Positions 1 to 64,000 of a DNA stretch of 64,000 bases are shown in pieces. The notes under the pieces are model-generated. The model did not search any database. It saw only the letters and a program-made list of their open reading frames with translations, and was not told the origin of the DNA. This DNA is from Microcyclospora pomicola (Eukaryota; Ascomycota; Dothideomycetes; Capnodiales): contig NHNY01000034.1 in assembly GCA_002786065.1 (NCBI GenBank), forward strand, positions 216,818 to 280,817, given 5' to 3'. Numbering within the stretch: position 1 is the first letter of the stretch; every line of letters begins with the position of its first letter. Made by a program: the position numbers and the translations under genes.

Positions 1-1190
1 AATTCGTGAATCTCCTCGCGACGGCGTTGGATGGCCTCGAGCACGTTTTCAAGCAAATGGATTGTTTCGGCCGGCTCGACTGTATGCGCGGCGGACGAGA
101 GTGCAGGAGTCGCAGCGTCCAGGCGACCGGTGGAGGAGTGTGCCATGGCACGGTACTGCTCCATGCGTTTTCGGGCGTCGAGGATCATCCAGTCGTGGTC
201 GCTCACCGTCCGCCAGAGGTCGTTATGGAAGGCGCCCAAGGTCTCGGCTGCCCGGCGCTTTTCCGTACACTCATCCGAGTCTGGGCCAGAGGTACAGTTG
301 TAGTACTCCTTCTCCTTCTCTGCCAACCATGCGTATAGAACTTCGGACTCCTGCGCCAGACTCTGGCGCGTTTCTTGTAATGTTTTGATGTGACTTTCCA
401 GTTCCGTGACGGCTGTAACTGGTTGCGGGTTCCATCTGTATCGAGTCTGCGGGAGGAAAGTTCCTTCTTCTTGAAGGAAGACATGCGGTGCGTTGCCAGA
501 ATCCGGCCATGGTTCCAGATCACAGCCGACCTTTTCATGTGCTGGAATCAGAGCCTTCTTGCTCTCATTCCATGCCTCCATCATCGGCCCTGAAAGCGCT
601 TCCTTGACCCCAGGCATAGCAAAGTACATACTAGAGGGCAGCGCATGCTTCTGAAAGTTGACTTGTCTGCTGGTCAACCATGCGATCCACTTCTCCCGCT
701 GCGTGTCGTCCATTTTCGACACGGCAAACATCACATCCACTTGGGCGGCAAAGAAACCGCCAAGTCCGGACACCAACAAACGAAGATACAGCGGTCGCCG
801 GAACGCTGCAACAAGACCATACCCAGCGATACATCCCAGGAGTGTGCTGTTTTCGTTGTCCCAATGAGCGAGTCGGTCTATCCGGGCGAGTGGCGAAGGA
901 GGCTCCCGGCCCTCTTCGCGCATGGATTCGCCTATGGCCTGAAATGTTCTGTAGTGCGACCACATCGTCGCGGACGGGAATGCAAGAGCACAACCCAATA
1001 CTGCATAGTTGACAGGACGAACAAGTCGTGGACTCCGGAAAACGCGAATGGCAATTAATCCAAGCAAGCCTGAATACACTGCACCAGAACTGAACAGTCT
1101 GCTGTAGGACGCTGTGCTTGCTGGTACTCCTGGAGGCGCAGAAGGGAAGTCGGGATGGTTTCCTTCAAACGGGTTGGGAAGGATGCGCAT
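1..1190 (-). CDS. Unknown membrane protein, 5' part (runs off left edge)
   Basis: The minus strand reads without a stop from the ATG at 1190 to the window edge, about 396 codons, so the 3' end is missing. The protein starts MRILPNPFEG. Two or three hydrophobic stretches follow within the first ~150 residues (around AVYSGLLGLIAIRVF, NYAVLGCALAFP and LYLRLLVSGLGGFF). The rest is polar, with charged, probably helical segments such as LESHIKTLQETRQ and LLENVLEAIQRRREE. I do not recognise the family. Even, GC-balanced codon use and the lack of stops over 1.19 kb support a real gene; no intron is needed. Its start faces REX1, and the 12.5-kb transposon lies 251 bp upstream, in what was a short divergent intergenic region. 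The start is the first ATG of the open frame; an upstream exon cannot be excluded. Confidence 0.7.
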   Translation of the reverse strand, partial: MRILPNPFEGNHPDFPSAPPGVPASTASYSRLFSSGAVYSGLLGLIAIRVFRSPRLVRPVNYAVLGCALAFPSATMWSHYRTFQAIGESMREEGREPPSPLARIDRLAHWDNENSTLLGCIAGYGLVAAFRRPLYLRLLVSGLGGFFAAQVDVMFAVSKMDDTQREKWIAWLTSRQVNFQKHALPSSMYFAMPGVKEALSGPMMEAWNESKKALIPAHEKVGCDLEPWPDSGNAPHVFLQEEGTFLPQTRYRWNPQPVTAVTELESHIKTLQETRQSLAQESEVLYAWLAEKEKEYYNCTSGPDSDECTEKRRAAETLGAFHNDLWRTVSDHDWMILDARKRMEQYRAMAHSSTGRLDAATPALSSAAHTVEPAETIHLLENVLEAIQRRREEIHE

Positions 1191-1441
1191 GACGGAAATG
1201 TGATTACTCAAATCAGAAGTAGATTCCGGTCGAGGTGCGCTACGCTAGTGAATCAAAAAGTTGGGCCAGCATCCAAGTTGTTGAGTGGCAGATGGTGTGT
1301 CCTCTTGATGCTGTTCCAAGGGCAGATAATGAGTGGCAAAGAAGCGAATGACCAGGCTGGAGTCGATGTTGGTTGTAGTTCAATAATCGATGCAAGTACG
1401 GTAGTGAGCTGGCGGAAGTGTCTCGGCAAAGACCGCTGCGG

Positions 1442-1513
1442 TACGGTGGGTCATAACGGATTTTGGGCCACATCGCTTTTAGGTTCACTACTTCCTGTTG
1501 GCGTCTCGCTTAC
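1442..1513 (+). repeat. Left terminal inverted repeat
   Basis: It matches the reverse complement of 13899-13970 at 64 of 72 positions, with the outer 33 bp perfect. CTGCGG directly precedes it. The end is abrupt: just outside lies ordinary promoter-like sequence of the left-hand gene. Confidence 0.9.
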
Positions 1514-2054
1514 CATATTCCACCTACCCCCTCGGTGCTACGTAAGCATCTGTACAAAACACCGCTATCATTCTGCCACACGTGACGTGTTCCCAGTGTA
1601 TACCCTCTACATATAGACAGTAGATTTGCGCTATAGAGCTAAAGCCAACATTGATCCATTGAAATCATCGGCGACTCTTTTTACTATGTGTACAACTAGC
1701 AGGTGTAAGGTAAGCGTCTATATCAAAGCTAAAAGTATCCTCTTCGCGCGCTAGTAAGATAGTTAGTTCCGACATAGAGCGTTTATGTAATTTATAAGGC
1801 GGAGTATTCTAGATGTAGGTCAGTATATTAAACAACAGTCAAAAAGTTGTACAGCTCGAATACCTGTTTAACAAATAAATCAACAGCTGGAAAATCGGCT
1901 AAAGGGCTCTTATTTAAACTAAATATAAACTCTTGACTTAGTTCAGCTTTGACGACGGCGTTCTACAGTAAATGCATTAGTAACAAACGCAAACACTCGA
2001 TTGCAAATTGTACGCATACATTACTTTCTTATTTAACTAGTCGGCTAGATGCGG

Positions 2055-2580
2055 ACTTCTTTTTAGGCTTTGCCTTTAACTTTAAATTCTAGTCCTTTTT
2101 CGAAGCTTTTACAGTTACTAGCTTTTGTTTCTTATTAGGCTCAACTTCTGCCTTATTATACAGTGCGTTTCTAGGCTCTAGTCGCTCGCAAAAGATCTAG
2201 ATGTTGTGGTTCTTCTTTCTGTTAGTCTTGAAGTCGTGCTACAAAAGCTCTAAGAGGGTAGTATCCCTAAACGCTCTCTCTTAGACTCTAATCGGTTCTA
2301 GTTGCCTCCCCCCTAGATTATACGTAAGGCTTGCGAAGATTCGACTATTGTCTTTGTAGTGTATAAAGGAATAGAGATCGAATTCCTCTGATATCGTGTC
2401 TAAGAAATGTCCCTAGTTATAGGACTTAAAGTCTTTAATGCTGCCTATTTCGGCAGTGTCTAGTATTGTACAGTAGTATTTAGTAATAAGAAATGTCTTA
2501 AACGAAGGCAGAGTTCCGAGCAACCTTACTGTGTCTAAACTAATTATAAGTCCTACAACCGTCAACATCTTCGGAATCTA
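2055..2580 (-). pseudogene. Relic reading frame inside the TIR element
   Basis: Read on the minus strand from 2580 down, one frame gives about 175 codons of protein-like sequence (for example LGTLPSFKTFLITKYY, ISEEFDLYSFIHYKDN and a lysine-rich tail). It is interrupted by only about six stops, all TAG. The other frames I checked carry more stops, including TAA. TAG-only interruption is what RIP makes from CAG (Gln) or TGG (Trp). Above 2580 the frame is lost, probably by an indel or intron. I do not recognise the protein; as the only long relic in the left arm it may be part of the transposase gene, but that is a guess. Confidence 0.45.
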
Positions 2581-5499
2581 TATTATAGCGTCTAATAAAG
2601 CAATGTACAGTCAAATTCAGCTTTAACATTGTTGCTAAAGGCTCGAAAGCTAGTCTTTGCGTTTACTAAGACACTAGTATAGCGCCAGCATCTAAAATCG
2701 TCTTTTTAGCGGCATTTGCACGATTGCGATGCGCAATTATATTATAATTAGATTGTACAGCCGATCGGTTTTAAAGCAAACTTGCTAATCCGCCTTAATA
2801 AACTTGCTAGGCTAGTCTAGACTCTAGTATGTCTTCGTTATTGTCTATAAGATTAATCACATCTAAGTGAACAAAAGACACTGTCCCTAGCGTTATATTC
2901 TGCTTTAGTTTTTGTACACGCTTGTTTAGTAGTAGAACCGGATTGCGAAGTCTATAAGCTAGACATTAGTCTATTATAAAGAAATAAGTGCTATAGTTAT
3001 TGATCTTAGGATTTACCTTGCAGGCAATAGTCGGATACTAGAATTTCATAATTGTAGGGCTGTTTTTAATGTGTACAAAGTATTAGAACAGGAAGCCTGT
3101 TTCTTTTACATAAAAAAAAGCTTTTAAAAAGAAGGTGCTGAATTCTAGAGTGCTATATATCTGATCGATCAGGTAGCATCCTAAAGGCTTAAGCGCTATA
3201 CAGGGCTCGTGTGATCTTATTGTACACTGCTATTACAGGCTCGGATACTGTGCCCTATATTAATCCTCTGTATAGAGCTCTAGTCTCTATTAAGGGTGCT
3301 ATTAGATTATACAGCATATAGTCTGTAAGCGCCTCTTAGAGTATACGAAACACATATTTGTGTTTGCGCATCGATACCGACTATATAAAAGTCATTGCAT
3401 TAGATAGCTAATACAAAATACCCTTTTGCTATAGCAGATTCTTACAAAAGCTTATAGTTGTGTCTAGAAGAAACTCGTTAATATCTAAGATCATCCTACT
3501 ACGTTAGAGCCTCGGCTTATCTATACGCAGTGCTATATGTCTTGTATATACCGAAATCTGCACACGCGTAGCGCAAATCGCTTACTAGAGCTGTATTAAC
3601 TAGACACCCGTAATCTACAATAGTAGTATCGGTATATAGTGTTTCTAGCTTCCTAGCCTTGACCTAGGGCCGGTTGCTTTACTTCCGGATTAGATGCACA
3701 TTCTACATTGTTGTGAACCGTTTTACAATACTACGAAGTACTAGCATATAGATATATAGTAGCGTAATACGGTTAGCAGCTAGATTCTTGTTATACAAGC
3801 CGTCTATAGCGTATCTACGGAACAGTATCTAAGAATATTGATTGTACATATTAGATTATGCTGATACTGTAGCTCAAATCAAACTTTACTTACATGCTAG
3901 GCCTATAGCGATCTTCCGCTTAACTGATTCTACTACGATTCAACTCGCTGATTAGACGTGCTAGTGCTAAAGACGTAGCAATCGCGAAACGCTATGTTGT
4001 TTGTACGCATAGATTTAGCGTTTATAAACTAAGCATCTGCTATTAGTAGTACCTCCTTTCCCTTATCTGATCGTATAACCTTTAGTGCTACCCGAAGGGT
4101 TTTAAGCATATTAACAAATTGTGTAAGTACAGATACTAATATACGGCTCGAAATACCGTAATATGTCTATATTACCTTTCTTAAGTAGGCATCGATTGTA
4201 GCATAGATCTAGATGCCGAATTCTTTAAGCTTGCAATGCGCATCGATAGACTATACAGCGTTTAGACTAGACATTATATATCTACCTCGACAGTAGTCTA
4301 CAACGTTACGTCTGTTGTACACGCCGTTTAGGTCAAGATCGCGTAAAAGGCGGTCTAATGTATGCCTAATCAAGATTATTAGTATGTGTAGATTTTGACT
4401 TTGTGACTAAACTATGCCTTAAGATGTGTAGGCTAGCATAGCGCTTTAAATACGCAAGCATAAATGTACGGCTATAAAGTGTGACCTCTCCTTTATTAAG
4501 CTCTTTGCGGATAATGTCCTTTATTATATCTGATCTTTCTGCTGTTTAGTCTGCTTATAGTCTTCTTTTTAGGCCTATAGCCCTTCTAATCTGTACAATT
4601 CTCTACGGTTTGATAACAACATTAGCCTAGGATTAAAGGCTCTCTACGATTTCATTGTCTAATTAGTTGTCTATATAGAACAAGGTACTAATAAGTACTC
4701 GGAGGAAGGGCGTGTCTAGATTCGATTTGTTCTTCTGCGCTCTAAGGTTTCTAATGGTGCGTTTGATTGTACGCGTCGAAACTACGACGTTGCAATAAGA
4801 AAGCTAGGTTTGAAGTGCTTTATATGTAGCGCCTTGATTCTAGTACCGGTCGCAAAGCTCCGGATAGAGCGACAGATCGATCAGCGTATTTGGAGCTATG
4901 TTGACCTATTTTCGAGCTGTACAATATATCCAGAATAACAGGATAGAGTAAGACGACGGGTTGTCTAGCGAGGCAGGCGGTATTAAAAGGTGTTTCTCTG
5001 TCTTATCATCTAAGTTAAAGATAGATTGTAGCAGTTTAGTCTTTGTTTTAAGGCTGAAACTCTATTGTACAGCTACAGTCTCGATAGGAATAGTTCAAAC
5101 TACATTAATGAAACACTCGTACTTTTCTTCTACACTCTCTTACTATATCACCCTATAATGTATAGTTCACAACTTAGGTCTTATTAGCACACGTTGTCTC
5201 TTTAGAAAGGGTTATCTCGGCCGTTATTTGAGATGTCGTTAATCTCCTTTGTAGCCTCTCTTGCACTTCTACCGCGCTAAAGACTCTGTATCTCCTTCGC
5301 TCCTAGATCCCGAACAACTCTATCCGCAAGCTAGCGAGGCTTAACAGTTCGTCCGGAACGAGTTATATAGCTGCTTTGTTCTGCTAAAGAGTCGCTATTG
5401 TCTAGAGAGGCGTAATTTAGGAAAGCATATAGCGAGGCTTAGTTATTAAAGACACAGTTTCTATAAGCTGTATTTGTCTTCCCTGCTATAGTAGCGCAT

Positions 5500-5705
5500 T
5501 GCTAACTAGCAGTTAGAATCTATTATACAGTTTGAAAAGATTGATTCACGAACCTTGAAGTGTCCCTTTCCCTCGTCACATCTTAAGCACTCTACCGCTA
5601 CTTTGTTATGCTTCGCGATTTTCCCGCTAGAGTTCTGAGTCAACCTCTGCCCTATTTGCCTGTCGAGATCTTTGTACATACTAACTCTAAACAATCAATG
5701 CGTCG
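5500..5705 (-). pseudogene. Relic of repeated cysteine-rich gene, copy A1
   Basis: Minus-strand translation starts with ALIVWSWYVQ (a TAG read as Trp) at 5704-5672. After a frame change it continues to VECLRCDEGKGHFKVRE and SNCIIDSNC. The same ALIVWS-like start recurs in copies B1, A2 and B2. The Cys-x2-Cys spacing suggests a small zinc-binding protein, but no known family is recognised. The open part (5506-5694) is short and probably not a functional gene. Confidence 0.4.
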
Positions 5706-6984
5706 ATATAACTCGCTCGGTTGCGGATAGTGTCTAGTTCAAAATCTTCTAGGTAGCGAAGAAAGACAAAGTAGTCTAGGCCTTTGAACATCTCTTCCTA
5801 GCGGCTGTTTATGTTGAATCCCGCATCTTCTAGCTGTACAATATGTCAGTCTTAAAGGATGCTTTAGTAAGACTCCTAGGTCTGACTTACTCTTTGTTTG
5901 GTTATAGTAAGAACAAGCTTATCTTCTCTAGATTGTTCTAGCAGATTAAGAAGTGATTAAGGTACAAACAGCATCGTGGCTTACGTGTTGTTTGTACTAG
6001 TAGAAATGTGATTTTGTTAATAGTTAAAGGAAGGAAGTGATGTAGAGATCTAATAGTAAAAGCTTTAGTATAGCAAGTAAAAGCTACTAGTTGTTAAAGA
6101 GAATTAGAAAGTAGTTTGTCTCGCTAGTAGTAAACAAGTCTTTGTGCATATACAAACTAATAGTAGTAGCTAGTAATAGAATGTTGTTTATCTAATATAT
6201 GCTAGTAAGTTAGAACAGGGGAAGTAAAGCTATAAAGTAAAATAAGAAGGTTGCAAATTAGCAAAGCCTAGTTATATACGTAATAGAGCTGAGTCGCGCT
6301 AGTTTGTACATACTATAATTTTCGAAGGTGTAATAGCTTAATATGCTTATATATTCTATGTGTGACTTTAGAGAATAGTCTAGGTAAGACAGCAACTCTA
6401 TCTGCTATCGATAGGTCTTAGAAGCCTTTGCTAACAAATGCTTTGTTTATAGCTATTTTAGCACTGCACAAATTTGATTTCCTTTAAAACATGCTTGTCT
6501 CTAGTGCTATAGTGGCTGCAAAGCTCTTAACGATACTATGTATGTCTTCTAAAGAGTATCTATTATTCTTCGAATTACATCCTTGTTTTAGACGATATTA
6601 CCTACAATGCATCTTATATAGCTAGAAAGATAAGTTAGAATACTCTCTAAATCTATATAGGCCTTTTAATAATACTACTAGAAGCATAAAGCCTAAGCAA
6701 AAAGTCTTATTCCTAGATGTGCCTAGTTTGAAACAATCGGGACTACATGTTTGCAAATTAGCTATATACAATATGTCCTCGCTGCTGTCGGCAGCTTTTA
6801 AAACCTAAATCAGACTCTAAACTCCCTACTCTAAACTTTTAAGAGGTCCTAGCAGCCTCTATCTCCTACTCTATTGTTCTCTATCTTAACTATATTTGTC
6901 CTATGTTCCTTCTTAGCCGCGTATTAAAACCGCTTTGTACTGCTACTTCTTCATCCTTTTTAAGGCTGTTAATAGGCAGATCGG

Positions 6985-7285
6985 CTACACATAATCCTAT
7001 TATCAATCTAGAGACAATTTCTACAGGCACTGTCTACGAAGCCCTCGATAGTATAGCATTCCTTTTGTTATATTAGCAATAGTTGTATAGTTAGAATAAG
7101 TGATCTTACATCGAAGGGGCTATAAGTATATTACTCCTCCTTCATCTACTAGGTAAAAGTCCTTTTCTTCTCCTCGCAATAGTCGCAGGGCTCTCCTATA
7201 GGTTTATCGCTACTAAAGCCAGTTAGTCCTACGCATTGCTAGAAGCACAAATTGTACATACTAAGACTAGGCGATCAATAAGTTG
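6985..7285 (-). pseudogene. Relic of repeated cysteine-rich gene, copy B1
   Basis: Minus-strand sense: a start resembling LLIAWSWYVQ at 7284-7252. Then, after a frame change, GEPCDYCEEKKRTF near 7,190 and DSACRNCL near 7,020. It aligns with copy B2 at the same landmarks (PCDYCE against FCHCCE, DSACRNC against DNAYRNC). In-frame stops are of TAG type. Function unknown. Confidence 0.4.
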
Positions 7286-8039
7286 ACAAAGTTCTTAAAG
7301 CCAGGCATTATAGTTAGGCTATTAGTTAAAGTGCAGCGGACGAATCTCCCTTTGTTCCTAAACAACGCTTCTTTCTAGGTATTGTCGAGGCAGACTCTAA
7401 GATCTTCGATCTGTATAATGTTAGCCGTGTCTAGTAAGCTGTAATAAAGAACTTACCTTATCCTTTCTTAGATCTAATACAGCTATACTATAATTGTCCT
7501 TAGGCCTTTTAAATAGATAGTGTAAGCTATACTTAGAGTAATTGTCTTCTGTAGCAGTAGGGGCTATCTTTTGTACATATAGATTCTTTAAAAGTTAAGT
7601 AGCTATTATAATATAGGAAGATCGAAGAAGGTTAGAGATAATTGTTGTTAGAAGGTAGAGAAGAGGTTAGGGAAGAGGTATTAATGTAATAGAGGATAAG
7701 GAAACAGATTAAATTACCGTGATTACTGCCTAAACAACGTGTTCTTTGTTATGTGTATACTGTAGCTAACGAGTATGTGTTACAAACTATGTAAATAGTC
7801 CGACTAAAGGCTAGAAGTAAATAAGGAAGGTAGTAGATGAACCGCTAAGGTAGAAGCTATATCGACTGATAATAGCAGGGGGCAATAGCTAGAGCACACA
7901 TTGTATACACAGAGAGGCTTTTAAACTTAAAGATGCTGTAGAGGAAAGCAGCGTTAAAAGACTTAGTTATATTAAGGAATCTTGCTAGGCAGTATACTTA
8001 TATAATGTAAAGGCTAGATACTCGAGCACGCTCTTCTAG

Positions 8040-8990
8040 TTCTAAGGTTAACGATTGTACATGTCGTATATTCTGTCGTCCTTCCATTTGATTGCGTATA
8101 AAGCTTGTTAAGAAAAATGCTAAAATGCAGTTAGATTAGTAAGTATGTTAGGCTAGTGATTTTAGATCAAGATGTTTTAGACATGCTTGCTACTAGACTA
8201 CCGATAATGTATATAGTATAATTGCTAGCCCCTAGCTTAGATCTAGCAAGATGCGAGCTAGGAAGAATACTAAATTGCCCCTAAGCTGCCGACTGCTCGA
8301 ACCTACAAATCTTTGTTTAGGGAATCTTAGCATAGCTAGAGCGAAAACGCCAGATTGTGCAGGCCGTATATTTGCTAGTTCTACAATTTGCTCCGAGAAC
8401 TAGAAACTCGGGAATGCTACCGAATCTCGACTAGGCTAGTAACTGTATCGACCTACGAATCCTTCTTTAGAGAGCCTTTGTGCAGCCACGTCTAGACGGC
8501 CGGATTGTATAGACCGTATATAAGCTAGCCCTGCATCTATCTTTCGAAACTGGAAAATTAGGGGCGCTGCCGAATCTTGGCTAGGCTAGCGACTGCATCG
8601 ACCTGTAGATTGTTCTTTAGAGAGCTTCTATACAGCTATAGCTAGACAGCTAGACTGTGCAGACCGTATATAACCTAGCCCTGTAACTATCTTTCGAAAC
8701 TAGAAAATTAGGGGCGCTACCGAATCTCGGCTAGGCTAGCAGCTGCATCGATCTCTACGCTCTTCTTTAGAGAGTCTTATTGTAGCTATAGCTAGAGCGG
8801 ATCATTGTACAGACCGTATATTTGTTAGATCTACGCTAATAACTAGAAAATTAAGTCTTAGAAGACAGCTGAATCTCGACTAGGCTAAAAACTACATCGA
8901 CTCTCTAGCTCCTTTACTAGGGAATACATTGCTTACACAATATAGATCCGTAATTGTACCTACGCTATGCCCGCTCTTCTGTTACTCAAC
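8040..8990. repeat. Array of ~150-bp tandem repeats with TGTACA cores, array 1
   Basis: About five diverged units of about 150 bp. Each carries a core like ATTGTACAGACCGTATAT (near 8,353, 8,503, 8,656 and 8,806) followed by a second conserved part near CGAATCTCGGCTAGGCTAG. The palindrome TGTACA is often changed to TGTGCA or TGTATA. Related cores also occur singly elsewhere in the element (for example 1,845, 2,752, 9,332, 12,470). Confidence 0.65.
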
Positions 8991-9112
8991 ATAAAGACGA
9001 TATTAATTGTAAGGCATACTAGATTCTTCGATCTTGCCCCTTTTTATACTAGGCTCTATATATATGTGTCGAAAACTATTGTTATTAAAAGTAGCCCTAT
9101 AGTCTAGTAGTC

Positions 9113-9289
9113 TGCTACTTAGGATCTCTCTAATCGAGCAGGCTTTATGCCTGTTCTAAGCGCTTTTCCGCAGTTAGGAAGAATTCTAGTCTACTTATTA
9201 TTAAGTAAGTAGACTCGACTCTTCCTAATTGCAGAAAAGCGCTTAGAACAGGCTTAAAGCCTGCTTAATTAGAGAGATCCTAAGTAGCA
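9113..9289. repeat. 177-bp near-perfect inverted repeat (hairpin)
   Basis: Two arms of about 88 bp face each other with almost no spacer, centred near 9,201. The outer end reads TGCTACTTAGGATCTCTCTA on the left and its exact complement on the right. The few differences cluster at four sites, some of them C/T changes. It lies between the two 4.42-kb copies. It could be a foldback element, a small MITE-like insertion or a structure belonging to the element; no clear flanking duplication was found. Confidence 0.8.
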
Positions 9290-9929
9290 CATTTTTATTC
9301 TTTATATTACAATAAGACCGAGACTAGATTGTACAGCTCGTATATAGATTCAAATTCGTTTTTAACTAAATTTAATAGTATATAGGTCGGTCTGTAGACT
9401 ATATAGATGTATACATATGTTTAAGACTGTAATGTACTAAACAACATTGCGTAACACTTAAAGACTTATTCAAACATTGTACATATCGAAACTTGTTCTA
9501 GAATTGGTTTGAATATTTTATTAACTTAGTAACTCTAAAAGCCAAATCCCCTAAGTAAATCAACCCCTTTAGTTAGAACTATACCTTAGAGCTGTATGTT
9601 TATTGTTAAAGCTAGCTCTGCATCTGTAGCAATTCCTCTTGTTCTCTTAAATACTATAGCTCTATCTTAGACAGACCTCTGTTATCCTTACCTTTTCGAA
9701 TTGCTTAGATCTCCTTTGCTCTAGGATCCCGAACAACACCCTTAGCTAGCTTTATAGGCTTCGATTCGCGACTAGACCTAGTTGTACAGAGATAACCTCT
9801 AGTAACAGGGTCACTTTAATCGATAAGGCGGCTGTTAGGAAACTCGTATTGTAAGGCTTAATTGTTAAAGGTGCAGTTTCTATAGGCAGATTTTAAGCTC
9901 CTATCCCTTGTCTTATAGTCCTTTTTAAA

Positions 9930-10122
9930 GTTTAGCATTTGTTATACAGTTAGAAAGTAAAGACTACCTACCTTAAAAAGTCCTTTTCCTTCTCTATATC
10001 TCTTATAATTAATCTGCTATCCTCCTAACTTTATAGTTTTGCTACTGTTTCTATTAGCTTTGTTCTCTAGACTTAGCAGCTATAGACAGTTGTATATACC
10101 GACTCTAGATAAGCAATGCGTT
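9930..10122 (-). pseudogene. Relic of repeated cysteine-rich gene, copy A2
   Basis: It shares the 33-bp block at 10090-10122 (minus-strand reading ALLIWSRYIQ) with the other three copies. At DNA level it lines up with A1 through the following ~100 bp, but the cysteine codons are largely lost and stops are frequent. This is the most decayed of the four copies. Confidence 0.35.
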
Positions 10123-11404
10123 AACATGACTTGGTCGGTTCTGTACTATGTCCTTACAGAAGTTCCCTAGGTCACGAAGAACAACAGGCTAAGATCGCTT
10201 TTTTAGAATTTCTTCCTAGCTACGGCTACGATTGAATCCTGCAGCTTTTAGCTATACAATGTTAGTGTTCTGTTATGTAGGTATAGGAAGACCTAGCCTT
10301 AAACACATATACGATTTATCCACAATAAGTACATGCTCCTCCTTACTATACTGATTTTGAGTTGCGACAAGGAGTTTAGAAGCGTCTATAGGTATAGCGC
10401 TTTATAGCAGAGTTATACTAGTAGAAATCTAGGGTTTAAAGCTGTTAAAAGGTATAAGGTGTAAAGAGGAGGTAGATTCAAAGTTGTTGTATGCAAGGTT
10501 TAAGTAGATTGAAAGGAAAAGGATTGTGTGATGTTATAGTTTATTAGCGACTGAACAAGAGATTATGCACATACAAACTGTTGCCTGCTAAAGACAATAG
10601 TCTGCGCTAAACTCGTGCAAGTAAAGTGCATGTGATGCTAATTCTAAATTGAAACCGATCTCGTCGAGTAAGTAGTAACAACCCTAAAAGGACCTAAATA
10701 CATTGCTAGGGCTGCTGCTAAGCGTAGTTGTATTGTACAGAGCGATTTAGCAGAGTTTCGGAGGGTTATAGATATCGTTAGATTCCAACATTGAAGGCTA
10801 GATATGATCTAGGTATATTAAGCACTCTAACAAACGTGCTAATAGATTGCGCTATAGCAACCTTTCGTAGATTGCCTAGCGTTGTGCAGCTCGTAATTCC
10901 GGTCGAGCATTCTACAAGCTAGGGTCGAGGCTCTAAGGATGCTAGACAATATACCCCTAACCTCGATTGTAGAGCATTAAGACATTAATACATACGCTTT
11001 TTAGCTTATAGCCCTAGTTATTAAGTGCTATAATGCCGTCTGTACATTTTGAAAAGCATAGCAAAATGTGAGTAAGACTAACAAAATCACATTATATTAC
11101 TTTTTAGACTCTAAGGGCTAGCAGAAAAGACAACTCCCTAATCGCACCTGCTCGTCAAGGTTATCCGCTGCTATTAATCTAGAATGTAAATGCACAAACC
11201 GTTTGCAAAGCCTATATCCCTCTCTAAGCTCCTAAGACCTTCCTCTAGTTTCCCTACGCTTGCTACTAGAGTTAGACAAACCCTCCTCTACGTTTCCTTT
11301 CCTAGCTATATACCGCGCCGCTCTGTCCCTCGCTACCCTATCGAGCTTCTCTTGTTCACGCCTTTTCTCCTTCTCTATAGCCTTGTAAGTATTAGAATGC
11401 TCGT

Positions 11405-11712
11405 ATATTAGCTTATTACTAACCTAGACGCAATTTCTATAGGCATTGTCGAGATTGCCCTCGAAGACCTTACAAGTCTACAGACTGTTAGCGCGCTGTT
11501 ATATATATAGAATAGTTGAACTTACTCTGAATAGGCCTTGTCGTTTACGCTATACTACCTTGTTATCTACCTAGCCTTTAAACAATAGTTCACAGCAATG
11601 ACAGAAATCCCCCTGCTAGGTTCCACTACAATAACAAAGGTTAGCTCTATCTACATCGTTACGAGGGGATTGTACATACCGACTCTAGACGATCAATGCA
11701 TCTTAGTAGTTT
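11405..11712 (-). pseudogene. Relic of repeated cysteine-rich gene, copy B2
   Basis: Best-preserved copy. In a single minus-strand frame it reads ALIVWSRYVQ, then LCYCSG, GDFCHCCE and DNAYRNCV, with TAG and TAA interruptions (Gln or Trp in the ancestor). The Tyr in DNAYRNC matches Cys in copy B1, a TGY-to-TAY change expected of RIP. Function unknown; possibly cargo or an accessory gene of the TIR element. Confidence 0.4.
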
Positions 11713-12599
11713 AAACGGCTATAGTCGAGGCTCTTAAAGGTATCCTAACAATCCTTACGAATCTTAAATGCTGTTCCCTCGTTCTGCTCTAATAGCTAGA
11801 TCTGATCTTCGTTTAGCGTAACTCTAAGTTCTTGTAGCTATACAATGTTAGCTTGGATTTATTAGCGAAAGTAAATAAAGGAATACCCTGTTTCTATTAA
11901 TATGCAGATATAGTCGGTTCTAATTTCTAACCTTCTTCTTTTTAATTAGCGCCTTAAGATCAAGTACTGCTATACTAAGTGCTTTATAGTAGTGCGTTAT
12001 ATAAGTGGTTTCGTTAAGAGGATTAGGGCTAAATAGCAGTAGGAGGGCAGAGGAAAGTTAGAGCAGATAGTGTTTGTAAGGTAGAGAGAAGGTTAAGAAG
12101 AAGATGTTGTTAAAAGGAATGTCGAGGAAACAGGAAGAAACGTGGTTTTCAGATATAAACAGTCACCGCTGTTTTATGTGCAGAACGTAGCTGATTATAT
12201 TAGCTAACACTATTAACTAAAGATAGCTATAGTAAAGAATAATTAGCAAGTAAACTGAACTGAACTAACATATAAAGGGTAATTGCTTACTAGTCTAAGG
12301 CTGTTAATAAGTAAGGAATGTATATACCGAAAGTATAGCGAACAGAGTTCTACTATAAAGGAAATTAATGTTAGATAGATAAGCAAATAAGATGCAAAAT
12401 CTAAGTCTACAAAGTAAACTTAGATTCGTGAAATGCCTATAGTATTAATTTAGAGCACTGCGCAAGGATTGTACAGACAGTATATTTACATACCTTTTAA
12501 TTAATGCGAGCGAGAAGTTCCTTAGGAGACATACTAAATCGCTATAAGGTTAGTAGCTTAATAGCTGTAGCAAGGTTTGATCCCTGCATGCTTACGTAG

Positions 12600-13560
12600 C
12601 CCTCTTGTATACCGATAATTGTGTATGCAGTATATTTCGTGGTCCTTTAGTTTGGACATTAAACAAGCAATCTAGGAGAAGTGCTAAATTGCAGCTAGGT
12701 TAGTAAGCGACACAGCCTAATGTCTTTAGGTTAAGGAGCCTTATAGCTACTAAGCCTTGTAAGGTGGACGATGTACGCTGTATAATTGCTAGCCTTATAA
12801 CTAGACTAAGCTAACAGCAGCTTAGGGGCACTGCCGAATTACTTCTAGGCTGCTAACTGTATCGACTAGTAGAATTATGTTTGCCGAGCTTTCCTAACGC
12901 TAGAGCTTAAACGCAAGATTGTGCACACCGTATAATCGCTAGCCCTTAGCTTAGACCTAGCAAAGCATTACTAGGGAAGAGTGCTGAATCTCGCCTAGGC
13001 TGCCGACTCTATTGACCTAGCGATACTTCCTTTAGGAGCTTTTCTATAACTAGAGCTTGAAAGTAGGATTGTGCACGCCGTATATCCGCTAGTCTACTGC
13101 TACGCTAAGCAAGCTAGGATTTAGGAGAGAGGCTGAATCTTAGCCGGGCTGCTAACTGCATCGACCTATAGACTCTTACTCTAGGGTCTTTTAACTAGCT
13201 ATAGCTAGAGAGCACGATTGTACACGCCGTATATTTGTAAGATGTCCACGCAAACCCCGAAGATTAATATCTAGGAGAAGTGCTGAATCTTAGCTGAGCC
13301 GCTAACTGTAGCGGTTTCGGAGTTTTTCTTTTAGAAGCTGTCCTAAGGCCTAAGCTATAGTGCGCGATTGTACAGACCGTATAGCTCCTTGTTCTTAGCC
13401 TTCCCTACGCCTAATATAATTTGTGTCCTTCCCGAAGCTATTGCCGAATTGCTGCCTAGATATAGATCAGATAGATCTACATTATCTAAATCTCGCGAAT
13501 GTATAGCTTCTCTTCTTCTAGGCCATTGTACATGTCGTATCTCGTGCGACCTGTCAATTA
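12600..13560. repeat. Array of ~150-bp tandem repeats with TGTACA cores, array 2
   Basis: Counterpart of array 1 in the second 4.42-kb copy, with cores near 12,767, 12,920, 13,065, 13,216, 13,365 and 13,523 (spacing about 150 bp). Each unit again contains the GCTGAATCTTAGC-like and ATCGACCTA-like blocks. No gene is seen in the array. Confidence 0.65.
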
Positions 13561-13898
13561 GTGCATTGTAGACTCCCTAGAGACTATAGACAGTATAACT
13601 GTGATTTGAAAGCTTAACGTAGGCTTTAAGTTAGTAGAGGGCAATGCTTTTTCTAGACGGAATTTAGTAACTAACTGTACATACTGTGTTCTTAATTCTG
13701 GCGCTGTCTAAGATAGCAATGTTTTGATGGTTTGGGGATGGTTATAGCGAGGCTTTAATAGGTTAGGTATAGCAATATCATAACGCAAGACAAGTATAGA
13801 TAAATGGGAGTCCTACTAATGGACTATTTTGGACCTTCACTGCCTTCAGTGACTAATGTACATTTGGTTTATTATTACAGAGTTTTAAAATGATTATT

Positions 13899-13970
13899 GT
13901 AAGCAAGGCGCGAGCAGGAAGTAGCGAACCCAAAACTGATGTGGCCCAAAATCCGTTATGACCCACCGTA
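13899..13970 (-). repeat. Right terminal inverted repeat
   Basis: Inverted partner of the left terminal repeat, ending CCCACCGTA and followed by the second CTGCGG. It lies 94 bp upstream of the REX1 start codon, so the element was inserted in or next to the REX1 promoter. Confidence 0.9.
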
Positions 13971-14064
13971 CTGCGGACTGACCTCCGTGCAGTTGCTGCA
14001 AAAGAAAGTCATCGCTTCGACGTCTGTCCAACATAGAAACTTATAACAAGCGCGCGACTCACAA

Positions 14065-16197
14065 ATGACGAAACGGAAGAGAGCGCACCATGATCATGGG
14101 CGCGACTCACAGGTTGGAGTTGGAGCCACTTTGGCAGCACTGAAAGCCGTCGAAAATCACAGCGCCGCCGAAAATGTCACAGAAGGCAGTGAATGGGAGA
14201 CGGTCAAGAAACGCAAGAAGCATCCCAAAGGCGGCAATTATCCATCCATCGCACACTCCTCGCACGCCCGCCTGCAGAGCTGTGTCAAGCTTAGCGACCT
14301 GCAGAACTTGGTCCTGTACCTGCTCGCTGATGGCAATGCGCCACAATGGTGCGCGGTCAGACATCACAGCAATGTGCGGAAAGTGGTAGTGCTCATGGTT
14401 CCAGGCCTGGAGCCTGGCATGTTCGATGGAACCATCTTACCGCTGCCATCCAGTGGAGAGGTTGCACAAAAGGAGTCTTCATCAGCAGATAGCACAGAGC
14501 TAGCTTCCAACCAAGACAACAACGATTCCCAGCATGTGCAGCAGAGTTCGACGTCCAAACCTTACAAGTCCCCCGATGATTACTACCCTACCAAACTCTC
14601 TCCATCCGGTCTGCCTGATTCACTCAAACCTCTGGCTGGCATATTCGAGCATATTTGGCCTGTCAAAACACCTGGAGAAGACCGGTACTCCAAGATGCAT
14701 TCTCCGCTGGCGGCTCTACTCACTGCTCCGATTGTGAAGACCAAGGAAGACAAGAAGGCGAAAGGACCTCAATTTCCACTAGAAGGGCGAAACTGGCAAA
14801 ATAAACGTACTCCCGTCACCGAGCTTGTTGCCACGACTGACGAGCTCGCTGAGGAAGGCTATGTTCTGCACCCTGCGCACTACCGAAATACCCCTACCGC
14901 CAAGTTGTCCGCGGAGCGTCGTGTCGAAAACAAGACTAGCACACTCGATGGCTGGGTCGACGTCGTTGATGTGCACGACTTAAGTGCTGGCAATGCCCCG
15001 GACAGGGACATCGAAAGTGGTGCTGTCACTGCTGGACGTAAAGTGTTCGCCATGGACTGCGAGATGTGTATCACTTCTCCGAGAGGGGTGTCGCCGCAGA
15101 TTTTCAGTTTGACGCGCATATCAATCCTGGACTGGGACGGAGAAGTGGTGCTTGATGAGCTCGTGAAGCCTGCAAGCCCTATCACAGACTACCTCACACC
15201 ATACTCTGGGATCACAGCAGAACTTCTCGAAGGCGTCAAAACCACTTTACCGGACATACAAGAGAAGCTGCGCGGCATTCTCACGCCACAAACAGTTCTT
15301 GTAGGCCACTCATTGGTCAGCGACCTGAATGCCCTTATGATTACGCATCCATTCGTCATTGATACCGCACTCCTCTACCCACACCCTCGTGGGCCGCCGC
15401 TGAAATCATCCCTCAAATGGCTATCTCAGAAGTATCTAGGCCGTGAGATTCAAAAGGGTCATGGTTCTACTGGGCACAACAGCAGCGAGGATGCACGGGC
15501 TTGTCTCGATCTTGTCAAGCAGAAATGCGAAAAGGGCAAATCATGGGGCACACCAGAAGCCAACGGCGAGAGCATATTCAAACGTCTTGATCGAAGCCAT
15601 CGTGCTAAGCGTGACAAGGTCAACCCTGCTGGAGATGACGAGCATAGAATCGGCGCAGTCATCGATTGGGGCGATCCAAGTCGCGGCTACGGTAGCTCAG
15701 CAAAGGTTGTGATTGGATGTGAAAGCGATGTTGAGGTCGTTGCTGCGGTCAAGCGAGCCGTCCTTGGCGAAGCAGAGGAAAGCTTGACCACCGTCCCACG
15801 AGGCGGATGTGACTTCACCTGGGCGCGATTCCGAGAGCTTGAAGCCTATCGTGGATTCTGGTCTCGATCCAAGACGGCCGACAATGCGGCGATTCGATCC
15901 ACCTCGCTGACATCGACCTCGGAAGCCACACTGGCCACTGTGGTCGGAGAGACGGTGCAGCACATTCAGGAAATATGGGACGCGCTGCCTTTGTGTACTG
16001 CCATGATCGTGTATTCAGGGTCCGGCGATCCTAGAGAGTTGTCCAAGATGCAGGACATGCAGCGCCAGTACAAGGAGGAGTTCAAGGTGAAGAAGTGGGA
16101 CGAACTCAGCGTGAAGTGGACGGACACGGAGGAGCAGCAGCTACGCAAGGCTTGTGAGACAGCCAGGATGGGCTGTGGGTTCATCGCCGTCAAGTAA
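14065..16197 (+). CDS. REX1: RNA exonuclease REX1/Rnh70-type (DEDDh)
   Basis: 710-aa single-exon protein. The DEDDh 3'-5' exonuclease domain lies at about residues 325-485: Exo I MDCEMC (D331, E333), Exo II HSLVSDLNAL (D420), Exo III H471-x4-D476 in HNSSEDARACLDL. All catalytic residues are present. The order DELVKP...DYLTPYSGIT...VIDTALLYPHPRGPPLKSSLKWL is typical of the Rex1/Rnh70 group, which trims 3' ends of 5S rRNA, 5.8S rRNA and tRNA precursors in the nucleus. The N-terminus is basic and low in complexity (KKRKKHPKGG), fitting nuclear or nucleolar location. The start is the first ATG; the transposon end lies only 94 bp upstream, so its promoter must be very short or was altered by the insertion. 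Assignment to REX1 rather than REX3 or REX4 rests on length and motif context. Confidence 0.9.
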   Translation: MTKRKRAHHDHGRDSQVGVGATLAALKAVENHSAAENVTEGSEWETVKKRKKHPKGGNYPSIAHSSHARLQSCVKLSDLQNLVLYLLADGNAPQWCAVRHHSNVRKVVVLMVPGLEPGMFDGTILPLPSSGEVAQKESSSADSTELASNQDNNDSQHVQQSSTSKPYKSPDDYYPTKLSPSGLPDSLKPLAGIFEHIWPVKTPGEDRYSKMHSPLAALLTAPIVKTKEDKKAKGPQFPLEGRNWQNKRTPVTELVATTDELAEEGYVLHPAHYRNTPTAKLSAERRVENKTSTLDGWVDVVDVHDLSAGNAPDRDIESGAVTAGRKVFAMDCEMCITSPRGVSPQIFSLTRISILDWDGEVVLDELVKPASPITDYLTPYSGITAELLEGVKTTLPDIQEKLRGILTPQTVLVGHSLVSDLNALMITHPFVIDTALLYPHPRGPPLKSSLKWLSQKYLGREIQKGHGSTGHNSSEDARACLDLVKQKCEKGKSWGTPEANGESIFKRLDRSHRAKRDKVNPAGDDEHRIGAVIDWGDPSRGYGSSAKVVIGCESDVEVVAAVKRAVLGEAEESLTTVPRGGCDFTWARFRELEAYRGFWSRSKTADNAAIRSTSLTSTSEATLATVVGETVQHIQEIWDALPLCTAMIVYSGSGDPRELSKMQDMQRQYKEEFKVKKWDELSVKWTDTEEQQLRKACETARMGCGFIAVK

Positions 16198-16675
16198 TGA
16201 AGGAGATCCTGAACAAAGGAGGATAGGGTTCGGTGTGGTTGAAGACAGCCTCATCTGATGAGATCCGAAACCCGTGAATCCCATATTCCTTCTTTTCGTA
16301 ATCAAACATCAGATCAATCATCAACAAATACGTATGCCAAGTGCGTGGTAAGGATGGATCCTCAGTATATGATATGAGCTCGCAGCCCGGATGTGGATGG
16401 CACGACTTTGATGTGTGGGGCTGGCACATGGCAAATCGGAGAGCCTCGGTAGACGCGAAGGATCACATGTCGGAGAGCTTCCACCACATGCTCATGCTCC
16501 AGGATTCATAGAATTGCAGCCAAGACTAGCAGTCTGACGAATCTCGAGCGCGTGAATCTTGCCAATATACTGCTCTGACCAAGCAGTCGAGTAGATCAGG
16601 TTGAACTGAAATCGCTGCGCGCTGCTGTCGGATTTGCATACACATTTCAGCAGACCATCTAGTCCACCCACAATC
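16198..16675. other. Intergenic, REX1 to PXMP4
   Basis: Holds the REX1 3' region and the PXMP4 upstream region. No coding pattern, RNA gene or repeat is seen. Confidence 0.5.
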
Positions 16676-17561
16676 ATGGACAACTTCAAATCGCTCCAGG
16701 TTGGTAGTGGTCGCATTCCGAACGGCGCCATACGTACTGACCGTCCGTCCAGGACTCACTAGAGAAGGTCATCCTCGATCCCAATTACCACGCGCCGCTC
16801 ACTCTCCTCAAAGCCATCCGAAATGGCGCGGTCTATGGCGCCAAAGTCCGCTTCCCACATGCACTGGTCATGATCTTCCTTTTCCGGTCCGGCACCGTTC
16901 GCGAGAAGATTTACCTGGTGTACAAGGCCACGCGACAACATGCGATGAACCTGGCCCGGTTCGCGCTGCTATACAAAGGCTCATGCTTGGCGTTGAAGCA
17001 GATGAACGGCGGTAAGGAGGAGAGCTTTCACGCCTTCGCCGCCGGCCTGTTCGGTGGATACTGGGTCTTCGGGCACGGTAATGCCGCCAACATCTCGGTG
17101 AATCAACAGATCGTCGTCTACATCTTCGCAAGAGTGGTGCTGGCGTTGGCCAAGTTGGCGGTGCAACCACCGGCCGCGAATACGCTGGAGCGAGGCCGCT
17201 ACGATGGCCATGGCGGCAAGGGCCTGCTAGGACTCAACGAGGAGCAACTGGCATTCGTCCGGCAAAATTCCTGGCCGGTGTTTGCCAGTGTGAGCTGGGC
17301 GAGTGTGATGTGGATATTTCGCTACTATCCGGACACCCTGCAAGGCAGTCTGCGAAGTAGCATGACATACATGTACGTTGCCATTCTTTCTTTCGCGTTA
17401 TGCTTGACACTCTGCACGGACGGTGGGAAGAGACGGAGCCGCGATCTTTCTACTGACGCAGGAACCGCCTCGGCTGACATGGGAATCTCGTGCCTCACTG
17501 TAGATACGATGATGCGGAACGATGGAACAGTCTACGGAACTTCGTCTGGCACAATCGATGA
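16676..17561 (+). CDS. PXMP4: Peroxisomal membrane protein PXMP4-like (Tim17 family)
   Basis: Three exons, 16676-16699, 16753-17372 and 17504-17561, give 233 aa. Intron 1 (53 nt) opens GTTGGT and closes CCAG; intron 2 (131 nt) opens with a perfect GTACGT and closes GTAG. Joined, the protein begins MDNFKSLQDSLEKVILDPNY and ends IYDDAERWNSLRNFVWHNR, both characteristic of fungal PXMP4. In between come KIYLVYKATRQHAMNLARF and the hydrophobic segments of the Tim17/PMP24 superfamily. Role in peroxisomes is inferred from the family only. Without the second splice the frame would run on into an implausible 170-residue tail, so the short third exon is preferred. It lies downstream of REX1 on the same strand. 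Confidence 0.9.
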
Positions 17562-20045
17562 TGCGGACGGCAGCGACCTGCTCACCATCTTGGGAGGAAT
17601 CTGTTTTACCATTGGCGGCTCACGAACCATTGCATCTCTTCGACACTACTCACAAACCATCTCACGAAAGCATGTATCATATACGTATATACTTTCCCCG
17701 CGGGGGAAAACACCCACGATTCCGGGGCGTTCACATGCCAAACACACATACCCACCAACCCACCCCTACACATCGCGAACGCCTCCTCCACAGCACAGAT
17801 CCGATCGGCGCGCCCCCGCAAGATTTAACTTACTGATTTCTTGTGCACTTTGTGATTACAGTTTCGCCGGCTCCGAGCATTGGCATGATCTCAATTCATT
17901 CGTTCAGCAGCACGCTCGCGTCATGGTTCCGGAGTGCTAGAAGGGAGTTCCGTTCTTCTGGTGGCATTCTAGCCGAGCTACCGAACGCGCTTCGAAGGCG
18001 CTTCATTCATTATTACCGAAAACACACTCAATTGCAGCATTTTCAAGGCGTTTCCGCAGGACATTTTCAATTTTCAGCCCAGTTCATACCGGAGTGTCAG
18101 TTGCTAGCGAACAAGCGTGATGGAACAAACCATTTGTCCTACCTGTTCATCCCGCAGTCCCAATCGGGAAATCCGGACGATTCGTGCAGTCACATTTCAG
18201 AGCACAGCACAGCATCCTCGCTAACAGAACATCCATCTGAAGTATCTCCTGGGGGGGTTGAAGTTATGGCAGCTCATGAGTTTCCTGCTGATAGAGAGGC
18301 GCGGATCTGAATGATGAATCTTGCAGCACCGCCTGCACATACTCTAAGTCCCTAAAGGTAGTTCGGAGTCGTTGCTGCAGGATAGAGCATTGCTGTAGGC
18401 CCTATAAATAGATATAGAGAATCACCTGCTTCTGCCATCGTACTTACCGGATCGTCTTTCCTTCCGACTAGCCAGAGACTGGAGTGGTAGAACTTACGTC
18501 TCTACGATACCGGAGAGCCTGGTCGAGGTGCGCCGGTCCAGATCCCAAAGCTGCTACAACGTCGTGCCAGGTATTCGAAGGCACTTCTTCAAAGAAGTGC
18601 GCCCTTCGTCCTGCAAGTGAGATCTCGTACTTGGCGAGGTTGTCCTGCTTTCGTTCTCGCTGCTTTTAGCCACGAATTGGTCATGCTATAGCAACCAACG
18701 CAGCGAGCTTGACATATTCGGCGAACAGCAGGACACTGTATCGAACTCCGCTCATGTCATCTGATCTCCGAGACATAAGTTCTTCGAGGCGCCACTGCCA
18801 AAGCCATGGCGGAATGATCTGCCTGCGCCCAAGCTAGTGCCGTGTTGATGCTCGCCACATTGCTTGGCTCTTCCGCCCAGACGTGGTCACCAGGTCCGAA
18901 GTGGGCGGCAATGGCGATAAGCTGGCTGGCTCCAGATTCGCTTGGAATGGACTTGTGGTGCAATCTTCATGGAGACGGCTTCGTCTCTGGCAGTCTGCAA
19001 ACCGACTCGTATATACAACGAAGTTGACGGCACATCGTGAGGGATGATGAGCAGTAGGAAAGAGCGCACACGACACAGCAGGCCTCTTGATGAAGGGATC
19101 ATCAAACCTATGCTAAAGTCGTGATGATCCGGTTCGCTCCGTTATTATAAGGTTATCTCCCTGCGGCTCGGGATCAGCACTCAGGTACAACGACGATCTG
19201 ACTGCTTCTTCGGGGATGCCGTCTGCATGCTCTTCTTATCATGGAACAATGCTCGCGACCGTCTCGCTACACACCCTGGGTTAAGATCCGTACATTTAGG
19301 ATTCTCGACTTCTCCTGCCCCTGATGCTGTGGGACATCCCATTGGACAACTTGGTCTTCACTTCCAAGGTCTGATAGCCGAGAAAGCGGGACGTGAGAGG
19401 GGAATGGCTGGGCGACAGTCTGCCTACCTCTACTCTCTATATCTTAGAGCGACGCTAGAGTGGAAGAAGAAGCTCAAACATCTGTAGCATCACGACGCTA
19501 TCGGCCTGCTGCATATCCAGGCTGTGCTGGTGACGAGGTGACTTGCTGAATATGCCATGGCCTTGGACTTCCCGCAAGATCAAAGCCCAGGAGCTTGTCC
19601 TCGGGCCATATGTGGTAGGTGGATGGCCTCGACCTAATCACCTTACCGTACGCCTATGTTACGATCTCCCCAGTCAGTCATGTCGCACCGCCACCAATAC
19701 TCGACGCTATCACCCGGATTGAGTGCGGTCTTGCGGATTCCGCCATACCATGCCCGTCGCCTCATGCTAATCCACGTCTAGCACCCGCCCCGACGAAGCT
19801 TCTGGTCCAAGCATGACAATCAGTCCGCAGCAGCAAGGATCAGCGATGCACGTCGGCTGGCCCTCGTGCTCACCAGGCTATCTATGCCACCTTCCTGGAT
19901 GAGGCAGTCGGGCGATTCCAGCTCGTGTTGTCGAGTAACCAATAGCTCGTGCTGCGTCGAGCTAGGACGATGTATAAAGAGCTGAAGCGCACCTCTTCCC
20001 GTCGAGGTAGCAGGCGAAGGACTTTCTGTTCTGCAACGGCCCATC
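17562..20045. other. 2.5-kb interval without a supported gene
   Basis: No reading frame here has recognisable family features. On the minus strand near 18,500-18,960, pieces such as HFFEEVPSNTWHDVVAAL and ESGASQLIAIAAHFGPGDHV look protein-like but lie in different frames with no convincing splice signals. They may be remains of a decayed gene or a small orphan gene. A plus-strand frame at 17843-18310 (155 codons) has no recognisable features. The base composition is not RIP-like. Confidence 0.4.
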
Positions 20046-22260
20046 ATGTTGTTCAAGCAACTCCTCGCTATCAGCGCTTCCGTGGCTGTGGCCCTTGCGT
20101 CGCCCATCAACTCCAACTATGTCGTCCATGAGAAGCGTTCTCAGCACGCGACTGGTTGGGCGAAGACTGAAGCATTGGACCGCAGGGCACTCTTGCCAAT
20201 GCGAATTGGTCTGGCCCAGCGTAATCTAGACAAGGGTTACGAGTGGTTGGAGGAGGTCTCGCACCCGGAGTCCAAGAAATATGGACAGCATTGGTCTGCG
20301 AAAGAGGTTGCTGAGGCATTCGCTCCGAGGTCAGTCTGGTGTATTGGTGGCGCCATGAACTGCGACTAACAAGTTCCTAGCACGGAGACAGTGGATGCTG
20401 TCAAGGCTTGGCTCCACTCTGCCGGCATCGATGCCTCGCGAACCAAACAATCTCAAGGCTTAAACTGGTTGGAATTCCAGGCGACGGTCGACGAGGCTGA
20501 AGAGCTTCTCAAGACCAAATAACATGTCTTCGAGCATGATGCCACTGGACAGCCTCACGTTGCTTGCGAGGAATACAGCATTCCTTCACACCTCCAGAAG
20601 CGTGAGTGATTCCAACCGCTACTCATGCACCAGTCAATCACAGCAGCTAATGAGGTATCTCTAGATGTCGACTTCGTCTACCCAACCGTTCACTTCGATG
20701 CCAAGCTCAAGGCACGTGACCCGGCGAACAAAGAGAAGCGTGCAGTCACCCCTGGTGCGAAGAAGGGACAAGGCTGGCCAGGTTCTGGATCTTTGCCCAA
20801 GGTTGGTCAAGTCTGGCCTTCCGGACCTTTCACCGAATTGGAGCACTGTGACACCGCTATCGTGCCGGACTGTCTCCGGGCTCTATATGAGTTCCCTCCC
20901 AACGTCCTTGCCAACAAGAAGAACAGCTACGGTATCGTCGAGTATACGCCACAAGCCTACGTCCCATCTGATCTGGACCTGTTCTTCAAGAACTACAGCA
21001 AGTCGGCTGTTGGATCGCGTCCTATTCTCGATTCGATTGACGGCGGCGTGGTCCAACAGACTGCCATGGGCTTCGACTACAACGGCGAGAGTAATCTCGA
21101 TCTGGAATACGGTATGGCCCTTGTCTACCCGCAGAAGGTGACGCTGTATCAGGTGGGAGACCTTGTTGAGGGCGCCTCGTTCAACAACTTCTTGTAAGTG
21201 TACACTGTCGACTCGCCGCGGATGATTTGTGCTAACCATCACCTCAGGGATGCCATTGATGCTTCGTACTGCACATATGAGGGCGGCGATGATCCCACTC
21301 AAGACGCTGTCTACCCCGATCCCTACGCAGGCGTTGGAGCGTATGAAGGTCCGGAGAACTGCGGTGGGTTCGCCGCCACCAAGGTGATTTCGACCTCGTA
21401 CGGCTACAACGAGCACGACTTGACTCCCTTTTACGAGCAACGTCAATGCAACGAGTACATGAAGCTCGGTCTGCAGGGTGTCTCAGTCCTGTACAGCTCC
21501 GGAGACTACGGTGTCGCCGGCAACGGTGGCCAGTGCATCGATCCTGCCACCGGCGACTACAACTCCGGCAAGTCTGGCCTGTTCAATCCATCCTTCCCTG
21601 GCACCTGCCCATACATCCTGGCCATTGGCGCGACCCAAGTGAAGCCCAACACCAACGTCGTGACCGCGCTCGCCACAGGTCAAGAGCCCGAAGAAGCCTG
21701 TGAAACCGTCATCTACAGCGGCGGCGGCTTCAGCAACGTCTTCCCACTGCCCAGCTACCAATCCGCAGCAGTCAAGAGCTTTTTCAAGAACCACCCGCCA
21801 CCGTACGGAGCCGACCGCTACAACAACTCGCAGCAGACGCGCGGCTTCCCCGACTTCTCCGCCAACGGCGCCAACTACATCGTCGCCATCGACGGCAAGA
21901 CCGCCCTCGTCTACGGCACCTCGGCCTCCTCCCCGACCTTCGGCTCCATCCTGACCCTCATCAACGAGCAGCGCCTCAACGTCGGCAAGTCGTCCGTCGG
22001 CTTCATCAACCCGACCGCCTACGCCCACCCGTACATCTTCAACGACATCACCCAGGGTGGTAACCAGGGCTGCGGCACGCCCGGTTTCACCGCTACCACA
22101 GGTTGGGTAAGTCAATCCATTCCTCTTGCAGCTTCGTTGTGTATACTTCGAAGCGTAAGTGAATACAAGACTAACTTTGGACCTCGAACAGGACCCCGTG
22201 ACCGGGCTTGGCACCCCGAACTACCCCAAGATGCTGGCGCTGTTCTTGAGCCTACCGTAG
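20046..22260 (+). pseudogene. Tripeptidyl-peptidase (sedolisin, S53), one in-frame stop
   Basis: Five exons: 20046-20329, 20381-20601, 20665-21193, 21248-22106 and 22192-22260; all introns are GT...AG and phases match. Joined, it is a full secreted sedolisin: signal peptide MLFKQLLAISASVAVALAS, activation prodomain, and an S53 catalytic domain with the Glu/Asp pair in GESNLD, Asp in SSGDYGV, the catalytic Ser in YGTSASSP and the calcium-binding Asp in DPVTGLGTPNYP. All expected active-site residues are intact. A single TAA at 20520-20522, in prodomain exon 2 (after EELLKTK, before HVFEHD), stands where relatives usually have Tyr. So either the gene died by one recent substitution (TAC or TAT to TAA) or the base is a sequence error; no frameshift is present. 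The enzyme would release tripeptides from proteins outside the cell at acid pH. Confidence 0.8.
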
Positions 22261-22972
22261 AAGGTTGCTAGCTCTCGTGCCTACGACCTACTGTGTAGAC
22301 AAGGAGGTTGTGTTATGTTATGCCCCTGAAATGAACGAAATATGATATTCATGAATCCCATCCTTACTGAGGAGTGATTTCCTCCTTGACTTATGAATCC
22401 ACATTAAAATTCAGCCTTCAAGTGGTATGTCTATGATGTGCTTTCTACCCGAAGGAGACTTCACTGGGACATAGTGACACGATTGAACATTCTACTTGAG
22501 AGCGCACTGCAGTGATACAGGAGACTCCGGACGTGACTCGAATATCTGGGATCATGCTTTGTAGTGACGTCTGTTTCTGTTCTTCTCAATCGACATGCTC
22601 GAACCTATAGTGGCAGCTTTCGATGTAGGACGTCATTACTTGTGGTAGGCTGAATGACCCTCATCGAGGTTCGCCGTAGCGGGTTTCGAATAGCAATTCG
22701 ACGCGAGGAACGAATCAGCGCGTCAGATGATCACATCTTGTGTAAAGCCCCTGTCTGCGCCTTTACAAGCCTAAGCGGTCTCTGCTTCATATGCATGGTA
22801 TCTCGCTCTCCAGGCGATCTAGGGCACCGTGTCCCGTACAGTCTCTTTCCACGCTCTGTTCTGCTGCGTACATCGTACATTCCCGCGCTCAGTATACCTC
22901 CACACTCTGCCCGCTACATCACATCTCCTCTTCCCTTCTCATCATCCCACCGACCTCTTTCAAGTTGCAGGA
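22261..22972. other. Convergent intergenic region
   Basis: Holds the 3' ends of the peptidase gene and of the mL54 gene, which converge. No further gene or repeat is recognised. Confidence 0.5.
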
Positions 22973-23727
22973 CTACCGCATACTCCTCAGGAAATTGTCC
23001 TCCTTGATCGCCGCCTTGCGCTTCTGCCGCATCGCGCGCGTCAGCTCCCGCCGCGCCGCCGCCGCCTCCAAGCTGTCCTCCACCGACCCGCCGTCGCCCG
23101 CGGGCAAGTCGACGCTCTGCTCGTAGAGCGGGATCTTGGGCGCGAGCGAGCCCGGGTTCAGCAGGGCGGCCTTGCGCTGCGCCTTGGCGGCTTTTTGGCG
23201 CTGTTTCTTCGATTTGGCTGCGAGAGGGGAGGTGTGGTTAGTCTAGCTGTCTGCAAATAGCTGGGAAGATGCGCGCTCGCATGTGCCGTGCAACTCAAGG
23301 CCCGTGGAAAGCAGCACTGAGGAAACTCACCAAACAAATCTCCCTCCGCGCCCGCTCCAGCCGCATCCGCCGCGCCCTTGCCCTTCCGCTCCAGCACCGT
23401 CCACAGCCAATCCGGGTACTCATGATCCTCGCGCGCTACAGGGTCCGGTTTGTTCTTCATGAAGTTCAGGCCCTTGAGGACGGTGCCGGCGCGCACAGAG
23501 CTGGGCGGGTGTTTCGCGGCGGCGGCTTTGCTCGCGGGCTTCCGTGGTACGGCGGCATTGGCGGGAGACGGGGTGAGGGGGGTACTGAAGGGCTGGGCGG
23601 CGGAGGTGGATGTTGCTGCTGGGGGAGGGGCGGCGCTAGCGAATGAGGAGGACTGGATGTTGGGGTGGAATTTTGAGGTCCGGAGAGGCCGCGCAGAAAG
23701 GCGGCGGAGACACCGTTGGCAGATCAT
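22973..23727 (-). CDS. MRPL37: Mitochondrial large-subunit ribosomal protein mL54 (yeast Mrpl37)
   Basis: Two exons (23331-23727, then 22973-23217) with a 113-nt intron (GTGAGT...CGCAG), 213 aa. The N-terminus MICQRCLRRLSARPLRTSKF is basic and Ser/Arg-rich, as in a mitochondrial targeting sequence. A long Ala/Pro/Ser-rich linker follows. The family signature is GTVLKGLNFMKNKPDPVA followed by EYPDWLWTVLE. The second exon gives a lysine- and arginine-rich tail ending EDNFLRSMR. It should be a structural protein of the mitochondrial 54S subunit. The start chosen is the Met that opens the targeting sequence; the frame is open further upstream, but that part does not look like a leader. Confidence 0.9.
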
Positions 23728-24516
23728 CGTGGACGATACGCGTGAGATTGTGCAATGGCCATTGAGACTGCGGAATATAATTGAACATCGAGATGGAGGT
23801 CGAGGACCCGGCGAGCTTCTCCATTGGGAAACGACAACACGTGACATTCGTGGAGTGAGCAAGTTCAAAGAATCAAGAGTCAATGAGAGATCATCTTCGT
23901 TCATAGAAATTTCCATTTGTATCAATCCGAGAGTAACCAGACTACCAACGCCTGGAACCAAATCTCCTCATTGGCAATCCGAGGCAGCCAGCTGCATGGG
24001 GGTATAAACACTGGACTCGACTGCAGACTGTGACCATTCCATCTTATCTTGATTCATCATAACCCCTTTCCTGTCCCCAGCTCCTGAGCTCCAATGCTGC
24101 GTTTCCCTCGTTGCTACACTATAAAAGGGAGCCTCAATAATAAGTAAAATGGCCATGCTTGCGCGTGGGCTGATCGTTCTGTTGTGGCGAAAAAACTCTG
24201 TCCTGTTGACGCTTCCGCGTCATGTTATGTCCCTCGACCGAACTGCATGTGATCCGAGATAGCGAACAGTCCTGAAGTCACAAAAGAAATTGTTGGATCT
24301 CCGTCGTTAGTGCTTGGTGGAGAGGTTCGAAACACACCCAAGCTGTCTGAAAAAACAAAAATCCCGCACGCTAAGAATCACAATCGACCAAGAGAGTGGC
24401 GAGAACTCGTGTGCAGTCTCCTGTACTTGTCGGCGTGGTGACGGTCGTGAACACTCAGTACCACGCCCACTCCGGAAGACATCCCTTAAGCATCAAGCCA
24501 TAGGCCGACGAGCTTT
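23728..24516. other. Intergenic, mL54 to hapB
   Basis: Contains the mL54 promoter and the hapB 3' region. No supported coding sequence. Confidence 0.5.
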
Positions 24517-25533
24517 CTATCCTTCGTCGTTCTCGTCATCCTCTTCCTCCTCAGCACTCTTGGCTCGCTTTTGAGGAGTGCCGTTCCGGTCTTGACCACC
24601 AGCTTTCCTCTTCGAGTTGCCATTTGCGGTACCATTAGTCGCGGGGAGATTCAATGAGTCAATATCCTTAAAGTTGCCATTTGCATCTGGAGCTCGACCT
24701 TGAGCTTCCATCGCGGCAACTTCTTCGGCAGTCAGGAAACGACCACCAGGTCCACGCGGACGTCTCATGGCGTGATTGTGTCTTGACTCGTGGAGGTATG
24801 GCTTGCGACCCTTCGAGGTCAGTCGCAACGCTTCCTCAAGCTTCTGGCGTGCCATTCGGCGCTTCAGGATACGGTGGAACTGCTTCGCGTTGACATATAG
24901 CGGCGACTCTTCTGCGGATCCTGCGGATGGGCCATCTGGAGCTTGTTGAGGGGCCGGCGCCTGGGGTTGTGCTTGAGTTTGTTGAGCTTGGGGAGGCATC
25001 GATGCTCGAGGGACTCCCATCGACGATTGCGCGGATTGATTTATAGCAGAGTTGTTGACGCTGTGCGACATTCTCCTTTGCACGTTCATCTGCTGGCCCA
25101 TGTTATTCGACATTTGGTGTGCCGAGGCCATTTGACCGGACATCGACCCAGGTGCGCTCATCTGATTTTGTCGCGGTGATTGTTCATTCGACCGCTGTAT
25201 GCCTGTGCCATCGACTTTTCCTTGTGTCATCGAGCCTTGTAACGAACTCGAGTCACCGACGGGATATGCTGGGTACCCAGATGCTGCTGCGGTCGCGGCC
25301 ATGGCAGCTGCATGTGAAGGCGACACCCCGTAGGGTGCTTGCATTCCATAATTGGAAGCTGGATATCCACCGGGCATCATCATGTGCCCCGGCATTTGTC
25401 CTTGTGGCTGCGCTTGTGTGTAGGAGGGTTGTTGTTGTGTCTGCATCGTGGGGCTCGCATGGTTCTGCTGCTGTGCATGTGCATGGGAATATGCCGACGG
25501 CGGCTGCTGGTGGTATTGTGTGTACGACTCCAT
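24517..25533 (-). CDS. hapB: CCAAT-binding factor subunit HapB (NF-YA/HAP2)
   Basis: 338-aa intronless frame. The N-terminal ~200 residues are rich in Gln, Met, Pro and Ala (transactivation-like). The conserved NF-YA core spans about residues 209-271: the subunit-association helix begins PLYVNAKQFHRILKRRMARQ, and the DNA-binding part reads PYLHESRHNHAMRRPRGPGGRF, including the histidine/arginine residues that read CCAAT. The tail is acidic (EEEEDDENDEG) and preceded by basic KRKAGG and KRAKS, likely nuclear signals. HapB joins HapC and HapE in the CCAAT-binding complex that controls respiration, nitrogen and iron genes. The start ATG opens MESYTQYHQQPPSAY. Upstream sequence carries several CCAAT boxes, so autoregulation is possible. 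Confidence 0.95.
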   Translation of the reverse strand: MESYTQYHQQPPSAYSHAHAQQQNHASPTMQTQQQPSYTQAQPQGQMPGHMMMPGGYPASNYGMQAPYGVSPSHAAAMAATAAASGYPAYPVGDSSSLQGSMTQGKVDGTGIQRSNEQSPRQNQMSAPGSMSGQMASAHQMSNNMGQQMNVQRRMSHSVNNSAINQSAQSSMGVPRASMPPQAQQTQAQPQAPAPQQAPDGPSAGSAEESPLYVNAKQFHRILKRRMARQKLEEALRLTSKGRKPYLHESRHNHAMRRPRGPGGRFLTAEEVAAMEAQGRAPDANGNFKDIDSLNLPATNGTANGNSKRKAGGQDRNGTPQKRAKSAEEEEDDENDEG

Positions 25534-26985
25534 CGTGGTGGGAGACGTGAACGGGCAAGCGCGGGGCGTGGGTGGTTCGAGGCTGGGAAGATGCAGTAGT
25601 GTTCGCGTTGATGGGAGTGATCAAGATCTCTGAGGGGTGTAGTCCTTGCTCTGAAGATACACGGTAGCTTGTCAGCCGATGTTGCAGCCCAAAGTATACA
25701 ACAATCGCGTCACGTATGCACGCCGCCACTGCGCGCCTCACGGACGGAGCGAGGGTCTGACGATCTGGCGAGCAGGATCCCACGCGAAAGTGAGAGGCTG
25801 TGCAGTTGCAGGAGCACGTCGTGCATCCCGGGTAGCTAATGAAAGGACGAAAAGACGTACCAATCACAGCAGCGCACAGGCGGTCGTTGACTGTTCGGGG
25901 CGCGGTAGCAGCAGCGAGGCGGGACCTAACAAAGCAGTCGAGGTCAGTGAGTGGCACAAGGCATAATGATCAGATGCATCGAGTGCCCGAAGCCGGTTTG
26001 GCTGTAGCAGTAGCTGCATGTCGCCCGCAGTGCCAACGCATCAGCTTCCCAGCATGCAGGTCCGGCCAGCGCACCACCGCCAGCGCGTGCAGTGCTTGTC
26101 GCAGCTTTGTCGCAATCGACATCGAGACACAGCCACAAAAGCTGACGCGCCCAACTGAACGAGCGTGTCGTCGTGAGAGTGCGCGCGCAATGAACGCAAC
26201 TCTTCCGGTCGCGACAGGCGGGTCCGGTGAAGGCTGGACGAGGTAGCTGGGGAGCTTCAAGCGCGCACGCGGCACAGGCGGTGTAGCGATGCTGTCGGAC
26301 TGCTGCGGTCGCGCGTGGATCTGGAAGAGCGCGCAAGGTTGGCTTACCTCGTGGAGTGAATGTTGTTGTTGACAGCGACGATATCGGTGTGCGCAGTGTT
26401 GTGGGAGAAGGCGGGTTATCTAGATCTCACCGCCTGGTCAGTCGATGATTCTCCGGACGAGTACTGACCGCATCGCATGTCGAGCGAGGCGACGCGCGCG
26501 GGCGGATGTGATGATGATGATCCCTAACGAGGCTGCCATGCGCCGGGCCCGCGACAAGCAACCGGACCATCACATCACGTTATCACTCACCACCAATGAT
26601 TGACGTATCGGCCGTCGAGATGGATTGTGATTCGATGATGGCAGAGCTGGCGTGAGTCGGGATGTGATTGGCGAGTCGGTCGTAAGAAGAGACGATTCGC
26701 TGGCGAGAGAAGATTAGTTGACGCTTGCGAGCGATATGTCATGTGACTGTCATGTCATGTGACCGATGTTCTGCCTCTTGGCACGAACGATTGAACATGA
26801 ACATCCTGACCATGAAAGAGCATGTAATAGACCACAATCAATGATACATGAGAACCAATGATAAGGGAAGAGTACAAGTCCAGCAATAACCTCAGCACTT
26901 GGCCGCCGGTCGGTCGTGGAGAATACAACCATGTAATACAGCTTGCAATGCTTCATTCTTCATTCATAAATCATACATTCGTTCC
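25534..26985. promoter_or_regulatory. Long upstream region of hapB with CCAAT boxes
   Basis: 1.45 kb without a supported gene, between the hapB start and the 3' end of the permease gene. CCAAT, in either orientation, occurs at 25860-25864, 26593-26597, 26667-26671 (as ATTGG) and 26855-26859. These are the sites HapB itself would bind, but four short matches in 1.4 kb are only weakly above chance. A 5' UTR intron is possible but not demonstrated. Confidence 0.35.
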
Positions 26986-28935
26986 TCATGCAACTCTCGT
27001 CTTCGAATCCTCTGCGGACTTGCCAGGCATAACCTCAACAGGAGTGATATCACTATCGCTACCGACGTCTTTGCCCTCCAGGACTGTCGTAGAGTCATGC
27101 ATGAGATGATCCAGGTTGACCTTGGGACCCTTGAACCATTTGTGCGCCGAGATGAACCACCAGACGGTCACTCCGAGCTGTAAAGAGAATGTCAGCAAAC
27201 CGGATACTCTAGGCGTTGCGATCGATGAACGTGTCGCTTACCATAGGTCCGCCATACACAACACACGTCCAGTTCATGGTCGACGCGTCCAGGTCACTGC
27301 CCGTACCGGACGGTAACATCAGGAAGGGGATCATCATCGCCACAAATGCACATGCAATGATGCCGATCGGGATACTGAACTTGCCCAAGTTCCACGGTCC
27401 AGGGCGGAATCGGTTGCCCACGAAAAACACACGGATGAAGATCGGGATCGTGAATGCGATGAAGGCTGCAGCGGCGCCGATGCTGAAGATTGCGCCGATC
27501 GCATAAGGACCGCCGAAGATCAGCAACAGCAGCAAGCAGCCGATTGTAGTATTGAACCACACGGCATTGACCGGGGTTTTGGTGAGCTTGTTGACCTTCT
27601 TCCAGTACTTGGAGAATGGAAAGCAGTCGTCACGGGCGTACGCAAAGGTAACTCGTGAAGCTGCAATCATACAGCCTTGACCCATGAAGAAGCCCGCAAT
27701 GATTGTCAGAGATAGCACAGCCAGGACGGTCTTCTGCGGCAAACACTGTGTGAGATAGGCGGCGAACGGTTGGCCAAGATCGCTGCTGATCGCCCCTGAG
27801 ATGTCTACGACGGTGTATGCTACGACTAATTGCAAGAACCAACCAAAGGCGCCACCCACAGCGCTGGTCAGGAAGATAGCACGTGGAGCTGCGATGTTGG
27901 CATTCGAACACTCCTCACTGGATGGATCATTAGTTCTTGCGGTTATTCAACGATTGAATGTGGCAGGACTAACCTGAGATGGAATGGCGAATCGTAGCCA
28001 CTCATCGTCCATATCACGCCGATGAAAGACATCAATACGTTGACACCTTTAGGATAGTCGGTCCCTTCGTAGATGGTTCCCCACACCTCGCTAGATGGTG
28101 TAAATCTGGTGAGACCTCTTGACACACGATCAGTTGCAGAAGGGATCAAGATGACGACCACAACCAATGCGGCCATATTGAAGATTGTGCCGGCATTGTT
28201 AACTTGCGCGATCCATCTGGTGGGCAGACTGGCCATGGTCCCATGGATAATCATGAGGAAGACTGTGAGCAAAAAGGTCTGATAAGCTGTAGGGATGTAA
28301 TCCGGATTCTGAATACTCGCCGACGCCAGGATCATGGCCGCGGTGCCATAGTTGACGCTGGGAGCGCCTGTGATTTGGCAGAACCAGTTGGACCATCCAG
28401 TGATCCACGCGGCGAAGGGACCATAGCCTGGAGGTGCAAGTACAGCCGCAGCATAGTACAACCCGCCAGAAGTGGGCATGGAAGAACACAGTTCAGCCAT
28501 GGACGACGCTACACATTGGATGCCGATCATGGCGACCAGCCAGCCCCAGGTCTGTTGGAGAGTGATCAGCGAACTGCACTTGCCCTTGCAATAGTAGCTC
28601 AGACTCAAACTCACCATCCCAGCCGTACCAGCATAACCCATGCCGTAGAAAAGCGTCGTCGCAAAACTGGGTAGCAGGCCCAACACTGCGAAACTGACAC
28701 AGAACGTCGTCCATAGGGTAAACTCTCTTTTGAACTCGGGCTTGTATCCCAGTGCCGCAAGGACTTCCTCGTCCGCGCTCCACTCGACTCCAGAGTCGTT
28801 GATCAGGATATCGCCGAGTGGCAGCACTGAAGTGACGGGTTCTTCGGCCACGCTGCGTCTTCGTTCCGCCGTCGGTTCGGAGATACTGTTATATCGATCC
28901 GCCATGTTGCTGGTCGGTCGTCGAGAAGGTGCCAA
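26986..28935 (-). CDS. Amino-acid/GABA-type permease (APC superfamily)
   Basis: Four exons: 28615-28935, 27974-28551, 27242-27917 and 26986-27177. The three introns of 63, 56 and 64 nt have GTGAGT, GTTAGT and GTAAGC donors. They join to 588 aa. After a polar N-terminus comes EFTLWTTFCVSFAVLGLLPS, then MTWGWLVAMIGIQCVASSMA and ELCSSMPTSGGLYY, all family hallmarks. About 12 hydrophobic segments follow (for example PFAAWITGWSNWF and FFMGQGCMIAASRVTFAYAR) and a polar tail. This pattern is that of fungal GABA/choline/polyamine permeases of the amino-acid transporter family in the plasma membrane; the substrate cannot be read from the sequence. Splicing at the first intron is supported because unspliced reading inserts 21 foreign residues into a conserved helix. 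An alternative start is the Met at 28905. Confidence 0.9.
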
Positions 28936-30770
28936 GACTGACGTTGGCGAGAGTCGTCTGATCGATCAGATGCCGTGTGGCGACAGGTAGATATGAAGCT
29001 GATCGTCAGAGAACCTCTCAAGTCACCATGAAACAAGATTGATGGTCCGGCAATGAGTAATAACACAGTAAGTAATGAAGGTCGGATCGAAGAGGAATAC
29101 CCGACCAAACTCGACGTTCCAAGGTAGCAGATATGTACATAACCTACCCTCCATCACAATGGATTGCTATCTCACCTCTATCGCGCCGTGCACCCTCACC
29201 ATTGGCCGTCCGTCGGTAAGCCAAGGCGACTGGCGAGACGATTGTCGGGACCCTTGGGCCTGCTAGTCTGCACGCTGACCTCAGATGGTCGAGGCCATGC
29301 CACCACGAGAGATAACAAAACATGGTTTTGCGGCACATGGCGCGGCACATGGGAGAAGCGTGGACCCAAGTCGTTGTGATGTGCTAATCTACTGATCCCT
29401 CAACATCGACCATCGATACTGTTCAGGATCCAGTAATGACGAGTTCGATCAAGTTGATTGTCGTCGACGCAGCAGCCAAGAGCAGCGCCAAGTTCTGATC
29501 TGCGTTCGGCGGATCGAAGTGAAGCGGGGCAGCGCTCGCCCGAAGCACATGGCGGCGAACCGATATACAGCTCCCGTCAGTACGATAGCACGCTGTCCTA
29601 TATCCTAGGACGCACAATAGAGCCATGTGACGGTTGAGTTTAGAGTGTGCGGGGATGCAAGCCTGCTGGGCCACACACGCCTTGTTTCACGGTGGCTTCA
29701 GTCCTCAGTCCTCCTAGACGCGATCGGGCAAGCATATGCGACTCGCGATAAGCCCACAGGCTTCGACTGCGATGTGCGCAACGACATGCCAGATGGAGGC
29801 AACACGATGGATGTTGGAGGGCTGGATTGCATGTGTTGCGATAAGCTGACGACAATCTGACATGTCCTTGCAGCTACTCGTCAAATACACCGGAGTCATC
29901 ACCCCCCTGGACACCCTCATGGTATCGGCTGCTCTATCCCTGACGCCGCCGCCGCCAGTGTAAGGCTGGTATAGGAGCCAATGGTTCGCGAGCGCCGCTT
30001 CTTCTCAATGTCAACATCGTGGAATGTTATCTGCTGATCGTGCCATCGATGGGACTGAAGTCTGGAACGCCTCGGAGAAGCTTCAGCGCCGACTCCATTG
30101 TGGAGTTCGAGCCGTAGACGGGGTATCCTTGCTACGCTTGAGACATGCTGTTGGATCTGAGAGACAACGACAATTTGTAGAAAATTGATTGGTGAACAAC
30201 GGTAGGAGACGGTGAGACATGCTGTTGGTTCTCTGCCGGCCGATGCGCGATGGCATGGTGCTTCCTTTGGCGGTGCTACCAGCTTCATCTGTCATGCGAA
30301 GTCTGGCGTCAGGTCGATACACTCGCAACATCAGAGATGGGGGAGATGACAAGTGGGCTTCGCGACCGAGACCAGGTACAGTACATATCCGTGTTTGATG
30401 CGTATCATCCTAGATCGCTCTAGAGCAGGCTGTCTCCCCCTTGTTCGTATTGGCCAATAGACGAAATGTGATCAAACAATAAGACCTACTCTTTGGGACT
30501 CGGAGCAAACTGGGCAAAGTCCATGTTAGATTCCGTCTTGATGTAAGCGTACGGCTTTATTGACGCCAGCGTATATATGACTATGCTGGCTCCCACCATA
30601 TTGCGCGTATTCCTCAGATTCAAGACCGACATCAGGAACTGGAGGCTCGTTCTACTTCTCGCATGACTTTTCATTTTCTGCAGCATTACGGCGATGGTCA
30701 TCGATACATCAATGCTTCTTCCTAAAGACAAGCATGAGAAGGGTTTTGGAAAGCGTAGTCTTGAAAAGGC
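28936..30770. other. 1.8-kb intergenic interval
   Basis: It lies between the start of the permease gene and the 3' end of palC. Short open stretches on both strands show no family features and no consistent splice structure. Nothing can be supported here beyond promoter and 3' sequences. Confidence 0.45.
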
Positions 30771-32219
30771 TCAATAATACTTGTTACTGGTTCCACTCCT
30801 GACCACGTAGTCGTCTGTGGTCCCAGGGAATGCGCCCACAGGCGCCTGTCGACCGGTCTCGAACGTTGCTTCATCGCCACTATCATCCTCCTCGCCTTGG
30901 AACGGTCGATCCTCCGGACCGGGCGGGGCGCGCATTCTTGTAAGGACTTCCGCATCAAGCACAGGAGGCTTATACGGGTCGAGTGAACGATGATATTCTC
31001 GTCCACTCGGCATCCCAGCGAGTAATGGCTCGAACGGTGGCACAACCTGAACATTGATGGTGCTATTCTCGCGATCCCACTTCTGCTCCAGCATGTCAAC
31101 TACGCGAGACTCTTCGTACTTCCCAGCGTCAAGACCCCACGCCGTGGTCGACTTGGCGATGTTCTTGTCTTCTTTGCGCTCCTGCCAGCTCTGCTTGAGC
31201 CCTCGTAGGCCCTTACTGCGCTCTGGCTCCGTGGACATGCCCAGTTCTCGCTTGGCAGCTTTCAGCCACGCGAGTCCTTCGCCGGTCTTACCGGACAGTT
31301 CGGCGTCAATGGCAAGGAACCTGCAGGACTTGGCGCGTGCCGTCCGGCGCAAATTGGTGGCATACTTCACCAGTTCCTCGTCGACTTTTCCCGGTCCACC
31401 ACGGGCTAGCAATCCCTGTGATTGTGAAGCATGCTCTGCGGCCGCGAGACATATACGTGCGAATAAATGCGCGCGGACCTTCGGAATTGAGGGGGCTTTG
31501 TACATCCAGTCCGTGTTGTTCTCGTTGCGCGCATCCGCCACGGTGGCCGTGTAGGCGTCGTCCTTCGCTACCACGACCAGCGTCGCCTCGGCAAGGGCCA
31601 GGGATGATAGTGCAGAAACAGTCGAAGGCTGAATATCGACAGGAGCGTCTTTAGAAGCAGACGTGGTCGGCATCGAGAGGAGATATGCGTGGATACCATG
31701 TGCTTCGAGCAGGTGCTTCATTGACGCTCCAATAGCGCCAGTACGCTGTTCAGCAGATAGTACAGCCGCCGAGTCAAAGATCGTTCGCATCTGGGCCCTC
31801 GCCAGTAATGAGTGCACATACGCCAGAGTCGCGAGCACGAACGCGACTTCAAAGTGGATGCCGGTGACTTTCAGCCGTGCTGGCTCTCGTCCCGCAAGCG
31901 TTGCTGTGAGCGTCGTCCGCCACTCGGCCTCCAGCGGTTTGATGACCTCGAGATCGACATTCTCTGCGCTGACTGCACGAAAACCCGACGCGGTGTTGAG
32001 AGTCAGCAAATAGGGGATGTAGTCATCGAGCGCGGCCTGGACGGTCGAAAGATGGGCTTCACGATCGCGGGGTGGCAGACGCTTATGCTTTTTCAGTGCG
32101 TCTTTGAGCACGCTACGTCTGGTGGTGGCCAGCAGCGGGAGAGAAGGATGTGTGACGCTATCGAAGAAATCCGACAGCAGGATGGAACTCGTTGTAGGGA
32201 GTGAGAAGGAGAATGGCAT
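30771..32219 (-). CDS. palC: pH-response regulator PalC (BRO1 domain)
   Basis: 482-aa intronless frame starting MPFSFSLPTTSSILLSDFF. A BRO1 domain fills most of the first ~400 residues (EVAFVLATLAYVHSLLARAQ, AHLFARICLAAAEHASQS and a helical repeat character). A Pro-rich tail follows with VVPPFEPLLAGMPSGREYH and DDYVVRSGTSNKYY. Length and order match fungal PalC/Rim23. In Aspergillus, PalC connects the plasma-membrane pH sensor complex with ESCRT-III (Vps32) so that PacC is processed at alkaline pH. It stands head-to-tail upstream of NOP12 on the minus strand, with 364 bp between them. Confidence 0.9.
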   Translation of the reverse strand: MPFSFSLPTTSSILLSDFFDSVTHPSLPLLATTRRSVLKDALKKHKRLPPRDREAHLSTVQAALDDYIPYLLTLNTASGFRAVSAENVDLEVIKPLEAEWRTTLTATLAGREPARLKVTGIHFEVAFVLATLAYVHSLLARAQMRTIFDSAAVLSAEQRTGAIGASMKHLLEAHGIHAYLLSMPTTSASKDAPVDIQPSTVSALSSLALAEATLVVVAKDDAYTATVADARNENNTDWMYKAPSIPKVRAHLFARICLAAAEHASQSQGLLARGGPGKVDEELVKYATNLRRTARAKSCRFLAIDAELSGKTGEGLAWLKAAKRELGMSTEPERSKGLRGLKQSWQERKEDKNIAKSTTAWGLDAGKYEESRVVDMLEQKWDRENSTINVQVVPPFEPLLAGMPSGREYHRSLDPYKPPVLDAEVLTRMRAPPGPEDRPFQGEEDDSGDEATFETGRQAPVGAFPGTTDDYVVRSGTSNKYY

Positions 32220-32583
32220 TGCTGTTGGCTTGGGATGTGGTAGGTTTGGTGATGCGGGGCCAAAGATTGGGGGAGGACTTTCGAGGGACTGACTTCAACT
32301 TGGCGTGGTCCCCTATGGGTACGAGCTCCATTCTGCTACTGAACACATCGAGTACGAACAGTAGTTCTAGCCAAGATTAAGCTTCCGCAGAGCTGCTTGG
32401 AGGTGGCACGTCACGCATCAAGTGCGCATTCATTGTGTGGTGCGCGATATATGTCGTTGCCCAGCAGAAGGCAAACTCAATCTCCGTAAGTCAATGAGTG
32501 AGCCGTATATTCCTACAGATCACATATCCGCTTGTCTCATTGAACGACGGTAGGACGCCATGTACAGAGCCACCTAAGTGCAT
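32220..32583. other. Intergenic, palC promoter and NOP12 3' end
   Basis: No open frame with family features and no repeat is seen. Confidence 0.5.
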
Positions 32584-34448
32584 TCAAGTTCGAGCCTTCT
32601 TCTTCCCACCAGCCTTGAAAGCTGCTCCACGCTTCGCGCTTCTGTTGGTAGGCTTCCCTGCTTTCTTTCCAGGTTTGCCAAGCTTAAGTCCCGACTTGCC
32701 AGACTTGATGCTCGCTCGATGACCCTCGAAGATGAAATCCTCAGGCTTCCTGATCGTGCCGACAGCTCCCTCAGCACGAGTCGCGCCACTTCTCGAGCCC
32801 AGCCTCTCGCCATTTGCGCCGCTTGATGCTGGTGGCTTGTCACCCTTCTTCACTTTGGCTGCTGCTGCACGGCCGAACAGCTTGCCAGCGCGACCCATCT
32901 GTGACATCTCTGCCCCAGTGATCTTCCGTTGATATCCACCATTGTTGACTTGCGGTCGAGCGGATGGTCTTCCTGACCCCGGCTTAGCATTCTTCTTTTG
33001 TGCTTTGGCCCGTGCAATCCGTAGCTTTCGTGGCAACATGGGTGGGAACTTCTTCTCATTGAGCAGGAGTGCAGCCTCGACGGCGTTCTCGTCGTCGAAT
33101 TGTACATACGCGATGCCTTTTCCGACACGCGTAGTGCTGTCACGGATCACACGCACACTTTCGACTTTGCCACATTTCCCAAATGTCCGCCATAGTCCTT
33201 CTTCAATATCTGAGGGTTCTTTGCCGCGTTTCCGCTTCTCTCGTCCTTCTTCTTCGTTGGCGTCCTGGATATTGCTTTCATCGTCCACAAACCCAAGGTT
33301 GCCGACAAAAACACATCTCTTGTTGTCTACCTTGGCAGGATGGGCAACCTCGTCAACACGTAAATGTCGATCCAGTACCGTGGAGCCATTGAGCTGTTTT
33401 GCAGCTTCACGTGCCAGCAGTGGAGACGAATACACAACATATGCATTGGTGGATTTAGTCGTTGCGTCCATGAGCTCTTTCTTTGCGTAAGCAGCTTTCT
33501 TCGGAATTGAAGAAGCATATGGGGTGGACCGAAATCGGATCGACTCGATTTTGTGTTTCGCCTCTCCAGATCTCGATTCCTTGAGCGACGTGAAGAAAGA
33601 GCTGAGATGCGAGATAAGTGCCTTGCGTGCGGTCTTGGAGGAGATGGCGGAGGTGGAAACATTCCCGAGGAAGACAGTCCGATTCGCTTTTGACAATTCC
33701 ACATCAGCGGCTTGTTGTGTCTCGTGCTGCGGGGGAGGAGACATCATTTCCTCGTCTGTTTCCACCTCGATAGACCCATCCCCGTCTTCACTTGCTGCCC
33801 CATCCATCTCGGTGTCTTCTTCAGCTGCCTTTTGTCGTTTTTGCGCTCGTTCAACGGCCGCAGCTTGTGCATCTCTTTCTTCCTCCCGTGCTAGACGTGC
33901 CATGTAGGCATTTTCAACGCCTTCCTCTTCAGCCTTCCTCTTGCGCTTCCGATCGCGCGCAGTGACTGGTCTGTCTTCATCTTGCTCGAGCAATTCTGTT
34001 TGTGCGGGCGCGTTGGTCTGCGAGTCGCGAAGAGCTACACCGCCATCGTCTTCCAGATCGTCAACAGCATTGAGTTCGTCTTCGTCGGCGGACAAGAGTT
34101 CGTCCTCGGGCCCAGCCTCAACAGCGACTGGAGCAGGCACAATTTGCTGACGAGGAATCACGGGGGCAGACTATGATCTGTCAGCACTGGTGTATATATT
34201 GTCAGACACCACCTCCAACGCACCTTTGCAGCGAAGAGCGACGACAGCGCCGGTACTACGGTCTTGTCGTTGGCGAGTAATGAAAAGGTAGGCTTTGCGA
34301 CAAGCTCGCTCTGCTTCTTTTCGCCCTTGCTTTTCTTCCCATCTTTTGCCTGGGCGCTTGAAGTTCTGTTCTTGGATTTGCTTGTCTTCTTCTCTTTCTT
34401 CTCCGCCTCCTTGGTCTCTTTCTTACTCGTCTTTTCCGCCATTGTCAA
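32584..34448 (-). CDS. NOP12: Nucleolar RNA-binding protein Nop12
   Basis: Two exons, 34224-34448 and 32584-34170, with a 53-nt intron (GTGCGT...CATAG), 603 aa (601 if the second Met at 34442 is used). The N-terminus is lysine-rich (EKKEKKTSKSKNRTS). A conserved PTFSLLANDKTVVPALSSLF precedes an acidic middle region. Two RRMs follow: the first begins RTVFLGNVSTSA; the second begins CVFVGNLGFVDDE, with its RNP1-like strand at GKGIAYVQFDDENA. The tail is very basic and Gly/Lys-rich. Nop12 acts in pre-25S rRNA processing and folding of early 60S particles. It is divergent from DEP1. Confidence 0.93.
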
Positions 34449-35120
34449 TTGCCTAGAAGCAGTGCTCGAACTTTCAAAAAAGTTTCGAGATCACTGACCT
34501 AAGCGAACGAGCTAGACTCCGTGACTTAATTCCTGGTTTTTCATGTGATGCTGCGGTACTCTTTAACGCAACGTGAGATGGATGGATTGCAGTACATCAG
34601 AGCGTGCCAAAATCCAATATGCTGTTCACACCGTGGACAGTGATCTGGATATGTACGAGCATCACAGGATCGTTGTCGTCTCGAGTTGATTGCAGCTGAC
34701 GAAACCTTTCTGATGGACAAAACCCCTGGCAATCTTATCGCCAATCACAAGGGCTTAGCCGGGCTCTGTCGTCCGTCATGCGCCATGTCAACTCGCGGGT
34801 GGATTGAAGTACAACTTTCCAGCTCCCATTCCAATAGCCCCCAGCCGAACACACCGCGGCAACCTCCTGCTCGTCCCTTCACCATCTTGCCGCTTCTCTT
34901 GCTTCGGTGCCCTGACAGAAATCTGATCCGTTGTCGTCAACGTTGCGGGCCTCACGTCGATTTTCCGTGCCTTTGGGCGCCGCTCGTGGACTCAGCGCTG
35001 CCCCATTGCAGTGCTTGTCTGAAGCGCTTTCAATTGCACGGTGAACCCAACCCTACGCCATATATCTCACCTCCATAAGCTTGGCGGACCGCAGAATCCA
35101 GCTCTCGGAGCACACTGGTT
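34449..35120. promoter_or_regulatory. Divergent promoter region NOP12 / DEP1
   Basis: 672 bp between two divergent starts; must hold both promoters. No specific site is recognised with confidence, and no coding pattern is seen. Confidence 0.5.
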
Positions 35121-37380
35121 GTGATGGCCACGTCGGCCACGACTCGCGTGTCTACACCGCGACCCTCGGTGTCACCCCTCAGCACTACCTCCAGAGCGAA
35201 TCCAGAGTCGCCGATCGCGTTCAAGACCGCTACTTTGCACGATCGCGCATTGACGCAAGACCACGGGTCCGACATTGTCGCAAGTGCCAATGCCGAAACT
35301 GGCGATGAGCCCGACGATCGCTCGAGTAGCCTCAGCGAGCCCGAGGACGAGCAAGAGGATGATGAGGCGATGAACGGCGCAAGAGATCTCTTCTTGCGCG
35401 GCAGGCACCAAGACTCATATCGTGCTGTAGACGTTGACTCCGAAGCTGAGACGGAACGACTGGAAGAGACCCCTCAGAAGTTGCGAAGACACGCCGAAAG
35501 CGTGGGAAGAACGCCGAGCAAGCTCAATCAAGCTGCGGCCATGGATGATGAGCTATCTGACCCTCCGTCACCGCTTCCGACTGGGGTTGGAGCAGCTTCC
35601 AGCACAAGTACCTTCGGTGCCAATGGTCAGTGGGAATTCGCATCCATCAGCCACTGTGACGGGGAAGCTAATTTTGGACAGGCAAAAAACGAAAGCGATC
35701 CGACCCCGCTGAGAGCCCGCTGACGAGCGCAGAGTCCGATATTGGCGAGTCGCCCAGGAAACGAAGCCACGAGCCAACCTCCCGAGCCGATGTGCATGAA
35801 GATGTAGACGCAGATGGCATAGTCGCGCCCAACAAACGCACCGGTATGGACGCTTCCGACGAGCATGCGTCTACATTGAGCGGTAAGGGAGCAAAGTCGA
35901 GAAGAGGCGGAAGACTCAAGAGCGGCAAGCGGAAAGACACCATGGACGATCTGATCGCGCCGGTAGAAGATGCTGAGGAGCTAGAGGAGGAGCCCAGTGA
36001 AGAGGCTGCAGCAAAAACGGAAGAAGAACAACAACACAAAGCGGAAGCCTCGTCTTCGTTTGAAGAGCTAGCAAAGCAATTTGCATCGCTTAGAGAGAAG
36101 CTATACACTGAGCGTCTTGGCGCACTCACAGCAGAGCTGGAGATGTTGGAAAAGCCAAGCAGCGTGCATCCTGAGTATCTACGCCAAATCGCTTGCCTTG
36201 ACGCGCGTTTGGCGAAGCAGACCCGAGAAGCAGGCGCATTCTATCACTACAAAATGCTTTCCATACGCGATCGGACAATTGGCGAGCGGAGTCAATTACA
36301 CAGCCAGTACTTCCAACAAGTCCGTCAGATGCGCGAAGACGTGCTCGATGAGCTAGGCCGAGAGTGGTACAACATACAGCAAGAGCGAAGGCAGAGTAAT
36401 CAAGAGAAGGACGAGGTGCATGTTTTCAGATTTCCGGAGAAGAAAAGTGTGCAAATTCGGCAGCAAGCGAAGTACAACCAGGAGGTATCAGTGCTCAGTG
36501 GTGTGGCCAAATATATCGGATTCCCTGCTGCGCCTGAGATTGGTGGAGTTCCACTTGAGGAAATGGATGATGATTTGAGAGCGATGAGTGTGAGTCTGTC
36601 GATCGGGACAGGAGTGAAGCACAAAACTAATACTTCTTCTAGCTTCCGGTGCGCGCACCTCCCTTGATACAACCCAAATCAATCGCCACAATGCCGATAC
36701 CCCGAGTAGGGATCCAGACAGTGACAGCCCAAAGCGAACGACTAGCTCACGAGCAATTCATCGAGCAAAATGCTTGGGCTCGGCCACAAGGTCCACTCCA
36801 CAATTACGGCACACCAGGATTAACGCACACGCCCGATTGGGCAGAACCACAAAGCTCGGCCAAGAGTCTTATACGGAATCTCAATGGCCATGCAAATCAA
36901 GCTCTCAGCCCATTCGCCACGCCAGTGCCGCAAAAACGAACGGCTCCCGAGCATTTTTCCAGCGCTGGCACCGTCGCCATAGACAGCGATGGCCAAGAAC
37001 CGCATTCCAGCGTCATCGCAGCTCCTCCAACCACAGACCGTCTGCAAGACTCGGCTGGAGGCGACATGTTCGCAAGCTCTCCCCTGCAAGTTATGAAACA
37101 AAGACAGCAGCACCCACAGAACCATGAGCCCGAGCTGACCGGCTTCCGCAACGCGTCCAACATCTCAGGGGTCTCAGGTACTAGCACCATTGATGCACCC
37201 CATGATCACGATCGAGAACGGCGTGAGCCTCAGCCTCCCTATATGCCGAAAGACATGGCCAGCTTCGACCCGCTACGCAGGCATATCGAGGATAGACGAG
37301 AGCCGTATCCCGCAGGCATGTTCCGGCCAGCTGAAGGCGAATACGCAGCAGCAGCAGCACCTTTGCCAGGCCCAACATGA
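35121..37380 (+). CDS. DEP1: DEP1/Sds3-like subunit of the Rpd3L histone deacetylase complex
   Basis: Three exons, 35121-35625, 35682-36589 and 36643-37380, with introns of 56 and 53 nt (GTCAGT...GACAG and GTGAGT...TCTAG), 716 aa. The N-terminal third is acidic and Ser/Pro-rich (SSLSEPEDEQEDDEA), with basic patches KKRKRSDP and SPRKRSHEP. The Sds3-like domain lies at about residues 315-445. It contains FEELAKQFASLREKLYTERL, a Leu- and Glu-rich coiled coil, HPEYLRQIACLDARLAKQT and a second helix ending LGREWYNIQQERR. The family anchors the Rpd3L/Sin3 deacetylase. Removing intron 1 avoids a premature stop and joins the KRKR stretch. The C-terminal 245 residues are low in complexity. Met at 35124 is an equally good start. 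Confidence 0.88.
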
Positions 37381-37880
37381 AATTCAAAGCGTGTTTATGA
37401 CGAATGACTTGTTTAAGAGCTTGGTGACGTGCGCATCGGGATGATGGCTCGAACATCACACGGTGCGCTATGTATCACGATATGTAGTTCCCACCTGCGT
37501 GAGTGCGACGTACGATATTGAAGGACCTCTCTCCACCATTGATGAAAGTTATTGGACAATGATCTCAATCCTCACGTGAGCTTCGTACACGTATCTAAGC
37601 ATCATTGAATTTGGTCGACATCTTGACCTCCTTGCCATTCCAAGGTTACAGACATTCATCGAGCCATTGTGGTACCTCGGTGACACCATCCCATCAAATA
37701 TTGCAGAAGACGGGAGTGAACAAAAGTTAGCCATAGAAGTATCTGGTGGTACGAATGCCGCACATGAAGCTCTTTGAGGGCTTTATCAATACCGCAAGAA
37801 ATGCACATTGCCAACCATATTGCATTGCAGACAACGATTTCTACATTCGCACAGTACGTCCACGTCCAGACATGGACCCT
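37381..37880. other. Convergent intergenic, DEP1 and GH64 3' ends
   Basis: 500 bp with no supported gene. Confidence 0.5.
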
Positions 37881-39263
37881 TCAGCCCTTCGACCCGCCAA
37901 TCGTGATGGTTAGTAGGACCGGCTTGTCCACGTTTATCAACCCAGCGGGATTGGTATTCCCAGCAGACTGTAGAACCATCATATCAGCAACAGGCCCCTG
38001 AAACGAAGAAAGGGGGGAACTCACCTCATCGTCGTACGAGAACGCATAACCCCTACCCTCCTGTTCCCATCTGTGCACGATGCGCGCGTACTGGTTCGAT
38101 GGCGTACCTGCCGGGTAGAACTTGTCCTCGGCCAGTGCTGGGGAGGGCTGGATGTGTCCGCCAGGTAGCAGAAGGGTGCCGCGGTTGAGGGCTGCGCAGA
38201 GCCGGGGCACGATGGCTTTGTGGACGGCGTTGTCGTTAGGCGCGAGGGCGAAAGGGCCGCTGCTGCAGCCGAAGATGTCGAGCGCACAGGAGGGTTTGGC
38301 ATAGCCGCGATTGTCCCCAGTGCAGGTCAGGAGGTCAGTGGAGGGGTGGACGTGGCAGGTGACGTTCCCTGTGCCGCTGCTTTGTGTCATAAAGACCAGG
38401 GGATGGGAGATGTAATGTGCCCAGACCTTGTGGAGATGATTGGTGAAGTAATCCTCGAAGCTGGTGTTGGGGTAGCCGGCCACGTATTGCGCCGGACTCC
38501 AGACGCGGAGTGGGGTGCTGTCTGCGCCGTAGCGACACAGCTCGTGCCAGGGTTGACCATCGATCTGCGTCTGAAGCTTCAGATCGTGGCAGATGGCGTG
38601 TACGGAGCCTCCATGCAGACCGGGAATGCTTTGATTGTTGCCTTTGCTATTCTTGACCGCGATACCAAGAGGCAGACCGACCCAGTCGACGTAGCTGACG
38701 TCGAAGACGCTTAGATCCTTTCCATAGTCCAGCTCCACGAAGCCGTAGCTGATGTTCACGTTCGGATCGTGGGAGTTGAAGACCGACGGCTCCACCAGGG
38801 TAGGGCCACCACCTACGACCGAAAAGGTGAGCGGCTGCTTTGAGATATATATCCGGGATGAAGACATGTAACCTGGTAGTGACGCCACAGTCTTGAGATC
38901 GCCTTGTCTGAGCGTGATCCTGGCATCAGTGGTGATCTTGACAGGAGTCGGCGAACCTTGAGACGAGACATGGTTCCACTGGTTATCAGACTGCAGCATC
39001 ACCAACGCTCCGGCTGTATCATGGCCGGTCGCATATGCAAACAACTCCGGCGTGCCTGGTAAGTTGTTGATGAACGCCAGATCTAGCTTTGCGGAGTCCA
39101 CGTCCCGACGCAGAGCCCCGAAGCTAGGAGCGTATGAACCAGCAGCAAGAGTGTCGATGAGACTGCCGGAGTCTCGAATATTGTAAGCAAAGAATGGTAT
39201 ATATAAGCATGATGCTAGCAAGGAGAGGAGCGCGAGGTTGAAGAGAGACAGAAAGCCAGCCAT
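37881..39263 (-). CDS. GH64 beta-1,3-glucanase (secreted)
   Basis: 460 aa from the Met at 39263, whose first residues (MAGFLSLFNLALLSLLASCL) form a signal peptide; the frame is open 48 codons further upstream, but that part does not look like a leader. The catalytic domain shows GH64 features: FVELDYGKD...DVSYVDWVGLPLG, AHYISHPLVFMT, DIFGCSSGPFAL, AALNRGTLLLPGG and YARIVHRWEQEGRGYAFSYDD. GH64 enzymes cleave beta-1,3-glucan by an inverting mechanism and release laminari-pentaose-like products. In fungi they are secreted and may act on the cell wall. Near the C-terminus a 27-nt stretch with GT...AG ends sits inside the frame; it is too short for an intron and is taken as coding. Confidence 0.87.
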   Translation of the reverse strand: MAGFLSLFNLALLSLLASCLYIPFFAYNIRDSGSLIDTLAAGSYAPSFGALRRDVDSAKLDLAFINNLPGTPELFAYATGHDTAGALVMLQSDNQWNHVSSQGSPTPVKITTDARITLRQGDLKTVASLPGYMSSSRIYISKQPLTFSVVGGGPTLVEPSVFNSHDPNVNISYGFVELDYGKDLSVFDVSYVDWVGLPLGIAVKNSKGNNQSIPGLHGGSVHAICHDLKLQTQIDGQPWHELCRYGADSTPLRVWSPAQYVAGYPNTSFEDYFTNHLHKVWAHYISHPLVFMTQSSGTGNVTCHVHPSTDLLTCTGDNRGYAKPSCALDIFGCSSGPFALAPNDNAVHKAIVPRLCAALNRGTLLLPGGHIQPSPALAEDKFYPAGTPSNQYARIVHRWEQEGRGYAFSYDDEVSSPLSSFQGPVADMMVLQSAGNTNPAGLINVDKPVLLTITIGGSKG

Positions 39264-39747
39264 TGTAGAAGTGAAGCTTCGAGCGCGAGGATATAAGAGT
39301 TGTTGTGGTGTAGTACAGAACCGGGGTGGTGTGAGAGCACAGCATTTATAGCAAGACCAGGACCTCGAAACTGACACATCATTCCCCGAAAGCAGGTCGC
39401 AGAGCACCTAGCTTAAGCATCAATAAGGGCTTTGTCCTTGGTCACCTGTGCTCGATGATGGTTGCCGTCAGCCTTGAAAAGAAGGTCATGAACGGCATAC
39501 CAGGATGGCGTCTTGTAGCGGGACCGGGTGGACACGGCCAGCTTGATGATGGCAGCATTCGTAGCATGTATGCGTTGCAAACCGACGTTGTGTCCTTGCC
39601 CAATTTGCTTGGGAAACACAAAGTCGCCGCAGCTATCCTTGTTGGCTAGTGAGCATGAAAGTTGCGCAGAAAGTCCTGCTGTAGTCACGAGTGTAAGAGC
39701 AAAGGAGCACAGCAGCTGATTCAGATTGCGTGAATACTGCAGGGCAA
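39264..39747. other. Intergenic, GH64 promoter and EMC3 3' end
   Basis: Upstream region of the glucanase gene and downstream region of EMC3. No gene is supported. Confidence 0.5.
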
Positions 39748-40696
39748 TCAAAATCTAGCAAGCAATCTGTTTTCCACCCCAGCCAGAACAAACCAGTGTT
39801 CTACAACCTCGAGGTTTTCTCCTTCGGCTGCAAAGATCTTGTCGGGATCCTCGACACCCCCCATTGGGTTTCCGCCTTGTCCGCCCATCTGTGCCATCTG
39901 CATCTGCTGACTCATTTGTGATGCAGCATTGTTGCTCCCGAGGATGAAGTTGTACACCGGCTGCAGACCAAAGAGCGTGAGAAAGTACCAGGAGAGCGAT
40001 GACACCCATCGTACGTCCAGATCTCTCGTTCCAACACCAGCCTGCAGCATTTGCTTGAATTGAGGCGTTAATGGGAATGGAAGTTTCACTGCGGATCGTC
40101 AGCTCATACACGGAAAGAAGCATTCCCCATGAAGATCCACGCATACTTATCACATAGCCGCTGAAGAACGCATTGATCCAGCCCATGATCAAAGATTGCG
40201 GCACCATCATGGCAACATTTCCCTTCATCATTCCCATCATGCCCTCCATCATGGCTGGATCCGACATTGGGTTTGGTTTACCCTGCCCTCTCGCACCAGG
40301 GTCGGCAAGATATTTGCCCTCCTTCGCGTTGTCAATAAAATTGTTCTTTCGGGCCTCGAAGGAAGGTTTTGAGATTTGTGGGCAATTGGCGCGTAGCTGT
40401 TGTGCGTGTAGTAGCGAGCGCTGTTCGCGAATCTTGGGCAGAGCTTGCTTCTTCGGTATGGTTGCCAACAGAGTGGAGAGATAGTGCCGCAGAATACCCT
40501 GTGATTCTGTCAGTGTCTACGACAGTACAATGTAAACGTAGGCTGTTTACCGTCAAGATCATGACTATTGTGATTGGCAGAAGGATCCAATAGCTGATCA
40601 ATATGTCAGCCAGGTCTCTCGAGCTCGATGGGAGCACAGAAGTACACACAACAGAGCAGGATCCCGATGGATCTGCTGTTCGACTAGACCGGCCAT
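39748..40696 (-). CDS. EMC3: ER membrane protein complex subunit 3 (EMC3)
   Basis: Four exons: 40650-40696, 40551-40593, 40147-40498 and 39748-40088, with introns of 56, 52 and 58 nt, 260 aa. Joined it starts MAGLVEQQIHRDPALFYWIL and continues LPITIVMILTGILRHYLSTL, the conserved first membrane helix. Then comes a cytosolic loop (KNNFIDNAKEGKYLA...NPMSDPAMMEGMMGMMKGN) and two more helices (SLIMGWINAFFSGYVI and SSLSWYFLTLFGLQPVYNFIL). EMC3 is the Oxa1/YidC-like core of the ER membrane insertase and inserts tail-anchored and multipass proteins. The 43-nt second exon is small but essential for the DPALFYW signature. The start is 208 bp from that of divergent SPC2. Confidence 0.93.
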
Positions 40697-40904
40697 ATCG
40701 CCGTTGTTCTTAGGTGTGTTGGTGGGGAGATAGTGCCGTATAGAAGCAGTGAGGTTTGGCTGTGCTGTCTCGTGAAAGTCGCATCGTTGCTGGAAGCGGC
40801 CGTTCCCGTACGCCAACAAGAGGACAAGGACAACTATACTCCATTGCAGCCTTCAGACCACGAAACGACTCGCACCATACCAGCCAGTAATTTTCGAAGG
40901 CAAG
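40697..40904. promoter_or_regulatory. 208-bp divergent promoter EMC3 / SPC2
   Basis: The only sequence between the start codons of EMC3 (minus) and SPC2 (plus). Both proteins work in the ER membrane on the early secretory pathway, so a shared promoter would allow joint control. No named binding site is assigned. Confidence 0.6.
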
Positions 40905-41658
40905 ATGGCAGAGTCTAAGATCTCTCCTCATTCGCTCAATGACCTCAAAAATACGGTAGGATAACCCCAAAACATCGCTGGCAATGCTTCACTGACACGG
41001 ATTCCTCATGCAGACAGACGATGCGCTTTCGAATTACCTCCGAGGATTGAACTTCGTACAAAGCAACTCCAAGCTCGATGTTCGACTTATCATCGGATAC
41101 GTGTCCGTCATAATTGCCGGAGCAACATTCGTAGCAGATTACAAGCTAGGCTGGGAAGCTACAAAAGATTGGACGTTGGTTGCAGTGATAGCTTACGGGA
41201 TCCTGAATGGAGCTTTCACATACTGGATGTGGGCGGTAGAGAAGGGCTTGGTGTTCGAGGGCAGCTTGGGTGGAAAGAAGGTGAGTGTGAGAGTCGCGGA
41301 AAGGAAGATACTGCATCATATGGTCTTCCATCTTCGCTAACAGGGGACGCAGCTCGAGATCTACTCCAAGACCAAGAAGCACGACCCAACATATTACCTG
41401 ACGGTCTCAAGCACAGCCTCATCTGGAGCATCGCCGAGTGAGTGGCAGATCAAAGCGCCGTTCACTACTTGGTTCACCGGGGACGGTTATTTCGTTGCGA
41501 AGCCATTCCAGCAGTGGCTAGCAAGCAGCATTGCGCCAATCGGAGAGGTGGACACGAAGAGCGCAAAAAGGGATGAAAAGGATGCGCTTTCAGCATCGAG
41601 CAGTGCAGTCGACTCAGCGAATGGAAGTGTGTCCAAGAGAAGCAAAGCAAAAGCATAG
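40905..41658 (+). CDS. SPC2: Signal peptidase complex subunit SPC2 (SPCS2)
   Basis: Three exons, 40905-40955, 41014-41280 and 41353-41658, give 207 aa. It starts MAESKISPHSLNDLKNTTDD. Two membrane helices follow (LIIGYVSVIIAGATFVADY and LVAVIAYGILNGAFTYWMW), then a cytosolic domain with IYSKTKKHDPTYYLTV and FTTWFTGDGYFVAKPFQQWL, which is the SPC25/SPC2 pattern. SPC2 is the accessory subunit linking signal peptidase to the translocon. The second intron has two possible acceptors 9 nt apart. The downstream one (after GACGCAG) is chosen because it lies at a normal distance from the branch-like GCTAAC; the other adds Gly-Thr-Gln. The Ser/Lys-rich tail is species-variable. Confidence 0.92.
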
Positions 41659-42291
41659 CCCAGAATCTGTTATTAGTTCCGCACAGCCATGTATCAACAT
41701 ATGTGGGAAAACGTTCTGTGTTGTTGCCGAGGAACGAGTTCGAGGTCAATAGGAATCTTCCCGCGAAAATTCCCCCATGATCCAGAATGTATGGTCCGTG
41801 ATTGTCAGAGCGGCTGAAGTGCTGGAGACTTGTAAATACACACGCACGATGAATAGACTCACCAAAAGTCCGTGGATGCAGTGTCAGAGCTGTATTGATC
41901 CGAGTGACTCTGTCGTCGGTCATATACAGCGATAAAGCTCAGCTTATAGCTGTCTTTGACACGTGATGGGGCACTTCACCTGCATGTGCAATCCCCGAGC
42001 CGCGACATCACTCTCCTAAATAGCAAGGGGTCCACACCCGCTTAGAGCAACGTTGACCACTTGGCCAAACTTTTGGGACGATCACCTATATTGGTCCTTG
42101 AACACCACCATCACCACTTCTTTTCTCCAACTTGTTTCCCCTCGTCGAACTTTTTCTTTACTTTTATTTGACGCTCTGTCTGCGGGTGGCGTCCGCACAC
42201 TTTCTTTGAACTGATACGACCCACGGAAACGACTCTTCCAGCATTGTCCTCGCGCGTCCACAAGTCTGGCGCTTGTGTAGCAAGGACAAAC
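41659..42291. other. Intergenic, SPC2 to PMT4
   Basis: 633 bp holding the SPC2 3' end and the PMT4 upstream region, including a pyrimidine-rich stretch at about 42,100-42,160 typical of fungal transcription-start regions. No gene is seen. Confidence 0.5.
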
Positions 42292-44763
42292 ATGTCTTCA
42301 CCCAACACCGTTCGTCAGCGAACTGGCACCAAGAAGAAGGATGTAGATGTTGACGCTGTGATTACGGATGGTAGCGCAGTAGCTGCAGATAATGTTGAAC
42401 TGTTGAAGAGCAAGACGAAAGAAGCGGGTACAAGTGAATGGGACTACAAGCTCGCACTCACGGTCATCACCGTTCTGGCCTTTTTGACTAGGTTTTGGGG
42501 CATCTCACACCCAGATCAAGTCGTGTTTGATGAGGTGCATTTCGGAAAGGTGCGTGGGCGAGAAATGAGATCGTGCCGAAGGACGTAGTATGTTCGCTAA
42601 CATTTGATACAATGGTTAGTTCGCATCGTACTACCTTCAACGGACCTACTTCTTCGATGTCCACCCACCGTTCGGCAAACTCCTCTTCGCTTTCGCTGGG
42701 TGGCTGGTCGGATATGATGGCGCATTCCTGTTCGAGAACATTGGTGATCCCTATGTCGCCAACAGGGTCCCTTACGTGGCCTACCGCTCGATGCCAGCCC
42801 TCATGGGTTCCTTGACTGTGTCAGTCGTGTTCTGGATCATGTGGGAATCTGGATACAGTCTCCCGGCTTGTATCGTTGCTGCATCCTTGGTGCTGTTCGA
42901 TAATGCTCACGTGGGTCAGACGCGTTTGATTCTCCTTGATGCCACGCTGGTTCTGTTCATGGCTTTGAGTGTGCTTTGCTACATTCGATTCTACAAGCTC
43001 CGTCATGCGCCTTTCGGACGGAAGTGGTGGAAGTGGCTGCTCTTGACCGGCATCAACATGTCCTGTGTCATCAGCACCAAATATGTCGGTGCCTTCACCT
43101 TCTTTTCCATTGGTGTGCCAGTCATGATCGACTTGTGGGACCTTCTCGACATCAACCGCAAGCAGGGAGCTCTCTCTCTCGTCACTTTTGGAAAGCACTT
43201 GAGTGCTCGCATCATTGGCTTGATCGTTGTGCCTTTCATGATGTACCTTTTCTGGTTCCAGGTCCACTTCGCCATCTTATCTCGTAGCGGACCTGGCGAC
43301 GACTTCATGACACCAGAGTTCCAGGCCACATTGAGCGACAATCTCATGACACAGTCTGCTGTTGGCATCAACTACTTCGATAACATCGCTATGCGTCACA
43401 AGGATACCAAGGTCTACTTACATTCCCATGTTGATACTTATCCTCTACGATACGACGATGGACGTGTTTCGTCCCAGGGTCAGCAAATCACGGGATACCC
43501 ACACAACGATACGAACAACCTCTGGCAGGTATACCCAGCTCATCAGGTCGAGGGTTCCGATAACCCGGTCAAGAACGGAGACGTCGTCCGTCTGCGCCAT
43601 CTGGTTACTGATACTTGGTTGTTGACCCATGATGTTGCCTCGCCATCCATGCCTACCAACCAGGAGTTCACCACTGTGAAAACAGACGTAGCGAATGGAG
43701 ACCGCTATCAAGAGACACTTTTCGAGATCCGCATCGAAAATGGCAAGCCCGGACAATACTTCAAGACCATGGCATCGCATTTCAAACTCGTCCACAAGCC
43801 TACCAAAGTAGCTATGTGGACGCACCCTACCCTTCCGGCTCTTCCAGAGTGGGGATATAAGCAAGCTGAAATTAACGGTAACAAGAACCTCCTGCAGAGC
43901 TCCAACATCTGGTATGTTGAGGAGATCCCCGGTCTTCCCGCAGACTCTCCCCGCATCAACAGGGAGGAGAAAAAGGTCAAAACCATGCCGTTCCTGCAGA
44001 AGTACTTCGAGTTGCAGCGCGCCATGTTCCACCACAACAATGCCCTCACCTCCAGCCACCCATACTCCTCGTTTCCCATTCAGTGGCCTTTCTTGTTGCG
44101 CGGAGTCAGCTTCTGGACCGACAACGAGACTCGCCAGCAAATCTACTTCCTCGGCAACCCCATCGGTTGGTGGTTTGCTTCGTCCATTCTTGCAGTATTC
44201 GCAGGCATCCTTCTTGCTGACCAGGTCTCTGTCCGCCGCGGCGTCGATGCGCTTGACAAGCGTAAGTAACCACGAATCTTTCGGTTGAACGAAAATGCTA
44301 ACACATCCGTAAAGGCACGCGCTCCCGCCTCTACAACAGTACCGGCTTCTTCTTCCTTCTGTGGGCTGCACATTACGCTCCCTTCTTCATCATGGGCCGT
44401 CAACTCTTTCTGCACCATTATCTCCCTGCTCACCTCGCTTCTGCGCTTGTGGCAGGTGCTGTCGTCGAGTTCGTCTTCAACATTGAGCCTGTTGACCTCG
44501 CCAACTTCACCGACAGTCAGCTCCAGGAAGCCAAGAAGGGCTCGAAATCAACTCAGGGACAAAAGGTTCGGGGCAAGCCGATCAGAGAGAGAATCGCGGG
44601 GCAATCATTGCTTGCCACGTGGGCTGCGAGTGGTGTTGTGTTGGCCGGATTACTCTTCGGTTTCTGGTACTTTGCTCCTTTGACATATGGTACGCCTGGC
44701 TTGAGCGTCGAGCAGGTCATTGCGCGGAAGTGGCTCAACTATGACTTGCACTTCGCGAAATAG
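42292..44763 (+). CDS. PMT4: Protein O-mannosyltransferase, PMT4 type
   Basis: Three exons, 42292-42549, 42620-44261 and 44315-44763 (introns 70 and 53 nt), 782 aa. GT39 features: the first luminal loop has the acidic pair D80-E81 in VVFDEVHFGK, followed by YLQRTYFFDVHPPFGKLLFA. Multiple membrane helices follow. A luminal MIR region begins KVYLHSHVDTYPLRYDDGRV with the GYPHNDTNN block. A C-terminal membrane block contains FFFLLWAAHYAPFFIMGRQL. The YPLRYDDGRVSSQGQQ motif points to PMT4 (pmtC in Aspergillus) rather than PMT1 or PMT2. PMT4 transfers mannose from Dol-P-Man to Ser/Thr of membrane and GPI-anchored proteins in the ER. The ATG chosen starts MSSPNTVRQRTGTKKK. Confidence 0.92.
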
Positions 44764-45264
44764 AGATGGTAGTCTTGATGCCAGGATGACCGAGGATGGG
44801 CTACGTTGAAGTGCCGCAAAAAGTTTGAGCGGAGACGAGAAGAATTGTAATAGAGTACGGCTTAGATGTGTGAATATAGTGGCTGGCACGATGTATTCAC
44901 TGTCTGCAATAGTATTTGGACGAGCATTCACGTTGTTCAGATCTTTCATGTTCAGTCTCACTCATATCCTATTGACGTACAGACTCGTACCTATGGATCT
45001 ATCTGATAATTTGGTCGGATCTAGATCTGTAGAACTGGAGTAGGCCACATTTGTGTGATGATACCCAAGAAATAGCAACTCGTAGATGTCGTCACATGAG
45101 CAAGGGTGCTGATTGGCTGCAGCCTTCGCCGTCCACAACAACATCCATGTACCAGGCACTTTCCAATGACCTCTACCGACATTGTCGACTTCAACCCATT
45201 TAAATTCGCGCATCCATGAAGAAGATCAGAGTCCTCGGTGTAGAGCCACAGGATCGACGAAATC
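44764..45264. other. Intergenic, PMT4 to RAD17
   Basis: 501 bp with no supported gene; PMT4 3' end and RAD17 promoter. Confidence 0.5.
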
Positions 45265-47925
45265 ATGCCGGCAAGGAGTGGGCGGCGGAAAGTGGTTGTG
45301 GCAAGCAGCTCCGATGAGGAAGACCCAGGGTCACCACATCAGCACTCCTTGAGAACTGGCGAAAACAATGGAAGCTCCGCCCGGTTCTCGTGTTCATCGG
45401 ACGTAATGTCGAAAAGCAAACGCCCACATGTCAAAAGTAATGGAGCCGAAACGTCGACCTCCCGCACTTCTGGGAAACTTAAGCCAGTGAAGAAGCAGGA
45501 GCCTGCAAAATCAGCCGCATCACCGTCCTCGACTCAAGAAATGGGTCCGCAGCATTCTCCCGGGAAACCCAAGCCGACGCTCTCGAAGGCCAAGGCAGGA
45601 TCCAAGGATGTGGCGAAGCCTGCGTCAAAACCAATCTACTCCTTCTTCAATACAGCGACGCAGCGCCAGGTGTCTTCGCAACCATCTTCGCAACGATCGG
45701 CGAGTCCCGAAAAGCAGCCAACATTGCACGGTGATGATATGCCGGAGACAATTGACTCCGAGGATGAAGCCAGCGCATCTCTAAAGCTTTCCAAGGACTC
45801 GGCTATAGCGCTGACACTGCGTAAGCGCAAGGTGCACCAGATCTTGAGCTTTCAAGGAAGTGCGAGCCTACGCCCGCCACCCACGCAGAAGTTTCGAAAG
45901 ACAGGCGAGAACGGTCGAGTCCCGTCATTCTCGGCGGCCGTCATCCAGGACACTATGCCCTGGACTGAGAGATTCGCGCCACTGGATCTTACGGAGCTGG
46001 CTGTGCATAAGCGGAAAGTACAGGACGTCACGGGATGGTTGCAGAGCACGCTCGCTGGACGACGGCAGAAAATTCTGGTCTTGAAAGGAGCCGCTGGGAC
46101 GGCCAAGACTACTACTGTTCGCCTACTTGCCAAAGATCTCGGTCTAGAAATCGTGGAATGGAGAAATCCGGGAAGCGTAGACGCAGGTGAGGGCGGGCGA
46201 GGTGGGCCAGCTCAGTTTGAAGAGTTCGTGCACAGAGCTGCTCGTAACGGTGGCCTTCATTTGTCCATGGCGAGGGTCGAGGACGGCCTTGTCAACAATC
46301 CGCTACCTACGACCAATGATAGCCAGACGAGAGAGAAACCTCACATCTTAATGATTGAGGAATTTCCGACTTCGCTTTCAAGAACATCTACGAGTCTGCA
46401 ATCGTATCGCTCCACGATCTTGCAGTATGTTTCTTCTGCGGTGTTGCCTCAGCATATTCCGCCATTACCAATAGTAATGGTAATCTCGGAAACACTGCTG
46501 TCTGCAGATATGGACGCTACGGACAGTTTCACGGCCCATCGCCTACTAGGTCCTGAGCTCGTCAACCATCCCTATATCAACACAGTCGAGTTCAACCCCA
46601 TCGCACCCACGATCCTGACCAAAGCGCTGGAGCTTGTGGTCGTCAAAGAAGCCCGGAAGTCCGGGCGACGACGTACACCTGGCTCGGAGGTCCTGAAACG
46701 CTTGGCAGAGTCAGGAGACATCCGAAGTGCAGTCTCCAGTCTTGAGTTCATGTGTTTACGAGGCGATGACGTTGACGACATGTGGTCGAGCAAAGTCGCA
46801 CTGACCAAAACAAAGAAACGAGCACAGGCAGCCATAACGAAGGGCGAAGAGGAAGTCCTCCGGCTTATATCAAACCGCGAGAGTAGTCTCGGTATCTTCC
46901 ACGCGGTCGGCAGAGTGTGCTACAACAATCGAGTAGATCCAGCATCGATTGAGTCTGTCACGCATCCGCCTGATTGGATGCCACAATCGCTCCGAAGAGC
47001 CAAGCTTCCGGAAAGGGACGTCGACGAGCTCATCAACGAGCTGGGCACGGATGTCTCGACATTCATCGCTGCCTTGCACGAAAACTATGCACGTTCATGC
47101 TACGCGACTTCAACCGAGGGGACTCTCACTAGCTTATCCGAATGTATCGATGGGCTGTCGGACGCTGACTTATTATCGATCAACAAGTTCTCGTCCGGCG
47201 GACGTCCTTTCTCTACGTCCACGACAGAAGCCCAGCGGCAAGATGAAATGGCATTTCAAAGTGCTGTCCGAGGCTTACTGTTCAACCTGCCATATCCAGT
47301 ACGTCGGAGCATGAGTGGTGAAGCAAAGAAGGGCGATTCACACAAAATGTTCTATCCTGCATCGCTGCAGATGTGGCGAAAGCGGCAGGAGATCGAAGAT
47401 GTGGTCGACACGCTCATGGTCGATGCGCAGAAAGGTCGACTGGGGCGATCGATGCATGAGCCGAGACGGACAGCAAGGAAAGATACTGGTGACCACCCAA
47501 CGGGCGGAGTCGATGCATGGGCCCGCCAGAACACCTTTCCAGGTCAGGTCGCATCGTCTAAAGCAGAAGCTGACAGTCGGGATGAGATCTCCCATGTAGC
47601 TGTAGCCAAGACCGAGTTGTTATTGGAGCAACTACCTTATGCAGCCCGCATCCTACAATCACGCCAGAACGATGACCGTCGGGTAGCATCGTCTCTGGAC
47701 ATGATCTCGAGCGTGACTCGAATCACGGGGCAGGCGCAGGAGCGTAATGATGAAGATGAAGAGGAGGATGCGGAACGAGGCGATCGTCTGCTTAAGCCGC
47801 TTGCTCAGTCGCTCGGACTTTCACATCGTAGAATGACGGACCTCTCCGCGAATGACGAGAGTTTGACGGCAGACGAGGCTGATGTCCGCGGTCTGGTCCT
47901 GGCGGATGATGATATCGAGGACTGA
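45265..47925 (+). CDS. RAD17: Checkpoint clamp loader subunit Rad17
   Basis: 886-aa intronless frame. A disordered basic N-terminus of ~220 residues carries the PIP-like KPIYSFFNTATQRQ near residue 130. The family signature PWTERFAPLDLTELAVHKRK leads into the AAA+ ATPase: Walker A GAAGTAKT at about 275-282, then the Walker B-like HILMIEEFPTSL. In Walker A the position before Lys is Ala, not Gly, as seen in some fungal Rad17 proteins. The C-terminus is acidic and ends DDDIED, typical of Rad17. Rad17 (Rad24 in budding yeast) with Rfc2-5 loads the 9-1-1 clamp at DNA damage for checkpoint signalling. The start fits MPARSGRRKVVVASSSDEED, a common Rad17 opening. Confidence 0.92.
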   Translation: MPARSGRRKVVVASSSDEEDPGSPHQHSLRTGENNGSSARFSCSSDVMSKSKRPHVKSNGAETSTSRTSGKLKPVKKQEPAKSAASPSSTQEMGPQHSPGKPKPTLSKAKAGSKDVAKPASKPIYSFFNTATQRQVSSQPSSQRSASPEKQPTLHGDDMPETIDSEDEASASLKLSKDSAIALTLRKRKVHQILSFQGSASLRPPPTQKFRKTGENGRVPSFSAAVIQDTMPWTERFAPLDLTELAVHKRKVQDVTGWLQSTLAGRRQKILVLKGAAGTAKTTTVRLLAKDLGLEIVEWRNPGSVDAGEGGRGGPAQFEEFVHRAARNGGLHLSMARVEDGLVNNPLPTTNDSQTREKPHILMIEEFPTSLSRTSTSLQSYRSTILQYVSSAVLPQHIPPLPIVMVISETLLSADMDATDSFTAHRLLGPELVNHPYINTVEFNPIAPTILTKALELVVVKEARKSGRRRTPGSEVLKRLAESGDIRSAVSSLEFMCLRGDDVDDMWSSKVALTKTKKRAQAAITKGEEEVLRLISNRESSLGIFHAVGRVCYNNRVDPASIESVTHPPDWMPQSLRRAKLPERDVDELINELGTDVSTFIAALHENYARSCYATSTEGTLTSLSECIDGLSDADLLSINKFSSGGRPFSTSTTEAQRQDEMAFQSAVRGLLFNLPYPVRRSMSGEAKKGDSHKMFYPASLQMWRKRQEIEDVVDTLMVDAQKGRLGRSMHEPRRTARKDTGDHPTGGVDAWARQNTFPGQVASSKAEADSRDEISHVAVAKTELLLEQLPYAARILQSRQNDDRRVASSLDMISSVTRITGQAQERNDEDEEEDAERGDRLLKPLAQSLGLSHRRMTDLSANDESLTADEADVRGLVLADDDIED

Positions 47926-49028
47926 TGTGCAGGGAATCATGCTTGGTAGCTATCGGCGGGGTTATTGCTGTATCGGCACACCTATCACTGTAGATAGACA
48001 ATATCTTCGGAGGTGGTCCGCCGGGGTGGAAGCTATATGTCTACATGCAAGTTGCCAATGTAGAGTCGGCCAGCTGCGGCTACACGCGGCGAGGCGGGTA
48101 GAACTACTTTAAAAGTACGTCTCTCCACGTCTAACACTCTACCGACATCGTCACTCGGCATACACAACCACCTATCACAACACATCGGCATGCACGCAAA
48201 CGACGATGGTAGCCCGTCGGTCATCCCCTGCGATTCCGTCTCGTTCACCTACCGATGCCTCGGTACTAATGTCGCCTTTGACCACATGATTATCTCTATG
48301 CCGCGTCCAGGTCTCTTTCCCCATCTCACAACATATCAGGCACGCTCGTGGCACGAGCATCTTTTGGCATTCGCGAACCAGAAGCCTCGTTCCTCATCAC
48401 ATGCTCGTCACACTGCCGTCTCTAGAAACCCCGCGTCCATGTTCCAATCCATCCAACGAATCCCGTCGGGTTCCTGTTGGACGCGGCATATGTGACGGAC
48501 GGGACAGCGGTCACGTTGGCTTTGTGACACCCTGGTATCACTGCCCCGGAGGATCTGGGATGCAATATGGTAACCCTTCCATACGCCTTATCCGTCGGAT
48601 CTGAGCGACGACTATCTAAGATGCTGACCATCATCATCATCATTCTCCGGGCCATGGGAGAAACGCGCTTGAGGGACATGAAGAGGTATAATAAGTCTGG
48701 CCTCATTCATGCTGCGGATCCTTTGACTGAAATCCCTTTCACTTTATCTTCTTACATCTACTGTGACTTATACATTCAATTTCTCATACTACCAGCAGTA
48801 AGAGTCGCTAGCTGGAAGCGCAGCCACAGCCTTGTCATATACAATATTCCAGTTTATCTGTTGTCACGATCACCTCCGATCTCGCTCCATCCCCAGCCTT
48901 GTCTGGCTCTTGTCTTCCATCTACATCTACTTCTCCAAGCACTCTTTTGAACGTAATAAGCTATCTTTCCTGCTCACCGCTACGTCTCACTTGACTGACC
49001 AACATCACAGCATTAAACGTGTGCCGAT
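47926..49028. other. 1.1-kb intergenic interval
   Basis: Between RAD17 and the orphan gene at 49029. A plus-strand frame at 48190-48495 (101 codons) has no recognisable features and is not called. The last ~200 bp are pyrimidine-rich and likely promoter of the next gene. Confidence 0.45.
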
Positions 49029-49733
49029 ATGTCCTACCACAACAAACGTGAGCATCTGCACAAGAATGCGGACCCTCCAGTGGAGGTGCCCGAAACAGTG
49101 GATAGCGTACGCTCTCCTCAGCTCGACAAAGTCAAGTCCCGCAGCCGTTGTAACTGCGCCTGTACTTCCAGCCGAGGCGACGGCGAGCGCGGCGACGATG
49201 CCGGCGGCCGTGCAGCTCCTGCGAAAAACGTTATGACCCTCCCATCGGCGGCCAACTCGGAGAACGACTTCACCTTTGACGACAACGCCTCCGTGCGTGG
49301 CGAGCAGGGGATTGAACAGCACTGCTACGACGCTACCGACGAACCCGACGTCCCCCCTGGAATGAGGGCCTCCCTTTCCGACTCGATGCTGGCGCAAGCG
49401 GGCAGCGATCCCGACATTCGCCAAGGCTACATATCCCCGCTCTCCTCACGCAGCCTGTCCTCGCGCAGCCTGTCCTCACGCAGCCTGCTAACTCGTACCA
49501 CGAGCACGAGCGCTCTGGTGACCAACATGGGCGGCGCCTTCTCCGACGTCCCAGAGTACCAGCTGCCGCTCCCCGCCCTGCACCATTTCATCGTTGACCC
49601 GATCTGGTTGACCCACGAGCGTGAACATTGCGCCAACATGATCATTGGCAGATTGCACTATCCGATGGAGCTGAGCATGACGGAAGACCTCTCCAGCTCC
49701 ATCTTCAGCGACAGCGACTACGATATGGAGTGA
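49029..49733 (+). CDS. Orphan protein with SSRSL repeats
   Basis: 234-aa frame with GC-rich third positions, unlike the intergenic DNA around it. No family is recognised. The first ~60 residues are polar, with a short Cys cluster (CNCACTS). A Pro/Ser/Asp-rich middle part follows, then three exact SSRSL repeats encoded by three 15-bp tandem units (49443-49487). The better-ordered C-terminal third reads VPEYQLPLPALHHFIVDPIW and ends in an acidic DSDYDME. There is no signal peptide or membrane helix, so it is probably intracellular. It may be lineage-specific; a non-coding explanation is not excluded. Confidence 0.5.
   Translation: MSYHNKREHLHKNADPPVEVPETVDSVRSPQLDKVKSRSRCNCACTSSRGDGERGDDAGGRAAPAKNVMTLPSAANSENDFTFDDNASVRGEQGIEQHCYDATDEPDVPPGMRASLSDSMLAQAGSDPDIRQGYISPLSSRSLSSRSLSSRSLLTRTTSTSALVTNMGGAFSDVPEYQLPLPALHHFIVDPIWLTHEREHCANMIIGRLHYPMELSMTEDLSSSIFSDSDYDME
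49443..49487 (+). repeat. 15-bp tandem repeat, three units
   Basis: TCCTCACGCAGCCTG and two copies (one with A to G), in frame in the orphan gene and coding SSRSL three times. This kind of array changes length easily by slippage without breaking the frame. Confidence 0.85.
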
Positions 49734-51187
49734 ACACGGTTGACCGCTCAATGACGGGACTGAACTATCTCCTGAAGATGTCACAAATCAGTGACCGCTC
49801 CTTTACGTTCTGGTCATCAGGGAACTCTATCTTCAAGATCTATGTATGGATGGCAGCCTCACGGCCTTGACTGTATTCTAGCCTTTTCCTTCGCCATTAG
49901 TTCACCCACCTGCGTGTTGTAAATGTGTCGAGGAGGCCTTGTGGCGGCTCCTTCTCTCCTGTCTGCGCTTTTTGATTGTTCGTACGGAGGGAGATCTACT
50001 TTTGAGTATCGTTCCTAAGACAGACCCCAGGCAGAGATATTGCCAGATCGTCTATGTCACTAGCAACACAACCATTTTCATTAATTCCTATTGCAACTTC
50101 TTGTCAGCACACGATTTGGTCAACTCCGTTATCTTTCCCTCGAGCTGCTCCAGCTCCACGCACCGATCTCACTTCGCGCACGTTCTGACCTATCTGGAAA
50201 GTGCCAAATTTCGTGTGTCGGACTCTGAAGAGTGATAGGGTGTAAGGAGTACCATAGATGTGTAGCGGTCGTGTCTCATGCTCGTATAGTCGGGATGCTC
50301 CACTGTTTGGTTGCCGCACTGCACCGCGGAGGTAGTTCTAGCGGGAGGAGCGGAATATCTCCGTTTCCTTATCAAGAGTCGAAGTGTGATGTCTTGCTCT
50401 CTGACCTTCCATCATCACACCTGATACTTCAAGATGGGTCCCTGACCAATTGAAGTCCATCTCCAGGTGAGCCACCACCAAGTTGATGTGCAGCTTCTTG
50501 ACGATATCGACAAGCTCCGATTCCATGGCATCTGTCATCTCGTGGCCAGGGTGGCTCTGACCGGAGCACGGCTCTCGTCACAGTGGTATCGCGAATGAGC
50601 TTGGCCGGAAGAAGGTGTTCATTCGAGTCAGATCTTTGGGCGCCTCCAGTTACACGGAGATCGACTGACAGGTGGTAACGAGATCCTGCCGGTAAGAAAA
50701 TCGTAGACACCAATGTCAACCAGCTCCATGTTCGTATTTCCAGAGGCGACGTGGTGTACGTTATCAATTTGAATGACTACGAGGACATTCAGACGAGAAA
50801 TCCAGGTTGCTATAATGTGCGCCATCTTGAGCATGAAGACCACGATCGGCTTCGCGTACTCCGCTATGCAGGTAGATGTGGGCGGCACAGCTGTGGATTC
50901 CGCGGAGCCGCCAAGCGCTTGGCCTGTCCACCATGGCCACGATCGCAGGCGTGTAACCCTAGATCGAGACTCTATTCGCGCTGGTCGATGTCAATCACTT
51001 TTCCTCCGCGGCTTTCGACGTAATGAAGCGTGATGCCTGACGTATCTAACAAAGCTGCACATGGAACTACATGAGGTATGTAGGATCACTCGAGCGGGAG
51101 CGACGACATTTCCTCCTTCGCCCACACTCAATAACGCATTTCGCACTGGACAATCACCCATTCAAAGATCATATCTCTCCCTTCAAG
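49734..51187. other. 1.45-kb interval without a supported gene
   Basis: Short frames on both strands lack family features. A 28-bp stretch at 50987-51014 recurs with two mismatches at 52375-52402, so part of this interval may be a decayed gene or repeat. Confidence 0.4.
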
Positions 51188-51764
51188 ATGTCCCTTCTAC
51201 CAGTCGACACTTGGTCAGTACCTTTACCCCGATGTTCAGCCTAAGCCATGATCTGATGTGAGCCATGATAGCCCCAATGGTAGTAGCACTCACTCAGACG
51301 GTACACGACTCTGCACCGTGAATATATCCTCCGCCTTGACCTCCTACCCTAGCTACTTCACATGCCCAGATGTCGATGATCCGGACGAGCGGACCTTCTG
51401 CTATGTAGTATCCAATAAGGACCCTCCAGCGCAGGCAGACATTCTGGACCTATACTTCACAGTCATGAAAGACTGCTGTGGAAAAAGCGTTGGTATCGGC
51501 GGCGGGTTCGATGCATGCATCAAGTTCTGCCCAACGTCTCGGAATCTCGACTCTTTCAACAAGTGCCTAGCGGACGGAGGCTATGGCCCGACCTACAACT
51601 CCACCGGATTCGTGCGAGACACTTACTGCGTCAAAAGAAAGAATAACAAGGGCGACGTCAAAATTGAGACGGCCACCTCCCGCGCATCGACATCGAGAGC
51701 TTCTAGCAAGGACATGGTAGTTTCCGGCGTAGGCATGCTCATGCTGTTCGGTATTTGGCTGTAA
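51188..51764 (+). CDS. Cysteine-rich protein with hydrophobic C-terminal tail
   Basis: Two exons, 51188-51213 and 51272-51764, with a 58-nt intron (GTCAGT...GATAG), give 172 aa beginning MSLLPVDTCPNGSSTHSDGT. Cysteines are spread through the first ~130 residues (TRLCTV, YFTCPD, RTFCYV, DCCGKS, DACIKFC, KCLADG, TYCVKR) and suggest disulfide bonds. A Ser/Thr/Arg linker follows, then a hydrophobic end (VVSGVGMLMLFGIWL) like a membrane anchor or GPI signal. No classical N-terminal signal peptide is visible, which is odd for such a protein; an upstream exon may be missing. Splicing is preferred because the second exon alone has no ATG at a suitable place. Function unknown. It is the last gene before the RIP-decayed DNA. 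Confidence 0.6.
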
Positions 51765-52035
51765 TCGTCTAAAATCGCCCGCCTCGTCGTAATGCTACAA
51801 TGATTTCAATCTGTATTTCCCATTAGAGATCCTCGCTCCAGTAGTATCGGAAGTAGTCCGGTTCACTAAAGACTCTCTCCTAAATGTCCCTTGCTTCGTT
51901 CGCGTACACCGGCCTGCGCACCTCGCTTGATAGCGCTTCGTGGCAGGCTATCACCGTTCGACGGCCACGGTAGCTCTATAGCGCGGAGGAAGCTTCGTGA
52001 CGGGCGTTTTCTCCGCCGCCGTCGATGAACTATCA

Positions 52036-52151
52036 GAGCTTGATTGTCCCAAGACTCGCGGCAAGGCGTCTATGAGCACCGGAGCTTGACTGATCCAAGA
52101 TTCGCAGCAAAGCATCTGTGAACACCGGAGCTTGACTGATCCAAGATTCGC
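52036..52151. repeat. 46-bp tandem repeat, 2.5 units
   Basis: Units start GAGCTTGAYTGWYCCAAGA at 52036, 52082 and 52128 (the last partial). Differences between units are mostly C/T and G/A transitions. Confidence 0.8.
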
Positions 52152-52374
52152 GCAGGCCTTGCCAATCGGGCGTTCGCCGTGGACCGTGTAGTAACTTGTG
52201 GAGCTCCTAGCCGCCCCTACAGCACCCTTTGCATCGAAACAGAGACCATGAGGTCATCAGGCTAAATTTGGCGTCCAACTACTACATGGTCGTCTGTACT
52301 ACTACTCCGTGCTCCGTTGCGGAATCTATCGCGAGCAGCGGCCATGTTCTCTTCCTCTGTTTTAGAACTTGAAT

Positions 52375-52402
52375 CGATGTAGATCACTTTTCCTCCGCGG
52401 CT
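52375..52402 (+). repeat. 28-bp dispersed direct repeat (copy at 50987-51014)
   Basis: CGATGT then two variable bases then ATCACTTTTCCTCCGCGGCT, found in the same orientation at 50987-51014. The two copies lie 1.39 kb apart, and the second ends 12 bp before the mariner target site. Origin unknown. Confidence 0.6.
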
Positions 52403-52416
52403 CTTAAAGCGATATA

Positions 52417-53737
52417 CTGTAGGTGCAACGAAGTTTGTAGTCTGTGCGTTTTAAGGATTTAACATAGATTAGGGATGTTAGCATAACTCAATCAAATAGC
52501 AATGTAGAAGGTTGATTTATAGTTCATTTAAAAGGTGTGATATATAGCTACAAAATTGCCTACTTAGTATTTAGTTTGCTAGCTATTTACATCAATAATA
52601 GCCTAAAGTCTGTTAGGTATTAAATCTATTACACTTTTAATCTATTCTAGTTTTAGTTGCTCCTATACCTTTAGTAAGTGTTATATAAGTACTTAAAGTT
52701 ATAATGCCTTGCTTATAATATAATTTAACTTAGAGTATAGTTTATATAATAACTCTTTAAGTCTTACTTATAGGTGCTTAATTAGATTAAGATTAGGGGA
52801 ATATAGTAGCTAGCTAATAAACAAATAAATACTAATATCCCCTAACTACTAGACCGTTAATAACGAGGTATAGACTAGAGCGTTGTTATATATATAGGTC
52901 TTACCTCTATATACTAGTATAAGGCCTACCTTAACTACTATCTAATATAAGACACTTAAATAGCTACTCCTTAGTAACGACTTATTACGCTCTATAATAA
53001 TTAATTCTATAGCTCTAAAGGGACTAATTATAGCGTAGACTATTAGTAAGGCTTATTTACCCTTTAAATATTCTATAATCTTATTATAGTTCTACTTTTC
53101 TAAGAGATAACTAAAGAACTATACCCTTTTTTTACTAGTACTAAACTCTATAGAGCACTTATTATAAAAGGCCTAGTTTTAATACTACTATAAGAGCGTA
53201 AGATACTAGTATTAACGTACAAATTGCAGCTACTCTTAGGTATAGATTAGCAGTAGTTTAAGGCGCTTTTTAGCTATCTAGTACTTAATATAGTATTCTT
53301 TTAGAGTATAGGAAAGCTATTACCTTAAAAATTTAAGGCTAGTATTAGATTTAATAGTTAACTATATATTTTAAGAATTAGTATAGATATAATATAATAG
53401 ATACCTTTAGTTACGCTCTAAGAGCGTTTTAGAGCGCTCTTTTTGTAGTATAGTAGTTATAGATTACCTTTTTCTAACCTTTATAATAGTAGACTTAATA
53501 GTAGAGAGAGGGAGATTTTCTTTAAGAGTAATAGTAATATCCTTAGTACCTACTATAGCCTATCTATAAATCTACGTACGCTATACCTCTAATAACTAGC
53601 CTCCTCTCTATCGATTAGTACTAATTAGTACTAATAGCTTATATTATAGTATTAGTAATATAGTGTTTAAAACAATAGCTTAGAACGCGTTATTTTAATC
53701 TTTTAAGTATAGACTATAAACTTACTTACTAGTATAG
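52417..53737 (-). mobile_element. RIP-decayed Tc1/mariner transposon
   Basis: A 1,321-bp element flanked by TA on both sides (52415-52416, 53738-53739). The first ~43 bp (CTGTAGGTGCAACGAAG...) match the reverse complement of the right end, with differences mainly of the C-to-T or G-to-A kind. Minus-strand translation through TAG/TAA stops shows a Tc1/mariner DDE transposase: YNNALVYTS (ancestral DNAPVHTS), then LLYSPNLNLIKHL (ancestral PYSPDLNLIEHLW). Heavily mutated, so inactive. Length, TA target and motifs agree. Confidence 0.85.
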
Positions 53738-53739
53738 TA

Positions 53740-54589
53740 GGTAAGGTACGATGCTTAATGTAGTTAGTAGTATACTAGGAACTGCTTTTATATATAAGGC
53801 TCGATACCTCCTTCTACTCTATACTTAGCGATATATTCTATACCGAGTATATAAGTATATTAACATCTATTAATATTAGCTATATCTCTCTTATCTATTA
53901 GTAACTAGTAAGTACCGATCTTAACACTACTATTCTATTTTAACTATAATCTAATATAAGTCGCTATAGCTCTAGTAGTAATATTAATTTAATAAGTATA
54001 CCTATATATACCTTAAACATCTTATCTACCTTAACCTTCTATCCGAGCTACTTTAATATATACCTAGACTATAATAGTAGTATAGGTAATTACTTCTACT
54101 ACCTTATTAGTAACTATAGGCTTAATACTATAGCTAACTAGGTTAACTACCTATTATATAGCTAACCCTAGGAAGCTAGGGTAATATAGTACGTATAGTA
54201 AAGGCACGTACTTAAGCTAATTAGTATAGCCTAACCTATAATTAGTCTAATCGAGTATAAGAATCGGTCTAATCTATAACCTAATTAGACTAACTTACGT
54301 GTTAGCGTTAACTAATTATATAAATCTCCTTTATATATAACGAATAATCTTTTATAGGTAGTTAGAAGTTTGTACTTAATTTATGTTATAATCTTTACCC
54401 TAGGTTACTAATCGCCTTAACTATTATAAATCCCTTCTCTTAACTTATCTTATATAAAACTCCTATATACTAAATCTCGGCTTTACTAACCTACCTTTAT
54501 AATACTTTAAGTACTGCTTTATATAGACTTATAAGACAGGGCTAGTCTATAACTAGTACCCCTCTATTTAAAACTATATCTATCTATTA
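53740..54589. other. Strongly AT-rich decayed DNA
   Basis: Between the mariner and gag relics. No coding relic could be read; it may hold the LTR and leader of the gypsy element, but repeat boundaries are not visible by eye. Confidence 0.4.
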
Positions 54590-55650
54590 CGCTAGATTAG
54601 AAGATAACTCTTTAAACGCTTCTTATAATAGTATAGACTTTAAGTCTCTTAACCTTAAGGAGATTACTCGACCTATAGTTAATAACTAAGCTATAACTAC
54701 TTAGATTAATAACATTAAGATATCTATCTATATATAGTCTACTATTAGGGTACTAACTAATAGAACCTCTACTTAGATTACTAAAGTTAATACTCTAGAT
54801 TAGTTTAAAAGTAATAAGTTATAGCTAAAAGTCTTTAAGATCTAGTATAACTTATATATTATAGTAAATATAGAATAGTTCCTAACTAATTATAGTAGGA
54901 TACTATTTATAGTTTCCTACCTTAAAGAAGCTACCTTCGAGTAGATCGAGCCCTACTTAATAGACTTCTTAGACTATAAGAACTTAAGTAATACAAAACT
55001 GTCTACTTAGGCTATATTTACTAGATCTAATTCTCTTTAAACTAGAATATAAGAAGCCTTTAAGAACTCTAATAAGAAATAAGAGGCTAAATAAGACTTA
55101 CACCTCCTTATCTAGACTACTTTAGTTATAAAGTACTTAACCGACTTCTAAACCTTAGTTACTAAGCTCGACTATATACTAGAGCTTATTAAGGATTAAT
55201 TCTATATTAGGCTTAAGGATATCGTAAAGGATAAACTTATTAAGGATAATTAGCCTAAAGAACTAGAAGAGTTCTTTTAGAAGGCTATCTATATCGATTA
55301 GTATTAATATAAAAGACGAATAGAGAAGAAGGGTAGATTTATTCTCTAAGCTAATATAAGAGTATAGAAGAAACTATACTTCTTAGAACACTACTAAGGT
55401 TTAGGACCCTAATCTATATATATTAATATAATATAGTAATAGAAGAAGCTATTAAAAGAGTAAAAGGGACTACGAGATAGCTCTAAGAAGGATAAATCTA
55501 AAGTAGAATACTATAATTACTATAAGATAGGCTACTATACTAATAAGTATAAGAGCTTTAAATAGAATAAGGGACGAGTCGCTACTATAGAGACAAAGTA
55601 ACTCGCTATAATCTAATAAGATCGTAAAGACTATTAAGATACCTAAGAAA
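54590..55650 (+). pseudogene. Relic Ty3/gypsy gag
   Basis: Plus-strand frame with many TAG/TAA stops. It reads as a gypsy Gag: TFEQIEPYLIDFLDYKN, IQEAFKNSNKKQEAKQDL, YLTDFQTLVTKLDY and EEFFQKAIYIDQYQYKRR. A zinc knuckle ends it, in which Cys and His have become Tyr: YYNYYKIGYYTNKY has exactly the C-x2-C-x4-H-x4-C spacing. All these changes are G-to-A or C-to-T. Limits are approximate. Confidence 0.8.
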
Positions 55651-56129
55651 ATACATATAATAGCCTCTTCTAGACTATATACTTTAATAATACCTACCTT
55701 ACTTATGTACTAGCTAAGGTAGAAGCTAGTTAGTTCCTATCTAAGCTAGTAATATACTACTTTACTACTACTATATCCTAGGTAATTCTAGATATAGACT
55801 CTAAGATAGTATAGGAATATTGTTATAGCCTTTAACTTAGGATAATAATTAATAATAGGACAATAAGTATATAGATAGAGTATAAGACATACTATAAAGA
55901 GAGAAAGATAAGAATAGTAATATATAGTAGAACTAATATTCTTAAATTTAGTACTAAGAAGGGAAGACCTATTATACTTAAGGTAGCTATAGCTAGCTAT
56001 AAACTACTAAGTCCTACAATAGGTTATACTATAATACTATCCCCTTCTTCTAAAGGCTAAGCTCCTATAAGGCCTAAAGTAAACAAACTATAGTAGGGCT
56101 TCTAAGGGTACTAATAGTAGAACTTGTTA
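55651..56129. other. Decayed DNA between the two gypsy relics
   Basis: A plus-strand frame after gag still looks partly protein-like (for example YKERKIRIVIYSRTNIL and KKGRPIILKVAIASYKLL) and may be the protease region of the same element. The junction with the minus-strand pol relic lies here but cannot be placed exactly. Confidence 0.35.
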
Positions 56130-56770
56130 AAATACTCTACTAGGGTATAGATATAGTCCTAAGGTTCTTAAGTTAACTTATTATAACCCTCCTATTATAC
56201 TTTATAATAGATACTATTAAGGGAATTCTAAGAGTCTATAATAGCCTATACTATGTATTCTACTATATTATCTATATAAGTAAGTAGAGAGGTAGAGAGT
56301 TGTTATCTTAGGTAGAGGTCGTTAGGATAGGGGTGTAGGAAGTTAATATAGAAGACATTATAGATCTTTATACTAGTAGGGAGCTCTAGGCAGTAGGCTT
56401 AAGAGCTAATCTTTATAGTAATAGTATAAGGGCCTACTTACTTTTAGTCTAGCTTCTTACTTAGCTTAAGGGTCTTAAAGTTATAGCTACTAAGGTATAC
56501 CCTATCCTCTACTTAGTAGTTAGGGGCATTCTTCTAGTGTCGATTAGTATACTTTTTGTAAATAGCTTAGGCAAAGTATATCTCTTATACTAGTATTAGT
56601 TCTACTTGCTCTATCTTAGTAGCGAAGTCCTATGCAGCAATTGCTTCCTAGTTAGAGCGAGTAACAGTTAAGGTAACTATGTGTTTAGAGGGCTCTATTC
56701 CAGTTCGAAGGTGTTGTCTATAGTTAGCTAGGAAAGGAGATGCCTTAGTAGTGCTACCTACTATTTAAGA
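56130..56770 (-). pseudogene. Relic Ty3/gypsy pol, integrase C-terminal part
   Basis: Minus-strand translation through TAG/TAA gives FLANYRQHLRTGIEP, then PNYQVEDRVYLSSYNFKTLK, GPYTITIKISS and IKIYNVFYINFLHPYPND. This is the C-terminal end of the polyprotein of fungal gypsy elements of the chromodomain type. It is truncated at about 56,770, where similarity stops. Its orientation is opposite to the gag relic at 54,590, so the two belong to different insertions or to a rearranged one. Confidence 0.8.
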
Positions 56771-57135
56771 CGATAAGATAGTGTCTTGTTGAGATTCTCT
56801 ATACAAATTCTAAAGTGCACAGACATTTTTAGAAGGGACGACCATCTCTTAGTAACTATCAATTGTTTCGATAACGCGCTATCACAGCGCTTCTAAATAG
56901 TTTTAAGAGGCAATTGAAACAATTTAAAGCAAGTTTTGTATACATTTATAGTCGCTATAACGACTTGTCGTTACATAATGTAGTTTCGAAATGTCGCTTT
57001 ATTAGTATTGAAGTTCGTTAAGGTGGTTCGGAGTATATATGTATATCTTAGACTACTCGCGCTACGACACAGTATTCTACATCACATATGCACTTCGAAC
57101 TATTTAATAGGTAAGGTAGTAGGTCTGAATACAAG
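56771..57135. other. Junction between strong and moderate RIP
   Basis: Base composition changes from very AT-rich to moderate. A short inverted repeat, AATTGTTTC/GAAACAATT, with arms about 45 bp apart lies at about 56,868-56,930. No gene is seen. Confidence 0.4.
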
Positions 57136-57163
57136 TTACTTTTGCTAGTCGGTCAAAGTCTTT
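57136..57163. repeat. AAACTTT...AAAGTTT inverted motif, copy 1
   Basis: Dyad motif: ACTTTT, a GC-rich centre GCTAGTCGGTC, then AAAGTCTTT. It lies beyond the 3' end of the unknown relic gene; four more copies occur through 63,403. Confidence 0.5.
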
Positions 57164-57215
57164 AAAATAGGTCTGCTTTCTACACCTACGCTACACTCTT
57201 TACAATCCTTATAGT

Positions 57216-58740
57216 CTAGGGTATACTAAAGAATAATGATAGAAGGGTCGAAGGTGCAATGCTAGGTAATAGCTGTCGGGAAGTAGAGGGAGCAGGGGTA
57301 GGGCTTTGTCTAGTACGCTCTGTTAGGGTAGGGCTAAATATTCGATGTCGTTTATTAATAGCAGCAGACCTCACGCTCTTAGAGTATACATCTCTTAGCT
57401 TGTCTAGGATGTCTGTAGTCCTAGAGTCGCACGACTTACAGCATTGCGACGTTTCTAACAAAGTCTCGTAGCGAGGCAAGTCGATGCTAAGGCAAGCTAA
57501 TACTTCGTTTAGGATGCGATGCGCGCACTCCGACCCTAGGCCTAAACGTCCCTCTTTTAAGGCTAGAAGGTTATAGGCTTTAGTATACATCTCGCCTATG
57601 TTATGATCTGTTCCTAGATTATCTGCGTTAGATAGAGAGGTCTCGTCGCTGTCGATAATGATCCAGGCAGAACACGCCTTTTGTCTCGGGGGTAGCGATA
57701 ACAACTTTATAGTTGTAGTAGACTCGTACTAGGACAGGTCTTTATCTATAGTATTAACCTGCGAGTCGGAGAGGACACGGCGCGTATCTTTAGGCTTGCT
57801 CCGTTTCATCTTCTAGTTACGTACACGCTTAACCTGATGTCGGCCTCCTAGAGACGAGACCTATAAGTCCTTAGAGTATACGCTTAATGCTAGATCTCTA
57901 GGCTGCCGGTCTTCGACCGGCGGCGTAGGCCTGCTCGTATTCGGCCGCTGCACGTACTTACGCTTCTTCTAATAAGATAGGATCCTAAGGTTCACTCGTA
58001 CTAATAGGTATATCGTTAGGTCTATAGTGCTAGCTTAGGTGGTCTGTAGCTAAGAGCCAAGCTTCTGCGTCTTAAGCACATTATATAGCTGTAGGCGAGA
58101 TGTCGTTAGAGCTTTGATCTGTAAGGCCCGGCGCTGCTGCATATCAGTCCGCGACATCTAGCGCTAGTTCTAGCTAGCTATAGCGTCCTCTAGTAATGTC
58201 TTCGACTTCGTTATGCGAACGATGGCCCTTAGAACCGAAGTACTATATTGCTAAGGTGAAGTGGACTGCTCGTTATGCAGACGAGTTCTCACTTCTTTAA
58301 ACTACTCTCGGCCCTATACATCTACAATAGTATTTAGGAGCCGCTCCTTCCTTACGTATATGCTACAACCTAATAGGACATTTGCAGTAATCATGTCGAG
58401 GGTGTTCTTATCCTTTACGTACGTCCGTATATCCTTAATGCTAGTAGTACGCTATAGACCTTTCGTTATACTATATTTGTATATCATCGCAGACCGCAAC
58501 CTACTGTCCTCGGTCTGCGCAGCTAGCTGCTTTAATAGCTCGATAATGTGCAGTCGTTGTGCCTTACTATTACCTAACAGATCTAGTTCGCGTAGCAGAG
58601 CAGCATCTACGTCCGTTCTAGGCCCTTTTTGTAGGACATACATAGCATCTTTAGTAGAGATCGTCGATAGCAGCTTTACTACTACAGATAAGGTTAATAT
58701 AATGTCGAGAGACTACAGCTATCTATATAGGGAGTAAGGA
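57216..58740 (-). pseudogene. Unknown relic gene, divergent partner of the RecQ relic
   Basis: A single minus-strand frame reads from about 58,740 to the stop at 57,216, about 500 codons. It is broken by TAG (and a few TAA) only. Protein-like stretches: KLLSTISTKDAMYVLQKGPR, AALLRELDLLGNSKAQRLHI, then basic and Pro-rich parts and, in the last intact 160 codons, KACSAWIIIDSDETSLSNAD and LPRYETLLETSQCCKSCDSR. I do not recognise the family. It lies head-to-head with the helicase relic, about 200 bp apart, suggesting a two-gene element with a shared promoter. The intact end codes for a Cys-containing segment (CCKSC) and a Ser/Thr-rich tail. No start codon is certain. Confidence 0.6.
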
Positions 58741-58881
58741 ACAGGAAGCAAAGGTTAGCGTGTGTCGATGAAGTGTTAGGGAGTGTATAGTAGAGAACGC
58801 ATACCGCTAAGGCTTATGTCATCCGAAGATCGCACCCCGGCTTATATAATCAAACATCGCGATAGATTCAGCAACGCAAGC

Positions 58882-58910
58882 AAAGACTTTAACCGACCGG
58901 CCAAAGTTTT
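58882..58910. repeat. AAACTTT...AAAGTTT inverted motif, copy 2
   Basis: AAAGACTTTAACC/GACCGGCCAAAGTTTT. It sits in the divergent gap, 33 bp before the helicase start codon, so it could be a promoter operator or a recombination site. Confidence 0.6.
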
Positions 58911-61432
58911 AGAATCGCTAGACATTATATCGCTTTTTAGCAAATGTTACTAACTCTATCAGTATAGCATAGTCGACTTTCTCCTGAAGATAGGAGAGAC
59001 ATCACAATCGATTTACCTACCGAGCTGCAGCAGCGTGTCCTTTACATCGCTAATGCTCGTATTGTAGTATGCCTCCTATACAAGATATGCTACGTCCTGT
59101 CGACGAAAGGGGTACAACGACATCTTCGCCGCTAACATATCGATTGGCCTCTTAAAGATCGTCAGCTTATTAAGACGTATATCGCCAGTTTAGATCTTGT
59201 AGATCTAAAGGCTATCCTAACCCTAGTCGGCATTTCTCGCCCTATCCTAGGTCTCGGGATACACGACGGCTAGGTTTGTTAGGAGTGCTAATATGCTATA
59301 AAGGAGCAAAGTAGCATATAAGAATACTATCAGGGGAAGCACGGTTAGGTAAGGGCTGCTACACGACTTTAGAAGCCGGGTAAGATACAGACATTGTTTA
59401 AGGGTCCCTGTCGGCAGTACTTTAGCGTCCTTAATAAAAGGCTAAGTAAAGAAGGGGATAAGGGTGATTAGGAAGAGGCCGTAGTAAATATATTAGAAAG
59501 GGGGAAACTAAGAGACTAAGAGGAACTAGAGGAGCAGTATAACCTAAGCGGAGAATTAGCGCCTGTAGACAACACGCTATAGATGCGAAAGACGAGATAG
59601 GCTGATAAGTTTACTAGGTATGATCTACGCCAGGTCGTTTAGTTGAGTGTAAAGCCGACGAACGACGACGCGTAGCTAAGCAGCATTTAGGACTCCGTCT
59701 GCCGAATCCTCGCACAATACGAGGCTAGTATAAAGGCGTGGCACCGAGATGTCGAGGACAGAGATGTTGTTCTAGGGTAGTTAAACAGTCCGAAAGCCAC
59801 GGAAACCAATACCAAGCCATTCAGTGTGTATTACGAGAAAGCAACGCATCAGAAGTACGTAAGCTATTAGGCACGTTGCATCTGTTATAACCTTCGCTTA
59901 CTACATAGCAGAACGAATTATAGACACTAATTTGATCTAACAGAGGAGCGAGCGATGCGTGAAGCATAGGACGCGGTGAACTTCGGGGAAGGCGACGAGG
60001 CATTAGATCGTTCGATATTCGATCTTAGTGTTCGGCTATAGCAACATAAAGCTCTAGGCACTTCGAAGTCGGCGTTAATACATTTTTGCGCCGTGCTAGG
60101 TATCTACGAGCAGACGTACTGTTTCCGCCTCGCGCCTACATATAGTCAAATGCTGGCGGGATTACTATATTGCGCTCGATTAATCCTCTTTGAACATACA
60201 TTACCGCGCGACTCTCGTACACAGCTAACAGACCTATTTACTAAGTTTATCGCTGTTCATTATCTGTAGCTTATAGATAGACGGCCTACGCCGTTCTACT
60301 ACATTGTGAACTTGCTTACATATGCTCTTAGCGCAGGCAAAGAAGTCGGTGCTCTACTACGGGTAATTTAGTCAGATGCCCGAGACACCTTAATTTATTA
60401 GGGGCAACGTCTCCCTCTTAATAACCTACGGCAATTTGTGAACAACATATATACAGCTGCGGAACACGTTCTGTACTAGAAATTAGGGGCAGCAGACGTC
60501 GCTAGGTCCTTTAAGGCAATTATAGACGATATAAATAACAGGTCATTAGGATATTCCTTTATAGCCGACCCTAGAAACTAACTTATGTCCGGGTGTGAGG
60601 CTATTCTCCGACGACTTACAGTCTCCTCTACCTATCGATTACTGTTCGACAAGACGCTAAAGGTAGAGCCATATGCTTAGCGGGCCTATTATAGTCATCT
60701 CGACCGATTTATAGGATTGTTATTTATCCTCGTCTATATATGTAGCGGCGCACTAGCGCGAGGGGTAGAGATACTCCTAAGTCGATAGATAAACGCTTAT
60801 AAGGGACTACGAAACGTGTATATTGTTAATAGAGAGGTTATAATCGTCACTGCGTATTACAAGTCGCAGGCTATTATAGGGGCACATCGTGTTATTACCC
60901 GGTTCTTACTACATTAAGTAGGAAAATTGCTCATCGCTTATCTTGTTAAGATTCGCCTATTCTATATGCTCCTCGACAGAGACAGTATTCCTAAAAAAGC
61001 TAGGAGCTTCCTATAGACTAACAAACAGGGTCTATAGTCCACCTTATACGCTACGAAGACCCTCGCAACAGAGACTACAAGTAAGATAGGCACGCGAATC
61101 ACCTTCTATAATTACAGACACATCGCGAAGGCTATCGATCGAGAACAAGTACGTAGCATGATCGACGAAGATAAAGAAGGCCCTAATAACATTCACGACC
61201 TAGCCTTTGCGTATACAAGTGCTACCGCCGATAGGATATATACGATCGACGCTACTATACTACGCAGTCTGACTTCTCGAACACTGAATGCGTTCCGAAG
61301 CGTGTCCTACAAGTAGCATTCGTTTTAGAGATTCGACGGGCTACTAGTAGAGCGAGGGCTTACGAGAGCGCGAGATTCGGGTGGCTAGCCCGAACTTCTA
61401 CCGAGAAAACTTGTACGAAGGGAAACGAATAC

Positions 61433-61461
61433 AAAAACTTTAGCCGGTCGGTTAAAGTTTT
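61433..61461. repeat. AAACTTT...AAAGTTT inverted motif, copy 3
   Basis: Best copy: AAACTTTAGCCGG then TCGGTTAAAGTTTT. It lies inside the helicase frame at the border between the DUF3505/central part and the helicase domain, where it is translated KTLAGRLKFSDLA. Confidence 0.65.
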
Positions 61462-63311
61462 CAGATCTAGCGATTGAGGAAGCATTAGCGCACCTACACG
61501 GACCTAAGAGCGAATTCAAAGACGTCTACTAGAAGGCCGGACTTAAAGCAGTACTAGAAGACAAAAGTCCTCTCGTAGTCATTCTTCCTCTAGGGGGTAG
61601 GAAGAGTCTCCTCTTTTAGCTCCCCGCGTCTCTATCGACCACGACTGCCACGATTGTCGTCGCACCGTTCCGGGTATTAATTAATAACCTCGTCTAGCGC
61701 AGTCGCGCACTAGGCATCAAGAGTTAGATGTAGGACGGCTAGCACTCTATCAATGCCTAGTTAGTCTTCGTTAGCGTAGAGACTGCCGCTGTGAACGATG
61801 ATTTTATGACATATCTTTCTAAACTGCAAGTGGATAGTCGGCTTGATCGTATCGTCGTCGACGAGTGTCACGTCCTACTCACCGCACAGTCCTATCGTTA
61901 TCAACTAGCCTATCTTAATCGGCTTCGCACTATCCCGTGTTAATTAGTGCTATTGACCGGAACCCTGCCGCCTCGAATGTGTCCTGACCTAGAGGCTCTG
62001 TTCCTTCTCCGAGACATCGAACGTAGGCCGCTTTATGTTCGCGCGTAGACGAACAGGAGCAACATTATGTACGAAGTAGAGGTCGGCCTAGTAGCTATAC
62101 AGGAGGATACCTTAAGGGATCGAATCCGTGAACAGCAACGTAGAACCCCTAATCAACGCTGCCTGATTTTTTGCCGTACCTGCGCCTTAAGCGAGGCGAT
62201 CGCTGCCGCACTCGGTTGCTAGGCCTATTACCGCGCGCAATCTAATTACGACGAGTCTATCGCAGCGTAGAGGGCTAGCGAGGATACGACTCTCGTAGCT
62301 ACGACCGCTCTAGGGACTGGCGTCGATCTACTAGATGTAAACTTAGTCATACACATCGGCCTTCCCTATAGCATTGTCGACTTCGTTTAAGAAGTTAGGT
62401 ATACAGGTCGGAGTGGACAACAGTCGTGTAGCATCGTAATATTGTCTAAAACCGAGCTGTTATAGATCATGAGTCCGGATGCTTATAAGCAAACCTAGAA
62501 CTAAGAAGGTCTGCGGCTCTTTCTAGCTGCTGACAGCTGTCGACGCGCAATATTGACCTTGGTCATAGATAGCATCAGCAAATCGTGCGATCTAGCCATC
62601 GCAGAGATTTGCGACAACTGTCACAAACAGCACTCTACGTCGCCGGTCCTAGCTAATGATGCCGAACCTCTGACCGAAACGTCGTCCAAACAAATAGATA
62701 ATATGCTAGTACAATAGTCGAGTATACCTCTACCTAGTCGCACAGAGCAACAAGCCTAGGATCATATTTACAGTACGCGCCTCTTCTTAGAGCGTATACG
62801 CACGCAGGGGGATGAGCAAAGCAGCTTGCTAATCGCGGTGCAGGAGATTGCGACTAGGTGTGCGTATTGCTAGCTACAACAGCGTGATCCTACTAAACAC
62901 CCTACCCTGTCCTGTCCGCTATTAGAAAAGGCTCTTAGTACTCTGTATCGGGCTGTACGAAAGACCCTTTATATAAAACCTAAAACTTATTGCTGCTACT
63001 AATACGGCTTACCTACGGACTGGTGCCCCTACTTCTTATAGCGCTAGAAGTGTTAGGAGGCCGATATTGTTCTAGCATTAGCCCTCGCAGGATAGGCAGA
63101 CGACCTTACGGGGGCAGCGATACGATCTAAGTTAGGTTGTACGACGCTCTCCGACTTCCTATAGTAGATAGGCGAGCTAGCCTATGTAGCTGGTATTCGA
63201 AGTGCGAACATAGTGAAAGCGGTATATACCGTTGCCCGACTGAACGCAGTGACGAGTACTACGTAGGTCTTCGATCATCAGTCGAGAAAGGACGGCCGCG
63301 CTCGAAAAGCT

Positions 63312-63340
63312 GAAACTTTGGTCGACTAGCGAAAGTTTTC
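63312..63340. repeat. AAACTTT...AAAGTTT inverted motif, copy 4
   Basis: GAAACTTTGGTCG/ACTAGCGAAAGTTTTC, near the helicase C-terminus, in the same reading phase as copy 3 (ETLVDQRKFSSL with TAG read as Gln). Confidence 0.6.
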
Positions 63341-63376
63341 AAGTTTACGGAATTTATTCTTGAAACAGGTACGATC

Positions 63377-63403
63377 ATAAACTTTAGCCGACTGGCAAAA
63401 TTA
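63377..63403. repeat. AAACTTT...AAAGTTT inverted motif, copy 5
   Basis: AAACTTTAGCCGACTGGCAAAAT; overlaps the TAA that ends the helicase frame. The right arm is worn. Confidence 0.55.
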
Positions 63404-63434
63404 GTACAGCGATTTAGCGTGTCGTCGCAGATAT

Positions 63435-63650
63435 TGTAAGGCCCCTTTCCTACATGAAGTGAGGTTGAAGTCACGTGTCTCCAGTCTTGGCATGAAGCGA
63501 CACTTCGGTGCGCGACCTGCGCACCTCGTACGCTTCATGGATTATTCTCGGTAGTAACTGTATCATACTATTACTCCCCTATTTCTGTGTACTACGCTAT
63601 CCTTTGGCATCTAGAAGCTACGCCCTAGTAGTCTATTGCTGCCCCTTACA
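63435..63650 (+). repeat. Candidate 5' LTR (216 bp) of an LTR retrotransposon
   Basis: It begins TGTAAGGCCCC and ends GCCCCTTACA, giving TG...CA ends with a 7-bp inverted terminal match. A protein frame starts 42 bp after it, the usual leader distance. The sequence is not RIP-decayed. The second LTR lies beyond the window, so this rests on one end only. Confidence 0.55.
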
Positions 63651-63691
63651 ATTATAATCCATCTTTTGAGGAACATAGCCCAGTACACAGG

Positions 63692-64000
63692 ATGGAGGAC
63701 ATTCAGGAGATGGAAGGGCATAGCACCCATGAAAACCCTATAGAGACAACTGCGAGCGACACCATACAAGACGCGAGCGCGACGCTAGAAGAGCGCTTGC
63801 GCATCGCGCGGGAAAAGCGGGATCGTCTCATTATGCAACGAGAGCTGCAGAGGGTGGAGGAAGAAGTAGCTATGCTTGAGAGAGGCAATAGCATCCCTGA
63901 TAGCCTCCCCGATCATCTCCAAACCAGCTCAGCTATCACTACACCAAGATCCTCAGAACTCACTCCGAGTTTGGCAGGAAGCGCCGCATGGTCGCTGCGC
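63692..64000 (+). CDS. Probable retrotransposon Gag N-terminus (partial)
   Basis: Open from ATG 63692 to the window edge, 103 codons, with no stop and no RIP signature. It starts MEDIQEMEGHSTHENPIETT. A charged, coiled-coil-forming segment follows (EERLRIAREKRDRLIMQREL), then a Ser/Pro-rich linker. Many fungal LTR-element Gag proteins start with such a polar coiled-coil region, and the position 42 bp behind a candidate LTR supports this. No zinc knuckle or protease is visible yet, so it could be Ty3 or Ty1 type, or an unrelated gene. Confidence 0.55.
   Translation, partial: MEDIQEMEGHSTHENPIETTASDTIQDASATLEERLRIAREKRDRLIMQRELQRVEEEVAMLERGNSIPDSLPDHLQTSSAITTPRSSELTPSLAGSAAWSLR

What the first reader, a model, noticed from the sequence alone, without database searches (positions are those of the whole stretch)
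1436..13976. 12.5-kb TIR element with perfect 6-bp target duplication and TAC...GTA ends
Both boundaries are exact: 72-bp inverted ends (33 bp identical) directly flanked by CTGCGG. The size is large for a cut-and-paste element, and the 6-bp duplication rules out mariner, hAT and MULE. From memory, TAY...RTA ends plus 6 bp fit IS3EU, a superfamily little described in fungi. A large composite version with duplicated cargo would be new to me.
Basis: partly seen in the sequence, partly recalled or inferred. Interest (0 to 1): 0.75.

Follow-up and report, generated by a model that had tools for sequence, protein, structure and literature searches.

The report
Large cargo-carrying IS3EU transposon in fungus
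A 12.5-kb jumping gene with exact ends, probably in a fungus, belongs to the little-known IS3EU group and owes much of its size to a duplicated block of zinc-finger-like genes and repeat arrays; the copy in this window is dead but the genome holds related copies.

Summary
In detail: element 1442-13970 (12,529 bp), 79-bp inverted ends (69 of 79 matching, first 33 identical), CTGCGG duplicated at 1436-1441 and 13971-13976. The unnamed 23.4-Mb genome holds five copies: three uninterrupted, each with its own 6-bp duplication (3 of 3), and two apparently split over contig pairs whose outer flanks also match over 6 bp (2 of 2). The least mutated copy encodes a DDE integrase-type transposase (Pfam rva_4). 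IS3EU is already described in fungi (Styx, rusts, Colletotrichum). Unusual is the interior: an old direct duplication (window 5290-8876 and 9709-13383), each half with two DUF3716-like Cys-rich ORFs and a 150-bp tandem array, present in two subfamilies about 73% identical. The DUF3716 matches lie just under Pfam's cut-off. The window copy carries many stops; copies differ by CpA-directed mutation typical of RIP. A gypsy-type element of the same genome carries an intact DUF3716 gene, hinting at an accessory shared between transposon classes. New variant of a known kind.

The parts
1436..1441 (.). left 6-bp target site duplication CTGCGG
   Evidence: read directly
13971..13976 (.). right 6-bp target site duplication CTGCGG
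   Evidence: read directly
1442..13970 (.). whole element, 12,529 bp, subfamily A
   Evidence: five copies in the genome
1442..1520 (+). left terminal inverted repeat with TACGG end; 69 of 79 bases pair with the right end
13892..13970 (-). right terminal inverted repeat with CCGTA end
3156..4911 (-). degenerate transposase gene (bounds carried over from frames of the C57 copy, which change frame several times: introns or damage); catalytic core 3882-4403 with the rva_4 match and 8 TAG stops
1996..2986 (-). second gene of unknown family, downstream of the transposase; its C-terminal part is found in 5 of 5 copies
   Evidence: no convincing Pfam family
5290..8876 (.). unit 1 of the internal direct duplication (homology in two blocks, with a gap between them)
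9709..13383 (.). unit 2 of the internal direct duplication
5205..5519 (-). DUF3716-like ORF a (degenerate here; extends slightly beyond unit 1)
6972..7040 (-). DUF3716-like ORF d (short match, 23 residues)
9609..9972 (-). DUF3716-like ORF b
11235..11477 (-). DUF3716-like ORF c
8258..8899 (.). tandem array 1, 150-bp unit
12822..13383 (.). tandem array 2, 150-bp unit related to array 1
9098..9304 (.). hairpin (85-nt arms, 86% complementary); also in the C17 part of the other subfamily A copy, not listed in the self-comparison of the C57 copy

Best explanation
A large cut-and-paste DNA transposon of the IS3EU superfamily, dead in this window. Its integrase-type DDE transposase bound the TACGG/CCGTA inverted ends, excised the 12.5-kb unit and joined it to a 6-bp staggered cut, giving the CTGCGG duplication (the duplications and the transposase domain are shown; binding and chemistry are inferred from the superfamily). 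The element also carries a second gene and four DUF3716-like Cys-rich ORFs. These arose by an internal direct duplication of a block with two ORFs and a 150-bp array, before subfamilies A and B split (shown). The transposase, the second gene and probably ORF a were under selection while the subfamilies diverged (suggested by transversions); they may act as zinc-dependent DNA-binding helpers of transposition or against silencing (inferred). Later, copies were damaged by repeat-induced point mutation.
For: Exact ends and 6-bp duplications in 3 of 3 uninterrupted and 2 of 2 split copies. rva_4 in the element; transposase core found in 5 of 5 copies; triad D-x58-D-x41-E. Published fungal IS3EU: 6-bp duplications, inverted ends over 30 bp, TAYGG..CCRTA; TA..TA ends, usually 6 bp. 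Transversions between the window copy and C57 fall on third codon positions in 7 of 8 in the core, 17 of 24 in the gene 2 C part, 9 of 14 in ORF a (ten segments counted, all listed in the full report). The duplication is in both subfamilies. From C57 to C17, C>T at 517 of 1848 CpA sites (28%) against 4.8-10.8% in other contexts.
Against: No empty site and no tree with reference IS3EU proteins could be tested. DUF3716 matches of ORFs a, b, c are under the curated cut-off (20.5, 20.7, 17.8 against 22 bits), and ORF a of the window copy gives no match. The transversion test is negative for ORF b (10 of 30), ORF c (3 of 6) and one more ORF (7 of 24), and in a frame-blind sliding scan only 2 of 53 overlapping windows stand out. 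A related rva_4 family in the same genome makes 5-bp duplications with GACGG..CCGTC ends, so rva_4 alone does not imply the 6-bp type.
Confidence: 0.92

Rival explanations
1. A Polinton/Maverick or another virus-like element with an integrase (also 6-bp duplications, recalled).
For: 6-bp duplication, integrase-type enzyme, more than 10 kb.
Against: Six-frame Pfam scans over the whole C57 copy at E 0.1 find only rva_4 and rve, no DNA polymerase B, packaging ATPase, protease or capsid. The window copy itself was not scanned in six frames.
Confidence: 0.02
2. A passenger: IS3EU ends carrying unrelated host DNA, the internal block being captured host genes.
For: A related family of the same genome is only about 4.6 kb; other DUF3716 loci exist in the genome.
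Against: The transposase lies inside the element in 5 of 5 copies; the block is shared by both subfamilies; at E 0.01, 9 of 9 genome matches of ORF a lie in copies of the element.
Confidence: 0.05
3. A neighbouring DDE superfamily (Ginger1/2, Dada, IS481EU) that happens to make 6-bp duplications.
For: IS3EU, GingerRoot and IS481EU transposases are close to one another (PMC10045372, passages); no reference proteins were at hand for a tree.
Against: TA..TA ends and 6 bp fit IS3EU/GingerRoot as described; IS481EU makes about 4, 15 or 25 bp. Ends and lengths of Ginger1/2 and Dada are recalled, not tested.
Confidence: 0.05

Closest known systems
Fungal IS3EU elements with TET/JBP cargo (rusts; IS3EU-1_TuIn of Tuber indicum), PMC12730594
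   Same: 6-bp duplications, inverted ends over 30 bp, TAYGG..CCRTA ends, transposase plus accessory genes (passages)
   Different: No TET/JBP or alpha-kinase domain found by Pfam at E 0.1 in the C57 copy; instead a second gene and four DUF3716-like ORFs with 150-bp arrays. Sequences not compared
Styx of Zymoseptoria, PMC10853768
   Same: Transposase that points to IS3EU, 36-bp inverted ends, 6-bp duplications, extra ORFs including putative DNA-binding ones with GATA and CCHC domains (passages)
   Different: 7,927 bp; four ORFs, one with DUF3577; no duplicated block in the passages read. Sequences not compared
C11-type rva_4 family of the same genome (L036, L039, L040, L045)
   Same: Transposase core about 45% identical for L036, inverted ends, a Cys-rich ORF near the other end
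   Different: About 4.6 kb, GACGG..CCGTC ends, 5-bp duplications in 4 of 4 copies examined

Membership tests
IS3EU superfamily | 6-bp target site duplications | tested here: met
   3 of 3 uninterrupted copies and 2 of 2 copies read as split
IS3EU superfamily | TA..TA termini (TAYGG..CCRTA in the fungal members) and inverted ends over 30 bp | tested here: met
   TACGG at 10 of 10 ends; 79-bp ends in the window copy; description from PMC12730594 and PMC10045372
IS3EU superfamily | integrase-type DDE transposase | tested here: met
   rva_4 E 2.9e-16 in the C57 copy and 2.5e-10 in the window copy; D-x58-D-x41-E. That rva_4 is the IS3EU domain is recalled, from no call
IS3EU superfamily | no HHCC zinc domain upstream of the core | tested here: inconclusive
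   none seen by eye in the N-terminal frame of the C57 copy; no Pfam zinc domain there; no dedicated motif search was run
IS3EU superfamily | transposase groups with reference IS3EU/GingerRoot in a tree | not testable with these tools
Polinton/Maverick | DNA polymerase B and capsid genes (recalled definition) | tested here: not met
   six-frame Pfam scans of the C57 copy give only rva_4 and rve
DUF3716 (PF12511) for the accessory ORFs | score over the curated cut-off of 22 bits | tested here: not met
   20.5, 20.7, 17.8 bits for a, b, c of the C57 copy; 19.0-21.3 bits for four places in that copy in the genome search; hence 'DUF3716-like'

The most novel reading that the evidence does not exclude
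DUF3716-type Cys-rich proteins are a recurrent transposon accessory shared across transposon classes, as TET/JBP is among DNA transposons. In this genome the 12.5-kb IS3EU family carries four such ORFs, and a gypsy-type retroelement carries an intact antisense DUF3716 gene of 357 codons just beyond its RT-RNase H-integrase frame. They may bind repeat arrays or ends and counter silencing or aid transposition; the 150-bp arrays beside each two-ORF block would be their targets.
Probability: 0.25. Interest if true: 0.65.

Novelty: new variant of a known kind. Interest (0 to 1): 0.42.

Why it matters
It adds a large, exactly bounded IS3EU family and shows that such an element could still insert at about 12.5 kb after duplicating its accessory block. 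It points to a domain (DUF3716), named by no paper of the held library, as a likely transposon accessory, which can be tested. The sister family with 5-bp duplications suggests that duplication length is not fixed among rva_4 transposases.

Tried and rejected
Structure prediction of the window's transposase core (174 aa, TAG read as W, no alignment) gave mean pLDDT 37, so no fold search was run. A PDB sequence search of the core gave 0 matches at E 0.1. Pfam on ORF a of the window copy gave nothing, and the host ORF at 14047-16197 gave only one match far under its cut-off. The lone end-like site at C3:351343 has one match, itself, in the genome and an unrelated interior over the 1,221 bp fetched. 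The host species was not pursued; 'fungus' rests on the RIP-like pattern and on gene content, not on a taxonomic test.

I considered the contig pairs C40/C17 and C7/C56 as four truncated copies; the matching 6-bp outer flanks made one interrupted copy each the better reading. The C40/C17 copy is broken at element position 3680-3685 by an LTR-like insertion (starts TGTTACG, CTTTT on both sides). In the C7/C56 copy the parts held lack C57-copy positions 5874-9913 and have instead a 2,763-bp stretch, inverted at the two contig ends, which could be partly an assembly effect; what lies between the contig ends is unknown.

Full report
Observation. The two CTGCGG copies lie at window 1436-1441 and 13971-13976 and the element is 1442-13970, 12,529 bp. 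Its ends pair over 79 bp with 69 matches, the first 33 without a break. GC is 38% inside the element and 50-61% in the kilobases from 14001 to 52000.

Copies. The window is C28:216818-280817 of an unnamed 23.37-Mb genome in 58 contigs. The two 79-bp ends find 10 places. A 20-base end pattern with up to 3 mismatches finds the same 10 and one more at C3:351343 with 1 mismatch; the pattern read backwards, the tool's control, gave 4 matches. I read the 10 as five copies. Uninterrupted: C28 (window), C57:260940-273212 and C17:41007-53418, with CTGCGG, CTGTCT and CGTGTA on both sides. Split: C40:62083-65767 with C17:16018-24867 (outer flanks GCGAGA on both), and C7:1-8631 with C56:645035-650154 (outer flanks ACGGAC on both). 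That is 3 of 3 and 2 of 2; that each split pair is one copy is inferred from the flanks. Aligned end to end, the window copy is 72.6% identical to C57 and 74.1% to C17:41007-53418, and those two are 89.2% identical to each other. The window copy and the C40/C17 copy (subfamily A) are about 93% identical.

Transposase. Six-frame Pfam scans over the whole C57 copy (L018 and L017, stops as X) give rva_4, integrase core, E 2.9e-16 in one frame and its continuation in another, plus a weaker rve match, and no other family at E 0.1. The window's core with TAG as W matches rva_4 at E 2.5e-10; the window copy was not scanned in six frames. In C57 the triad is D-x58-D-x41-E. The core is found in 5 of 5 copies, with in-frame TAG stops in 4 of 5 and 8 of them in the window copy; 10 more distant matches (26-48% identical) lie elsewhere in the genome. 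The gene runs on the minus strand, window about 3156-4911; in C57 it is spread over several frames, which may be introns or damage.

Interior. A second gene follows the transposase (window 1996-2986); its C-terminal part has 5 matches in the genome at E 0.01, one in each copy, and no convincing Pfam family. Beyond the transposase lies a direct duplication: 3849-7435 and 8268-11942 of the window element, 3845-7441 and 7752-11510 of the C57 copy, with homology in two blocks, 59-62% and 60-69% identical for the main pieces. Each half has two short Cys-rich ORFs and a 150-bp tandem array. Four ORFs a, d, b, c are found by tblastn in the window copy, in C57 and in C17:41007-53418; C7 (left half) has a and d; the C17 part of the split A copy has a, b and c, with d not reported at E 0.01. 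Three match DUF3716 at 20.5, 20.7 and 17.8 bits, under the cut-off of 22; a genome search with the family gives four places in the C57 copy at 19.0-21.3 bits. A 35-base motif at window 5672, 7252, 10090 and 11670 (steps 1580, 2838, 1580) fits the two-by-two layout. As both subfamilies have it, the duplication predates their split, and the element has inserted at five different sites.

Selection and decay. Transversions, which RIP does not make (established knowledge), were counted between the window copy and C57 in ten ORF segments whose bounds I chose from the C57 frames. Third-position shares: transposase N part 11 of 19, core 7 of 8, C parts 4 of 7 and 7 of 14, gene 2 11 of 21 and 17 of 24, ORF a 9 of 14, ORF b 10 of 30, ORF c 3 of 6, another ORF 7 of 24. 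Rates per site are 1.7-4.7% in the transposase, gene 2 and ORFs a and c, against 8.1% over all aligned sites and 8.4-8.5% in ORF b and the other ORF. A frame-blind scan of 53 overlapping 450-bp windows flags 2, both inside gene 2 or the transposase core. So transposase and gene 2, and probably ORF a, were under selection; ORF b shows none. Decay: from C57 to C17, C>T at 517 of 1848 CpA sites (28%), against 52 of 1077, 108 of 1000 and 84 of 1766 at CpC, CpG and CpT; the reverse direction is flat, 4.0-5.6%. This is the mark of repeat-induced point mutation known from ascomycetes.

What it is. Published fungal IS3EU have 6-bp duplications, inverted ends over 30 bp and TAYGG..CCRTA ends (PMC12730594, passages); IS3EU in general has TA..TA ends, usually 6 bp, and no HHCC domain (PMC10045372, passages). 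The features of ends, duplication and integrase-type transposase are met; the HHCC test is by eye only and the tree could not be made. IS3EU is known in fungi: the most abundant DNA transposon of Colletotrichum lupini (PMC11645255, passages), TET/JBP-bearing IS3EU in rusts and in Tuber indicum, and Styx, mostly 7,927 bp with four ORFs, whose transposase points to IS3EU (PMC10853768, passages). New Styx insertions with 6-bp duplications were seen in a pedigree, the best published model I found for how this element moved. In the passages read, no IS3EU of 12.5 kb or with this accessory set is described; supplementary tables with element lengths were not open to me.

Accessory genes. The related 4.6-kb family of this genome also has a Cys-rich ORF near its far end (L052:774-1508), which matches no Pfam family. 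In the genome-wide DUF3716 search 11 places were listed at E 1, 6 of them over the cut-off; four of those six (C30, C36, C38, C50) have the same score and a 357-codon open frame. The two that I fetched are identical over 2,328 bp. In C50 the gene lies antisense about 200 bp beyond a 925-codon frame that matches reverse transcriptase, RNase H, H2C2 and integrase domains in gypsy order. So DUF3716-type proteins ride on at least two classes of mobile element here, if the sub-threshold matches in the IS3EU family are true. No paper of the held library holds the word DUF3716. I think they are zinc-dependent DNA-binding helpers, with the 150-bp arrays as possible targets; that is inference.

Verdict. 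Observation confirmed; IS3EU reading supported; ordinary in superfamily and mechanism, unusual in size and in its duplicated accessory block.

Noticed in passing
L036, L039, L040, L045 (C11, C56, C3, C1): A related rva_4 family of about 4.6 kb with GACGG..CCGTC ends makes 5-bp, not 6-bp, duplications (ATGAT, GTGAG, GTTCC, ATAAC: 4 of 4 copies examined; of 14 ends found, 8 could be paired).
   Followed up: partly
L053:962-2032 and L054 (C50, C38; same score at C30 and C36): Intact 357-codon DUF3716 ORF antisense to, and just beyond, an RT-RNase H-integrase frame of a gypsy-type element.
   Followed up: partly
C56:647387-650154 and C7:1-2766 (L027, L028, L025): A 2,763-bp stretch, 100% identical and inverted at two contig ends, sits where one copy of the element lacks its middle; it holds a histone-like ORF (Pfam Histone E 5.2e-26).
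   Followed up: partly
C3:351343 (L051:64-84): A lone end-like sequence, 20 of 21 bases as in the B-type end, with an unrelated single-copy interior; perhaps a solo end.
   Followed up: partly
L015:3769, L038:2972: The same LTR-like start (TGTTACGACTCGCG..) has inserted in a copy of the window family and in a C1-type relative.
   Followed up: no
window 53001-57000: A second AT-rich stretch (GC 27-34%) in the window, outside this element.
   Followed up: no
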